A DNA stretch of 55,481 nucleotides from Bacteroidetes bacterium GWA2_40_15 (GTDB lineage Bacteria; Bacteroidota; Bacteroidia; Bacteroidales; VadinHA17): assembly GCA_001768195.1 (NCBI GenBank), contig MENI01000004.1, forward strand, positions 12,022-67,502, written 5' to 3'. The position numbers and the translations under genes are program-made. The notes below the pieces were generated by a model. The model worked only from the letters and a program-made list of their open reading frames with translations, was not told where the DNA came from and did no database searches. This document shows, piece by piece, positions 1 to 55,481 of this stretch; position 1 is the first letter of the stretch; each line of letters opens with the position of its first letter.

Positions 1-1742
1 CGTGGGAGAAAGTATTACAGACATGTAAGGATTATGGACTCAATACGATAAGGTTTCATTCATGGTGTCCTCCTGAAGCAGCCTTTACTGCAGCCGACAA
101 GATGGGAATATATTTTCATATTGAATGTTCATCGTGGGCAAACCAGGGAACAGCACTTGGAGAGGGAGGGATTATTGATGATTACATTTATAGTGAAGGC
201 GACAGGATACTTGCAGCTTACGGCAACCATCCCTCATTCTGCATGCTGGCCTATGGAAACGAACCTGCAGGCAGCAAACAGAGTGAATACCTTGGTAAGT
301 TGCTAACATACTGGAAAGCAAAGGACAACAGACATCTTTATACCTCTGCGGCAGGGTGGCCATTCATCCCGGAAAATGATTACAACCTATCTCCTGAACC
401 AAGAATTCAGCGCTGGGGTGAAGGACTTAAAAGCATAATCAACGGTGAATCGCCACAGACTATGTTTGATTTTGGCGAATATATTTCAAAATATAAAATT
501 CCGGTTGTTAGTCATGAGATAGGACAGTGGTGTGTTTATCCAGATTTTAAGGAGATTGAAAAATACACAGGTGTTCTTAAAGCCAGGAATTTCGAGATAT
601 TCAGGGAAACCCTTGAAGAAAATAGCATGGGAGATCAGGCTGAGGATTTCCTGATGGCCTCAGGTAAACTGCAGGCATTATGTTATAAAGCAGATATTGA
701 AGCAGCACTGAGAACTCCTGAATTTGCAGGGTTCCATCTGCTTCAGCTTCATGATTTTCCGGGACAGGGAACAGCTCTTGTCGGAATACTTAATCCCTTC
801 TTTGAGTCAAAGGGATATGTAACTCCGGAAGAATTCAGAATGTTCTGCAATTCCACTGTTCCTCTTGCCAGGATGAAGAAAATCATATACAAAAACAATG
901 AGTCATTCAAGGCAGATATCGAAATAGCCCATTTTGGAGGCAGACCGCTGGAAAACCAGAATATCATATGTAAAGTACTCAATCATGCAGGTGAGGTTCT
1001 GTTTTCAAATACCCTGGGCGCTAAGAAAATAGAGATCGGCAATTGCATTCCGGCAGGATCGTTCACGGCAGACCTTACTTCGCTTTCACCAGCGCAGAAA
1101 CTTGTTTTTGAAGTTTCTCTTGAGAATACTCCATATAAGAACAGATGGGATTTCTGGGTCTATCCGGCAAATCAGGAAGTTATCAGTGGAAATGTATTTG
1201 TTACAGACAAGCTTGATTCAGAGGCAGAGATTAAACTTAAGAATGGAGGTTCAGTTCTTCTTCTTTCGTATGGAAAGGTTGCAAAGGGCCATGGTGCTGA
1301 GGTGGCAATAGGTTTTTCAAGCATTTTCTGGAACACAGCCTGGACAAACAATCAACCTCCCCATACCCTGGGAATTCTGTGTGATCCCAAAAATCCGGTT
1401 TTCAGCAGCTTCCCAACCGAATATCACAGCAACTGGCAGTGGTGGGATCCGGTAACACACTCGCAGGTAATGCGGCTCGATGGTTTTCCTGCCTCCTTAA
1501 GGCCTCTGATTCAGCCAATAGATACATGGTTCGAAAACAGGCGGCTCGCACTGGCTTTTGAGGCCAGAAGCGGAGGTGGTAAATTAATGGTATGCAGCAT
1601 AGATATGAGTGATCTTACTGATGAAAGGATAGCTACAAAACAGCTGATGTCCTCATTACTAAATTATATGAACTCATCTTCTTTTGACCCTGGGGCAGAA
1701 GTCGGAATAAGTAAGATCAGGGAATTATTCACGCAAAACTGA
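1..1742 (+). CDS. Glycoside hydrolase family 2-like protein, 5' truncated by window edge
   Basis: The frame is open from the first complete codon (position 3), well before the first ATG at 102, so the gene starts outside the window; about 579 residues are visible. The visible part opens inside a TIM barrel (LNTIRFHSWCPPEAA), followed by a GH2/clan A style acid/base Glu in YGNEPAG (codon at 261) and a probable nucleophile Glu in SHEIGQWC (516-518). A C-terminal beta-rich region follows, with a late segment resembling a sugar-binding domain. Expected role: hydrolysis of a glycosidic bond in a plant or algal polysaccharide; the substrate cannot be read from the sequence. The missing N-terminus would hold the signal peptide and the sugar-binding jelly roll. 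The stop lies 11 bases from that of the convergent aldo/keto reductase gene. Family assignment is fairly sure, specificity unknown. Confidence 0.8.
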   Translation, partial: WEKVLQTCKDYGLNTIRFHSWCPPEAAFTAADKMGIYFHIECSSWANQGTALGEGGIIDDYIYSEGDRILAAYGNHPSFCMLAYGNEPAGSKQSEYLGKLLTYWKAKDNRHLYTSAAGWPFIPENDYNLSPEPRIQRWGEGLKSIINGESPQTMFDFGEYISKYKIPVVSHEIGQWCVYPDFKEIEKYTGVLKARNFEIFRETLEENSMGDQAEDFLMASGKLQALCYKADIEAALRTPEFAGFHLLQLHDFPGQGTALVGILNPFFESKGYVTPEEFRMFCNSTVPLARMKKIIYKNNESFKADIEIAHFGGRPLENQNIICKVLNHAGEVLFSNTLGAKKIEIGNCIPAGSFTADLTSLSPAQKLVFEVSLENTPYKNRWDFWVYPANQEVISGNVFVTDKLDSEAEIKLKNGGSVLLLSYGKVAKGHGAEVAIGFSSIFWNTAWTNNQPPHTLGILCDPKNPVFSSFPTEYHSNWQWWDPVTHSQVMRLDGFPASLRPLIQPIDTWFENRRLALAFEARSGGGKLMVCSIDMSDLTDERIATKQLMSSLLNYMNSSSFDPGAEVGISKIRELFTQN

Positions 1743-1753
1743 ATGTTCTGATC

Positions 1754-2953
1754 TTATGCCTGCATAAGATCCACTTTTCTGCCAACAACTGAAAGGTTTT
1801 CAAGTACCATCTCTTCAGTATACATACCTGCATTCACCGCCGTAATGTCCTGATTCTGAAGAGCCCATAGAAATGCCTTCACCTGCAGCTTCATCTCTTC
1901 AGGAATTATCCGGTTAAGCTTGCTGACCCTCCATTCCGGGACAGGTACCTGGGCCGGATCGTAAGGTGAGGCAACTGCCATAGCTGCCTTCATCGCTATA
2001 AGCCCGATACCTTTTTCCTTTGCTCTTTTCAGAATGTGATCGAGAAAAGCATGATTTATAACATTGTATGCCAGAAGAACCACATCAAAATAATCAAGTT
2101 CTATGGCAGTATTGAGCAGGTCTGCCATGCCATGATGGGTTGAGAAACCCAGGAACCGCACTTTACCCTGCTTTTTCAACTCCCTGAATGTATCTATGAT
2201 AACAGGATTACTGATCTCTTCGGAAGTTGCTGCAGCATGCGGGCAATGCAGCACATCAAAGTAATCGGTACCGACTCTTTTCAGGGATTCGTCAACACTG
2301 GTGATAATCACATTTTTTAACTCAGGGCTGTTTTCAACTCTTTTACCATATTCATCCATCATGGCATTGCTGAGGAAAGCCCCATCCATTTGCTGCTGTT
2401 GCCCCGGCCAGTAAACCATAAAGTATTCAGATTTTTCAATTCCGCATTCCATGCGAAGCCTGTTTGCCTTATTCTGTATCTCCCCCTGCCTGGATGCCGG
2501 AAGTTTATCAAATATCTCCTTGTAAAGCCTGTTTCTTGTTGTGTAAAACGGAGTGACCTTTGTTGCAATGAAAACCTTATCCCTTTTGGAAGGCGTGTCA
2601 AATACCTTTGCCAGTGTTGCTTCTGCAAGACCTCTGTTGTATGCAGGCGCCGTATCGAAAAAATTAATTCCTTTTTCAAATGCAATTTCAACAGGACGCG
2701 TATTATCCGGATTGTTTCTTTCGGTGCCGTAAATCAGTTCGGAAGCCATTAGTCCGGTTCTTCCAAGCTGACGGTAAACCATTCCTTTCTGCCTGTTTCT
2801 CCATTCAGATTTCACCGCGGCAGGGATCTCTGAACCAGTTATTTTCTTATTATCAGGATTTAAGTATTTCAGTACGGGAAATGACAGAGCCACGAGTGAA
2901 CTTTTCTGAAGAAAATTCCGCCTGCTGATTGATTGTGAATATTTATTTTCCAT
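1754..2953 (-). CDS. Tat-exported aldo/keto reductase
   Basis: A 399-residue aldo/keto reductase. The N-terminus carries a twin-arginine signal (SRRNFLQKSSLVALSF, residues 10-25), so the folded enzyme is probably exported. The barrel begins near residue 60 (RQLGRTGLMASELIYG). The usual catalytic tetrad can be seen: Asp100 in FFDTAPAY, Tyr105, Lys132 in IATKV, and a His in LHCPHA (236 or 239). Family members reduce carbonyl groups with NADPH; exported Bacteroidota versions are common in sugar-utilisation loci and often modify sugars or polyols, but this substrate is unknown. It is divergent from the propeller gene at 3044 and convergent with the GH2-like gene. An insertion with several Gln residues (GQQQQMDG, about 184-191) lies in the middle of the protein. 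Confidence 0.85.
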   Translation of the reverse strand: MENKYSQSISRRNFLQKSSLVALSFPVLKYLNPDNKKITGSEIPAAVKSEWRNRQKGMVYRQLGRTGLMASELIYGTERNNPDNTRPVEIAFEKGINFFDTAPAYNRGLAEATLAKVFDTPSKRDKVFIATKVTPFYTTRNRLYKEIFDKLPASRQGEIQNKANRLRMECGIEKSEYFMVYWPGQQQQMDGAFLSNAMMDEYGKRVENSPELKNVIITSVDESLKRVGTDYFDVLHCPHAAATSEEISNPVIIDTFRELKKQGKVRFLGFSTHHGMADLLNTAIELDYFDVVLLAYNVINHAFLDHILKRAKEKGIGLIAMKAAMAVASPYDPAQVPVPEWRVSKLNRIIPEEMKLQVKAFLWALQNQDITAVNAGMYTEEMVLENLSVVGRKVDLMQA

Positions 2954-3043
2954 AAGGAACCTTTTTTGAAGACAATCATCTTGCTAAATATAATACATAA
3001 ATTCCTTATATTTAACAGAATTAACATAAAAAGGTTTATAGTA

Positions 3044-4270
3044 ATGAGGATATTAAAACCATTTATAATCATATTTATGCTATTCCTTTCTTCCGGCATT
3101 ATCGGGGGGCAGGTATATGAATGGAGAGGACCGGACAGGAATGGCATAATACCGGAAACAGGTCTGCTGAAGTCATGGCCTGAAAAGGGACCTGATCTGA
3201 TATGGTCATTCAGGGAGCTTGGCGAGGGTCACACAAGTATTGGACCGGGCAAAGACAGGTTTTTTATAACCGGGTTACAGGATGACACAGGGATTCTTTT
3301 TGCATTTGACTACAATGGCAGGCTTTTGTGGAAGAAGCCTTACGGACCGGAATGGATTGAAAATTATGTCGGGCCGCGATCAACTCCTGTCGTGATAAAT
3401 GACCTGGTATATTTCCAGAGCGGTCATGGAGTAATATATTGCGTTAATGCTATAACAGGAGATAAGGTATGGACGGTTGATATGCAGAAGCGGTTCGGCG
3501 CAAGAAAGATCACCTGGGGACTTGTTGAGAATATGCTGATTGAAGGGGACAGGATCTTTTGTACGCCGGGCGGAATAAAGGATAATGTAGCCTGTCTGAA
3601 CAGGTTTACAGGTGCAACGATATGGACAAATCCTGGTAACAAAAAAGCATCGGCTTACTGCTCATCGATCTATGTCAGGCATAAAAGTGCCGAGCTGATT
3701 GTAACAATGACTGACGGATCAATTATCGGAGTTGATGCAAAGACAGGCCAGTTTTACTGGGATGTTCCTCAGAGCCAGACTTATAAGATACTCGCAAATG
3801 TGCCTTTGTTCTCAGACGGGGTAATTTACTGTGCAAGTGAAAATGAAACGGCAAATAATGGCCTTGTAGCATTGAAACTGTCTGACGATGGCAAAAAGGT
3901 TACTCAGCTATGGAGGAACAGGGAATTCAAAAACCTGATGGAGGGCTTTATTCTGAGAGACGGTCTGATTTATGGTTCGGTTTATGAAGGCAACAGATGG
4001 CTATGTGTTGATATTAAAGATGGTAAAACCCTCCATACATTCAATAAGTTCGGTGATGGCAGCATACTGCTTGCCGACGGACTATTCTATTGTTACAGCA
4101 AAAGAGGTGAGATGGCCCTGATGACCGCTGACAGGAACTCATTCAATATTATCAGCCGTTTCAGGATCCCTATGGGTGAAGGTCCGCATTTTTCTCATCC
4201 GGTCATTTACAACGGGCGATTATATGTGAGGCATGGGAATGCGTTGATGGTGTATAAGATAAAGGCGTAA
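3044..4270 (+). CDS. PQQ-like beta-propeller repeat protein, secreted
   Basis: I prefer the ATG at 3044 over an in-frame one at 2966, because it gives a clean signal peptide (MRILKPFIIIFMLFLSSG, cleaved near GGQ); the earlier start would add 26 AT-rich residues. The mature protein opens with YEWRGPDRNGIIPETG, typical of the PQQ-binding-like propeller family, and continues with repeated blades of the type LFAFDYNGRLLWKKP, VYCVNAITGDKVWTV and LVALKLSDDGKKVTQLW. Such proteins act outside the cytoplasm as scaffolds or possible dehydrogenase-like proteins; the cofactor and reaction cannot be inferred. The final codons (ATA AAG GCG TAA) lie inside the first unit of an octamer tandem repeat that extends downstream. 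Confidence 0.8.
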   Translation: MRILKPFIIIFMLFLSSGIIGGQVYEWRGPDRNGIIPETGLLKSWPEKGPDLIWSFRELGEGHTSIGPGKDRFFITGLQDDTGILFAFDYNGRLLWKKPYGPEWIENYVGPRSTPVVINDLVYFQSGHGVIYCVNAITGDKVWTVDMQKRFGARKITWGLVENMLIEGDRIFCTPGGIKDNVACLNRFTGATIWTNPGNKKASAYCSSIYVRHKSAELIVTMTDGSIIGVDAKTGQFYWDVPQSQTYKILANVPLFSDGVIYCASENETANNGLVALKLSDDGKKVTQLWRNREFKNLMEGFILRDGLIYGSVYEGNRWLCVDIKDGKTLHTFNKFGDGSILLADGLFYCYSKRGEMALMTADRNSFNIISRFRIPMGEGPHFSHPVIYNGRLYVRHGNALMVYKIKA

Positions 4271-4343
4271 AGGCGTAAGGGCGTAAGGGCACAAGGGCGC
4301 AACGGCACAAGAGCGCAACGGCACAAGGGCGCATCGGCGCACT
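4264..4343 (+). repeat. Tandem octamer repeat, about 10 units of GGCGCAAG type
   Basis: Ten consecutive 8-base units read GGCGTAAA, GGCGTAAG (twice), GGCACAAG, GGCGCAAC, GGCACAAG, AGCGCAAC, GGCACAAG, GGCGCATC and GGCGCACT. The first unit contains the stop codon of the propeller gene. A related but shorter array follows the next stop codon on this strand (7989-8034), and a heptamer form lies at 32198-32228. Confidence 0.85.
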
Positions 4344-4389
4344 GTGTACGCCGAAGATAAAAGTGAGTAGTATTGTTAAATTCAACAAA

Positions 4390-6822
4390 ATGAACAGGAT
4401 AATACTCTTTTCCTTAACAGTTCTTATTCTGGGAGGTTGCAAGAAATCAGGATCTGATCCGGATCACTTCTCCTCCTTCGACAGGGCAAAACTGCACCCT
4501 GTTACAATGGACAAACCCGCCATCGGTTTTTTTGACGGGGCGCTTCTGGGAAACGGAGGGATGGGTGCAGTTGTGACCACAAGACCGGACGCTATTGTGA
4601 TATATTTCGGACATAACAATGTTTGGGATATCCGCGTAGCCGAGGACAACAGGGATAAGGTAAAGACATTTGATTATGTATTTAAGAAGGTAAGCGCCAT
4701 ACCCGATACTCTTGCGCTTCTTACAGATGATCCGTGGTATGCTGAATACAGCGCTATGGCAGCTGAGAATTACAGGAAACCTTATCCGCGTCCCTTTCCC
4801 TGCGGTACCGTTTTACTGGGCTTTGACCTGCGTAATGCTGAACTTCTGGGACATTCCCTGGATATCTCAACCGGATTGTGTGAAGTTTCACTCCTTACAA
4901 GTGAAGGGAAGAAAATAAAGTTTCAGGTCTTTACCGATATGACCGGTGATAAACTCCGGATGAAGCTTGTTGATGAAAGCGGCAACCCGGTCAGGAATAT
5001 ATTCGACCGGGTGCGCGTAATGCCCGACCCTTCAACTCCAAAAGAATTTCCTCTCTACAAGGCCACTGAAGATCTTCCCGGGGGTACTCTTTCGTTCCGG
5101 CAGGTGATGCCTTACCAGGAGCCCGGTAAATATGATCCGGAGAAAGGTCATCCGAAGGACAAGGCATTTTCACTCACATTAAGGGTGAACTCACCTCTTG
5201 TCAAAACCTCCCGTATAAACTGGGACGGCAATATGGAGATGATGGGAAAACTGGAGGGTACGCTTGAGGAAAAGGAGAGTTTTAACGGATATGTTTCACT
5301 TGATGAGGGATTGAATTCCTTTTTGGAGATGAACCCCGGGAATTACGGCATCCCTTCCGTAAAAGATTTTGATATCTCACGTGAAGCATCCACAAACATA
5401 TGGAAGGAATACTGGAACAAATCGGGTGTTGTGCTTAATGATGAGTTCCTTGAAAGGATATGGTATAATAACCTCTATTTCTTTAATTGTGCTGTTAAAG
5501 AGGGAGTTAATACTCCAGGCCTGTTTGCTAACTGGAGCTATAATGACATAGGTACCGCATGGCATGGCGATTATCACATGAATTATAATACACAGCAGCC
5601 TTTCTGGTTGACTTTCTCCAGCAATCATCTTGAGAAAAATCTGTCGTATGTCAGCCTGATCGAATTCCTGATGGATGTAAGCCGCAGGTGGGCAAAGGAG
5701 TATTACAATCTTCCTGGGGCCTATTTCCCTCACACCGGTTATCCTGTCGACATGACAATGAATCCGTATCCTGTACCTCACTGGGGATGGGAGATATGTG
5801 AAACACCATGGGCCGTACAGGGTTTGTGGTGGCATTATCTCTATTCGGGGGATGAGGATTTTCTCAGAAACCGTGGATTTCAACCAATCAAAGAGGCTGT
5901 GGAGTTCCTGGTAGCTTATATGAAGCGACCGGAGGCAAGAGGTCCGCAGTGGAATGACGACAAATACCATATCTTCCCGACTATTCCTCCTGAATTGTAT
6001 GCACTCAGGCCGGGGTTTAAATACAACTATGATTGTACTGTGGACCTGACCCTTGTTAGATTCATTTTCAATGCATTTGAAAAAGCTGTAAATGTGCTTG
6101 GCCTGCAGGAACAGGAACGTTATCTGGTTGCTGATGTAAAAGATATTCTCAGCCATTATCCTGATTATCCCACAGTTGAATCGGAGAAATACGGAAAGGT
6201 AATAGTCTCAGTGCCAGGAGAACACAGCCAGGTAGTTTATAATGTACCCAGTGCACTCATTACTGTTTTCCCCGGGGAGGATCATGGCCTGCACTCTGAC
6301 CCGGCAACTCTTGAACTTGTGAAGAACACATTTCTTAACCAGCAGAATGAAGGTGGCAATGACCTTGTATTCAAGAACCTGCAGGCAGCAAGGATTGGAA
6401 TGCTTGATATTGAAAAATTCAAAAGGCAGATAAACTATTGCCTGCTGCCGAACGGAACTGCATCGGACCGTGCAATACAGGTCCATGGGAGGTATAACGA
6501 TTTTAGTAATTATGGCTTTATGGAACATATGGGTGTCTGGTTTGAGAATTTTGCTCTTCCTGTTGTCATTAATGAATGCCTGATGCAGAGTTATAGCGGG
6601 GAGATAAGGTTGTTTCCCAACTGGCCTCCCGAAAAAGATGCAGAGTTCCACAATCTGAGGGCTGCAGGAGCTTTCCTGGTAAGTGCCCGGTTGAGGAATG
6701 GCAAAATAGAAAATGTCAGAATAATAAGTGAAGCAGGAAATAAACTCATTCTTAAGTCCCGGTCAGAGGTAATTGTCCGTGACACCAAAAGAGGGGAGAA
6801 GATCTTTATTAAATCATTCTGA
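4390..6822 (+). CDS. GH95-like glycoside hydrolase lipoprotein
   Basis: The start at 4390 gives a classic lipoprotein signal (MNRIILFSLTVLILGGC, lipobox LGGC); an in-frame ATG at 4363 would put nine extra residues before it. About 810 residues. The N-terminal part has FFDGALLGNGGMGAVV, the N-domain motif of clan GH-L enzymes (GH95 and relatives). The (alpha/alpha)6-barrel region has GLFANWSYNDIGTAWHGDYH then MNYNTQQPFW, near residues 377-406, which matches the GH95 pattern of W..DYHxNxNxQxxxW. GH95 enzymes release alpha-L-fucose or alpha-L-galactose; here the family is likely but the sugar is not certain. Probably anchored in a cell-envelope membrane. Only one base separates the stop from the next start, suggesting co-transcription with the following gene. 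Confidence 0.75.
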   Translation: MNRIILFSLTVLILGGCKKSGSDPDHFSSFDRAKLHPVTMDKPAIGFFDGALLGNGGMGAVVTTRPDAIVIYFGHNNVWDIRVAEDNRDKVKTFDYVFKKVSAIPDTLALLTDDPWYAEYSAMAAENYRKPYPRPFPCGTVLLGFDLRNAELLGHSLDISTGLCEVSLLTSEGKKIKFQVFTDMTGDKLRMKLVDESGNPVRNIFDRVRVMPDPSTPKEFPLYKATEDLPGGTLSFRQVMPYQEPGKYDPEKGHPKDKAFSLTLRVNSPLVKTSRINWDGNMEMMGKLEGTLEEKESFNGYVSLDEGLNSFLEMNPGNYGIPSVKDFDISREASTNIWKEYWNKSGVVLNDEFLERIWYNNLYFFNCAVKEGVNTPGLFANWSYNDIGTAWHGDYHMNYNTQQPFWLTFSSNHLEKNLSYVSLIEFLMDVSRRWAKEYYNLPGAYFPHTGYPVDMTMNPYPVPHWGWEICETPWAVQGLWWHYLYSGDEDFLRNRGFQPIKEAVEFLVAYMKRPEARGPQWNDDKYHIFPTIPPELYALRPGFKYNYDCTVDLTLVRFIFNAFEKAVNVLGLQEQERYLVADVKDILSHYPDYPTVESEKYGKVIVSVPGEHSQVVYNVPSALITVFPGEDHGLHSDPATLELVKNTFLNQQNEGGNDLVFKNLQAARIGMLDIEKFKRQINYCLLPNGTASDRAIQVHGRYNDFSNYGFMEHMGVWFENFALPVVINECLMQSYSGEIRLFPNWPPEKDAEFHNLRAAGAFLVSARLRNGKIENVRIISEAGNKLILKSRSEVIVRDTKRGEKIFIKSF

Positions 6823-6823
6823 T

Positions 6824-7987
6824 ATGAACCGTACCGTAAACTGCCTTGCCAAGCTTGAAAGGATGAACAAAGCGCTAAACCATCAGGAACCGGACAGGGT
6901 TCCTATAAGCGATTTCTTCTGGGGTAGCTTTTTAAGCAGGTGGAGAAAAGAACTGGATCTGCCTGAAGATACCAATCCATATTATTACTATGATCTCGAC
7001 TGGATTGTAACAACTCCCAACATGGATCCCTTTATCCGTCCGTTTGAGACTGTTCGCGAAAACAATATGGAGATTGTGATCAAAACCGGATTCCTGGCAA
7101 CGATCAGGAAGAGATTCGATTTTCCCATGCCGGAATGGATATCCTTTGATACAGATACAATTGAAAAACTGGAAACTCTTGTATTTGATGATGCGGCTGA
7201 TCCCAGACGTTTTTTATTATCGGGCGATAACCAGATTGCCGGAGTCGGCGATGGCTTTGAAAGAAACTCTCCACCCTGGATTGATACCGTAAAGAAATTG
7301 TATCCCGAATTTCCAGTTTACGGAAGCATAATTGAATGTTCGGAATGTCTTACAAGACTGATTGGTCAGGAAAATTTCCTCTTCTGGATAGGAATGTACC
7401 CTGAGAGGCTTGGCGCAGTGATCAACAGGATCGGCCAGTTTTATCTCGACTGTACAAAGGCACAGATAAAAGCGGCTGAAGGACTCCTCGATGGATTTGT
7501 GATTTGGGGTGATGTGGCTTACAAGCAATCGATGCTTTTTGATCCGGAATACTGGCGCCAATATTTCCGGCCATGGGTAAAAGAGATGATCGATGAATGC
7601 CATCGCAATAATCTTCCTGTCATCTATCATGGCTGCGGAAATGTAAATGCCATCCTTGAGGATTTTGCAGATATGGGTCTTGATGCATACAATCCTCTTG
7701 AGGTTAAAGCAGAAATGGATGCCATAAAGTTGAAGAGGCTCTACAGGAACAGGATAGGATATTGCGGAAATAACGATATCCTGATATGGGAAACCAATGA
7801 TCTTGAGCTTATTAAACGGGAGACACTTAAGAAGCTGAATGCAGCCAAGGGCGGAGGATTTATCTTCCAGTCTGACCATTCTGTTTCAAGCTCGGTATCA
7901 GGAAAGACATATGATTATATTGTGAAGCTGGTAAGGGAATACGGTAAGTATCCATTGAATCTTGGAGAGTATGATATTGAAATGTAA
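6824..7987 (+). CDS. Uroporphyrinogen decarboxylase (URO-D) family protein
   Basis: A cytoplasmic protein of 387 residues; the ATG at 6824 directly follows the GH95-like stop (TGA T ATG). The opening motif ERMNKALNHQEPDRVPISDF is typical of the URO-D/methyltransferase superfamily. The barrel contains YHGCGN, an HxC zinc-ligand pattern like that of methylcobamide:CoM methyltransferases, and IGYCGN near the end. Where those methyltransferases have a third Cys ligand, this protein reads FQSDHSV, so a metal site would need a different third ligand. True haem-pathway HemE is unlikely, given the setting among glycoside hydrolases and the poor fit to HemE motifs. Probably a small-molecule methyl- or carboxyl-transfer enzyme linked to breakdown of a modified sugar; this is inference. 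Confidence 0.75.
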   Translation: MNRTVNCLAKLERMNKALNHQEPDRVPISDFFWGSFLSRWRKELDLPEDTNPYYYYDLDWIVTTPNMDPFIRPFETVRENNMEIVIKTGFLATIRKRFDFPMPEWISFDTDTIEKLETLVFDDAADPRRFLLSGDNQIAGVGDGFERNSPPWIDTVKKLYPEFPVYGSIIECSECLTRLIGQENFLFWIGMYPERLGAVINRIGQFYLDCTKAQIKAAEGLLDGFVIWGDVAYKQSMLFDPEYWRQYFRPWVKEMIDECHRNNLPVIYHGCGNVNAILEDFADMGLDAYNPLEVKAEMDAIKLKRLYRNRIGYCGNNDILIWETNDLELIKRETLKKLNAAKGGGFIFQSDHSVSSSVSGKTYDYIVKLVREYGKYPLNLGEYDIEM

Positions 7988-7988
7988 C

Positions 7989-8034
7989 GGCGCATCGGCA
8001 CAACGGCTCAATGGCGCAGGGCACAGGGCGCAGG
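7989..8034 (+). repeat. Tandem octamer/heptamer repeat (GGCGCATC to GGCGCAG units)
   Basis: It begins two bases after the URO-D-family stop codon. Units: GGCGCATC, GGCACAAC, GGCTCAAT, then heptamers GGCGCAG, GGCACAG, GGCGCAG. Same sequence class as 4264-4343, and followed at once by the hairpin repeat at 8041. Confidence 0.8.
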
Positions 8035-8040
8035 GATTTT

Positions 8041-8076
8041 GGATCCCCTCCTGGGAGGGGCTAGGGGTGGGTTAAG
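8041..8076. repeat. Solo palindromic repeat CCCCTCCTGGGAGGGG plus GGGGTGGGTT tail
   Basis: A perfect-stem hairpin (8045-8060) is followed by CTAGGGGTGGGTTAAG. An inverted near-copy lies at 32144-32176, also next to a GGCGCAG heptamer array. The design (C/G-rich hairpin then GGGGTGG-TT) resembles the arms of the DUF559 elements at 22428-24063 and 27423-28154. The rest of the spacer up to 8118 is AT-rich, with no other clear signal. Confidence 0.7.
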
Positions 8077-8118
8077 TCAATAGAAGACAAAAGACAAAAA
8101 TCACAAAATATAAGTATA

Positions 8119-9246
8119 ATGAAAAGGAGAGAATTTCTTAAATACTCGGCTGCTGCAGGAACACTTGCGTTAATAAATAGCAGTTGCTTATCGGGTAAAT
8201 CAGATGTTCAGCAAACGGACATTAGTTATAACACACTACCTCTGTGGAAGGGCTTTAATCTGCAGGAGAAATTTACGCATAAGCCTGATGAATGGATGGA
8301 TATTGCACCTGAATGGGGAGCTAATAATGAACCTTTCAGGGAATCTGATTTTGCAGCAATCCGTGATCTGGGATTTAATTTTGTCAGATTACCCATGAGT
8401 TATAAATGCTGGTGCGATGAAAACGACTGGTATAAACTGACTGAAAAACATCTTAAGGAGATTGATCAGGCTATGGAATGGGGGAAGCAATATGGTCTCC
8501 ATGTTTGTATCAACTTCCACCGCTCTCCCGGGTATACAATAAATGATGTTGTGTTCAAGCCCGAGTATAAGGAGAAAACAAGTATATGGGATGATGAGGA
8601 GACCCTGAAAGCATGTGCATTTCACTGGAAGCATTTTGCAGAAAGGTATAAAGGTATACCCAATAACAGGGTGAGCTTTAATCTGTTTAACGAACCAATG
8701 GGCACAACTGAAGAGAAACACGACAAGGTCATTCGATATCTGGTAAATGAGATCAGATCGGTTGATCCTGGCCGTCTCATAGCAATTGACGGATATAATT
8801 TCAGACCAAGCACAACCCTTACCGACCTGAAGATAGCTCAGTGTGCAAGAGGTTATACTCCTGGTGTAGTTACACATTACAAAGCCGCATGGGCATTTTC
8901 CCCATTAAATACCATTCCCACCTGGCCAATGAAGGATAATAATGGCGAGCTATGGGACAGATCGAGACTTGTAAAACACTTCAAACCATGGAAAGATATT
9001 GAAAGCAGAGGCATAGGAGTTTATGTAGGTGAATTCGGGGTTTATAACCAGACACCTCATGATGTGACACTGGCTTTTCTGAAGGATAACCTGGAGATAT
9101 GGAAAGAAAATAATTGGGGTTACGCAATGTGGTGTTTCAGAGGATCTTTCGGTGTTGCCGACAGCGGACGAAGTGATGTAAAATATGAGAATTACAAGGG
9201 GATGAAACTCGACAGGAGAATGGTCGAGTTGCTGAAATCCAATTGA
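8119..9246 (+). CDS. Cellulase-family (GH5) glycoside hydrolase, exported
   Basis: A protein of 375 residues with a Tat-like leader (MKRREFLKYSAAAGTLALI) and a Cys shortly after (SSCLSG), so it may be an exported lipoprotein. The TIM barrel follows: GFNLQE at the barrel entry, FVRLPMSY, CINFHRSPG, then FNLFNEPMG with the acid/base Glu at about residue 192, and VGEFGVYN with the nucleophile Glu near residue 305. These are the two hallmarks of GH5. A late Trp-rich segment (GYAMWCFRGSFG) fits the end of the GH5 barrel. Substrate could be beta-glucan, mannan or another beta-linked glycan; not decidable here. The gene stands alone between two repeat-rich spacers. Confidence 0.85.
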   Translation: MKRREFLKYSAAAGTLALINSSCLSGKSDVQQTDISYNTLPLWKGFNLQEKFTHKPDEWMDIAPEWGANNEPFRESDFAAIRDLGFNFVRLPMSYKCWCDENDWYKLTEKHLKEIDQAMEWGKQYGLHVCINFHRSPGYTINDVVFKPEYKEKTSIWDDEETLKACAFHWKHFAERYKGIPNNRVSFNLFNEPMGTTEEKHDKVIRYLVNEIRSVDPGRLIAIDGYNFRPSTTLTDLKIAQCARGYTPGVVTHYKAAWAFSPLNTIPTWPMKDNNGELWDRSRLVKHFKPWKDIESRGIGVYVGEFGVYNQTPHDVTLAFLKDNLEIWKENNWGYAMWCFRGSFGVADSGRSDVKYENYKGMKLDRRMVELLKSN

Positions 9247-9301
9247 TATCAAATTAAATAATGCGGGCGTCTAAAGGAGAATAGTCCTGCCGCGATTTAA
9301 G

Positions 9302-9638
9302 GATTGCTTCGTCCCGCGGGGCGGGACTCGCAATGACGGTTAAATCAGGGTTCTCTGTGCCGTTCCGCCTCGCAATGATGGTTTATTCACCAATTGTAAC
9401 CCATTCCAATGGAACGCACATTCTTTGCGAGACATGCGCAGCATGGCGAAGCAATCTGCCCTGTGGTATCGCAGATTAACTCAACTCCCTCCGGGACAGA
9501 TTCCCATACGGTTCTCTGTGTCGTTCTGTCTTGCAATGACAGTTTACTTATAATGGTTTATTCACCAATTGTAACCCATTCCAATGGAGAGTACAGTCAT
9601 TGCGAGTCCCGCCCCGCGGGAAGAAGCAATCTGCCCTA
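9302..9638. repeat. GCAATC/ATTGCGAG-type intergenic repeat block
   Basis: Within the 776-base spacer after the GH5 gene. A 36-base inverted repeat (9302-9337 versus 9596-9631, one mismatch) has ends reading GATTGCTTCG and the complement ATTGCGAG, with a palindromic CCCGCGGGGCGGG core. A perfect 36-base direct repeat begins at 9378 and again at 9553 (ATGGTTTATTCACC...), embedded in a longer degenerate duplication with a period of about 175 bases. The same type of dispersed repeat is known from many bacterial genomes. The spacer also holds a GIY-YIG pseudogene (9636-9926); 9927-10022 shows nothing clear. Confidence 0.8.
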
Positions 9639-9926
9639 TGGTATCGCAGTTAAACTCAAATCCACCCATTCCGGATTTAAACTTTTTATTAACCTGATTT
9701 TTGCATTCCTTGATCCCCCTTTGATCAGTTTTTCACTCTTAATTGCCTCACCGATCGATTCCAGTTTTTCAAAGTAAACCAGTTTATTGAGGTTTTATCT
9801 TGCTGAGAAACTCTTCCTGTGTTTCTTTTCTTTATGCTGTTTTACTCTCCCTGACAGATCGCTTATAACACCAGTATATAATACTGAGTTATTGATGTTG
9901 GTCATTATATAAACAAAACCAGTCAT
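9636..9926 (-). pseudogene. GIY-YIG nuclease superfamily gene with in-frame nonsense codon
   Basis: Read on the minus strand from the ATG at 9926 (AGGAG 9 bases upstream), the frame gives MTGFVYIMTNINNSVLYTGV, VKQHKEKKHRKSFSAR, stop, NLNKLVYFEKLESIGEAI, then KSEKLIKGGSRNAKIRLI and LNPEW. This is the small stand-alone GIY-YIG domain protein common in Bacteroidota, about 97 codons to the TAG at 9638-9636. Codon 44 is TAA (9797-9795), where the family has a Tyr in the usual KYN segment, so a single substitution explains it. No frameshift is needed. The last codons lie in the dispersed repeat block. A sequencing error is possible; otherwise a recent pseudogene. Confidence 0.8.
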
Positions 9927-10022
9927 AAAATTAATCTCCTGAACCTTAGATATTTTAAATCTGATTAATGGGGTCCCTTTCTAATGACTATTGAATGAGC
10001 ATTGAATGACAGTTGAATACCC

Positions 10023-11498
10023 TTACTTCCGGACTATCTTCTCATACCTGACCTGAGCCGGCAGTTTATTTTTTCCTGTCACATCAGGTCCATAAAGCGG
10101 CCATTTATATCCTTTAAGAAAAGATGGTATATTGTTCAGATACAATGAACCAGGCAGATCCGAAACCGGATTGACTGTTTCATTATTCACGACATTCGCC
10201 TTTATTATATTATCCCTGCTTTTTTTATCCCTGTCTGTGATTCCGGTAGTTATGTTGCCAATAACATTTTGCCTGTGTGAGTCGTCGTAGAAAAATATAC
10301 CCTCATCAATCACTTTGTTCCGAAAGTATGTATTTCCCGGTCCTGCAGGTCCCCAGTAATCAGCGATGCCAATTTCACTCACATAATTGCCCTCGAAAAG
10401 GTTCATGAAAGGATAGTGTCCGTGAACTGAAATATCGGGTGGTATCCATCCTTTATTCAAATTGATCTCACCTTCTCCCTGTACGGGATTTACCGAATAA
10501 TTATAACCAAACACATTTCCGCTGGCCCCTGTTTGTACCATCATGGCATGGCGCAAAGAATCAAATATATTGTTTTCAACAAGTGTACCGGTAGTATGCA
10601 TTCTGCATTCAACACCATATCCGCTGCCGCCCCCTCCGTAATCAAATGAATGATGAAAATAGCTTTCGCGTATCTCATTGGCATATGATACAGCTATCGA
10701 GACGTGCGTCCTGCGTGTATGATAGCTCTCAACTCCCCTCATCCAGCAGAATGCAGTGTTTTCAAAGTGAAATGTATGGTCAGCAGGAACCATTTTTTCA
10801 ATATAAAGGTCCTCAAAGCCTGTGTTAACAATCATTTCAACCGGCCTTATCATAGGTTTTTGTGCAGAAGAGAATGTGATATTCAGGGAGTTTTTCAGGT
10901 ACAGGATACTTTTACTGATACTGTCAATTTCAATTAACTGGCCAACGGAGTTCTCTGACCATCGTTGTATCCAGTCGGGTTTTGTGTACATCAGAAGAGA
11001 ATCATTTGCCTGTTGGATCTCAGCAAACTGAAAGGATTTGAAATAGAGGGCATTCTCAACTCTGACTTTATTTGAACTCTTCTCATATCCTGATACAAGT
11101 CTGTTCCATTTACTTCTTTGGGGGGCTTTGATTTCAATGCTATTGCCATTAGCGTAAGATAAAAGTTTTGGTACCTGTGAAGGATCACCTTTAAATACAA
11201 TGTTACTTCTTGTTATCCTGATTGTTGAATCGATCCTGTAGGTTCCGGAAGGTATAAAAACCATACCGCCGCCGGCTGGAAGACTCTTTATTGCTTTTAC
11301 AAAGGCCGGATAGCTGTCATATTGTCCGGTTATATCGGCCCCGAATTTCACAACATTTGCAACAGGACCACTGGTTACGGGAATGCCGCCGGGAATACCT
11401 GGTGACCATTTGATTCTCCTGTCGTCGGGAATTACCTGGGGAAAAACATTGGTGATAAATGCACCTGTTAATAATATGGAAAGAACAACTCTATTCAT
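10023..11498 (-). CDS. Secreted right-handed beta-helix protein, pectate-lyase superfamily
   Basis: A protein of 491 residues with a signal peptide (MNRVVLSILLTGAFITNVFPQ). The mature part has the Pectate_lyase_3 opening: NVVKFGADITGQYDSYPAF, GGGMVFIPSGTYRI, then a long beta-helix rich in short turns such as VENNIFDSLRHAMMVQTG and NLFEGNYVSEIG. This fold is shared by pectate lyases, GH28, GH55 and others. Asp, His and Arg residues in the later turns (ESYHTRRTHV, DYWGPAGPG) could form an active site, but I cannot assign the family. Likely action: depolymerisation of an acidic plant or algal polysaccharide outside the cytoplasm. The gene is transcribed toward the GIY-YIG pseudogene. Confidence 0.75.
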   Translation of the reverse strand: MNRVVLSILLTGAFITNVFPQVIPDDRRIKWSPGIPGGIPVTSGPVANVVKFGADITGQYDSYPAFVKAIKSLPAGGGMVFIPSGTYRIDSTIRITRSNIVFKGDPSQVPKLLSYANGNSIEIKAPQRSKWNRLVSGYEKSSNKVRVENALYFKSFQFAEIQQANDSLLMYTKPDWIQRWSENSVGQLIEIDSISKSILYLKNSLNITFSSAQKPMIRPVEMIVNTGFEDLYIEKMVPADHTFHFENTAFCWMRGVESYHTRRTHVSIAVSYANEIRESYFHHSFDYGGGGSGYGVECRMHTTGTLVENNIFDSLRHAMMVQTGASGNVFGYNYSVNPVQGEGEINLNKGWIPPDISVHGHYPFMNLFEGNYVSEIGIADYWGPAGPGNTYFRNKVIDEGIFFYDDSHRQNVIGNITTGITDRDKKSRDNIIKANVVNNETVNPVSDLPGSLYLNNIPSFLKGYKWPLYGPDVTGKNKLPAQVRYEKIVRK

Positions 11499-11682
11499 TT
11501 TATCTCCATTTGGTTGGGAACATACGAAGGTAGGGAAAATCGTAAACTTATAGACACTAATTAAAATTTTGAGATTATTCCAATATAGTAATGCAGGATT
11601 TTTTCTCTCCGATTACAAAACAACTTCTCCTGTTAAATGTTATTATGGTGGAATAGAATAATAAACTAATTCTGAAAACTGT

Positions 11683-12210
11683 ATGCGAGTAAGGAAAGAG
11701 TTATTGTTAATTGTGATAACACTGACAGATTTGTTTTCTGTCAATGCACAGAATCCTGTCAACTTTAAACTTATCTCTGCCACAGATAAAAGCGAATTCA
11801 TTTTAAATAATGAAAAAGGGAAGTTTATTACTCTCCATTTTCTGCTTAAAACGGAATGCCCCTTTTGCCTTCGTCATACTCAGGAATATTTCAGCAGAGC
11901 TGGAACACTGCCAAATGTTTTACAGGTATTTATTAAACCGGATACTGAGGCAGATATTAAAGCATGGTCAGGGAAATTACCAGCTGATGAGCTTATCAGG
12001 TTTCCTATTTACCGCGATCCTGAAGCAAATCTTGCCAGGCAATTTAATATTCCCTTTGGGTATGTCTTTCATAACCAGGTTGTTCATTATCCTGCCACTG
12101 TTTTGCTCGGACCTGACGGGAACGAAGTTTTTCGTTACGTAGGTAAGGATAACTCCGATCGTTTATCCTTTGATCAACTTGCAGAAAAAGTCCGGGAACT
12201 TACAAAGTGA
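11683..12210 (+). CDS. Secreted thioredoxin-like / peroxiredoxin-like protein
   Basis: A protein of 175 residues with a signal peptide ending near SVNAQ (residue 23). It has a thioredoxin-fold layout: a strand GKFITLHFLL followed by TECPFCLRHTQEYF with a CxxC motif (CPFC), later the cis-Pro region HYPATVLLGPDGNEVFRYVG. These match redoxin/AhpC-TSA type extracytoplasmic proteins. A role in periplasmic thiol redox is likely; whether it is a reductase or a peroxidase cannot be told. It stands alone, with the next gene about 100 bases on. The 184-base spacer upstream (11499-11682) is AT-rich, with no convincing signal apart from general promoter-like composition. Confidence 0.7.
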   Translation: MRVRKELLLIVITLTDLFSVNAQNPVNFKLISATDKSEFILNNEKGKFITLHFLLKTECPFCLRHTQEYFSRAGTLPNVLQVFIKPDTEADIKAWSGKLPADELIRFPIYRDPEANLARQFNIPFGYVFHNQVVHYPATVLLGPDGNEVFRYVGKDNSDRLSFDQLAEKVRELTK

Positions 12211-12309
12211 TAGCCTGACTTAATAATCTTCTGGAGGTTTGTCCTGCCTTTAACGTTGGGTAAATTTAGAAACATTGTGAGTAAGAGATATTTAACCTTT
12301 TATCGCCCA

Positions 12310-13278
12310 ATGAAAACTATTATATTTCTCTTCATAATAGTAATCCTCATTCTTTCATGCTTTTTAGTTTCATGCAGGAACGAAGAAATACCAATCCTGA
12401 CAACTACTGAGATAGCCAGAATTACGGAAACTTCTGTTTTATGCTGGGGTAATATAATTAATGACGGAGGTGCAGGGATTACTTCCAGGGGGGTCTGCTG
12501 GAATTCCAACGGTAATCCTACGGTAGCCAGTGTAAGAACCTCAGATGGAACTGGCCCTGGTCTCTTTGTAAGCATACTTACACAATTATTACCCAATACT
12601 CACTATTATTTAAGAGCGTATGCCACAAATAGTGCCGGAACAGGTTATGGTAATGAACTTAGCTTTACAACACATAATATCACAACAGGATCAGTAACTG
12701 ACCTTGATGGTAACACCTACAAGATTGTTATGATAGGTGCACAGATATGGATGGCTGAAAACCTCAAAACCACCAGATACAATGACAATACATCCATACC
12801 TCCTGTTACCGGCAATATGGAATGGAGTAGCCTCAGTTCTGCTGCCTATTGCTGGTATAACAATGATGCTTCAACCAATAAATCTACCTATGGTGCATTA
12901 TACAACTATTATGCAGTAGCTACCAGGAAATTATGTCCTTCAGGCTGGCATGTGCCTACCTATGCCCAATGGTCGGAAATGATAAACTATCTGGGAGGCG
13001 AAAGTGTTGTGGCCGACAAATTAAAAGAAGCTGGTGAAACCCATTGGATCCGTCCCAATGCAGGAGCAACAAATGAAAGTGGTTTTACAGCTCTTCCAGG
13101 TGGTGGCAGGATAAACGGAACGTTCGATTTTATTGGATTGGCCTGTGCATGGTGGGCAGCGACGTCTTATGATGCAGGCAATGCCTGGAGTCTGGAACTT
13201 GACGACGACAAAGTTTATTTAATTAAAGGTTATGTCAGTAAGAGTCAGGGTTATTCTGTTCGATGTATTAAAGATTAA
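12310..13278 (+). CDS. FISUMP-domain lipoprotein
   Basis: The start at 12310 gives a lipoprotein signal (MKTIIFLFIIVILILSC, a further Cys in LVSC); the ATG at 12256 would add 18 residues. Residues about 35-120 form a fibronectin-like beta-sandwich (TEIARITETSVLCWG, NTHYYLRAYATNSAGTGYG). The rest is the Fibrobacter succinogenes major paralogous domain (FISUMP): TDLDGNTYKIVMIGAQIWMA, ENLKTTRYND, KLCPSGWHVPTYAQW, FTALPGGGRI, and the closing YSVRCIKD. Such proteins are surface-exposed lipoproteins in Bacteroidota and Fibrobacteres, with unknown precise function, often present as many paralogues. Confident on domain content. Confidence 0.85.
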   Translation: MKTIIFLFIIVILILSCFLVSCRNEEIPILTTTEIARITETSVLCWGNIINDGGAGITSRGVCWNSNGNPTVASVRTSDGTGPGLFVSILTQLLPNTHYYLRAYATNSAGTGYGNELSFTTHNITTGSVTDLDGNTYKIVMIGAQIWMAENLKTTRYNDNTSIPPVTGNMEWSSLSSAAYCWYNNDASTNKSTYGALYNYYAVATRKLCPSGWHVPTYAQWSEMINYLGGESVVADKLKEAGETHWIRPNAGATNESGFTALPGGGRINGTFDFIGLACAWWAATSYDAGNAWSLELDDDKVYLIKGYVSKSQGYSVRCIKD

Positions 13279-13430
13279 TGTTTTATCAATTTCTATCTAT
13301 TGTATTTAAGATTTCAGAGGTTTTTATTTTTTCCATGCCTGTCAATATTCCATTTATCACTTTCTTTATAAAATGTTTTACCTTTCCTCCCTGATCAGGT
13401 TTAGCTAAAAATACTTAAATAACCGGAACA

Positions 13431-13928
13431 ATGAAAAAACGTCTGACAATCGCCTCTATAATGCTGTTTATTAGTGGCTCTTATTGTGCTCAGTCACAAA
13501 ATCCTCATACAAAGCTTAATCAGTCTGAATTACTTAAGCAATTTGAGGGTAACTGGGTGTTTGAAATTGGGAAAGACACAATTGCTTACTGGGATATGAA
13601 GCCCTGGGGTACCGGTTTCGAGGCCGGCCTTAAGTATGTCACAAAGGGGAAAGTTGTTAAAGAGGGCAAAGGCCTGTATGGATACGAAAGCAGTATTGAC
13701 AAAATTGTTGAAGCAGGAATTACAAAGGGAAAGGATATTGGAGTTTATGTGATGTGGTTCATAACAGAAAGTAAATTTGTTCTGATACCATATAGCGATC
13801 TGGCAAATCCCGAAAAGGCTTCATTCAGGATGGAGGGAGAATTCAGAGATCCTGACGTTCTGGTTGAAACAGATATAATAGAGAACAAAGTTGTAAAAAT
13901 TAAAACCTGGAAAAATTCAAAACGGTGA
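13431..13928 (+). CDS. Small secreted protein of unknown function
   Basis: A protein of 165 residues with a signal peptide (MKKRLTIASIMLFISGSYC then AQSQ). The mature part reads like a small beta-barrel (FEGNWVFEIGKDTIAYWDM, GFEAGLKYVTKGKVV, GKGLYGYESSIDKIVEAG), reminiscent of lipocalin-like or DUF1579-type proteins that score the weight of a sample-like module; I cannot assign a family. It ends 17 bases from the convergent gene at 13946, and the junction has an inverted repeat (AACCGGA at 13928, TCCGGTT at 13951) that might help to end transcription. Confidence 0.6.
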   Translation: MKKRLTIASIMLFISGSYCAQSQNPHTKLNQSELLKQFEGNWVFEIGKDTIAYWDMKPWGTGFEAGLKYVTKGKVVKEGKGLYGYESSIDKIVEAGITKGKDIGVYVMWFITESKFVLIPYSDLANPEKASFRMEGEFRDPDVLVETDIIENKVVKIKTWKNSKR

Positions 13929-13945
13929 ACCGGAGCCTGGCTATT

Positions 13946-14437
13946 TCAGATCCGGTTTATGGTGGTGCTTAATTCCCTTCTTTGCCATATCCCTCCCCAT
14001 CCGTATTTCCCGGAATCGATGATGTAAATCTGCCATTCAGATTTACCGGCAAGTGTCATTATTACTGATATGGTTCTCTTTTTATCAGTCTGGCCTATCA
14101 TGTAATAGTAGTGATCCTTCGGCTTTGCCTTCACTGTAAAAACATAACCGAATACTTCATTATCGTAAACGATATAATCCTTGTTTATAATGATCCTTAA
14201 AGAATCGTATGCAGAGTAGTAATGATCATACTGCTCGGCCCAGAAAGCAGCCTCTTCCTCCTCATACGATTCAAAATCATAAGTAGCTGTATCAATGGCA
14301 ATGCTGTATTGTCCGGTCACCTCTTCATAAGCTCCGGCATACCACTTCTTAAACAGTCCGACACGGACCTTAGGATTCCGGGCAGAGACTGAGGTGGCAA
14401 TGATCAATGTCACTATGACAAACAGTAGGTTTTTCAT
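13946..14437 (-). CDS. Small secreted protein of unknown function
   Basis: A protein of 163 residues with a signal peptide (MKNLLFVIVTLIIATSVSA). The mature part is rich in Tyr, Asp and Glu (TYDFESYEEEEAAFWAEQYD) and ends in a beta-rich stretch with Trp (KSEWQIYIIDSGKYGWGGIW). No family recognised. The gene is transcribed divergently from the esterase gene, with the hairpin-rich repeat block between them. Confidence 0.55.
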   Translation of the reverse strand: MKNLLFVIVTLIIATSVSARNPKVRVGLFKKWYAGAYEEVTGQYSIAIDTATYDFESYEEEEAAFWAEQYDHYYSAYDSLRIIINKDYIVYDNEVFGYVFTVKAKPKDHYYYMIGQTDKKRTISVIMTLAGKSEWQIYIIDSGKYGWGGIWQRRELSTTINRI

Positions 14438-14637
14438 ATCATTCAGTAATGTTACTTATTCTCAATTAATATTGAATCAATTCCGGCAAGTGAATTTTTA
14501 AAAATATTGCAAGGGAATAATCTTATATCTATGTTTCAGATAGTTTTCGATGCATGCCGGTCTGAACTGAAATCACACAAATAACAAAACAAATTCAATT
14601 AATGCTATTACTACTGATGTGTTAAGTTTTCAATATG

Positions 14638-14850
14638 AATCGTGCCGCGAAGTGGCATAATTTGATTAATCGTGGGTGAAACCCACGGGCAACGACAAAC
14701 TTAATGTCTCAGCCCTGAGAGGGCTGAATATTAGACTTCTATCATGAGTACTTTATTCAACCCCTCAGGGGTTGCCAGGGTGATATCCAGTCTTAACCGT
14801 GGGTTGCACCCACGGTTATTCAAATTTAACCCCGGTGGGGTTAAAACATA
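14638..14850. repeat. Composite palindrome-rich intergenic repeat
   Basis: The 583-base spacer before the esterase contains five hairpins in a row: CGTGGGTGAAACCCACG (14671-14687), TCAGCCCTGAGAGGGCTGA (14709-14727), CAACCCCTCAGGGGTTG (14758-14774), AACCGTGGGTTGCACCCACGGTT without its loop (14795-14817) and TTTAACCCCGGTGGGGTTAAA-type (14825-14845). The first and fourth share the same arms (CGTGGGT/ACCCACG). Before it (14438-14637) and after it (14851-15020) the DNA is AT-rich, with no clear gene. Confidence 0.8.
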
Positions 14851-15020
14851 AATTCAAATTAAAAAATCAAAGAACACTTATATTAATTTTATTATGAATA
14901 CTTTATACAAATTATTTAGAAATTTACGCATCGCTACTATAATGCTATATTTAAAAGCAGGTAAGGATTACAGAAGTACTGAATTCTTATATGAAATGTA
15001 ATACGGAACTTATGATGAAG

Positions 15021-17111
15021 ATGAAAGAGATAAACAAAAGATTGGCAGGAACAGCATTAGCTGTGTTTTTTACATCTGTTACCATACAATTTCTGCCGGG
15101 TCAGGTTGCTCATTTAAACACACCCGATCTGGTTCCTGTGGAAGGGTCATATCTTTTAAGCGGGAAACTGGACTCCGGCCAGTATAATTATTTTCTGAAT
15201 GGTATATTAAAAGAGCAATTTGATTCCAGGAGAAAAAAATTGACAGAAAACCTGAAATCACGCGAAGACCTGATCCTGCATCTCGATAGGATAAAGGCTG
15301 AATACATAAGTTTATTGGGGCCATTTCCTGAGAAAACACCTCTTAATCCGGTTGTTACCGGGAAAATTGAGAGAGAAGATTATACTGTTGAAAAAGTCGC
15401 ATTTGAAAGCAGACCAGGTCATCACGTTACGGCACTTCTGTATTTGCCGGAGGGGAAGGGTCCATTCCCGGCAATTCTGCACATGCCGGGGCATTCATTT
15501 GATGCCAAGGGGAGAGGTGTGTATCAGACAATAGGAAGATTCTTTGCATTAAACGGATATGTGGTGTTGCAGGTTGATCCTGTTTGCCAGGGAGAAAGAT
15601 GCCAGATATGCCAGACTGAACCGGTAAAGTATTCCGATATTTATGGAAACCCATTAAGTCAGAGCACAACAAGTCAGCATGAATTATATAATGAGAAATT
15701 ACTCCTTCTTGGCTCAACTTTGGTTGCATGGGAGGCGTGGGATAATATCAGGAGTATCGATTATTTGTGCGGCAGGAGTGAAGTTGATATAACCAGGATC
15801 GGTATCACTGGTCTGTCGGGAGGAGGAACACAGGCAACTTATCTCGCACCGCTTGATTCCAGAATAAAAGTTTCTGTTCCAAGCAGTTATATTGCAACAA
15901 CTGAAGAAAAATTCCGGACAATCGGGAGTCAGGATGGATGCCAGCAGCTCTATTCAGAAGGAAAGGCAGGGATTGAGGAGCAGGATTTCCTTTTTATGGC
16001 TGCGCCAATGCCTGTTCAGATACTTTCAACATACGATGATTTCTTTTCGTATAAGGGTTCAAAGACTGCATTTTCTGAACTGCGCGAAATGTACAAAGTA
16101 GTGGGAGCAGGCGACCGTATAAGGCAGTTTGCTGCCCCGGGCGATCATGGTATGCCACAGGTTTCTCTTGAAGCGAATGTCAGGTGGATGAACTGGTGGC
16201 TTAAAGGCGATTCGTCCATTATTGTCGCTGATACTCTGAGAAATCCTTATATTCCTCTTAAAGACACATATGTTTCAGGAACGGGACAGGTATTGTCGTA
16301 TTTTGAAGGGGAAAAGAGTATTCCCGATTATGCAGTTGAGATGCTGGAACAGGTCAGACAGACGAAAACTGAATTTTTAGCAAATAACAGCAGTTCCGGG
16401 ATATCTGAAAAGGCTGCCGGATTGATTGGCTATCAGGAACCGGTCAACATCAGTGGCGGCAGTTTTAAGGGAACTTTTGAATGGGAAGGTTTGAGAATTG
16501 AGAAGCATCTCATTGATCGTGACCGGGACTTTAAATTGCCGGCATTGATAATAAAACCGAAAAAGGTCAAAAGCAAAGGGGTGCCTGCCATAATATTTTC
16601 CGGTTGTTTCGGGAAGATGAATGAAATCTCAAAGAACAAGCAATTCATTTTACAGAAAATCAGGGAAGGTTATGCTGTAATGGTTGTGGATGTGAGCAAC
16701 ACGGGGGAATTAAGGACCCCGGAAAAAGGTGTCCAGGTAAATTATGAGTTTTTTGTAGCAAAGCTGCCTGTATATGCAGGCAGGACATTACTGGGTTACC
16801 GTACGGAAGACCTTGTTATTGCAAGGAACTACTTTCAGACTGTATTAAATATAAACAGGAAAAAGACAGAACTTTTTGCTTCAGGACAAGCCGGACCTCC
16901 TGCGATCCATGCAGCCGTAATAGGCGGAGGTTTTTCAAAATTGTATCTCATGAATACACTGGATTCATGGGAAACGATTGTCAGAACACACTTCATGCCG
17001 GATAATCTGGGAGTGATTGTACCTGAAGTACTGAAATACTATGATTTGCCTGATCTTGAATTAATGCTGGCAGCTAAGAAAATTGCTGTGGAAAGGATAA
17101 TTAAGGAGTGA
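15021..17111 (+). CDS. Secreted two-domain alpha/beta hydrolase, acetyl-xylan-esterase-like
   Basis: About 696 residues from the start at 15021 (MKEINKRLAGTALAVFF gives a normal signal peptide); in-frame ATGs at 14991, 15012 and 15015 are also possible. The first alpha/beta-hydrolase domain has a nucleophile elbow GLSGGG, an Asp in STYDDFFS and a His in APGDHGMPQ, giving a full catalytic triad. The second half repeats the fold (VPAIIFSGCFGKMNE, YAVMVVDVSNTGELRT), but its elbow reads SGQAGPPAIHAA, with Ala in place of the nucleophilic Ser, so it is probably inactive. Likely role: removal of acetyl or other esters from polysaccharide, together with the neighbouring glycosidases. Substrate unknown. 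Confidence 0.8.
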   Translation: MKEINKRLAGTALAVFFTSVTIQFLPGQVAHLNTPDLVPVEGSYLLSGKLDSGQYNYFLNGILKEQFDSRRKKLTENLKSREDLILHLDRIKAEYISLLGPFPEKTPLNPVVTGKIEREDYTVEKVAFESRPGHHVTALLYLPEGKGPFPAILHMPGHSFDAKGRGVYQTIGRFFALNGYVVLQVDPVCQGERCQICQTEPVKYSDIYGNPLSQSTTSQHELYNEKLLLLGSTLVAWEAWDNIRSIDYLCGRSEVDITRIGITGLSGGGTQATYLAPLDSRIKVSVPSSYIATTEEKFRTIGSQDGCQQLYSEGKAGIEEQDFLFMAAPMPVQILSTYDDFFSYKGSKTAFSELREMYKVVGAGDRIRQFAAPGDHGMPQVSLEANVRWMNWWLKGDSSIIVADTLRNPYIPLKDTYVSGTGQVLSYFEGEKSIPDYAVEMLEQVRQTKTEFLANNSSSGISEKAAGLIGYQEPVNISGGSFKGTFEWEGLRIEKHLIDRDRDFKLPALIIKPKKVKSKGVPAIIFSGCFGKMNEISKNKQFILQKIREGYAVMVVDVSNTGELRTPEKGVQVNYEFFVAKLPVYAGRTLLGYRTEDLVIARNYFQTVLNINRKKTELFASGQAGPPAIHAAVIGGGFSKLYLMNTLDSWETIVRTHFMPDNLGVIVPEVLKYYDLPDLELMLAAKKIAVERIIKE

Positions 17112-17157
17112 GTTCATGTCTGAGAAATGATCATATCGATGGTCATCCATAGAAATT

Positions 17158-18498
17158 TTACCCGGCATATGCCAGACCGGGAATCGGAACTATTTTTGGG
17201 ATATCAACCGGTCCAAAGGTCAGTACTTCGGGTCCCAGTTTCATGTCAGAGTTCATCATCTCTTCGTATGTCACATCTTTTCCGGTATATGCTGAGACTC
17301 GTCCCATGATAGCTACAAGAGTAGCGACAGCGGTCTTTTCTATTTCATTTATCACCTTGCCGTTGCGGATGGCTGTAACAAATGTTATCTGCTCCTGAAA
17401 GTGCGGCTCAACTGTTACTCCTTTTCCAGGATTGCCATCTTTATCCGGAGGGTATTCATATTGCCAGATTTTGTTACCTGTTGTGTCAAAAACAGCGCTG
17501 GTACAGTCGGTCGACCCTTTTGTCCCCTGTATTCTGTCAGACACATTGGGTGTACAATCGTCTATCTGACGGCACATACTGTGAAAATGCATTCCGTTTT
17601 CAAATACGAAATCAACGCTGAAGTTATCGTACTGATCGCCGGTAACGCGCCGCTGTCTGGAGCCAAAACCTGTGGCTTTGACAGGGTGGGATCCGGTAAA
17701 CCAGTTCATTAAATCAATGTTGTGAACATGTTGTTCGACGATATGGTCGCCTGAAAGCCAGCACCAGTTCACCCAGTTGCGGATCATGTACTCCATTTCG
17801 CTCCATGCAGGGTTGGGATCGCGATGCCATAACTTTTGCATATTGAAGTAAATATTCCCGCCGACTATTTCACCAATGGCACCCTGAGCAACCTGCTGCC
17901 AGTTAGCGGCACGGTCCCGCTGATGCCGGTAATGTGTTCCGGGCATTATACAAAGATCCATTCCCTTAGCCTTCTGTGCAGATGCCATAATTGATCTTAC
18001 ACCAACAGGATCAACAGCTACAGGTTTCTCTGCAAATACATGTTTCCTGGCCTGAATGGCTGCTGCCAGGATCTGCGGTCGGAAGTAAGGGGGTGTTGCA
18101 TCGAGAATAATATCAACATCAGAATCAATAACCTTTTCGAAGGCATCGAAACCCACAAAACAGTTTTCGAGGGGGACTTCCTGACCTTTTGATTTCAGCA
18201 AAGTAGCCCTGCAGTTATCTATACGATCCTGGAATGTGTCTCCCAGGGCAACGATTTGCAGGTTGGGTCCTGATTCCAGAAAGTTAATTGCTGCGCCTGT
18301 CCCGCGACCTCCGCATCCTATAAGTCCTGCTTTGAGAATTTGTCCGTCGGGAGCCTGATCCGGCATAAGCGGCAATTCCACTCTTTTCTCTGTTCCACGG
18401 GTACAGCCGGTAATGATTGAAGGAGCGACTATGCCTGCAATGCCTGCAGTTGCTGTTTTCCCGAGAAAATTGCGTCGGGTAATACTTGATTCTTTCAT
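17158..18498 (-). CDS. Gfo/Idh/MocA family oxidoreductase with Tat signal
   Basis: A protein of 446 residues. A twin-arginine leader (SITRRNFLGKTATAGIAG) is followed by a Cys (IITGC), so it is exported and may be lipidated. Then the Rossmann fold: LKAGLIGCGGRGTGAAINF with the NAD(P)-binding glycine pattern, and EKPVAVDP, the family EKP catalytic Lys motif. The second half has the alpha/beta substrate domain (GNIYFNMQKLWHRDPNPAW). Family members oxidise or reduce sugars and polyols; the exported Bacteroidota group is common in polysaccharide loci, including the glycosidases of the GH109-like type. The gene is convergent with the esterase gene, 46 bases apart. Confidence 0.85.
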   Translation of the reverse strand: MKESSITRRNFLGKTATAGIAGIVAPSIITGCTRGTEKRVELPLMPDQAPDGQILKAGLIGCGGRGTGAAINFLESGPNLQIVALGDTFQDRIDNCRATLLKSKGQEVPLENCFVGFDAFEKVIDSDVDIILDATPPYFRPQILAAAIQARKHVFAEKPVAVDPVGVRSIMASAQKAKGMDLCIMPGTHYRHQRDRAANWQQVAQGAIGEIVGGNIYFNMQKLWHRDPNPAWSEMEYMIRNWVNWCWLSGDHIVEQHVHNIDLMNWFTGSHPVKATGFGSRQRRVTGDQYDNFSVDFVFENGMHFHSMCRQIDDCTPNVSDRIQGTKGSTDCTSAVFDTTGNKIWQYEYPPDKDGNPGKGVTVEPHFQEQITFVTAIRNGKVINEIEKTAVATLVAIMGRVSAYTGKDVTYEEMMNSDMKLGPEVLTFGPVDIPKIVPIPGLAYAG

Positions 18499-18654
18499 AT
18501 CAGCCAGGGTTTATGATTAATTACTTAACAGGTATTAAAAAGTTGTCATATGCGATCAGAATATAAATTTAATGGTTTCTCCGGATTGAAAGCAACAGGC
18601 TGAAGAAAAATCCAACAAGCCTCAATGGTATATCCTTTCCTGGTCATATTTCAA

Positions 18655-18774
18655 TTAAGCTTTGCGGAGAGGGGGATTACCTTCGGTGATCCCGGGTGGG
18701 ACACCTTGCAAAGCTTAAATGAACCCTTCGGGTTTTATTTGATTTAGCTCCCCTCTTTGCGAAGCAGAGAGGGG
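18655..18774. repeat. Hairpin cluster in the spacer before tRNA-Ser
   Basis: In the 495-base spacer between the oxidoreductase and the tRNA. An 11-base inverted repeat TTAAGCTTTGC / GCAAAGCTTAA (18655-18665, 18708-18718) encloses a smaller hairpin, GGGATTACC-TTC-GGTGATCCC. Then comes AACCCTTCGGGTT (18722-18735) with T-rich sequence after it, and CCCCTCTTTGC-GAA-GCAGAGAGGGG (18750-18774). No open reading frame here looks real. 18499-18654 and 18775-18859 show only minor hairpins. Confidence 0.65.
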
Positions 18775-18859
18775 CGGGGGGGTGAGTTCATGAAATTAAA
18801 GGGATTACGACCTCACCGCCTTGCGGCGTTTCGGTCGTGATCACCATGGGGGGTCCCTT

Positions 18860-19081
<222 letters not shown>

Positions 19082-19098
19082 AAAAACAGGGGCGCAAA

Positions 19099-20142
19099 TT
19101 ACGAAAAGGATATTTCTCCTGCAAGGGATCTGTTCAGCCCTTTTATAACTTCTTCTCTCAATGTATATCTTCCAAGAAGGTGCATAAGCTTGGTCACGGA
19201 AGCTTCGGATGTAAGGTCCCTTCCGCTCACAACTCCGGCAGAAAGCATCTGCCTGCTTGTCTCGTACAATCCCATTTCAACGCTCCCCCCGTGACATTGA
19301 GTAACATTAAGGACTATTCCGCCCTTACTTATAAAACCAAGGAGTTCTTCCAGGAACCAGTCATAGGTAGGGGCATTGCCTGATCCGAATGTTTCAATTA
19401 TAAGCCCTTTCAGACCATTTGTATTCACAATGGCATGGACCAGATTCCTCGTTATACCCGGAAACAATTTCAGTATAGCAACATTGGTGTTGAAGACTTT
19501 ATGGACTGTAAGTTTCCTGTTCCTTTGTGCAGGAGTGATTTGGTTCCTGTTATATTTTATATGTAATCCTACCTCAGCAAGGTATGAGTAGTTAGGTGAA
19601 CTGAACGCATCAAAATGTTCTGCGCTCAGCTTGGTGGTCCGGTTGCCTCGTGTGAGCTTATTATCGAAATATATGCAGACCTCCGGCACCGAAGGGACTC
19701 CATTTTCATTAGCTGCTGCAATCTCGATGGCCGTTATAAGGTTTTCTTTTCCGTCTGTCCTTAGTAATCCGATCGGCAGCTGCGATCCGGTAAGTATTAC
19801 CGGTTTATTAAGGTTTTCCAGCATAAAGCTCAATGCAGATGCGCTATATGCCATTGTATCAGTGCCGTGCAGCACCACAAAACCATCAAAGTTATCGTAG
19901 TTTTCATCTATTATATCAGCCATTTTAATCCAGACAGCCGGATCAATATTGGATGAATCCTTTACCGGATCAAAGGATACCGAGTGAAGATCGTATCCGA
20001 ATTTTTTCAGTTCCGGAACATGGTCTGAAATATACCTGAAATCAATGGGTACCAGCGATCCTGTCTCCGGATTATGGACCATTCCTATGGTACCTCCGGT
20101 GTATATGATCAGGACGGAAATTTCTTTCTTCTTGTTCTTCAT
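19099..20142 (-). CDS. ansA: Type I (cytoplasmic) L-asparaginase
   Basis: A protein of 347 residues with no signal peptide. Hallmarks: IYTGGTIGMVHNPETG with the first catalytic Thr, and VVLHGTDTMAYSASALSFM with the second Thr-Asp pair, then VILTGSQLPIGLLRTDGKEN. These define the AnsA/asparaginase type I family, which hydrolyses L-asparagine to aspartate and ammonia. The gene lies 9 bases after tatD and 18 bases before tRNA-Ser, as the last coding gene of gdhA-tatD-ansA. Joint expression with gdhA fits nitrogen metabolism, although no nitrogen-control site is visible. Confidence 0.93.
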   Translation of the reverse strand: MKNKKKEISVLIIYTGGTIGMVHNPETGSLVPIDFRYISDHVPELKKFGYDLHSVSFDPVKDSSNIDPAVWIKMADIIDENYDNFDGFVVLHGTDTMAYSASALSFMLENLNKPVILTGSQLPIGLLRTDGKENLITAIEIAAANENGVPSVPEVCIYFDNKLTRGNRTTKLSAEHFDAFSSPNYSYLAEVGLHIKYNRNQITPAQRNRKLTVHKVFNTNVAILKLFPGITRNLVHAIVNTNGLKGLIIETFGSGNAPTYDWFLEELLGFISKGGIVLNVTQCHGGSVEMGLYETSRQMLSAGVVSGRDLTSEASVTKLMHLLGRYTLREEVIKGLNRSLAGEISFS

Positions 20143-20151
20143 AGAGGGTTT

Positions 20152-20918
20152 TCAAAGATTGAAAAGGGAAACCGAGCTGGCATATGTTATGCCGGCTATA
20201 TCCTCTTCATTCATTCCGTAAATATCTGCAATCTTTTTATTAATTATGCAAATATACGAACTCTCATTTCTTTTTCCCCTGTATGGTTCCGGAGCCAGAT
20301 AAGGAGAATCGGTCTCCAGAACAAGATTCTCCGGTCCAATGGTTTCCAGCACCCTGTCGAGCCCGGAATTCTTAAAAGTTACAATACCCCCTATGCCAAG
20401 CCTGAAACCCATTCTGACAGCTCTGGCGGCATCGTCAGCATTGCCTGAAAAAGCGTGAAATACTCCTCTGAGTCTCTGCCCTGCAAATTCATCGAGTACT
20501 GAAAATACTTCCGGAAATGAATTCCTCGAATGTATTACAACCGGCAGATCCTTAGATATTGCAAAAGTGACCTGTCTTCTCAGTACAACTATCTGTTCTG
20601 CAATGAAACTATTGTCCCGGTAAAGATCGATCCCTATTTCTCCTATTGCAATAAATTTATGATTATTGAAGAGCGATTCGAGTTCTTCCAGCTGGGAAAG
20701 ATAGTCCTCCTTAACTGATGTGGGATGAAGGCCGATCATTGAATAGCAGATACTCTTGTACCGGTTTTCTGTCTCCATCATTCTGCCGACGGAATGGATA
20801 TCAATATTGGGCATCAGCATTGCTGATACACCGGTGCTTATAGCCCGGTCAACTGCTTCATCCCTGTCTTCACTGAACTCCGGGAGATAAAGATGTGTGT
20901 GTGTATCGATAAATGGCA

Positions 20919-20919
<1 letters not shown>
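20152..20919 (-). CDS. tatD: TatD family metal-dependent hydrolase
   Basis: A protein of 255 residues. The metal ligands of the TatD family are all present: DTHTHLYLPEF (HxH), GEIGIDLY (Glu), VVIHSRNSF (His), FHAFSGNA (His) and LETDSPYLAP (Asp). TatD-type proteins are cytoplasmic metal-dependent nucleases/hydrolases. The start codon overlaps the gdhA stop by one base (TGATG, 20921-20917), which suggests translational coupling. Confidence 0.92.
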
Positions 20920-22442
<1,523 letters not shown>

Positions 22443-22697
22443 TTAAGAGTAGTAATAATAAGACAGAGATCAGAAGAAGTCAGAAAAAGTTTCCCCTCCT
22501 TTTCAAGGAGGGGTGGCCGCAGTACAATGATAATCAAAGTATTGCAAATGCTGGTCGCGGCCGGGGTGGTTGATTGTTTTTTCAGATTGCGTCTGATTTT
22601 TTAATGATTACTTTCCTGATCTCACTTTTTAAACATTAAGGTTGCTGGAATACAAATCTGTTTTCAAACCTTAAAACCGAGAATCCAATTCTATCTA

Positions 22698-23904
22698 GTG
22701 TTATGTTAATCCTTAATTGACGGATATAACCTTTTTAACTTTACTCTTGCTTCCTTGTTTGTGAACTGCCAATTTATTCTACTGTTTTTATTATTCCGAT
22801 TAGTTTTCCAAGCCTCTACTTCTTCTTTTATTATTTCCATCTTGGATATATGCCGGTTCAAACATTGTCCGTTTAATACATGTAACTCTATCTCAGCCAT
22901 ATTTAACCAACTGCCATGTTTAGGCGTATACACAAATTCAAACCTATCCCATAATCTCTTGGCTTCTTTCGGTTTGAATGTTTCATAGAAAGCAGATGCT
23001 GTATGTGTATTATAATTGTCCATTACTAATGTTAATCGTTTCGCTTTAGGGTACTGTTCGTTTGCAATCCATTTGATGAACATTGCCCAATCTGTCTTAG
23101 TCTTAAATTCTGTCACTTCAACGAAACGCTTTCCTTTGAGTGGTTCATTTGCCATGAATATATTTATTACCCCATTCCTCACATACTCATAATCTACTCT
23201 TGTTTCCTGACCTGGCTTCATCGCTATTGTGTGTCGTGTTTCTTCTATTAATTGCTTTGGCGATTCATACATGCAAATTACCGGATAGTCTTTGTCGTAG
23301 GGTCTTTTATAAACATCCAATACACGTTCCATATTAGCTACAAACGCACTATTTTGTTCCGGAGGAATTACCCAGCCTTTTACTTTCCAAGGCTTAAGTT
23401 CGTTTTTTTTAAAACGCTTCTCACTGTTACATGAGAAATACTTTCAACATAATTTAATTCAACCATCTTGTCTGCCAGTAATCGCAACGACCATTTGGCA
23501 AATCCTTTCGGAGGCTCACTACAACAGAGAGTTACTAATTTGGCTTCCACATCCCCGTCTGTCTTTCTTTCATAAATGCGGGTGGTGGGTCGTCTATCCA
23601 GGCATGCTTCAAAACCCTCTTCGACAAATTTCTTCTTTATCCTGTCTATTGTTCGCATCCCAACTTTTAACACTTTGCTTATCTGCTCATTGGTTACTTT
23701 TTGTGAATACTTACCTTCATCACAATTTAATAGAATGTAGGCTGTGCGAAATGTCAGAGATGTATGAGAACCTTTATTGATAATACTCATGAGTTCTTCT
23801 ACTTCGCTTTTGGTTAGTTTAATTGTATATCGTATCATTTGTATAATTTTTACAAAGATACAAATATTTATTTTAATTACGTCATAATATATTTAACTTA
23901 ACAC
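22698..23904 (-). mobile_element. IS630-family insertion sequence (1207 bp), TA target duplication
   Basis: The ends are imperfect inverted repeats: GTGTTATGTTAATC at 22698 and, on the other strand at 23904, GTGTTAAGTTAAAT. A TA dinucleotide flanks each side (22696-22697 and 23905-23906), the target duplication of IS630/Tc1/mariner elements. Deleting the IS and one TA restores the length of the DUF559 gene relative to its intact relative. One transposase, encoded in two overlapping frames, fills the element. A promoter-like TATCTTTG lies at 23860-23853 on the minus strand, just upstream of the transposase. Confidence 0.92.
22706..23838 (-). CDS. IS630-family transposase, two frames joined by -1 frameshift
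   Basis: Frame A (23838-23380, 152 codons) encodes helix-turn-helix DNA-binding regions (NEQISKVLKVGMRTIDRIKK). Frame B (open from upstream of 23402 to 22706) encodes the DDE domain: VLDVYKRPYD (first Asp), LVMDNYNTHTASAFY (second Asp) and TPKHGSWLNMAEIE (Glu). The frames overlap at an A8 run (minus strand, 23410-23403) in TTAAAAAAAACG. A -1 slip there changes LKKTNLSLGK-stop into LKKNELKPWKVKGWVIPPEQ, the exact family sequence, and makes a product of about 377 residues. Either programmed frameshifting/transcript slippage or a real defect. The family cuts and pastes DNA at TA sites. Confidence 0.9.
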
Positions 23905-24159
23905 TATGTAATTATCCCTGATTTCATCTTTCTGTATTTTGTGATATTCCCCGTGGGGATCTCCTTCGATTCTTCCTCTAAATCAACCACTCCGGCCGGG
24001 AAATAAATTTTGTAAACATCAGATAATCAATTGTCCCGGCCACCCCTCCTTCAAAAGGAGGGGAAAGTATTATTATCGGATTATTTCCCGATACTAAAAT
24101 AAATTTGCCTTTATTAATCTACCATATTAATCCTTTTTCAGATTAGGGCTTGCATTGAC

Positions 24160-25266
24160 TCATCCTGCCCTGTACAAATTCCCGGGGTAACATTTCAGTA
24201 TTCCCCTGAACTCCATCTGAAGCAGTTTTGAAGAGAGCTTATGCACGGGCATTCCGAGGGTTCGGCAGATCGCATCGATGTTCATTTCCCCCTCCTTCAT
24301 CACAAGCTCACAGATAACTTTTTCATTATCATCCAGCTCTGAGAAGAGGGATCTCTGAACGGGAGGTTTGCTCTTCTCTGGTTTCCAGTCAAGAAAATAT
24401 TCAATATCATCCGAAGTTTCAGCAAGTGCAGCTTTGTTGCTTTTAATAAGGCTGTTGCACCCTGCTGACCATTGATCATCAGGCCTGCCGGGGACGGCAA
24501 AAACATCCCTGTTGTACGAAGCTGCAATATCTGCAGTTATAAGTGCTCCTCCCTTGATTCCCGATTCAACAACAAGTGTGGCATCAGATATTCCGGCGAT
24601 AATCCTGTTTCTTTTAAGGAAATTATTCCTTTCGGGAAGTGCATCAGAGAGAAAATCAGAGAGAAGGCCTCCTTTTTCCGTTATAGCTTTTGCTGTGGAT
24701 GAGTGAATTGAAGGATAAATTGTATTGAAACCATGCCCCAGGACACCTATTGTCTGAAGATTATTGGCGATTGCCGCTTTATGTGCAGCTATGTCGATCC
24801 CGTATGCGAGTCCGCTGACGATTATCAGATCAGGGTGCCCGATGGCCAGACCTCCGATAATTTTATCGCATAACTCCCTTCCTCTGCCGGTAGCATTACG
24901 TGTACCAACTACACTTAATATTTTGGCTGCATCAAGATTACATTCACCTTTAAAGAAAAAGACAACAGGGGAATCATCGCACTGCCTAAGGCGGTATGGA
25001 TAATCGTTATCGAGGTAAAAATAGGTCCTGATATTGTGTCCGGTCACATATTCGGCTTCCTTATCAGCCAGTTCAAGGTAGGATCTGTCACCGATATACT
25101 TTGCAAGACCTGAACCTATTCCGGGGATCTTCAACAGATTCCTGTACGGTTCGTGGAATATGGCTTCAACACTACCGAAGTGTGAAACAAGTTTTCGGGC
25201 ATTTATGTCACCAATACGGGGAATAAGCCCTAAGGCAATTTTATGCTTAAGTGAAACTTCTGACAT
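24160..25266 (-). CDS. dprA: DNA-processing protein DprA
   Basis: A protein of 368 residues. An N-terminal helix-hairpin-helix-like region (LKIPGIGSGLAKYIGDRS) precedes the extended Rossmann fold: LSVVGTRNATGRGRELCDKI, IIVSGLAYGIDIAAH, IGVLGHGFNTIYP, RNRIIAGISDATLVVES, GALITADIAASYNRDVFAVP, WSAGCNSLIKSNKA. These are the DprA signatures. A C-terminal winged-helix-like tail follows (ICRTLGMPVHKLSSKLL). DprA binds single-stranded DNA and loads RecA during natural transformation. The gene follows the second GDH gene, from which a terminator separates it, so it has its own transcript. The spacer after it (23976-24159) holds the arm of the DUF559 element and AT-rich DNA. Confidence 0.93.
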   Translation of the reverse strand: MSEVSLKHKIALGLIPRIGDINARKLVSHFGSVEAIFHEPYRNLLKIPGIGSGLAKYIGDRSYLELADKEAEYVTGHNIRTYFYLDNDYPYRLRQCDDSPVVFFFKGECNLDAAKILSVVGTRNATGRGRELCDKIIGGLAIGHPDLIIVSGLAYGIDIAAHKAAIANNLQTIGVLGHGFNTIYPSIHSSTAKAITEKGGLLSDFLSDALPERNNFLKRNRIIAGISDATLVVESGIKGGALITADIAASYNRDVFAVPGRPDDQWSAGCNSLIKSNKAALAETSDDIEYFLDWKPEKSKPPVQRSLFSELDDNEKVICELVMKEGEMNIDAICRTLGMPVHKLSSKLLQMEFRGILKCYPGNLYRAG

Positions 25267-25294
25267 AGCACGAGAAATAGAGACAGGTAAAGAT

Positions 25295-25323
25295 AAAAAA
25301 AAAGAGCTATGAAACTAGCTCTT
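25295..25323 (-). terminator. Rho-independent terminator after the second gdh gene
   Basis: On the minus strand a perfect 8-bp stem AAGAGCTA / TAGCTCTT with a 6-base loop (25323-25302) is followed by nine T (25303-25295). It lies between the stop of the GDH gene at 25418 and the dprA start at 25266. Confidence 0.88.
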
Positions 25324-25353
25324 ACTTAGTAAATATTCTTTACATATTGTAAT

Positions 25354-25420
25354 GTTGCTGGTTGCTGGTTGCTGGTTAGTCAACAACACCAAGCACCTAA
25401 CACCAAGCACCAAGCACCTA
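25354..25420. repeat. Heptamer repeat GTTGCTG x3 and AACACCAAGCACC repeats
   Basis: Three perfect 7-base units at 25354-25374, then GTTAGT. Next come tandem units of AACACCAAGCACC and CAAGCACC to 25420. The last unit overlaps the stop codon of the GDH gene (CTAG at the edge, GVI-stop on the minus strand). Confidence 0.75.
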
Positions 25421-26755
25421 GATCACCCCCATATCGAGCATAGAGTTTGCTACCTTCAGAAAACCTGCAATATTTGCTCCTTTCACATAATCAACATATC
25501 CGTCTTCCCTCTTTCCATGTTTCACACACTGCTCGTGAATATTGCACATTATCTCATGAAGACGGTCATCAACCTCCTTGCTGTTCCAGCGAAGCTTCAT
25601 AGAGTTCTGAGTCATCTCCAGTCCTGATGTCGCAACTCCTCCGGCATTAACAGCCTTTCCGGGCGCAAAAAGAATTTTATTCTTATGAAATTCCTCCACT
25701 GCCTGAGGGGTGCAACCCATATTAGAAATTTCTGCTACAAGCATAACACCGTTCTGAATCAGTTTTTTTGCATCGTCCCCTGTAAGCTCATTCTGTGTAG
25801 CGCAAGGCAGGGCAATGTCGACCTTGACTTCCCACGGACACTTCCCTTCATGAAATTCCACACCTTCAAATGCAAATGAATAAGGTTTTACTATATCTTC
25901 GTTGGAAGAACGAAGTTCAAGCATATACTCAATTTTCTTATCTGAAATTCCTTCCGGGTCATATACATAACCATCAGGTCCTGAGATTGTAACAACTTTA
26001 CCTCCAAGTTCAGTAGCTTTTAACGCAGCTCCCCATGCTACATTACCAAATCCAGATATTGAAATGGTTTTTCCCTTGAAAGTTTCATTATTGGTTTTAA
26101 GCATTTCTTTGGCAAAATAAATGCCTCCATAACCTGTTGCTTCAGGACGTATCAGCGAACCTCCCCAGTTGCTTCCTTTTCCCGTAAGAACTCCGGTGTG
26201 ATCTCCGGCAAGGCGTTTATACATACCATACAGGAAACCGATCTCACGCCCCCCGACACCAATGTCACCTGCAGGAACGTCTGTTTCAGGGCCTATATAT
26301 TTCCAAAGTTCAAGCATGAAAGACTGGCAGAAACGCATTACCTCGGCATTTGACTTTCCTTTAGGGTCAAAGTCTGAACCTCCCTTGCCACCTCCCATGG
26401 GAAGTGTTGTGAGGGCATTCTTAAAGATCTGTTCAAATCCAAGGAATTTCAGGATTGACAGGTTCACACTCGGGTGGAAGCGAAGGCCGCCCTTATACGG
26501 ACCAATAGCATTATTAAACTGTATCCTGTAACCAAGATTTACCTTTACATTTCCTTCATCATCGACCCATGGTACCTTGAATGTCAGAACGCGGTCGGGT
26601 TCAATTATGCGCTCAATTATATTGGCTGACTCGAACTGAGGATTTTCATTATAGGCCTCTTCAATGGATTCCAGGACTTCCCTTACTGCCTGCAAATATT
26701 CAGCCTCCCCGGGATGCTTCTTCTCGAGGTTGTTCATAATTTTATCTACATTCAT
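25418..26755 (-). CDS. gdh: Second glutamate dehydrogenase, probably NAD-type
   Basis: A protein of 445 residues. The GDH hallmarks are kept: [63 protein letters not shown]. The nucleotide site differs from the neighbouring gdhA: SGFGNVAWGAALKA then VVTISGPDGYVYDPEG, with SGPDG where NADP enzymes have a Ser. That pattern is what I recall of NAD-dependent clostridial GDH. So a catabolic or dual-coenzyme role is likely; this is an inference from sequence. Its own terminator (25295-25323) follows. Two GDH types are also known in Bacteroides. Confidence 0.88.
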   Translation of the reverse strand: MNVDKIMNNLEKKHPGEAEYLQAVREVLESIEEAYNENPQFESANIIERIIEPDRVLTFKVPWVDDEGNVKVNLGYRIQFNNAIGPYKGGLRFHPSVNLSILKFLGFEQIFKNALTTLPMGGGKGGSDFDPKGKSNAEVMRFCQSFMLELWKYIGPETDVPAGDIGVGGREIGFLYGMYKRLAGDHTGVLTGKGSNWGGSLIRPEATGYGGIYFAKEMLKTNNETFKGKTISISGFGNVAWGAALKATELGGKVVTISGPDGYVYDPEGISDKKIEYMLELRSSNEDIVKPYSFAFEGVEFHEGKCPWEVKVDIALPCATQNELTGDDAKKLIQNGVMLVAEISNMGCTPQAVEEFHKNKILFAPGKAVNAGGVATSGLEMTQNSMKLRWNSKEVDDRLHEIMCNIHEQCVKHGKREDGYVDYVKGANIAGFLKVANSMLDMGVI

Positions 26756-26848
26756 ATTGTAAATGTTTAATTAGTGATCGGGAGTATGAAATAATACTAC
26801 ACTACAAAGTTGATAGTGTTAAGAATCATTAAAAATGATAAAACTCAT

Positions 26849-26864
26849 GTTATCAGATGATAAC
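26849..26864 (-). terminator. Weak stem-loop after the PH-like gene
   Basis: Perfect palindrome GTTATCA-GA-TGATAAC just after the stop of the minus-strand gene at 26867. The T-tract that should follow is poor, so terminator function is uncertain. Confidence 0.3.
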
Positions 26865-26866
26865 CT

Positions 26867-27349
26867 TCACGCTCCCGGAGCATATAAGTTAAGCGATCTT
26901 ATTATTTTTGATCTCTCTTCTTTTTTGAGAGCACTTATATATATCGTAGGGTACTTTGCCACTCCTTCTTTAAAATTCTGGTAAAGTGTTATGCTCCAGA
27001 CCAGACCGAAAAGTTTTTTCTCTGTTTTATATCCTGCAAATGTCCTTTTATCAATCTCAACCGAGTTTTTTTTACCGCCAACAATACCGGAAGTGAAATA
27101 CCTGAAAATAATTGTATCGCCTTCATCGGAATAGCTGACATACTGGTAATTAAGGAACATTGGAAGGAGCGCAACAAACAGCCAGATTGCAGCAAGGATG
27201 ATGGTCCAGAATGTATCGCTCATGCCGAAAAGTGTAAGTTTGAACATCTTTGCTGCATATGAAAGTATAATATATGCCAGGAACAGAACTGTAACTGCAA
27301 ATAGTTTTATTCTGAAACTGATGATTGTTTTACTGTTATCTAGTTTCAT
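26867..27349 (-). CDS. Two-TM membrane protein of unknown function, PH-like C-terminus
   Basis: A protein of 160 residues. Two hydrophobic segments (FAVTVLFLAYIILSYAA, about 13-29; FWTIILAAIWLFVALLPMFL, about 46-65) are followed by a cytoplasmic-looking beta-rich domain (SYSDEGDTIIFRYF, SVEIDKRTFAGYKTEKK, IYISALKKEERSKII), as in small PH-domain-like membrane proteins. No family was named with confidence. It sits between the second gdh gene and the DUF559 element. The region after its start, up to 27422, shows nothing clear. Confidence 0.6.
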   Translation of the reverse strand: MKLDNSKTIISFRIKLFAVTVLFLAYIILSYAAKMFKLTLFGMSDTFWTIILAAIWLFVALLPMFLNYQYVSYSDEGDTIIFRYFTSGIVGGKKNSVEIDKRTFAGYKTEKKLFGLVWSITLYQNFKEGVAKYPTIYISALKKEERSKIIRSLNLYAPGA

Positions 27350-27422
27350 AAAAAGTATTTTTATGTAAAAATAGGTTTTTTTTAGACAACTCTGTTACCA
27401 TTGATTAAGACCCCCAAACCAG

Positions 27423-28154
27423 GGCATAGGCGTTAACTTAAAGAATTTGAAAAAGGTTTTACAGGAAGGATCAATAAAGGCAAACGGATTATAATATCGA
27501 ATTTAATTTCGGTCATAATACTTACCCCTCCTTTTGAAGGAGGGGATGGCCGCAGCACATTGATAGTTAATGTATTGCAAAGGCTGATTGCGGCCGGGGT
27601 GGTTGATTGGCTGGTTTATCAGATCTATTCTTTTCTATTGATAACTTTCCTTATTTCACTTTTTAAATATTCCGGTTCCTGGAATACAATTCTGTTTTCA
27701 AACCTTAATACAGTGAATCCAAAGCCCTCCGGATAGTTATCCCTGATTTCATCTTCCTGTATTTTATGATATTCCCCATGTGGATCTCCGTCAAGTTCTA
27801 TTATAAGTTTTTCTGAAGGACAACAGAAGTCAACAATGTAATAACCAATACTGTATTGTCTTCTGAATTTTCTTCCATTAAGTTTTCTTGATTTTAACAT
27901 CTCCCATAATGCTGCCTCAGCCGAAGTGGACCTGTTCCTGAGAGATGATCTGAAAGATTTAAGGCCTTTTCTGTTGAAGAGGTTTTTGTTATTCATAGAT
28001 ATAAAGATAAAAAGAAAGAATAAATCAACCACCCCGTCCCGACGCTACCGTCGGGACACCCCTCCTTGAAAAGGAGAGCCTGCCCCGCTTTGGCGGGGGG
28101 AAACTTTTTCAATCACTGTATTTACAATACTACTCTTAAGTTAACGCCTATGCC
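27423..28154. mobile_element. DUF559-carrying element with perfect 19-bp terminal inverted repeats
   Basis: 732 bp. The left end GGCATAGGCGTTAACTTAA (27423-27441) recurs exactly in inverted form at 28136-28154. Inside, the left arm (27525-27608) has a CCCCTCCTTTTGAAGGAGGGG-type hairpin, a GGCCGC...GCGGCC fold, and GGGGTGGTTGATT next to the gene. The right arm (28023-28076) has AATCAACCACCCC, a GTCCCGACG-CTAC-CGTCGGGAC hairpin, then CCCCTCCTTGAAAAGGAG. The single gene between them encodes a DUF559 protein. Another hairpin GTCCCGCCTTGGCGGGAC lies just outside (28164-28181). No duplicated target site is obvious. No known transposase is present. Confidence 0.75.
27625..27996 (-). CDS. DUF559 protein (Vsr/PD-(D/E)xK endonuclease-like)
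   Basis: The start at 27996 (MNNKNLFNRKGLKSFRSSLR) is preferred; an ATG at 28032 would add 12 hydrophobic residues that lie partly in the repeat arm. About 123 residues. Family motifs: RNRSTSAEAALWEMLKSRKL, GRKFRRQYSIGYYIVDF, then CCPSEKLIIELDGDPHGEYH, which has the acidic/hydrophobic pattern D..E.D of a Vsr-like nuclease core. Such proteins are single-domain, of unknown physiological role, and in many Bacteroidota are set inside hairpin-rich repeats. The gene here is flanked on both sides by complementary GGGGTGGTTGATT/AATCAACCACCCC. A role in moving the element is a hypothesis only. Confidence 0.85.
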   Translation of the reverse strand: MNNKNLFNRKGLKSFRSSLRNRSTSAEAALWEMLKSRKLNGRKFRRQYSIGYYIVDFCCPSEKLIIELDGDPHGEYHKIQEDEIRDNYPEGFGFTVLRFENRIVFQEPEYLKSEIRKVINRKE

Positions 28155-28221
28155 TTCACGGGGTGTCCCGCCTTGGCGGGACGGGGGCAATTTCTCTGCA
28201 AATTGTTGATAGATAGTAGTA

Positions 28222-28668
28222 TCAGCGGTTTCTCTTGCTTCTGAAAAATCTCACCAGCAACTCTTTACATTCAGCTTCCAGTAACCCTGATTCAATTGTT
28301 GTTTTTGGATGAAGAAGAGCTCCATTAATTGTGGTGAATCCTTTTTTTTCATCTGGTGCGCCATAAACCAGAGCGGTTGCCTGGCTCCAGCCAATTGCCC
28401 CTGCACACATTGCGCATGGTTCCAGAGTTACATATATAGTGCAGTCATTGAGGTATTTTCCTACAAGGTATGATGTTGCTGCAGTTATTGCCTGCATCTC
28501 AGCATGGGCTGTCGGATCTCTGAGAGTTTCTGTAAGGTTATGAGCCCTTGCAATTATCATATCCTTATATACCACAACGGCGCCTACAGGAACCTCCTGT
28601 TTGCCAAAAGCTTTTTCCGCCTCAGCAAGAGCAGCTTTCATGAATTGTTCCTTCAGACTCCTGACCAT
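28222..28668 (-). CDS. tadA: tRNA-specific adenosine deaminase TadA
   Basis: A protein of 148 residues. The cytidine-deaminase fold motifs are exact: TAHAEMQAI (HAE, zinc His and proton-shuttling Glu) and LEPCAMCAGAIGWS (PCxxC zinc ligands), after VGAVVVYKDMIIARAHN. TadA changes the wobble adenosine of tRNA-Arg(ACG) to inosine. A second possible start is at 28641 (MKAALAEAEKA); the longer one at 28668 fits the usual family length better. The DUF559 element lies immediately downstream. Confidence 0.93.
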   Translation of the reverse strand: MVRSLKEQFMKAALAEAEKAFGKQEVPVGAVVVYKDMIIARAHNLTETLRDPTAHAEMQAITAATSYLVGKYLNDCTIYVTLEPCAMCAGAIGWSQATALVYGAPDEKKGFTTINGALLHPKTTIESGLLEAECKELLVRFFRSKRNR

Positions 28669-28720
28669 ATGCTTATAAAATTTAGTAAATGTATAAATTT
28701 AAGCTTTCAGTCAATAATAT

Positions 28721-28762
28721 GTTCCAGGTTCCAGGTTCCATGTTCCAGGTTCCAGGTTCCAG
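28721..28762. repeat. Heptamer tandem repeat, GTTCCAG x6
   Basis: Six 7-base units in a row, with one variant (GTTCCAT, third unit). In the spacer between the divergent tadA and aspS genes. Confidence 0.9.
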
Positions 28763-28775
28763 GATCGCGGAGATA

Positions 28776-28810
28776 TCCTGACGCCTGATGCCTGACTCCC
28801 GTCGCCTGCT
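28776..28810. repeat. Heptamer tandem repeat, GCCTGAC type
   Basis: Five 7-base units: TCCTGAC, GCCTGAT, GCCTGAC, TCCCGTC, GCCTGCT. Only 13 bases from the GTTCCAG array, but of unrelated sequence. Confidence 0.65.
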
Positions 28811-28874
28811 TTGTATAGATTGCTTTTAACTCCATTACTCATATTCCCAATAGCATTATTTCCTCACATTTTCT

Positions 28875-28882
28875 TACTTTTG
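28875..28882 (+). promoter_or_regulatory. Bacteroidota -7 element (TACTTTTG) before aspS
   Basis: Matches TAnnTTTG and lies 21 bases upstream of the aspS ATG. A matching -33 element is not obvious. Confidence 0.4.
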
Positions 28883-28903
28883 ATGAAATTTAAAAATCAG
28901 GGG

Positions 28904-30655
28904 ATGTATAGAACACACACATGCGGCGAACTGAATATGAGTTATGCCGGGAAGGAAGTTACATTATGCGGCTGGGTACAGAAATCAAGGGACCTTGGGG
29001 GAATGACTTTTGTTGATCTTCGCGACAGGTACGGGATCACTCAGCTTGTTTTTAATATGGAAACAAATAAAGAATTATGCGAACAGGCAAGGAAACTGGG
29101 ACGTGAATTTGTTTTAAGGGCAACTGGAATTGTGACTGAACGCAGCAACAAGAATCTGAAGATACCAACCGGAGAAATAGAAATAGATGTTACATTACTT
29201 GAAATCCTTAACAGGAGTGAACTGCCTCCCTTTACAATAGAGGAGGAGACAGACGGAGGTGATGAGCTCAGAATGAAATACAGGTACCTCGATCTCCGCA
29301 GAACACCCGTAAAGAATAATATTATCCTGCGCCACAGGGTGGCCCAGGAAGTTCGTAAGTATATGGATTCAATTGATTTTGTGGAGGTTGAGACTCCGGT
29401 TCTGATTAAATCCACACCCGAAGGAGCACGCGACTTTGTTGTTCCTTCACGAATGCAGCCTGGCACTTTTTATGCCCTGCCACAATCACCACAGACACTG
29501 AAACAGCTTCTTATGATTGCCGGTTTCGACAGGTATTTCCAGATAGTCAAATGCTTCAGGGATGAGGACCTGAGAGCTGACCGCCAGCCTGAATTTACAC
29601 AGATCGATTGCGAGATGTCTTTCGTGAAAAGAGAGGATGTACTGAGTACATTTGAAGGGCTTGCAAAACAACTTTTCAGATCAGTAAAGAATATTGAGTT
29701 CAGTGAACCATTCCGCAGATTGTCTTACTCTGAGGCAATAACCTATTATGGTACAGATAAACCTGACCTCCGTTTCGGGATGAAGTTCTGTGACCTGACG
29801 GCAATTGTAAAAGGGCATGGCTTCTCAATTTTTGATTCAGCTGAATATATTGGTGGTATATGTGCTGAAGGATGTGCTGAATATACCAGGAAACAACTGG
29901 ATGAGCTCACTGAGTTTGTCAGACGACCACAGATCGGCGCCTCAGGTTTGATTTATGCCAGGGTTAATGCCGACGGCCCTGTAAAATCCTCGGTTGATAA
30001 GTTTTATTCACCTGAGGAGCTTAAGAAATGGTCTGAAATTATAAATGCAAAACCTGGCGATCTTATACTCATTCTTGCAGGTGTAAGGAAAAATACTTTA
30101 AGCGCCCTTTCAGAGCTGAGACTTGAAATGGGAGCACGTATGGGGTTAAGAAAGAGCGGTGTATTTGTTCCGATGTGGGTTGTTGATTTTCCCCTTGTTG
30201 AATGGGACGAAGAAGAGAAGAGATTTTTTGCAATGCACCATCCTTTTACATCACCGGTACCTGATGACCTTTGGCTTATGGAAACAGATCCCGGAAAAGT
30301 AAGGGCTGATGCTTATGACCTGGTGATAAACGGTGTTGAAATAGGAGGAGGGTCAATCAGGATTCATGATGCTTCTGTTCAAAAGCTGATGTTTAAAGTG
30401 CTGGGATTCACAAATGAGGAAGCAGAGGAGCAATTCGGATTCCTGCTCAATGCATTTAAATACGGCGCTCCGCCTCATGGAGGTATTGCATTTGGTTTTG
30501 ACAGGTGGGTGGCAATGTTTGGCGGACAGGATTCAATACGCGATTTTATAGCTTTCCCGAAAAACAATTCCGGACGTGACGTTATGCTTGATACACCGTC
30601 ACAGATATCCGAGAAACAGCTTAAAGAGCTTCAGATAATCACCAGGAAAATTTAA
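28904..30655 (+). CDS. aspS: Aspartyl-tRNA synthetase
   Basis: Start at 28904 ([19 protein letters not shown]) matches bacterial AspRS; the in-frame ATG at 28811 would add a spurious hydrophobic leader. 583 residues. An OB-fold anticodon-binding domain ([26 protein letters not shown]) is followed by the class II catalytic core: motif 2 [18 protein letters not shown] and motif 3 [17 protein letters not shown]-type insertion lies between. Charges tRNA-Asp (or tRNA-Asn too, if the organism uses an indirect route). The stop sits in an inverted repeat shared with the next spacer. Confidence 0.96.
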
Positions 30656-30754
30656 CCGCAAAGGACACAAAGTTGTCGCAAAGGAGGCTAAGATAAAGTG
30701 CTATAATAGAATCCTTTGAGCCCTTTGTGTAATTCTTGGCGCTCTTTGCGGTTA
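30653..30754. repeat. Inverted repeat AACCGCAAAG ... CTTTGCGGTT between aspS and miaB
   Basis: TAACCGCAAAG at 30653 and CTTTGCGGTTA at 30744-30754 are exact inverted copies, with further CACAAAG/CTTTGTG inside. The repeat overlaps the aspS stop codon and probably forms a long imperfect hairpin between two convergent genes. Confidence 0.75.
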
Positions 30755-30775
30755 ATGAATTTCAAGATCAGTTTT

Positions 30776-32098
30776 TCAGATGATTTCACCGATAAGTGTA
30801 GCTGAGGTGCACCTTTCAATTTTTATCTTAACATATTCACCTTTTTTCTGTCCGGAAGCAGGAAATACGACAACTTTATTATGCGATGTACGCCCTGAAA
30901 GCTGTTCGGAGGATCTTTTTGAAGAACCCTCTATCAGAACATCAAAGATTTTTCCCAGATCCTGTTTTTTTGATTTTGCCGAAAGCCTGTTCTGAAGTGC
31001 GATCATTTCCGTCAACCTTTCTGACTTTATGTTTTCAGGAACATCATCTTTGTATTTTCTTGCAGCTTTTGTGCCAGGTCTTTCACTGTATTTGAACATG
31101 TAAGCGAAGTCATAACCAGCCCATTCCATAAGTGACAGGGATTCTTTGTGATCCACTGCTGTTTCTGTGCAGAATCCTGTGATCATATCAGTTGAAATTG
31201 CACACCCGGGGATGATCCTTCGTATAGCATTTACCCTGTCCATATACCATTCGCGGGTATATTCGCGGTTCATAAGCTTAAGGATCCTGCTGCTGCCGCT
31301 CTGTGCCGGCAGATGAATATGTCTGCATATATTCTCATGCCGGGCAATTGTATAAAGAAGCTCATCTGAAATATCTTTCGGATGTGATGTCGAGAACCTG
31401 ACCCTGAGAAGAGGATTTATAAGTGCAACCTTTTCAAGAAGATGAGGGAACCCCATTTCCTCACCATCCTTCTTCCATGAATATGAGTCTACATTCTGGC
31501 CCAGGAGGGTAACTTCCCTGTAACCCATTCCGAACAGGTCATTTACCTCTCTGATGACAGATTCAGGATCCCTGCTTCTTTCAGCTCCCCTCACATATGG
31601 CACAACACAGTATGCACACATGTTATTGCATCCCCTCATAATTGAAACAAATGATGAAACACCATTTTTGTCCATCCTTACAGGTGATATGTCGGCATAA
31701 GTCTCTTCACGCGACAGCAATACGTTTACAGCTTTGTGGCCCTCTTCAGCTTCAGCAACGAGTGCAGGAAGCTCCCGGTATGCGTCAGGTCCGACAACAA
31801 TATCAACAAGCTTTTCAGTCTCCAGCAGCTTCTCCTTAAGCCTCTCAGCCATGCAGCCTATAATGCCTATTCTGAGGTCTCTGTTCTTTTTCTTAAGGTG
31901 TCCCATCTCCTTTAGCCTGCCCCAGATGCGCTGTTCCGCATTATCCCTGATTGAGCATGTATTAATAAGGATAAGACCGGCATCTTTTATGTTTTCGGTA
32001 GTGGTGAATCCGGAATTCTTTAATATTGATGCAACAACTTCGCTGTCAGCGACATTCATCTGACATCCGTAAGTCTCAATATATAATTTCTTTTGCAT
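30776..32098 (-). CDS. miaB: tRNA-2-methylthio-N6-dimethylallyladenosine synthase MiaB
   Basis: A protein of 440 residues. An N-terminal UPF0004 domain (IETYGCQMNVADSEVVASIL; Cys also in NTCSIRDNA and IIGCMAERL) holds one iron-sulfur cluster, and the radical SAM motif MRGCNNMCAYCVVPYVRG (CxxxCxxC) holds the other. YTREWYMDRVNAIRRIIPG belongs to the barrel. A C-terminal TRAM-like region ends the protein. MiaB adds methylthio to i6A37 in tRNAs. The minus-strand gene faces aspS. Confidence 0.95.
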   Translation of the reverse strand: MQKKLYIETYGCQMNVADSEVVASILKNSGFTTTENIKDAGLILINTCSIRDNAEQRIWGRLKEMGHLKKKNRDLRIGIIGCMAERLKEKLLETEKLVDIVVGPDAYRELPALVAEAEEGHKAVNVLLSREETYADISPVRMDKNGVSSFVSIMRGCNNMCAYCVVPYVRGAERSRDPESVIREVNDLFGMGYREVTLLGQNVDSYSWKKDGEEMGFPHLLEKVALINPLLRVRFSTSHPKDISDELLYTIARHENICRHIHLPAQSGSSRILKLMNREYTREWYMDRVNAIRRIIPGCAISTDMITGFCTETAVDHKESLSLMEWAGYDFAYMFKYSERPGTKAARKYKDDVPENIKSERLTEMIALQNRLSAKSKKQDLGKIFDVLIEGSSKRSSEQLSGRTSHNKVVVFPASGQKKGEYVKIKIERCTSATLIGEII

Positions 32099-32143
32099 GA
32101 AAAAACTCTTTAAATGTTTTGAGGGGCATTGAATTCATATCGT

Positions 32144-32176
32144 AAACCCACCCCTAACCCCTCCTAGGGAGGGGAA
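32144..32176. repeat. Solo palindromic repeat, inverted relative of 8041-8076
   Basis: AAACCCACCCCTAACCCCTC then CTAGGGAGGGG; the hairpin CCCCTCC-TA-GGGAGGGG lies at 32158-32174. Same order as at 8041 (hairpin plus GGGGTGGGTT tail) when read on the other strand, and again next to a GGCGCAG array. Confidence 0.75.
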
Positions 32177-32197
32177 CTAAAACCCCGAAACTCTTTA

Positions 32198-32228
32198 CCC
32201 TGCGCCCTGCGCCCTGCGCCCTGCGCCT
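32198..32228. repeat. Heptamer tandem repeat, CTGCGCC x4 (GGCGCAG on minus)
   Basis: Four 7-base units; on the minus strand GGCGCAG. Same unit as at 8012-8034. Confidence 0.85.
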
Positions 32229-32282
32229 TATTCTTTACCGCCACAAAAGTATCGACAATGAGTGACTTATGAAAGAATTATT

Positions 32283-32290
32283 TAAATTTG
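32283..32290 (+). promoter_or_regulatory. Bacteroidota -7 element (TAAATTTG) before yebC
   Basis: Matches TAnnTTTG, 27 bases upstream of the ATG at 32318. No clear -33 element seen. Confidence 0.4.
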
Positions 32291-32317
32291 TATGATAAAA
32301 AATTAATATTCAGATTT

Positions 32318-33061
32318 ATGTCAGGTCACAGTAAATGGTCAACCATTAAGCGTAAGAAGGGTGCCATAGATGCAAAAAGAGGCAAGATATTCACCAAAAT
32401 TATTAAGGAGATAATTATAGCTGCCAAAGAGGGAGGGAGCGATCCCGAATCGAATGCAAGGCTGAGGCTTGCCGTTCAGAATGCCAAGGGCGCCAATATG
32501 CCAAAGGATAATATAGAAAGAGCTATAAAGAAAGCTACCGGCGCTGATGCTGCAAGTTACCTGGAAACAACATTTGAAGGATATGCATCTGGCGGCGTTG
32601 CAATATTTGTTGAGTGTCTGACTGATAATAATAACCGGACTGTGGCAGCTGTCAGGTCAGTCTTTAATAAATACGGAGGTAACCTTGGGACAAATGGTTC
32701 ATTGAGTTTTCTGTTTGACCGGAAAGGGGTATTTACCATTAATAATGAGGATCTTAAAATTGAGGATCTTGAACTTGAAATGATTGATGCAGGTGCAGAA
32801 AACCTTGAAGTTGAAGGAGATACTATTACTATTACATGTGCCAGGGAGGATTTCGGAAGCGTTAACAAAAAGCTTAATGAGCTCGGTATAGAGCCTGAAG
32901 AGGCTGGTCTTAAGAGGATTCCGAACGATACCAAAAAGCTCGATATTGAATCATCCAGGAAAGTACTGAGATTAGTAGATACACTTGAGGATGATGATGA
33001 TATCCAGTATGTATATCATAATCTTGAGATGACCGATGAACTTGCAGAAGCTCTCGATTAG
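32318..33061 (+). CDS. yebC: YebC/PmpR family transcription/translation factor
   Basis: Start at 32318 (MSGHSKWSTIKRKKGAIDAK), the standard YebC N-terminus; an ATG at 32288 would add 10 residues. 247 residues. Typical sequence: RGKIFTKIIKEIIIAAKEGG, MPKDNIERAIKKATG, and the GGVAIFVECLTDNNNRT region. The family was once called a transcription regulator; more recent work links YebC and TACO1 to translation of proline-rich stretches. Precise role here is unknown. Confidence 0.93.
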   Translation: MSGHSKWSTIKRKKGAIDAKRGKIFTKIIKEIIIAAKEGGSDPESNARLRLAVQNAKGANMPKDNIERAIKKATGADAASYLETTFEGYASGGVAIFVECLTDNNNRTVAAVRSVFNKYGGNLGTNGSLSFLFDRKGVFTINNEDLKIEDLELEMIDAGAENLEVEGDTITITCAREDFGSVNKKLNELGIEPEEAGLKRIPNDTKKLDIESSRKVLRLVDTLEDDDDIQYVYHNLEMTDELAEALD

Positions 33062-33091
33062 CAGAAACTAATTGCCTAATTGATTAAAATT

Positions 33092-34180
33092 ATGGGAAGA
33101 TTATTTGCGTTGGTGCTGGTTATGTTCCTGCTTTCAGGATGCAATAAATCTGAAACTTTAGTGGCATGGGAAAAAACTTATGGAGCAGGAGAAGCCAGGT
33201 TTATAAGGGTTACAGCCGATTCGGGGCTGATTGCCTGCGGCAGGTCATCAGATCAGCCTTACCTGGTAAGACTTGATGAGAACAAAATGGTGGTTCTGGA
33301 TTTCAATGCAGAGGTTCCCGGAACATTCACCTCTGCCTGGTTCGACACTTCGGGATATATTACAGGGGGAAGCACAAACGGGAAGATGCTTCTGATGAGG
33401 CATAGTAAAACAGGGAATATTCTCTGGGAAAAATCAATCGATTCGGGGTTCAATATTGATCAGACTCAGCTACTTAACCTGGGAAACGGTACTTTTCTCG
33501 CCATCGGTTCAGCCAGTCCGGATACTATTTATGAAAACAACAGCGGACTTCTTTTCTTTAGTTTTGATTCAACGGGGCAGGTGCTTGAGGAGCTGGAATA
33601 TTCCAGTGGAGATTTCGTAGCCTCGTATGACGCTTCGCTCGATAATTCAGGAAATATTTACCTTGCACTGACCCGTAAAGAGGCATTTTCAAAATCCGTT
33701 GCCTCAGTAGCTAAATTCAACAATCAGTATCAGCGCATCTGGGAGCTGGAGCTTGCTAATAATCCTGATTATGGTGCCGCTGCCCTGACAGTTTTGCATG
33801 ATGGGTCCGGGGTGGTATATGTTGCAGGAAGGACCCAACTGCCATCGGAGAGTGGAGGCATGAACAATTCATTCCTGGCATCTGTGTCTGACGCCGGTTC
33901 TTTAAATTGGAAAAAGTATCCGGAAAATTCCAATTCAGGTACTGCACTGCTTCTGAATTCCGGAGGTGAAGTCATGATGCTTAACATAAACTGCTTCATT
34001 GTTAGTAAACTTGATGCTGAAAAGGGAGATGATGCCGGCAGAATAAGGATGTTCGATGTGTGTGATCCTTATAACACCGATGCCATGGCTTCAGATTTCG
34101 ACATTACATCTGACAATTATTTAGTTGTGGCAGGTACCCTTGGAGGTGGTTTTTACCTGGCTGTAAGAGCTGTAAAGTAG
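33092..34180 (+). CDS. Propeller-like lipoprotein of unknown function
   Basis: Start at 33092 gives MGRLFALVLVMFLLSGC with a good lipobox (LLSGC); an alternative TTG at 33080 would add four residues. About 362 residues. The mature part has repeated blades of a beta-propeller-like pattern (ADSGLIACGRSSDQPYLVRL, GYITGGSTNGKMLLMRH, SGNIYLALTRKEAFS). No family name is certain. It begins 30 bases after yebC and may be co-transcribed with the SPOR gene that follows. Confidence 0.6.
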   Translation: MGRLFALVLVMFLLSGCNKSETLVAWEKTYGAGEARFIRVTADSGLIACGRSSDQPYLVRLDENKMVVLDFNAEVPGTFTSAWFDTSGYITGGSTNGKMLLMRHSKTGNILWEKSIDSGFNIDQTQLLNLGNGTFLAIGSASPDTIYENNSGLLFFSFDSTGQVLEELEYSSGDFVASYDASLDNSGNIYLALTRKEAFSKSVASVAKFNNQYQRIWELELANNPDYGAAALTVLHDGSGVVYVAGRTQLPSESGGMNNSFLASVSDAGSLNWKKYPENSNSGTALLLNSGGEVMMLNINCFIVSKLDAEKGDDAGRIRMFDVCDPYNTDAMASDFDITSDNYLVVAGTLGGGFYLAVRAVK

Positions 34181-34241
34181 ATGTAATAATAAAAGCGCTG
34201 AATCCGTTTAGAATATGTCAGCGAAATATTATTTTTGCCCT

Positions 34242-34727
34242 ATGAAAGGAAAATACTCCCTCACTTGCTTTTTTCTCTGCATTACTGCCGGTTTTTTGTC
34301 AGCCCAGCCAGTTGCAAGGACATCAGATCTGTTTAACAGAGATGATCATAACAACCGTATGGGAGAGCTTGTTATAAATCAGGGGCTGCCTCTTGATACC
34401 ATCATCAGCAGGCATATACTTGCAAACAAAAACCTTTTCAGGGTAAATAACCATTACGGTATGGAGGGTTTCAGAATACAGATCTATGCCAGCAATAACA
34501 GGAATGCAAGAGAAGAGTCGAATAAAACCAGGGCTGAGTTCATGAGCAAATTCCCTGATATTGTTTCCTATCCCTTATATGCTGAGCCAGGTTACTTCAA
34601 GGTAAGGGTAGGCGATTTCAGAACCAGAACCGAGGCAATGAAACTGTTCCAGCTGATCAGCAAGGATTTTAAAGATGCCTACATCGTTCCTGATATTATA
34701 AATTTCCCTGACCTGAATATTAAATAA
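34242..34727 (+). CDS. SPOR-domain secreted protein
   Basis: The start at 34242 gives a signal peptide (MKGKYSLTCFFLCITAGFLSAQ); the ATG at 34215 would add nine residues before it. The C-terminal half (about 70-150) is a SPOR domain: GFRIQIYASNNRNAREESNK then YFKVRVGDFRTRTEAMKLF. SPOR domains bind denuded peptidoglycan at division sites. Two bases separate the stop from the purF-like start. Confidence 0.8.
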   Translation: MKGKYSLTCFFLCITAGFLSAQPVARTSDLFNRDDHNNRMGELVINQGLPLDTIISRHILANKNLFRVNNHYGMEGFRIQIYASNNRNAREESNKTRAEFMSKFPDIVSYPLYAEPGYFKVRVGDFRTRTEAMKLFQLISKDFKDAYIVPDIINFPDLNIK

Positions 34728-34729
34728 TT

Positions 34730-36625
34730 ATGAGCGACAGGATCAAGCATGAATGCGGCATTGCATTGTTGAGATTGCGCAAGCCGATGGAATATTATAT
34801 TGATAAATACGGAACATGGAATTATGGCCTGCAGAAGATGTACCTCATGATGGAGAAACAGCATAACAGGGGCCAGGATGGAGCAGGTATTGCAGGGATA
34901 AAGCTCGATATGCCTCCGGGAAACAGATATATATTCAGGCAGAGATCGAACCAGGCGAATCCTATAAAGGAGATATTTGAACGTATCTATGAGGATATCG
35001 AAGCATTGAATAGTGTCAGCGGAGCTGATTTCAGCAACCCTGATTTTGTCAGGGAAAAGGTTCCATTTGCCTGCGATATTTATCTGGGACATCTGCGCTA
35101 CGGGACATATGGAAATTATAATATAGATTATGTCCATCCTGTAAGCAGGGAGAATAACTGGCGGTCGAGGAATCTTGTCATGGCCGGTAATTTCAACCTG
35201 ACAAATGTAGGTGAGGTATTCAGCAGTCTGATCAGGCTGGGGCAAAATCCGGTCGACTTTTCAGATACTGTAACAATTCTTGAGAATGTAGGGCACCGTC
35301 TGGATGAAGAGAATGAAAGACTTTTCCGTAAATTCAAGGATGAAGGATTCTCAAAAAAGGATATTTCTCCTCTTATCGAGAAGAATCTCGACCTTTCGCA
35401 TATCCTTAAAAAAGCAAGCCGTAACTGGGACGGTGGTTATGCTATGGCAGGCATGGTGGGACATGGAGATGCCTTTGTTATGAGAGATCCGTCAGGCATC
35501 AGGCCGGCATTCTATTATATTGATGATGAAGTTGTTGTGGTTGCCTCTGAGAGGCCTGTCATTCAAACAATATTCAATGTACGGACCGATAATGTGATTG
35601 AACTTCCTCCTGCCAGCGCAATAATTATAAAAGCTTCAGGAGAAACCACTGTTGAGAAACTGCAGGAAGAGAAAGAGATCAGAAAATGTTCTTTTGAGAG
35701 GATCTACTTCTCAAGAGGAACAGACAAGACTATCTACAGGGAAAGAAAAAAGCTTGGGGAGTTGTTAACCATGCCGGTACTGAGAGCAGTAAACTTTGAC
35801 ATCGATAAAACGGTTTTTTCGTATATCCCAAACACTGCTGAAAGTGCATTTTACGGTCTTATAAAAGGGGTTGAGGATTATCTTAACCAGTCTAAAATTG
35901 ATGCTATTTCAGGTAAAGATCTGACCCGCGAAGAACTGGAAAGAATTATCCGGCAGAGGCCTAGAGTTGAAAAGATAGCAGTTAAGGACGTAAAACTCAG
36001 GACATTCATATCAGAGGATAAGGGTCGCGATGATCTTGTCGGGCATGTTTACGATATAACGTATGGTGTCATTAAGCGCGGATCCGATAACCTTGTAGTG
36101 ATAGATGATTCAATAGTAAGAGGTACAACGCTCAAAAAGAGTATAATACGCATACTTGACAAGCTCGATCCACTGAAAATTGTCATTGTCTCTTCATCAC
36201 CTCAGATAAGGTATCCCGACTGTTATGGAATTGACATGGCAAAGCTCGGAGACTTTATAGCTTTTAAGGCAGCTGTTGAACTTCTGAAGGATACTGACAG
36301 AGAAGATCTCCTGGTATCTACTTATGAAGATGCTAAAGCTGAACTTAAAAAACCTGTTGAGGAGATGGTCAATATGGTAAAGAAGATTTATAAACCGTTT
36401 ACTCCGGAAGAGATCTCGGCAAAGATCTCTTCGATGCTTAAATCGGATGAGATAAAGTCAGAGGTTAAAATAGTCTTTCAGTCAATTGAAAGCCTTCATG
36501 AAGCCTGCCCCGATCATCTGGGCGACTGGTACTTCACAGGGAATTATCCAACCCCCGGAGGCAATAAGGTTGTAAACCAGTCATATATAAACTTTGTTGA
36601 AGGCAGGGACATTCGGGCCTATTGA
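34730..36625 (+). CDS. purF: Amidophosphoribosyltransferase (PurF), long Bacteroidota type
   Basis: A protein of 631 residues. Residues 1-15 read MSDRIKHECGIALLR; Cys9 would be the N-terminal nucleophile after removal of a short propeptide, as in Bacillus PurF. The Ntn glutaminase domain continues with EKQHNRGQDGAGIAG and LRYGTYGNYN. The phosphoribosyltransferase half has DNLVVIDDSIVRGTTLKKS (PRPP site, near residues 453-471) and IVIVSSSPQIRYPDCYGIDM. It converts PRPP and glutamine to phosphoribosylamine, the first step of purine synthesis. The longer C-terminal tail (ending GRDIRAY) is characteristic of Bacteroidota. The last seven bases overlap the convergent glsB-like gene. Confidence 0.88.
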   Translation: MSDRIKHECGIALLRLRKPMEYYIDKYGTWNYGLQKMYLMMEKQHNRGQDGAGIAGIKLDMPPGNRYIFRQRSNQANPIKEIFERIYEDIEALNSVSGADFSNPDFVREKVPFACDIYLGHLRYGTYGNYNIDYVHPVSRENNWRSRNLVMAGNFNLTNVGEVFSSLIRLGQNPVDFSDTVTILENVGHRLDEENERLFRKFKDEGFSKKDISPLIEKNLDLSHILKKASRNWDGGYAMAGMVGHGDAFVMRDPSGIRPAFYYIDDEVVVVASERPVIQTIFNVRTDNVIELPPASAIIIKASGETTVEKLQEEKEIRKCSFERIYFSRGTDKTIYRERKKLGELLTMPVLRAVNFDIDKTVFSYIPNTAESAFYGLIKGVEDYLNQSKIDAISGKDLTREELERIIRQRPRVEKIAVKDVKLRTFISEDKGRDDLVGHVYDITYGVIKRGSDNLVVIDDSIVRGTTLKKSIIRILDKLDPLKIVIVSSSPQIRYPDCYGIDMAKLGDFIAFKAAVELLKDTDREDLLVSTYEDAKAELKKPVEEMVNMVKKIYKPFTPEEISAKISSMLKSDEIKSEVKIVFQSIESLHEACPDHLGDWYFTGNYPTPGGNKVVNQSYINFVEGRDIRAY

Positions 36626-37581
36626 TTTCCATGAGAGAACCAGGTGATCATGAAATCCTTCTTGTAGGAAGCAAGATGCCTGTTTATTTTTTCAACATAC
36701 ATATCCCTCATGGTGATCATAATACCCGTCTCCTCCACATCGCCGAATTTATGATTTATGAAGGTGCCGAAAGTTCTCATAGTGGGTGACAGGTTCATAT
36801 AGGCATTGATAAGAGGCGGAATGTTCTCATTTAAACTTCTTACCTCACGGGATAGTATTTTATAGTTCTCTTTATACCGCCATCCTCTGAAGATCTTTTT
36901 CATCTCCTCCTGATGAATCAGAATATCAGCAGGATCTTTAGGAATAACAAGCCCGTCAGGATCGTTAAAGTGTCTGTTAAGGAAATAGAGAATCATATTC
37001 CTTGCTTTCTGGTTAAAATGAGGATACATTGTCACTTTTCCGAACAGATATTTTAAATGGTGATTGTCAATCATTAATGCACCCAGCCCGTCCCATAGAT
37101 TATCCAGGGCAAACAGGCTTCTCCTTCCCATAGTCCTTGACTGATAGTCAGGATGGACAAATGATCTTCCCAACTCCATCAGGTGCGGGTAGTATTTTCT
37201 AAGGAATTTGGCGGAAAAATGGAAATATGATGATGAAGCAAGTTTTGAAATATCACAGTTTGTGCAGTTTTTTGGAGGGAAATAGTACCTGTAGCCCCCG
37301 ATAATCTCCCTGTTTTCAGGATCCCATACAATCAGTTGTTTCTGAGGATCATCGGGGGCTGTATCGAATTCATCGATATCAATTTCCTTACCCGTTCCTC
37401 CTCCTGCATGTCGGAAGGTCAGTTCTCTCACCCTTCCTGTTTCATGCATAAGTGCGGGGGAATTGTTATTATCAAAAATATAGACCTCATTGTTGCCATT
37501 ATTGGTACGGCGCAGCAGCTTGTCGCTTGTTAGCTCTGCAATTATCTGATCTTTAGGCAGCTGTTCAACAACGGGTTTCAT
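36619..37581 (-). CDS. glsB: GNAT-fold N-acyltransferase, GlsB/OlsB-like (glycine lipid)
   Basis: A protein of 320 residues. The fold is that of the hemolysin-type GNAT/OlsB family: VRELTFRHAGGGTGKEID, DEFDTAPDDPQKQLIVWD, then IIGGYRYYF, and ELGRSFVHPDYQSRTMGRRS. In Bacteroides thetaiotaomicron such a protein (GlsB) N-acylates glycine, and the neighbouring PlsC-type enzyme (GlsA) adds a second acyl chain, giving glycine lipids. The next gene upstream here is that PlsC-type protein, 78 bases away, which supports the assignment. Substrate not proven for this protein. Confidence 0.8.
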   Translation of the reverse strand: MKPVVEQLPKDQIIAELTSDKLLRRTNNGNNEVYIFDNNNSPALMHETGRVRELTFRHAGGGTGKEIDIDEFDTAPDDPQKQLIVWDPENREIIGGYRYYFPPKNCTNCDISKLASSSYFHFSAKFLRKYYPHLMELGRSFVHPDYQSRTMGRRSLFALDNLWDGLGALMIDNHHLKYLFGKVTMYPHFNQKARNMILYFLNRHFNDPDGLVIPKDPADILIHQEEMKKIFRGWRYKENYKILSREVRSLNENIPPLINAYMNLSPTMRTFGTFINHKFGDVEETGIMITMRDMYVEKINRHLASYKKDFMITWFSHGNQ

Positions 37582-37659
37582 ACGGGTACTATTTAAAACG
37601 GTGGAAGCAGATATTTCACTCTGTTAAATCAAATGCAATTTACTCTTTTTTGTTTATTC

Positions 37660-38478
37660 TTAAATCCGGATTTGTGATGCCAGTTCATATGTTTTTGATT
37701 TAACCCATTCGGCCCACTCAGGATATGTCCTTGATTTGTCAAAGGTCTGCCATGGAATTTTTTCACCGAATACAAGATGTATCTCCTTATCCTTTTGCCG
37801 GAACATCTCATCAGCAAGATAAACCATCTCAATATTGGCTTTAACGCCAATCATTTTTCTGAAATTTGAAAGATTGTAGAAAAAATCAGAATTCCTTCCT
37901 GAGAAATAGGCAGGGATGATATCTCTCTTATGTAAAATAGCCTTGGTTATAAAACTTTTATGCCACTGCAGGTCTTTGATCACACCTCTCTTTTTTCTTG
38001 AGCAGAGTCCTGCAGGGAAATAGAGTATCTGGCTGTCAGAGGAGTATGTCTTCTCAATCAGTAGGGCAGCCTCCTTCCCCTGACTGCCATGCTTGTTTAC
38101 AGGTATGAAAATGCCTGAAAGGTTTTCAATGTATGTTAGAATGTCGTTAACAGGGAATTTAATGTCATTGAAGTGTTTCGATAACTCATCAATGAATACA
38201 ACTCCATCAAGACCCCCAAGGGGGTGATTCGAAACAAATATATACCTTCCTGCGGATGGGATGTTTTCGGGGCCTGTCACTTTGTATCTTATCTTCAGAA
38301 AGCTTAACCATGACGCCACCAGATCTGCATCCCTGACCTGTTCATTCCTGGCAAGAAAATCATTTATTTCATCCTGGTGGACAACTCTTTTAAGATAATT
38401 TATCAAAAAACCGGGTATCACTTTTCTTAATGCCGGATTCTTTGAGGAGAGCACCTTCTCAACATCTATTTTGATCAT
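37660..38478 (-). CDS. glsA: PlsC-like O-acyltransferase, GlsA-like
   Basis: Start at 38478 (MIKIDVEKVLSSKNPAL) is preferred; an ATG at 38505 is in frame. 272 residues. Acyltransferase motifs: VSNHPLGGLDGV (NHxxxxD) and LYFPAGLCSRKK, which takes the place of the usual EG[TS] block. In Bacteroides this family is the O-acyltransferase of glycine lipid synthesis, next to glsB. It would act at the inner membrane. Upstream lies the hairpin-rich spacer before mraZ. Confidence 0.8.
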   Translation of the reverse strand: MIKIDVEKVLSSKNPALRKVIPGFLINYLKRVVHQDEINDFLARNEQVRDADLVASWLSFLKIRYKVTGPENIPSAGRYIFVSNHPLGGLDGVVFIDELSKHFNDIKFPVNDILTYIENLSGIFIPVNKHGSQGKEAALLIEKTYSSDSQILYFPAGLCSRKKRGVIKDLQWHKSFITKAILHKRDIIPAYFSGRNSDFFYNLSNFRKMIGVKANIEMVYLADEMFRQKDKEIHLVFGEKIPWQTFDKSRTYPEWAEWVKSKTYELASQIRI

Positions 38479-38560
38479 CTCATTTCTGCCCGGAACACTT
38501 TCCATTCTGATATGTTTCTGATTATTTATTTGGGGATGAAATTTAGTAAAAAAAAAGCAA

Positions 38561-38665
38561 TGACCTCATCCCAAACCCCTCTCCCAGGGTGAGAGGGGCT
38601 TAAGCAAAAGATAATCATTTACTTACACCCCTTCTCCTCCGGGAGAAGGGGTAGAGGGATGAGGT
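38561..38665. repeat. Paired-hairpin repeat between glsA and mraZ
   Basis: Outer inverted repeat CCTCATCCC (38564-38572) / GGGATGAGG (38656-38664). Two G/C-rich hairpins lie inside: CCCCTCTCCC-A-GGGTGAGAGGGG (38576-38598) and CCCCTTCTCC-TCC-GGGAGAAGGGG (38628-38651). It fills the middle of the 356-base spacer before mraZ; the remainder (38506-38560 and 38666-38767) is AT-rich and unremarkable. Confidence 0.8.
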
Positions 38666-38767
38666 AAAAAAACAGCTCCATCGGAGCGGATTATTTGTAG
38701 AATCCCAAAATATCAGCAAGTTGATATGCATACGAATAAGAAAAGTTATTAACAAAAATGTAAAAAA

Positions 38768-38797
38768 GTGGGGCAAAGTGGGGCAAAGTGGATAAAA
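38768..38797 (+). promoter_or_regulatory. MraZ-box repeats upstream of mraZ
   Basis: Three consecutive 10-base units: GTGGGGCAAA, GTGGGGCAAA, GTGGATAAAA, ending 38 bases before the mraZ start. MraZ binds TGGG-type repeats spaced by about one DNA turn and represses its own operon in E. coli. Expected to control the whole dcw cluster. Confidence 0.8.
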
Positions 38798-38834
38798 TTT
38801 ATTTATTTTAGCCTTTTTATCAGAAAAAGCGGGA

Positions 38835-39299
38835 ATGGCCACATTTATCGGAGATTACACGTGCAAGGCTGATGTCAAGGGAAGGATAATTCTTCCGATG
38901 GCATTCAAGAAGCAGATGCCTGCTGATGCACAGGATCATTTTGTGGTGAGAAAGGATATTTTCGAGAATTGCCTTGTTCTCTATTCGATTGAAGACTGGA
39001 ACCGTCAGCTCGACAAAATAAGGAAACGCATGAATCCTTATAACCGTGAGCATAATATGTTCCTTCGAAACTTCTTTAAGGGGACTGCAGAACTCTCGCT
39101 TGATAACAGTAACCGTCTTCTTATTCCTAAGAGGCTGATGGATTTGATCGGCGCAGAAAGAGATGTTGTGCTTGCAGGTCAGGATGGGCGTATAGAGATC
39201 TGGTCAGCAGCTGTTTATGACAAGATTGATATGGCTGCAGGGGATTTCGCCGATCTGGCTGAAAAGCTCATGGGTGGAAGCTTAAATGATTCTCAATAA
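38835..39299 (+). CDS. mraZ: Transcriptional regulator MraZ
   Basis: A protein of 154 residues with two SpoVT/AbrB-like halves: FIGDYTCKADVKGRIILPMA and, in the second, LSLDNSNRLLIPKRLMDLIG. Each contains the DxxGR/DxxNR pattern of MraZ repeats. First gene of the dcw cluster; the stop overlaps the next start by one base (TAATG). Likely autoregulatory through the upstream boxes. Confidence 0.94.
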   Translation: MATFIGDYTCKADVKGRIILPMAFKKQMPADAQDHFVVRKDIFENCLVLYSIEDWNRQLDKIRKRMNPYNREHNMFLRNFFKGTAELSLDNSNRLLIPKRLMDLIGAERDVVLAGQDGRIEIWSAAVYDKIDMAAGDFADLAEKLMGGSLNDSQ

Positions 39300-40195
39300 T
39301 GGTTTATCATATTCCCGCACTGCTCAACGAGAGTATCGATGGGCTGAATATAAGTCCTGACGGGATTTATGTCGATGTAACATTCGGAGGAGGAGGACAT
39401 TCAATGGAGATTCTTAAACGGCTGAGGTCAGGAAGGCTGATCGCATTCGATCAGGATAAAGATGCAAAGATTAATGCTCCTGATGATCCCAGGTTCCTTC
39501 TGCTTGATCAGAATTTCAGATTTCTTAAAAACAATCTTCTCTTTAACGGCATCAGCTCTATTGACGGGTTGATTGCTGACCTTGGGGTTTCATTTCACCA
39601 GTTTGATGAAGCTGACCGTGGTTTCACATTCCGGCAGGACGCTCCTCTGGATATGAGAATGAACAGGGACAGCAGAATTACTGCGGCAATTCTTCTCAAT
39701 ACAATGGATGAGGGTTCAATGGCAGATATGTTTTACAACTACGGTGAGTTTAGAAATTCAAGAAGAATAGCCGGAGAAATAGTTTCTGCAAGAGAGATCA
39801 AGCCTTTCGCATCGGTAAAGGATATAATTGATACAATAGGGAAACTGGCTCCTTTCAGACAGGAGCATAAGTTTTATGCAAGAATATTTCAGTCTCTCAG
39901 GATTGCAGTTAATCATGAGATTGATTACCTGATGGAGATGCTTGAACAGTCTCTTTCAATGCTCAGACCCGGAGGCAGGCTTGCAGTAATAACATATCAT
40001 TCCCTTGAGGACCGTATTGTTAAGAATTTTATGAGAACCGGAAATTTTGAAGGCGGGGGAATAAAGGATTTCTACGGAAACATGGAAACTCCGTTCCGTC
40101 TTATTTCCAGGAAAGGAATTACCCCTGGTGATGAGGAGATAGCATCAAACAACAGAGCAAGAAGTGCACGTTTGAGGATAGCTGAAAAGATATGA
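39299..40195 (+). CDS. rsmH: 16S rRNA (cytosine(1402)-N4)-methyltransferase RsmH
   Basis: A protein of 298 residues. SAM-binding region VDVTFGGGGHSMEILKRL; GLIADLGVSFHQFDEADRGF and FRQDAPLDMRMNRD; then ITYHSLEDRIVKNFMR. These are the RsmH (MraW) signatures. It methylates C1402 of 16S rRNA. Starts inside the mraZ stop codon. Confidence 0.96.
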   Translation: MVYHIPALLNESIDGLNISPDGIYVDVTFGGGGHSMEILKRLRSGRLIAFDQDKDAKINAPDDPRFLLLDQNFRFLKNNLLFNGISSIDGLIADLGVSFHQFDEADRGFTFRQDAPLDMRMNRDSRITAAILLNTMDEGSMADMFYNYGEFRNSRRIAGEIVSAREIKPFASVKDIIDTIGKLAPFRQEHKFYARIFQSLRIAVNHEIDYLMEMLEQSLSMLRPGGRLAVITYHSLEDRIVKNFMRTGNFEGGGIKDFYGNMETPFRLISRKGITPGDEEIASNNRARSARLRIAEKI

Positions 40196-40198
40196 TTC

Positions 40199-40558
40199 AT
40201 GACTGAGAAAAAGGAAAATAGTGCAAAACAGATTAAAACAGGAGCTTTTTTAAAGGAGCTGCTTAGCGGGTCGATGGTTTCAGAAAAGATCATCCTTAAA
40301 AACCTCGGATATATCTCGCTTGTGACTTTTCTGGCTGCACTTTACATAGCAAACAGGTTTCATGCCGAAAGGATTACAAGGGAAACAGCCAGCTTGCAGC
40401 GGGAGGTGAAAGATCTCAGGGCTGAAGCCTTGTCAACATCGGCCGACCTGATGTTTGTAAGCAGGCAATCACAGGTGTACAACCTGATAAAGGAAAAGGG
40501 ACTTAATCTCGAGGAGGTGAAGACTCCGCCATATAAGTTACTTGTTGACAAAAAATAG
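40199..40558 (+). CDS. ftsL: FtsL-like divisome protein
   Basis: A protein of 119 residues with one transmembrane helix (ILKNLGYISLVTFLAALYIA, about 43-62) followed by a coiled-coil stretch (ASLQREVKDLRAEALSTS). Placement between rsmH and ftsI and the small single-TM layout match the FtsL/DivIC-like proteins of Bacteroidota. Likely a scaffold in the cytoplasmic membrane. Sequence identity alone would not prove it. Confidence 0.75.
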   Translation: MTEKKENSAKQIKTGAFLKELLSGSMVSEKIILKNLGYISLVTFLAALYIANRFHAERITRETASLQREVKDLRAEALSTSADLMFVSRQSQVYNLIKEKGLNLEEVKTPPYKLLVDKK

Positions 40559-40563
40559 GAGCA

Positions 40564-42678
40564 ATGGCAGTAAGGGATGAAATAGTATGGCGCAGCGGCA
40601 TTGTATATATTGCAATTGTCCTGATGGCTCTTGCTCTTATTGTCCGCATTATAATACTTCAGTACGTTCAGCACGGGAAATGGTCCGGTATGAGCGACAA
40701 GTATGTTTACAGAACTACCGAAGTGCCGGCCAACAGGGGAGATATACTCGCTGATGACGGAAGATTGCTGGCAAGCTCGGTTCCTTACTACACGATTTAC
40801 ATGGATACCCGGAGCTCGGGAATGTCTGCTGAAACATGGTCAAATGGGATCAATGGCTTATCGGCAGGTCTGTCAAGGTTGCTTGGTGAGAGATCTGCCG
40901 CCGGATGGAGAGCTGTCATAACAGAAGCCAGAAGAAGAGGTGACCGTTATTTCCTCATAAAACGGAAAGTTGACTACGAAACACTGGTGAAACTTAAGGA
41001 GCTCCCGATTTTCAGGGAAGGCCAGTTCAGGGGGGGGATGGTGGCACAGGCTGAGAACAGACGGATATTGCCGAACAATGAACTGGCCGCCAGAACAATT
41101 GGATATCTGAATCTTGGGAGTGAAGGAAATGAGGTAGGAGTTGAGGGTGCTTTCGACAAGGAACTGGCAGGAAAGAACGGTATTGCAGTCAAGCAGAGAC
41201 TTATCGGTGGAGACTGGATAATTGTGGAAGACGCCAGTTCTGTTGATTCAAAGGATGGAAATGACGTTGTAACAACCATTGATATTGATCTTCAGGATCT
41301 TGCCTCATCGGCCCTTCTCGGTCAGCTCAGAAAACATAATGCCCATCACGGATGTGCAGTTCTGATGGAAGTTAAAACGGGGGATATCAAGGCAATTGCC
41401 AATCTGGAGACTGGAAGTGATGGCAGGTATCATGAGACATACAATTATGCTCTTGGGGAAAGCACTGAACCGGGATCCACTTTTAAGCTTCCTGCAATAA
41501 TGGCAGCCCTCGAGGATGGGGTTATTGATACCAGCGATATTATCGATACAGGCACAGGGAGCGTAAGATACTACAACAAGATTATAAGAGACACAAGAGA
41601 TGAAGGTTACGGTAAAATAAGCGTGAAGCAGGTTTTTGAGAAATCATCCAACGTAGGCACTTCAAAAATCATATATGACAATTACAAAGACCGGCCGGAG
41701 GATTTTGTAAACAGGCTTTATGCTATGAAGCTTAACGAGAAGCTTAACCTTCAGCTGAAAGGAGAAGGCGAACCTTTGATCAGGTATCCCGGAGATAAAC
41801 TATGGTCGGGATTGTCATTACCCATGATGTCGCATGGTTATGAAGTACAGATGACCCCGCTTCAGGTTCTCACCTTCTATAATGCTGTTGCCAATGATGG
41901 AAAGATGATGAAGCCCCGTTTTGTGACTGCAATTAAGCGGAGCGGTACCACAATAAAAAGATATGAACCTGAGGTTATTATGAACTCCATCGCCTCTAGG
42001 TCCACAATAAGAAAAGCGAAAAGTATGATGGAAGGAGTGGTTGAACATGGCACCGCCACAAACCTGAAGAATCCAAATTACAGGATAGCCGGAAAGACAG
42101 GAACTGCCCAGATTGCAAAAGATAACAGAGGATACAGGCAGGGAGCCAGGATCTCCTATCAGGCATCATTTGTTGGATATTTCCCTGCAGAGAATCCGCT
42201 CTATTCCTGCATTGTGGTTGTAAATGCCCCTTCCAACGGTGTCTATTACGGAAATATAGTGGCAGGTACTGTTTTTAAAGAGATCTCCGACAGGGTTTAT
42301 GCAACAAGATTCTACCGCGATTTCCGGGCTGAGAACAGTAAAGATGTCACTCCGGCTGCTCCTGAAGCCGGTAATGGCTACAGGGATGATATAGATGAAG
42401 TTCTTGGAAACCTGAAGGTTCGCTACCGAAGGACTTCCTCCGATAACTGGGTAGCAACACGGGAAAGCGGTGACACTATAAGGCTTTCATCTGTAAGAAT
42501 AATGGAGGGTCTTGTTCCTGATGTAAGGGGAATGAGCCTGAGGGATGCTGTTTACCTGCTCGAAAGTTCAGGTCTGAGAGTCAGATACAGTGGAAAGGGA
42601 AGGGTTCGCAGGCAATCACCTGAACATGGTGCCAGATACTTTGAAGGATCAGTGGTATCACTTGAAATGAATATGTAG
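40564..42678 (+). CDS. ftsI: Penicillin-binding protein 3 / FtsI, with C-terminal PASTA domain
   Basis: A protein of 704 residues. One N-terminal TM helix (VYIAIVLMALALIVRIIIL), a dimerisation domain, then the transpeptidase: EPGSTFKLP (SxxK, catalytic Ser), EKSSNVGTS (SxN) and YRIAGKTGTAQ (KTG). The last 60 residues form a PASTA domain (LVPDVRGMSLRDAVYLLESS, then a final VVSLEMNM). It crosslinks septal peptidoglycan. The stop is one base from murE. Confidence 0.95.
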   Translation: MAVRDEIVWRSGIVYIAIVLMALALIVRIIILQYVQHGKWSGMSDKYVYRTTEVPANRGDILADDGRLLASSVPYYTIYMDTRSSGMSAETWSNGINGLSAGLSRLLGERSAAGWRAVITEARRRGDRYFLIKRKVDYETLVKLKELPIFREGQFRGGMVAQAENRRILPNNELAARTIGYLNLGSEGNEVGVEGAFDKELAGKNGIAVKQRLIGGDWIIVEDASSVDSKDGNDVVTTIDIDLQDLASSALLGQLRKHNAHHGCAVLMEVKTGDIKAIANLETGSDGRYHETYNYALGESTEPGSTFKLPAIMAALEDGVIDTSDIIDTGTGSVRYYNKIIRDTRDEGYGKISVKQVFEKSSNVGTSKIIYDNYKDRPEDFVNRLYAMKLNEKLNLQLKGEGEPLIRYPGDKLWSGLSLPMMSHGYEVQMTPLQVLTFYNAVANDGKMMKPRFVTAIKRSGTTIKRYEPEVIMNSIASRSTIRKAKSMMEGVVEHGTATNLKNPNYRIAGKTGTAQIAKDNRGYRQGARISYQASFVGYFPAENPLYSCIVVVNAPSNGVYYGNIVAGTVFKEISDRVYATRFYRDFRAENSKDVTPAAPEAGNGYRDDIDEVLGNLKVRYRRTSSDNWVATRESGDTIRLSSVRIMEGLVPDVRGMSLRDAVYLLESSGLRVRYSGKGRVRRQSPEHGARYFEGSVVSLEMNM

Positions 42679-42679
42679 A

Positions 42680-44137
42680 ATGATGAAAATTGAAGAAATC
42701 CTCGGGGGCATTGATGTAATTGCGGTGAAGGGTGATATTTCCCGGTCTGTTTCATCTGTGGAATTCGATTCACGTAAAGTGATCGCAGGTACCATGTTTG
42801 TAGCAGTGCATGGCAACACTACCGACGGACATAACTATATAAGTTCAGCTGTTGCCTCCGGCGCTTCTGCAATCCTTTGCGAAACACTTCCTGAAAATCC
42901 TGAAAAGCATATATGCTGGATAAAGACAATGGATTCAGCAACGGCACTGGGACAGGCAGCTTCGAATTTTTATGACAATCCTTCGGGCTCACTTAAGCTT
43001 GTAGGTGTTACCGGTACCAACGGCAAAACAACCATTGCAACCCTGCTTTACAATATGTTTGTAAGGCTGGGATATAAATGCGGCCTTTTTTCTACGGTTT
43101 GTAATTATATAAACGGAAAAGAACTTCCTGCCACTCACACAACTCCTGATCCTGTGCAGCTTAACAAGCTTCTTTCCGATATGGTAAAGGAAGGATGCGA
43201 TTATGCATTTATGGAGGTAAGTTCACACTCCGCTCATCAGAAACGTATCGCAGGTCTTAAGTTTGCCGGAGGGATATTTACCAACCTGACACACGATCAT
43301 CTCGATTATCATAAAACATTCGACAGATACATTGCCGCAAAGAAAAGCTTTTTTGATTCACTCGGCAGTGATTCATTTGCCCTTGTGAATTCTGATGACA
43401 GGAATGGACAGGTTATGCTGCAGAATTGCAATGCAGCTCATTATACCTTTTCAGTAAGATCAATGGCTGATTTCAGATGTAAAATCCTTGAACTTGGTTT
43501 TTCAGGTATGGCCATAAAGATCCAGGGGGAAGAGGTATGGACAAAGTTCATTGGCGATTTTAATGCATCCAATCTTCTGGCTGTCTATGGCGCCTCATCC
43601 CTGCTTGGAGCAGAAAGCAAGGAGATACTTACAATACTTAGCGACCTGAGTCCGGTTTCCGGACGGCTTGAGGTAATTAAGTCTGCCGGCGGAATATCGG
43701 GCATTGTCGACTATGCGCATACTCCCGATGCTCTGCTTAATGTGATAGATACAATAAATAAGATCAGGCAGGGAGGTGTTCAGCTGATAACAGTTGTAGG
43801 GGCAGGAGGCGACAGGGACAGGACCAAACGCCCGAAGATGGCTTTTATATCTGCAGAGGGAAGCTCAAAAGTGATTCTGACTTCCGATAATCCCAGAACC
43901 GAAGACCCCGAAAAAATACTCGATGATATGGAAGCCGGAATATCTGCCGACCTTAAGAAAAAGACTCTCAGGATCGCAGACCGGAGAGAGGCAATAAAAA
44001 CAGCTGTAATGCTTGCCGGTGAGGGCGATGTGGTTCTTATTGCAGGGAAGGGTCATGAAGATTACCAGGAGATAAACGGAGTGAAACATCATTTTGATGA
44101 CAGGGAGGAATTAAGAAAAGCTTTATTATTAAAATAG
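42680..44137 (+). CDS. murE: UDP-MurNAc-tripeptide synthetase (MurE), meso-DAP type
   Basis: A protein of 485 residues (ATG at 42680, a second ATG one codon on). The Mur ligase ATP site is GVTGTNGKTTIATLL; the middle domain has HDHLDYHKTFDRY; and the substrate motif near the C-terminus reads TSDNPRTEDPEKI, the DNPR signature for meso-diaminopimelate. A Gram-negative DAP-type wall is therefore expected. Adds DAP to UDP-MurNAc-Ala-Glu. Confidence 0.96.
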   Translation: MMKIEEILGGIDVIAVKGDISRSVSSVEFDSRKVIAGTMFVAVHGNTTDGHNYISSAVASGASAILCETLPENPEKHICWIKTMDSATALGQAASNFYDNPSGSLKLVGVTGTNGKTTIATLLYNMFVRLGYKCGLFSTVCNYINGKELPATHTTPDPVQLNKLLSDMVKEGCDYAFMEVSSHSAHQKRIAGLKFAGGIFTNLTHDHLDYHKTFDRYIAAKKSFFDSLGSDSFALVNSDDRNGQVMLQNCNAAHYTFSVRSMADFRCKILELGFSGMAIKIQGEEVWTKFIGDFNASNLLAVYGASSLLGAESKEILTILSDLSPVSGRLEVIKSAGGISGIVDYAHTPDALLNVIDTINKIRQGGVQLITVVGAGGDRDRTKRPKMAFISAEGSSKVILTSDNPRTEDPEKILDDMEAGISADLKKKTLRIADRREAIKTAVMLAGEGDVVLIAGKGHEDYQEINGVKHHFDDREELRKALLLK

Positions 44138-44143
44138 GCAACG

Positions 44144-45400
44144 ATGCTGGTATACCTTTTCAAATATCTTGATACGCTGGATATTCCGGGAGCAGGAGTA
44201 TTTCAGTTTATATCATTCAGGGCAGCAATGGCTGTGATAACCTCCCTGATAATATCATTGCTCATAGGAAAAAGGATCATCATGTTCCTTCAGAGAAAAC
44301 AGGTAGGCGAGGTGGTAAGAGAACTGGGTCTTGAGGAACAGTATCAGAAGAAAGGAACCCCCTCAATGGGAGGAATAATAATACTTGCTTCTATACTCAT
44401 TCCGACGCTGCTGTTTGCAAAACTTGACAATATATATGTTTTTCTGATGCTACTGACCACTCTCTGGCTTGGTTTAATCGGATTTCTTGATGATTATATC
44501 AAGATATTCCGGAAGAATAAGGAAGGACTGGCCGGCAGATTCAAGATTGCAGGTCAGGTGGGCCTGGGGCTGATTGTGGGCTTTACACTCTTTTTCAGTG
44601 ATAATGTGATAATCCAGGAAAAAGTCACTGTAGCCAATCTGTCAGCAAGTGAGAGAATTGAACTTCTTGATTCCTCTGTCAGGTATACTTCCCAGGATGA
44701 AGTTGCCCTTGAGAGAAAATCTACCAAAACCACAATTCCTTTTATAAAGAATAATGAATTTGACTACGCCTGGCTTGTGACATTTATACCCGAAGACTAC
44801 AGACAACCGTTCAAATGGCTCGTTTTTGTGATAATAGTAATCTTCATTGTTTCAGCAGTTTCAAACGGAGCCAACCTGACTGACGGACTTGACGGACTGG
44901 CAACAGGAACCTCTGCCATTACAGGAACTGCTCTTGGAATACTTGCCTACCTGTCGAGTAACGTTATCTATGCCAGTTATCTCAGGATAATGTATATCCC
45001 GGGCACTGAGGAACTTGTGATCTTTGCAGCCTCATTTATCGGGGCCACAATAGGATTCCTTTGGTACAATTCATATCCGGCTCAGGTTTTCATGGGAGAT
45101 ACCGGCAGCCTGGCACTGGGAGGAATTATTGCAGTATTTGCGATCATAATACGAAAGGAGCTATTAATACCTGTACTCTGCGGGATATTCCTTGTTGAGA
45201 ACCTTTCTGTGGTTTTGCAGGTCGCATGGTTTAAAAGAACAAAAAGAAAATACGGGGAGGGAAGACGCATTTTCCTTATGGCGCCTCTCCATCACCATTA
45301 TCAGAAAAAGGGTTACCCTGAACCAAAAATTGTGACCCGTTTCTGGATAGTTGCTATAATACTGGCAGTAATCAGCATTATGACTCTGAAGATCAGATAG
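44144..45400 (+). CDS. mraY: Phospho-N-acetylmuramoyl-pentapeptide transferase MraY
   Basis: A protein of 418 residues with about ten TM segments. Catalytic and conserved sites: [13 protein letters not shown] (DD pair), [28 protein letters not shown] and [15 protein letters not shown] (HHH). A stretch of about 60 polar residues near 165-215 is a Bacteroidota-type insertion. Makes lipid I at the inner membrane. Confidence 0.96.
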
Positions 45401-45403
45401 TTT

Positions 45404-46741
45404 ATGAAGAGGAAGATTGTAATACTCGGAGCTGGAGAGAGTGGAGCAGGATCAGCAGTCCTTGCGCTTCAACAGGGATTTGATGTTTTTGTGTCAGACA
45501 AGGGGGTGATAAAGGATAATTACCGTGATATGCTTGATAACCACAGGATAAAATGGGAGGAAGGAAATCACAGTGAAGATATCATTCTGGCAGCGGATGA
45601 GGTTATAAAAAGTCCGGGGATCCATGAGAATGCACCAATCATATCAATGATACGGGAAAAGGGGATACCCGTTATCTCCGAAATTGAATTCGCAGGCAGA
45701 TATGCTGAAGGAATTAAGATATGCATAACAGGAAGCAATGGTAAGACAACTGTTACAAATCTCATTTACCACATGCTTAAAAAAGCAGGAGTGAAAGCGG
45801 CGATGTCAGGTAATGTCGGGAATAGTTTTGCCATGGACGTAGCAGAGGGTTCTTATGACTACTATGTGATTGAACTCAGCAGTTTTCAGCTCGACGGAAT
45901 GTATGAATTCAAGGCTGATGTGGCAGTGCTGTTGAATATTACTCCTGACCATCTCGACAGGTACGATTACAATCTTCAGAACTATATTGACTCAAAATTC
46001 AGAATAACACAGAATCAGACAAAATCTGATTTCCTGATCTACTGGGACGGAGATCCTGTAATAAGATCAGAACTATCAAAAAAACAGTATGGAATGACTC
46101 TTCTGCCTTTCTCTGACGAGACTCAGGAAGGGATGGCAGCATTTATCAGGGAAAATGAATTAGTAATTGATTACCCAAATAAAACCAACCTTATGACAAT
46201 TCACGAATTGGCGCTAAAAGGTCGTCACAACATCTACAACTCAATGGCAGCAGCTCTGGCTGGTAAAGTTCTAAATATCCGCAAGGAGGTTATCAGGGAA
46301 AGCCTTGCAGATTTTCAGGGGGTTGAACACCGGCTTGAACCGGTTATTACTGTTTGTGGAATTAATTTCATAAATGACTCGAAAGCTACCAATGTAAACT
46401 CAGCATGGTATGCTCTGGAATGCATGGAAACCAGCATTGTATGGATTGTCGGGGGTATCGACAAAGGAAATGATTACTCGGAGCTCTTCCCTTTAGTTAA
46501 GAAGAAGGTGAAGGCAATTGTTTGTCTTGGCAGGGACAACAGGAAGATAGTTGAGGCATTCAGCGATAAGGTGCCGACTATTGTAGAGACTAATTCAATG
46601 GAAGAGGCTGTACGATCATCATATTACCTGGCAAAGAAGGGATACACTGTCCTTCTTTCTCCGGCATGTGCAAGTTTTGACCTGTTCAAAAACTATGAGG
46701 ACAGGGGGCGCCAGTTTAAGCAGGCTATAAGAAATCTTTGA
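45404..46741 (+). CDS. murD: UDP-MurNAc-L-alanine--D-glutamate ligase MurD
   Basis: A protein of 445 residues. N-terminal Rossmann-like GAGESGAGSAVLALQQ, ATP loop ITGSNGKTTVTNLIYHML, LLNITPDHLDRYDYN, and FINDSKATNVNSAWYAL, with IVWIVGGIDKGNDYSEL near the end. Adds D-Glu to UDP-MurNAc-Ala. The stop codon overlaps the ftsW start by four bases. Confidence 0.96.
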   Translation: MKRKIVILGAGESGAGSAVLALQQGFDVFVSDKGVIKDNYRDMLDNHRIKWEEGNHSEDIILAADEVIKSPGIHENAPIISMIREKGIPVISEIEFAGRYAEGIKICITGSNGKTTVTNLIYHMLKKAGVKAAMSGNVGNSFAMDVAEGSYDYYVIELSSFQLDGMYEFKADVAVLLNITPDHLDRYDYNLQNYIDSKFRITQNQTKSDFLIYWDGDPVIRSELSKKQYGMTLLPFSDETQEGMAAFIRENELVIDYPNKTNLMTIHELALKGRHNIYNSMAAALAGKVLNIRKEVIRESLADFQGVEHRLEPVITVCGINFINDSKATNVNSAWYALECMETSIVWIVGGIDKGNDYSELFPLVKKKVKAIVCLGRDNRKIVEAFSDKVPTIVETNSMEEAVRSSYYLAKKGYTVLLSPACASFDLFKNYEDRGRQFKQAIRNL

Positions 46742-47964
46742 TTAATAAAAATATGGAGCAGGGCTGGCTGACAAAAACATTCAAGGGAGACAGGGTAATA
46801 TGGGGCCTTGTGGTTCTCTTTATGTTCTATTCTCTGCTGGCTGTTTACAGTTCCTCAGCAGGTGTGGCATTTCTAAAGCATAGCGGTAATACGACCTATT
46901 TCCTCAGAACGCAGTTTCTTATGCTTTTATTAAGCATAGTTATCATTGTGGTTGTCCATTACCTTCCTTACCGAATCTATTTTTCACTAGCAGGGCTGTT
47001 CCTTATTATTTCTGTAATCCTTCTTGTCCTGACTTTTATTTTCGGATCGCGGATCAATGAAGCTACCCGATGGCTGGTAATACCCGGCACGGGTTTCAGC
47101 ATTCAGACTTCCGATGTGGCTAAGGTGGCGCTGGTCATTTACCTTGCGCGGTCACTTGCAATATTTCAGAATGAAGTGAATAACTTCATGCTCGTTACAA
47201 AATACTTTATGTTTCCTGCTGCCATTATCTGCGGACTCATACTACCTGAGAACCTCTCTACAGCTGTTATGGTTTTTGGCATAAGCCTGGTAATAATGTT
47301 CATCGGAAGGATCCCTTTCAGATTTTTACTGGCTTATGTAGGCATGGCAGTTGCCGGAATAGTTCTTTTTGCAATGGTACTCGCAGCATTCACGGAATCG
47401 AACAGGGTTGAGGTGTGGAAGAACAGAATTGAAAGGTTTGTTTCGGGCGAAGAGGATGCGGATGGAGATTATCAGTCGAACCAGGCAAAAATTGCTATTT
47501 CAACCGGGGGGTTATTCGGTAAAGCTCCCGGCAAAAGCACCCAGAGAAATATGCTGCCACAGTCAAACTCCGATTTTATTTTTGCTATCATAATTGAGGA
47601 ATACGGACTGTTGTTTGGCGCCATACCCCTCATTCTGGCTTACATGATATTGCTATTCAGGGGAATAACTATAGCTAAGAAATGTGAAACTGCCTTCCCT
47701 GCCTTCCTGGTAATGGGATTAATTACCATGATTGTTGTACAGGCAATGCTCAATATGCTTGTTGCAGTGGGTCTGTTCCCTGTTACCGGACAGACTCTTC
47801 CGATGGTCAGCTGGGGAAGGACATCAGTTCTTGTTATGAGCTTTTCTATAGGTGCAATACTTAGCGTAAGCAGAGTGGTTAATGCCAGGATCAGGAAGGA
47901 AGAACTACCGGAAGAGGAGAAAACTGACGAAGGAGAAAAAATTTATGAACCGGCAAAAACATAA
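46738..47964 (+). CDS. ftsW: Septal peptidoglycan polymerase FtsW
   Basis: A protein of 408 residues of the SEDS family with about ten TM helices. Typical marks: GLVVLFMFYSLLAVYSSSAG at the first helix, SDVAKVALVIYLARSLA, and the late MVSWGRTSVLVMSFSIGAIL. It polymerises lipid II with FtsI. The charged C-terminal tail (ELPEEEKTDEGEKIYEPAKT) overlaps the murG start by 20 bases. Confidence 0.94.
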   Translation: MINKNMEQGWLTKTFKGDRVIWGLVVLFMFYSLLAVYSSSAGVAFLKHSGNTTYFLRTQFLMLLLSIVIIVVVHYLPYRIYFSLAGLFLIISVILLVLTFIFGSRINEATRWLVIPGTGFSIQTSDVAKVALVIYLARSLAIFQNEVNNFMLVTKYFMFPAAIICGLILPENLSTAVMVFGISLVIMFIGRIPFRFLLAYVGMAVAGIVLFAMVLAAFTESNRVEVWKNRIERFVSGEEDADGDYQSNQAKIAISTGGLFGKAPGKSTQRNMLPQSNSDFIFAIIIEEYGLLFGAIPLILAYMILLFRGITIAKKCETAFPAFLVMGLITMIVVQAMLNMLVAVGLFPVTGQTLPMVSWGRTSVLVMSFSIGAILSVSRVVNARIRKEELPEEEKTDEGEKIYEPAKT

Positions 47965-49057
47965 GAGGGTAATAATAAGCGGAGGAGGTACCGGGGGACA
48001 TATCTTCCCCGCAATCTCTATTGCCAATGCCCTCAGGAAGATTGATCCGGATACCGAAATTCTTTTTGTGGGTGCCGAAGGCAGAATGGAAATGGAGAAA
48101 GTACCGGCTGCAGGTTATCAGATAAAAGGATTACCGGTTGCAGGACTTTACAGACAGCTGACATTGAAAAACATTACTGTCATTATCAAGCTTTTTAAAA
48201 GTCTCAGGATAGCACGTAAAGTAATAAGCGACTTTAATCCCGATGTGGTCGTCGGAGTAGGAGGATATGCCAGCGGACCTGTCCTCAGGCAGGCCGGAAA
48301 GATGGGGATACCGACACTTATTCAGGAACAGAACAGTTATGCCGGCGTGACAAACAAGTTGCTTGCAAAAAAAGCATCGGTCATTTGTGTGGCTTATGAC
48401 GGTATGGAAAAATATTTTCCTGCAGGAAAGATTATAAAAACCGGAAATCCTGTAAGACAGAATTTTGATACTCTTAATGACCTTAAGGAGGAAGCTATCT
48501 CCTTCTTTGGTCTGAAACCGGGATATCCGATAGTCCTTGTCCTGGGAGGTTCACTCGGAGCCGGGAGCATCAACAGGAGCCTTGCTGATAATATAGGTAA
48601 ACTAAGGGATTCAGATTGCCAATGGTTATGGCAGACCGGCAAACACTATTTTGAAAATGTGAAGGCACTGGTTTCAGTCTCTTTCAGCAGGAATATTTCA
48701 GTGCATGGGTTTATTAACAGGATGGATTATGCCTATGCCGCAGCAGACATAATAGTTACAAGGGCAGGGGCGGGAACAATTTCAGAGCTGTGTCTGGTAG
48801 GTAAGCCCGTCATCCTGGTTCCTTCGCCAAATGTTGCCGAAGATCACCAGACAAAAAACGCAAGAGCTTTGTCAGACCGGGAAGCAGCTATCCTTATTAC
48901 AGATAATCAGGCAGTTAAAGCCCTTGTCAGTGAAGCTGTCAGGTTGGTGTCAGATGTAAATAAGAGGGCCATATTGTCTGAAAATATCAGCAGGATGGCA
49001 GACAGGGATGCCGATATCCGTATTGCAGAAGAGGTTTTAAAACTGGCAGGACGATGA
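47945..49057 (+). CDS. murG: UDP-GlcNAc:lipid I transferase MurG
   Basis: The start at 47945 (MNRQKHKRVIISGGGTGGHI) places the GGGTGGH motif at its usual distance; an ATG at 47882 would be 21 residues further and lies deep inside ftsW. 370 residues. Other marks: VGVGGYASGPVLRQA, IQEQNSYAGVTNKLLAK, LGGSLGAGSINRSLA and TRAGAGTISELCLVGKP. Makes lipid II at the inner membrane. The stop overlaps the murC start by four bases (ATGA). Confidence 0.96.
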   Translation: MNRQKHKRVIISGGGTGGHIFPAISIANALRKIDPDTEILFVGAEGRMEMEKVPAAGYQIKGLPVAGLYRQLTLKNITVIIKLFKSLRIARKVISDFNPDVVVGVGGYASGPVLRQAGKMGIPTLIQEQNSYAGVTNKLLAKKASVICVAYDGMEKYFPAGKIIKTGNPVRQNFDTLNDLKEEAISFFGLKPGYPIVLVLGGSLGAGSINRSLADNIGKLRDSDCQWLWQTGKHYFENVKALVSVSFSRNISVHGFINRMDYAYAAADIIVTRAGAGTISELCLVGKPVILVPSPNVAEDHQTKNARALSDREAAILITDNQAVKALVSEAVRLVSDVNKRAILSENISRMADRDADIRIAEEVLKLAGR

Positions 49058-50448
49058 TTGATTTCAGAAATATAGAAGGATTTTACTTTGTCGGTATTGG
49101 TGGTATCGGAATGAGCGCCCTTGCTCTCTATTTTGAAAAGGGAGGTTTCAGTGTTGGCGGATATGACAGGTCAGAAAGCAGGATTACAATCTCTCTCAGG
49201 AAGGCGGGTTGCGATATTACGTACGAGGATGACACAGATACAATGCCGTCACTCTTCAGAAATCCGCCGGAGAAGAATAAGGTGCTTGTTGTTTTTACTC
49301 CTGCGATACCCTCTGAAAACCGTATTCTTTCCTTTTTCAGAAAAGAAGGTTACAGAATTTATAAGCGGTCGGAGATACTGGGAGAGATATCATCAAACAC
49401 CGATACATTAGCCATATCAGGAACTCATGGTAAGACTACGGTTTCGACAATGATCGCGCATCTGCTGAAACAATCTCATGTTGATTGCTCTGCGTTCCTC
49501 GGAGGCATCTCTAAAAACTACGATTCCAACCTTATTCTCGGCGATAGCAGGTATACCGTTATTGAAGCCGATGAGTTCGACAGATCCTTTCATCGGCTTA
49601 CACCATCAATGGCCGTTATAACATCCCTCGATGCTGATCACCTCGATATTTACGGCGATCTGAAAACAATGATCGAAGCCTACAATATCTTTTGCAGCAA
49701 GGTCAGGAAAGGGGGTTGCCTTGTGGTTAATTCAAAAATCAGAAAGGAGATCATTGCCCCTGAAGGAGTGACCTGCTACACCTATGGATTTGAAAAGGGT
49801 TCTGATTTCCTGGCATTTGACATTGAGCGTCTGAGCGATTATTACAGGTTCAGTATTAAAACTCCTGATATGACCATCCGGAATCTTCATTTTCCTTTTC
49901 CGGGAATAATTAATATTGAAAATCTGACTGCAGCAATTGCAATTGCTGTTATGTGCGGAGTTGAAGAGCAGGAGATAAGGAAAGCCGCAGTATTGTTCCA
50001 GGGAGTAAAAAGAAGGTTTGACATCAGAATTAACATGCCCGGACTGACCTATGTAGATGATTATGCCCACCACCCTGAAGAGATAAGGGCATTCATAAAA
50101 TCCATAAAGGAGTACTTCGCAGGCAGAAGAATCACAGGTATATTTCAGCCACATCTTTTTACCCGTACCCGCGATCATGCCGACGGCTTTGCTGCCATAC
50201 TTGATGAACTTGATGAATCGATTCTTCTTCCCATCTATCCTGCACGGGAAAAGCCGATCGAAGGTGTTTCTTCTGAAATGATACTTGAAAGGATGAGGTC
50301 AGTGAACAAAAGACTTTCGAAAAAGGAGGATCTGGTCAGTGAGCTGGAAATAGAAAAGCTTGATGTGTTGCTGACAATAGGTGCCGGAGATATCGACACC
50401 ATCGTTGTTCCGATTGAGGAGAAAATCAGGCGGGAGGCGGAGGTATGA
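49054..50448 (+). CDS. murC: UDP-N-acetylmuramate--L-alanine ligase MurC
   Basis: A protein of 464 residues. FYFVGIGGIGMSALALYF at the N-terminus, the ATP loop SGTHGKTTVSTMIAHLL, LDADHLDIYGD and DYAHHPEEIRAFIKS. Adds L-Ala to UDP-MurNAc. The last bases overlap the ftsQ start by four (ATGA). Confidence 0.96.
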   Translation: MIDFRNIEGFYFVGIGGIGMSALALYFEKGGFSVGGYDRSESRITISLRKAGCDITYEDDTDTMPSLFRNPPEKNKVLVVFTPAIPSENRILSFFRKEGYRIYKRSEILGEISSNTDTLAISGTHGKTTVSTMIAHLLKQSHVDCSAFLGGISKNYDSNLILGDSRYTVIEADEFDRSFHRLTPSMAVITSLDADHLDIYGDLKTMIEAYNIFCSKVRKGGCLVVNSKIRKEIIAPEGVTCYTYGFEKGSDFLAFDIERLSDYYRFSIKTPDMTIRNLHFPFPGIINIENLTAAIAIAVMCGVEEQEIRKAAVLFQGVKRRFDIRINMPGLTYVDDYAHHPEEIRAFIKSIKEYFAGRRITGIFQPHLFTRTRDHADGFAAILDELDESILLPIYPAREKPIEGVSSEMILERMRSVNKRLSKKEDLVSELEIEKLDVLLTIGAGDIDTIVVPIEEKIRREAEV

Positions 50449-51221
50449 ATAAGCTTATTAAAATATTAGTGATAATACCTTTATTATATATAATTATAAT
50501 ACCAGTTTACTTTACCGGTTCATCTAATTCCTTACCCTGCGGAGCTATTGAAGTTATTATCAGGGATTCTGCAGATTATAATTTTGTTACGGAAAAACAT
50601 ATTCTTAGCCTTACGAATACCGGATCAGGGAGGATCGTCGGGACAACGACAAAAGATATTCCGGTTGCCGAAATTGAAAAAAGGATAAGTGAGCTCCGTG
50701 AGCTCAAAGTGGCCGAAGTTTATATGACAATAGACCGGCGACTCAAAATATATGTTGATCAGCGCGATCCTCTGATGAGGGTAATGCCTGACGAAGGAGG
50801 TGACTTTTTTGTGGATGATGAAGGTGTTGTTGTAAGAAAGAGGAACCTGTATAGTCCAAGGCTGCACATTGTTGGTGGCAATATCAATATCACGTCGGCG
50901 ATGCTGAATGGGGTAAGCGTACTTGATACAACCATCAGATATACTGTACTCAGGGACATATATCATCTTGTTGATTATATCAGGAATGACAGATTCTGGT
51001 CGGCTCAGATCGATCAGATTTATGTAGACAGGGACGATGAGATTGATCTGATACCACGTGTGGGAAGTTATGTCATACATTTTGGAACAACGGAAAACTA
51101 TGAAGGGAAACTAAGAAATCTGGAGACATTCTATGAAAAAGTTCTTCCGGATATCGGCTGGAACAAATATTCAATGATAAGCCTGGAATTTAAGGATCAG
51201 ATAGTTTGTAAAAGAAGATAA
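50445..51221 (+). CDS. ftsQ: Cell division protein FtsQ/DivIB
   Basis: A protein of 258 residues. A single N-terminal TM helix (LIKILVIIPLLYIIIIPVYF) is followed by a POTRA-like region (VTEKHILSLTNTGSGRIVG, then VAEIEKRISELRELKVAEVY) and a beta domain (RLKIYVDQRDPLMRVM). Assignment relies also on its place between murC and ftsA, the normal Bacteroidota order. Sits in the periplasm as a divisome linker. Confidence 0.88.
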   Translation: MNKLIKILVIIPLLYIIIIPVYFTGSSNSLPCGAIEVIIRDSADYNFVTEKHILSLTNTGSGRIVGTTTKDIPVAEIEKRISELRELKVAEVYMTIDRRLKIYVDQRDPLMRVMPDEGGDFFVDDEGVVVRKRNLYSPRLHIVGGNINITSAMLNGVSVLDTTIRYTVLRDIYHLVDYIRNDRFWSAQIDQIYVDRDDEIDLIPRVGSYVIHFGTTENYEGKLRNLETFYEKVLPDIGWNKYSMISLEFKDQIVCKRR

Positions 51222-51243
51222 TCAGAAACAACCATTATAAGTT

Positions 51244-52617
51244 ATGAGCAAAAAGGAACAGTTAGTAGCAGCCATCGACATAGGAACCACAAAAATTGTG
51301 GCAATAGTCGGTAAGAAAAACGAGAATGGGAAAATTGAAATTCTCGGACTCAGCAAAGCTCTTTCAACTGGAGTAAAGAGAGGCGTGGTACAAAATATTG
51401 AAGAGACTGTATCAGCCATTCAGAAGACAGTTGAAGATGTACAGAAGATTTCGGGAATATTGTTTTCCGAGGTGTTCGTTGGAATTGCAGGTCAGCATAT
51501 CAAGAGTATGAAGAACCGGGGATATATAATCCGCGAGGCATATGATGATGAGATAAAGAAAGAGGAGGTCTTCAGACTGATTGAGGACATGCATAAGATT
51601 CATATTGATATAGGTGAAGAGATAATACATGTCCTGCCTCAGAGTTTTATTGTCGACAACGAGACCGGTGTAAAGAACCCTATCGGCATGTGTGGCAAAC
51701 GTCTTGAAGCTAACTTTCATATTGTTATAGGCCAGGTGGCTGCAGCCAAGAATATCGAAAAGTGTATCAGAAAAGCTAACCTTACAGTTAAGGATATGAT
51801 CCTTGAACCTCTGGCTTCGTCTGATGCTGTCCTTACTGCAGATGAGAAGGAAGCCGGAGTGGTTCTTGTTGATATCGGGGGCGGAACTACTGATGTTGCT
51901 GTATACTATGATGATATTATCCGTCATACAGCTGTTATTCCTTTCGGAGGTAATGTGGTGACAAAAGATATTAAGGAGGGCTGTGCAATCCTTCAGAGAC
52001 ATGCAGAGCAGCTTAAGATCCAGTATGGTTCAGCGCTTGGAGATATTGCCCCTGATGATAAAGTGGTTTCAATACCGGGTATCGGAGGAAGAGAACCCAA
52101 GGAGATTTCATTCAAGAGCCTGGCATATATAATTCAGTCGAGGATGGAAGAGATTATCGATGCAGTGAATTTCGAGATTCAGAATTCAGGCTATGCCGAT
52201 AAGCTTGCAGCCGGTGTTGTCATAACAGGAGGAGGCGCGATGCTTAAGCATCTTCCGCAGCTAATGAAGTTTAAAACAGCAATGGATGTAAGGATTGGTT
52301 ATCCCAATGAAAATCTTGCAGGATCGGCTAAAAATGAGATAAATCAGCCTATGTTCGCAACCAGTGTGGGTCTTATTATGCGTGGATTTGAATTTCTTGA
52401 AATATATAAGAAGGAGTTCAATGCAGGATCAAGGGATCAGTATTCAGGACCGAAAACAGCTTTTATTACTCCGGGGAAGAAGGTGGAGGAGAGTGCAGAT
52501 GAAGAAACTGAGGCATTGTATGAAACTGCCCCTGAAGAGGAGAGGATACCACTTTCAGAAAAGATAAAGAGTATTTTGTCAAAGATGTTCGAGGTTGAAG
52601 ATCAGCCTATTAAATAA
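51244..52617 (+). CDS. ftsA: Cell division protein FtsA
   Basis: A protein of 457 residues of the actin family: VAAIDIGTTKIVAIVGKK (phosphate 1), VLVDIGGGTTDVAVYYDD (phosphate 2) and VVITGGGAMLKHLPQ. The ATP-binding core is interrupted by the SHS2/1C insert. The C-terminus ends in an amphipathic helix (LSEKIKSILSKMFEVE), the membrane-targeting helix of FtsA. It ties FtsZ to the membrane. Confidence 0.96.
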   Translation: MSKKEQLVAAIDIGTTKIVAIVGKKNENGKIEILGLSKALSTGVKRGVVQNIEETVSAIQKTVEDVQKISGILFSEVFVGIAGQHIKSMKNRGYIIREAYDDEIKKEEVFRLIEDMHKIHIDIGEEIIHVLPQSFIVDNETGVKNPIGMCGKRLEANFHIVIGQVAAAKNIEKCIRKANLTVKDMILEPLASSDAVLTADEKEAGVVLVDIGGGTTDVAVYYDDIIRHTAVIPFGGNVVTKDIKEGCAILQRHAEQLKIQYGSALGDIAPDDKVVSIPGIGGREPKEISFKSLAYIIQSRMEEIIDAVNFEIQNSGYADKLAAGVVITGGGAMLKHLPQLMKFKTAMDVRIGYPNENLAGSAKNEINQPMFATSVGLIMRGFEFLEIYKKEFNAGSRDQYSGPKTAFITPGKKVEESADEETEALYETAPEEERIPLSEKIKSILSKMFEVEDQPIK

Positions 52618-52662
52618 ATATTTCTGCTGTATTCCTTTCATAACAAATTAATTATAAATACT

Positions 52663-54150
52663 ATGTCAGAAGATATAATGAACTTTGATCTGCCTGTGGA
52701 GCGATCCTCAATTATCAAGGTCCTGGGAATTGGCGGGGGCGGTAACAATGCTGTTAACCATATGTTTGAAAAGGGTATAAGGGATGTGAATTTCGTGGTT
52801 TGCAATACAGACCACCAGGCGCTGACAAAAAGTCCGGTACCGCTTAAGGTTCAGATCGGTGAGGCACTCACCGAAGGAAGGGGGGCTGGAAGCAAACCTG
52901 AAATAGGTCGCCAGGCTGCAATTGAAAATATCGATGATGTAATGGATGCCCTGTCGGGTAACACCAAAATGGTTTTCATTACCACAGGTATGGGTGGCGG
53001 TACCGGAACTGGAGCCACACCTGTAATTGCAAAAGCATGCAAAGATGCCGGATTGCTTACAATTGCGGTAGTGACAATCCCTTTCAAATCAGAGGGTAAA
53101 GTACGTATCATGCAGGCTATTGACGGGGTTACTGATCTTAAAGATCATGTCGATTCATTGCTCGTTATCAATAATGAAAAGCTCAGGGAAATTTATGGCA
53201 ACCAGCCGGTTTCCACAGCATTCGCTAAAGCTGATGATATACTTACCACTGCCGTAAAGGGTATAGCAGAAATAATTACAGTTACCGGATATATCAATGT
53301 TGATTTTGCAGATGTTGAAACTGTAATGAGAAACTCAGGGGTTTCAATTATGGGAATGGGACGTGCTTCAGGGGAGAACAGGGCTGTAAAGGCTATAGAA
53401 AATTCCCTCGCATCGCCTCTGCTTAATTCAAACGATATTACCGGTGCGAGCAGTATCCTTATTAATATATCTTCAGGCAGCGGTGATCATGAGATAACAA
53501 TGGATGAACTCGGTGAAATAACTGATTATATGTATGATGTGGCATCAGATGATGCGTTGATAATCAGAGGTCTGTCAAAAGACGAGACTCTAAATGAAGA
53601 TATAAGTGTTACCGTAATAGCCACAGGATTTGAATCGAACAGTATTTTCCAGCCATATAAGAGAAAAGAGAAAAAACAAACGGTCGATCTTTTCCCGAAT
53701 GCGACCACAATCCCGAGAGGTATAATTCCCGAAACAACAAAAGATGTATTTTCAGTTCATGATAAAGGAAGGAAATCAATTATATCCGATCAGGATGAAA
53801 TATCACAGGGAATAATAAACTTCAGTCTTGAACAACATGAGCACCTGAATGAACTCAGGAAGCACAAAACATCTGAAGATGATGAAGAGAAGGAGAAGCC
53901 TGATACTACTCTGAAAAAGGTTAAGCATATGCAGAAGCTTATCAGGAAAGAGGGCCTGTCAAATAAGACAATGAAGGAGAATATTGATACATTTGAGGAT
54001 GTACCTGCCTATGTAAGGAGAAACATGTCGCTTGGACCAGAAGGCAATGCAGGCGAAAGCAAACTGTCAAAATTCACTTTAACCTCAGGTGATGATAATG
54101 AACCTGTTTTGAGAGAGAACAACGCGTACCTGAATGATAATGTTGATTAG
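52663..54150 (+). CDS. ftsZ: Cell division protein FtsZ
   Basis: A protein of 495 residues. Tubulin-like GTPase: VLGIGGGGNNAVNHMFEKGI, then the tubulin signature TTGMGGGTGTGATPVIAK, and TVIATGFESN near the end of the folded part (residue 325). A long linker follows, and a conserved tail peptide VPAYVRRNMSLGPE that probably binds FtsA. The protein goes on about 35 residues past that motif, as in other Bacteroidota. It forms the Z-ring. Confidence 0.97.
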   Translation: MSEDIMNFDLPVERSSIIKVLGIGGGGNNAVNHMFEKGIRDVNFVVCNTDHQALTKSPVPLKVQIGEALTEGRGAGSKPEIGRQAAIENIDDVMDALSGNTKMVFITTGMGGGTGTGATPVIAKACKDAGLLTIAVVTIPFKSEGKVRIMQAIDGVTDLKDHVDSLLVINNEKLREIYGNQPVSTAFAKADDILTTAVKGIAEIITVTGYINVDFADVETVMRNSGVSIMGMGRASGENRAVKAIENSLASPLLNSNDITGASSILINISSGSGDHEITMDELGEITDYMYDVASDDALIIRGLSKDETLNEDISVTVIATGFESNSIFQPYKRKEKKQTVDLFPNATTIPRGIIPETTKDVFSVHDKGRKSIISDQDEISQGIINFSLEQHEHLNELRKHKTSEDDEEKEKPDTTLKKVKHMQKLIRKEGLSNKTMKENIDTFEDVPAYVRRNMSLGPEGNAGESKLSKFTLTSGDDNEPVLRENNAYLNDNVD

Positions 54151-54174
54151 GATTACCTTGTAATCTTTACGGTT

Positions 54175-54217
54175 CGCAAATATTTGCGGGTTAATTTCTC
54201 CTAATTCTCTATATTTG
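54175..54217 (+). promoter_or_regulatory. Promoter region of the porin gene: palindrome plus TATATTTG -7 box
   Basis: TATATTTG (54210-54217) matches TAnnTTTG and ends only six bases before the ATG at 54224, so transcription would start at or near the start codon. A 14-base perfect palindrome CGCAAATATTTGCG (54175-54188) lies about 20 bases upstream and overlaps where the -33 element would be. It could be an operator. Confidence 0.45.
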
Positions 54218-54223
54218 CGACTT

Positions 54224-55481
54224 ATGCCCAGGTTTATTTTCATAATACTGTTATTGTTTCTCTTTTCAGGATTAAATGGCCAGAAGCAGGATTCCTTAAA
54301 ACAATCTGTCAAAACCATTCAGAAACAAGATTCTGTAAAGTCAAATTTAAGAGGTAGTCAGAAATTACCTGCTTCCGGAGTAAAAACCAAAGTAGCACAA
54401 ACCCCTGATTCTGTAAGGTTTTCTCCTAATTTACCACCGGGGTCAGCTAAAATCAACAAAGTCACTATAGTATCTGCTAAACAGGGTTTAATTAAAATCT
54501 CCGGTAAAGAACCCAGGAAGCTTGATTCAGCAAAAGTATTCATAAAGATTTTGCGGGTTCCCGGGCAGGTTGTCAGGAAACCCAGAATAATATATCCGCC
54601 CGATGCAATCCGTTTTGCGCCTGAGATTCCTCCGGAAAGGATAAAACCCGTGCCGGTAAATGTGGTTAGTAAAATGCAGGGTTTATTGAGAAAACCTATA
54701 AAAGGTTTTCAGAAACGTGATTCTGTTAAGGTATATATAAAAGTGCTGAGGAAGCAGGATGCCACGGCTTTTTTAACGTATGTTGCTCCCGGTGAACCTC
54801 CGGTAAATTCATTAGTATTAATACCTGCTAAACAGGAACTTATTGAACCTCAGTGGTATATAGTACAGCAAAAGACCGCTTTGGAAGCAAAAAGGTTAGC
54901 CGCTTTGGTTAAGCAGGATTCTGCCAGGGCACCTAAACCCAGGATACTTAAACAATGGAATCTGTCTAAAGATTTTTCTGAGGAGATTCTATCTGAATTT
55001 GATACAGTTTTCTCATTATTTAACCGTTACAGGATATCTGATGCATATTCACCTGTAAACGCAAACCTGGGAAATTACGGTCTGCCTTATTATTCAGTCA
55101 ATTTTTTCAACAGGATAAATGATCCTGACAGGTATCTCTATTACAATCATTACCGGTTTATGCACAATCCTGAAAATGCTCTCTTCATGAACACCCAGGT
55201 TCCGTTCACCGAACTTAAATGGGTCCTGTCGGGAGAAAAGGAGGTAGCTGAACAGACCTTCAGGGTTAAACACTCTCAGAACATTAACAGGTTCCTTAAC
55301 TTCGGACTTGTTTACGATATTATATTCAGCCTGGGACAGTATAGTAACCAGAGGGCAGAAGATAAAACATTTACTTTCTATACCTCTTATACCAGGTCGA
55401 AGTACAAACTCTATTTTTCTACCGGACTGAACGGTATATTCGGTCAGGAAAACGGTGGAATAACCGATAAAAGTGAGCTTG
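54224..55481 (+). CDS. Putative porin (Porin_10-type), 3' end cut by window edge
   Basis: The frame is open from the ATG at 54224 to the window edge (419 codons). A signal peptide (MPRFIFIILLLFLFSGLNGQ) is followed by about 230 residues of low-complexity, basic and Pro-rich sequence with repeated short motifs (KQDSLKQS, QKQDSVKSN, QKRDSVKV, KQDSARAPK). Then comes a segment typical of the Bacteroidota putative porins: EILSEFDTVFSLFNRYRISD, ANLGNYGLPYYSVNFF, NALFMNTQVPFTELKWVL and GLVYDIIFSLGQYSNQRAED. The beta-barrel itself lies mostly outside the window. The long repetitive N-terminus appears unusual for the family. Confidence 0.8.
   Translation, partial: MPRFIFIILLLFLFSGLNGQKQDSLKQSVKTIQKQDSVKSNLRGSQKLPASGVKTKVAQTPDSVRFSPNLPPGSAKINKVTIVSAKQGLIKISGKEPRKLDSAKVFIKILRVPGQVVRKPRIIYPPDAIRFAPEIPPERIKPVPVNVVSKMQGLLRKPIKGFQKRDSVKVYIKVLRKQDATAFLTYVAPGEPPVNSLVLIPAKQELIEPQWYIVQQKTALEAKRLAALVKQDSARAPKPRILKQWNLSKDFSEEILSEFDTVFSLFNRYRISDAYSPVNANLGNYGLPYYSVNFFNRINDPDRYLYYNHYRFMHNPENALFMNTQVPFTELKWVLSGEKEVAEQTFRVKHSQNINRFLNFGLVYDIIFSLGQYSNQRAEDKTFTFYTSYTRSKYKLYFSTGLNGIFGQENGGITDKSEL

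Follow-up and report, generated by a model that had tools for sequence, protein, structure and literature searches.

What moves a solitary DUF559 gene that is framed by perfect inverted repeats, and does its product have a part in the movement? The question is raised by a locus in a stretch of 55,481 nucleotides (the window) on contig C4 of a Bacteroidota assembly of 4.77 Mb in 127 contigs. An earlier note, made from these letters alone, had suggested that the gene and its repeats form a mobile palindromic unit and that DUF559 may drive, or benefit from, the spread of that unit.

Organization of the locus

The features of the unit and of a second copy nearby are, in window coordinates:

27425..28152, no strand: whole outer unit, an IS231-type (IS4 family) non-autonomous cassette, assigned from its ends, family-wide 10-bp duplications and the partner insertion sequence at locus L171
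27423..27441, + strand: left 19-bp terminal repeat, an exact inverted pair with the right repeat
28136..28154, - strand: right 19-bp terminal repeat, an exact inverted pair with the left repeat
27522..27608, + strand: left inner arm, fold z -4.85, recurring at other copies
27525-27545, 27548-27595 and 27596-27608: hairpin 1, hairpin 2 and tag GGGGTGGTTGATT of the left arm
27625..28032, - strand: DUF559 gene, PF04480 with E 2.2e-31, 135 aa counted from GTG
28023..28100, - strand: right inner arm, fold z -4.83
28023-28035, 28036-28057, 28058-28080 and about 28083-28098: tag, hairpin 2, hairpin 1 and a small extra hairpin of the right arm
about 22428-24062, no strand: decayed further copy of the unit, split by an inserted transposase gene pair (DDE_3 and HTH domains)

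The 19-bp inverted ends are exact and lie where the earlier note had placed them; at up to three mismatches the end occurs three times in the window against 0.03 occurrences expected from shuffles. The duplications found in the family place the boundary of the element two bases inside the 19-mer (CATAGG, 27425 to 28152). The nested arms that the note had described around a single DUF559 gene are also present. A CCCCTCC..GGAGGGG hairpin occupies 27524-27545 in the left arm, with an imperfect version at 28058-28076 in the right arm, and the complementary 13-mers GGGGTGGTTGATT and AATCAACCACCCC (27596-27608 and 28023-28035) flank the gene. Folded as single strands, both arms give hairpin 1, hairpin 2 and an unpaired GGGGTGGTTGATT adjoining the gene, and the folding is far beyond that of shuffled sequences (0/200 as good for either arm); the right arm differs from the left in its hairpin 2 and in having one more small hairpin. 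The arm hairpins are strong evidence (four sites versus 0.00 expected), while the 13-mer tag by itself is weak evidence, with six window sites at up to two mismatches versus 1.75 expected. The ATG at 27996 seems a likelier start for the DUF559 gene than the GTG. A tandem repeat, consisting of two perfect copies of the 21-bp unit ATGTTCCAGGTTCCAGGTTCC, is found at window positions 28719-28760.

Copies of the unit and the orthologous site

The second copy announced some 5 kb away exists, but it is decayed, and for its right outer end there is no match at up to three mismatches. The element inside it (22690-23905) is of the IS630 type and consists of two ORFs, in which DDE_3 and HTH domains are recognized. 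In the genome as a whole PF04480 has 32 matches, many of them fragmentary or stop-containing, and the 811-bp unit used as a blastn query returned 94 pieces. The 19-bp end occurs at 31 sites with up to two mismatches, 14 of them exact (reversed-pattern control, 0), and at 58 sites under a looser pattern. Mapping of 48 loci revealed a common layout of outer end, arm, DUF559 gene (often internally deleted), arm and outer end, with several copies lacking detectable outer ends; there are also cassettes of about 100-220 bp which possess the same ends and no DUF559. The end pattern was found in nine of 41 genomes (this one included), all of one genus, and DUF559 in 25 of the 41. Early flank comparisons of DUF559 loci were made with assumed domain borders and have lead value only. 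Five further DUF559 genes of the genus (L005, L121, L129, L130 and L133) lie between ACCCCTAAATCCCCCAAGGGGGACTT-like repeats, three of them (L005, L130 and L133) apparently, by eye, between the ends of ABC-permease-like genes.

A match to the deaminase gene next to the unit was obtained in 25/25 genomes of the genus. Since that in G002 is only weak and paralogous, 23 congener loci were compared. Neither DUF559 nor a cassette end (at up to two mismatches) is present at that site in any of the 23, and in 22 of them the same 160-aa gene comes next after the deaminase. The unit is thus missing from its orthologous place in every congener locus compared, which, with the many copies, the 10-bp duplications of the family and the short derivatives devoid of DUF559, bears out the view that it is mobile. 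One congener locus (L320, in G019) holds, at about 1930-2720, some 0.8 kb of extra DNA which by eye resembles a decayed and apparently separate cassette.

The outer layer

IS231 has a characteristic end sequence, a GGG-N5-CCC target and cassettes with passengers. The outer ends of the present family read CATAG(C/G)CGT..AACTTAAG, and the CATAGSCGTYAACYTAAG ends match the IS231 row published in PMC2266710, in which the ends are CAT-------AA--TAA and the repeats 10-12 bp. Target duplications, for which the note had advised a search, were sought in the bases outside the CATAG ends in 45 distinct end pairs from fetched loci. Duplications of 10 bp are exact in 11/45 pairs and have at most one mismatch in 15/45; with up to two mismatches allowed at this length the count is 22 of the 45, against a mean of 3.0 and a maximum of 8 for shuffled partners. 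A length of 9 gave three exact cases and lengths of 11-13 none. The copy in the window lacks a target duplication, its ten-base flanks differing at 5 positions. By eye the targets of the cassettes are C/G-rich, often CCCnnnnGGG-like, and at times consist of a further repeat like those beside DUF559.

A partner transposase was sought with PF01609 in nine genomes, 30 of the 39 matches being taken as loci, and by protein search in 25 genomes. One of the 30 loci, L171 in congener G018, contains a transposase with the Y-2-R-3-E-6-K (YREK) signature between two such ends at a distance of 1.6 kb; another, L173, has a single end only. Relatives of the L171 transposase occur in 3/25 genomes, all three among the nine with ends, and the protein search with L171 detected none in the assembly that holds the window. 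Because an insertion sequence of a congener has such ends together with a YREK transposase, the outer layer can be classed as a cassette of the IS231 type (IS4 family) and is not moved by DUF559; its movement in trans by that transposase is putative.

The DUF559 protein

A profile search matched 3hrl at 1.7e-35 and 3r3p, a mobile intron protein, at 1e-6. Six residues (E29, D58, E69, D71, H75 and D84) are invariant across 31 sequences. The structure model has a mean pLDDT of 81, and its fold matches 3hrl and then the catalytic domain of I-Bth0305I, with Vsr weaker (0.009). DUF559 has the fold and the catalytic-type residues of an EDxHD homing endonuclease, site-specific cutting and homing into empty alleles being putative activities. 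The six intact copies in the genome are under purifying selection (omega 0.17-0.48 over 15 pairs, median 0.30). A DUF559 gene has been placed among the EDxHD homing endonucleases in a passing remark in PMC9403480.

Inner palindromes across phyla

Genes of the DUF559 family lie between similar inverted palindromes in many bacterial phyla. A search for conserved DUF559 peptides in named genomes yielded 574 confirmed loci, of which the best 80, a non-random set of good matches, were examined; these span Proteobacteria, Chloroflexota, cyanobacteria, Planctomycetes and Bacteroidota among others. Of these 80, the 76 with sufficient flank were compared over 400 bp on each side with a score cut-off of 18. 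Inverted similarity between the flanks reached this value at 44/76 DUF559 loci versus 1/396 neighbouring windows, and in 23/228 control comparisons of flanks from different loci. Similarity in direct orientation is also frequent in the same set (34/76), and because of this and of the motif sharing between loci, it is the presence of palindromes, more than their inverted arrangement, that sets the DUF559 loci apart. Strict pyrimidine/purine hairpins stand on both sides at 26/76 of these loci versus 0/385 control windows, and on at least one side at 50/76 versus 15/385; the arms in the window are missed by this strict pattern.

Typical cross-phylum arms have the form CCCTCACCCC..CCCTCTCCC..GGGAGAGGG, and in several, by eye, stem and tag are separated by a second hairpin, as they are in the window. 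The orientation of the tags varies, a crude count giving 8 loci with both in, 10 with both out and 10 mixed. Among the 44 loci, again from the best 80 of 574, arm similarity increases with protein similarity (rho 0.28, 0/2000 permutations as high, kinship ignored), and does so with Acinetobacter removed (rho 0.27, 1/2000 permutations, kinship ignored).

Within the Bacteroidota DUF559 is present in 170 of 296 sampled genomes. One BoxC-type form of the hairpin was found in 62/126 genomes with a strong DUF559 match (E below 1e-15) versus 19/170 without, a co-occurrence over the 296 genomes with a Fisher p of 5e-13, kinship being ignored. There are 64 genomes among the 126 with zero hairpins of that form, and hairpin-rich genomes with no DUF559 match (G126 with 32, G165 with 16 and G041 with 12). 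For another Bacteroidota repeat, a count with the loop fixed at 3 nt (5/25 genomes) was set aside, its spacing being wrong for the commoner form.

Units within host genes

At 19/80 loci (best 80 of 574) the DUF559 domain is embedded in a single open frame, 120 or more residues preceding and following it. All ten proteins chosen for scanning have Pfam domains of the host together with DUF559: an HrpA-type helicase, valyl- and leucyl-tRNA synthetase, methionine synthase, PriA, Eco57I-type and N6 methylases, HsdR, and lumazine-binding and HMGL-like proteins. As judged by the flanking peptides, three loci (L132, L200 and L203) have a common site in leucyl-tRNA synthetase and another three (L207, L211 and L220) a common site in HsdR. 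The in-frame units carry repeats at their borders.

The leucyl-tRNA synthetase site was compared at 23 loci among relatives of G093. It is filled in 2/23 (483 nt between anchors) and empty in 19/23 (15-30 nt); a third state is found at L349, where there is a solo arm that matches the beginning of the left arm of the filled form almost perfectly, and L359 holds a different palindrome. The insert replaces a few codons and the frame is kept. At a second site in leucyl-tRNA synthetase six loci (L338, L341, L345, L346, L349 and L352) have variable in-frame stretches with no obvious palindromes, the gap being 177-279 nt in these and 30-60 nt elsewhere.

Interpretation

The explanation that we favour, and hold to be rather probable, is a nested element, in which an IS231-type cassette carries a homing-type DUF559 nuclease that would itself spread palindromic repeats. 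A DDE transposase acting in trans would move the cassette into C/G-rich targets with 10-bp duplications. Its passenger would be a second selfish unit, a DUF559 gene between inverted repeats (hairpin, hairpin and GGGGTGG tag) of the BoxC or intrastrand-triplex type. DUF559, whose fold is of the Vsr/EDxHD kind, most likely acts as a homing-type endonuclease. It would cut the DNA at such repeats or in their vicinity, or else at empty sites, and repair may then copy the repeat-gene-repeat unit, or a single repeat, to new places, including in frame within host genes; solo repeats would arise through DUF559 in the same way. The cassette would offer the DUF559 unit a second route of spread. Weighing against this explanation are the lack of a duplication at the window copy and, in the protein search, of a partner transposase in its assembly, the frequent direct similarity of flanks, the hairpin-rich genomes devoid of a DUF559 match and the DUF559-positive ones devoid of that hairpin form, the varying tag orientation, and the repair-type role proposed for a DUF559 protein from Caulobacter (PMC12907096).

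The suggestion in the note that DUF559 drives or benefits from spread has to be divided. Benefit is well supported and the driving of the inner repeats plausible, while the driving of the 19-bp-ended unit is not borne out, such ends flanking an IS4-family transposase in the congener. Many copies of the unit do hold DUF559 or its remnants, as would be expected if DUF559 moved it; against this, the ends and the 10-bp duplications are in keeping with an IS4-type DDE element such as the congener has, the cassettes of about 100-220 bp have the same ends without the gene, and the gene is in 25 and the ends in nine of the 41 genomes. The IS4-type ends and duplications led us to reject this mechanism, which we regard as very improbable. 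The tie between DUF559 and palindromes is upheld in another form, with the inner kind of palindrome, across phyla and inside host genes.

A more serious contender, though still an unlikely one, makes DUF559 a mere passenger of an ordinary IS231-type cassette, the palindromes being fragile triplex-forming hot spots for many insertions and recombinations. A DDE transposase alone does account for the outer layer, the cassettes themselves insert (by eye) in C/G-rich palindromes, some genomes bear hairpins without DUF559, and PMC4666352 links triplex motifs to unstable regions. Such a reading fits poorly with palindromes that, across phyla, flank DUF559 on either side and are nearly absent around neighbouring windows, with arm similarity that tracks protein similarity, with repeats at the borders of the in-frame units, and with purifying selection on the DUF559 copies. 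It is less probable again that DUF559 is a resident Vsr-like nuclease of the repair or restriction type which acts on the non-B structures of the repeats, so that the association reflects function and not spread. The Vsr-like fold is in keeping with such a role, as is Caulobacter VsrA, a DUF559 protein that triggers DNA damage signalling when a methylase is missing and for which a repair-type role is proposed in PMC12907096. Multiple and decaying copies, a patchy distribution and in-frame insertion are better suited to a selfish gene.

Returning to the nested element, family genes sit between similar repeats across phyla, some of them seamlessly inside genes, which suggests that the DUF559 nuclease helps to spread these repeats, a class that has long been known. 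DUF559 proteins (COG2852, YcjD-like) might then be the missing mobility enzymes of the BoxC or intrastrand-triplex repeats, homing-type nucleases of a new kind of element which is here cassette-borne, a proposal whose chances seem to us evenly balanced. If it is true, triplex-forming repeats are spread by a nuclease and not by a transposase, singly or as units, even within essential genes. DUF559 is a common family, and the link would give both it and the repeats a testable role; the empty, solo and filled alleles at the leucyl-tRNA synthetase site lend themselves to a direct test. It would also account for repeat-derived peptides, such as PSPSGRG, within unrelated proteins.

Comparison with known systems

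Taken singly, cassettes, homing nucleases and triplex repeats are familiar; for the link of DUF559 to these repeats, with its in-frame units, we found no report in the open-licence PMC literature. Mobile insertion cassettes are an established concept for IS231. The present unit shares with those of the IS231/IS4 type its ends, duplications of about 10 bp, the want of an internal transposase, a passenger gene and a partner in a congener, and differs in that the passenger is DUF559 with palindromic arms of its own and the host a Bacteroidota bacterium.

With the BoxC, PIT or intrastrand triplex repeats, as described in PMC4666352, the arms of many DUF559 loci share by eye the layout of C-tag, C-stem and G-stem; the arms in the window differ in having an extra long hairpin between stem and tag, in the first loop. 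According to the same paper no remnants of transposases or integrases were ever seen near the E. coli sites, and no adjacent mobility genes are described in it; the repeats at the present locus, by contrast, enclose a gene for a nuclease. In E. coli K-12 a BoxC-type motif lies some 165 bp away from the 3' end of the DUF559 gene ycjD (L308), and a partial motif overlaps that end (positions 5205-5241 and 5396-5420 of the locus); most of the region is present in 3334/5426 genomes. As a clean filled and empty site ycjD was rejected, efflux (eef-type) genes being found there in the four other strains fetched; such genes are likewise described at this region in PMC12817139.

The EDxHD homing endonuclease I-Bth0305I (3r3p) resembles DUF559 in fold, in sequence and in its conserved acidic and histidine residues, but the DUF559 units have palindromes as their borders and occupy many different sites. 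The REP/RAYT systems likewise consist of hairpin-plus-tag repeats, solo or flanking one gene; there the enzyme is a Y1-HUH protein and the tag of the GTAG type, and here they are a Vsr-fold nuclease (PF04480) and GGGGTGGTTGATT. Finally, the Rickettsia palindromic elements are also palindromic repeats lodged in frame within protein genes, in other hosts and with other sequences, and it is in its full form, which carries a nuclease gene, that the DUF559 unit departs from them.
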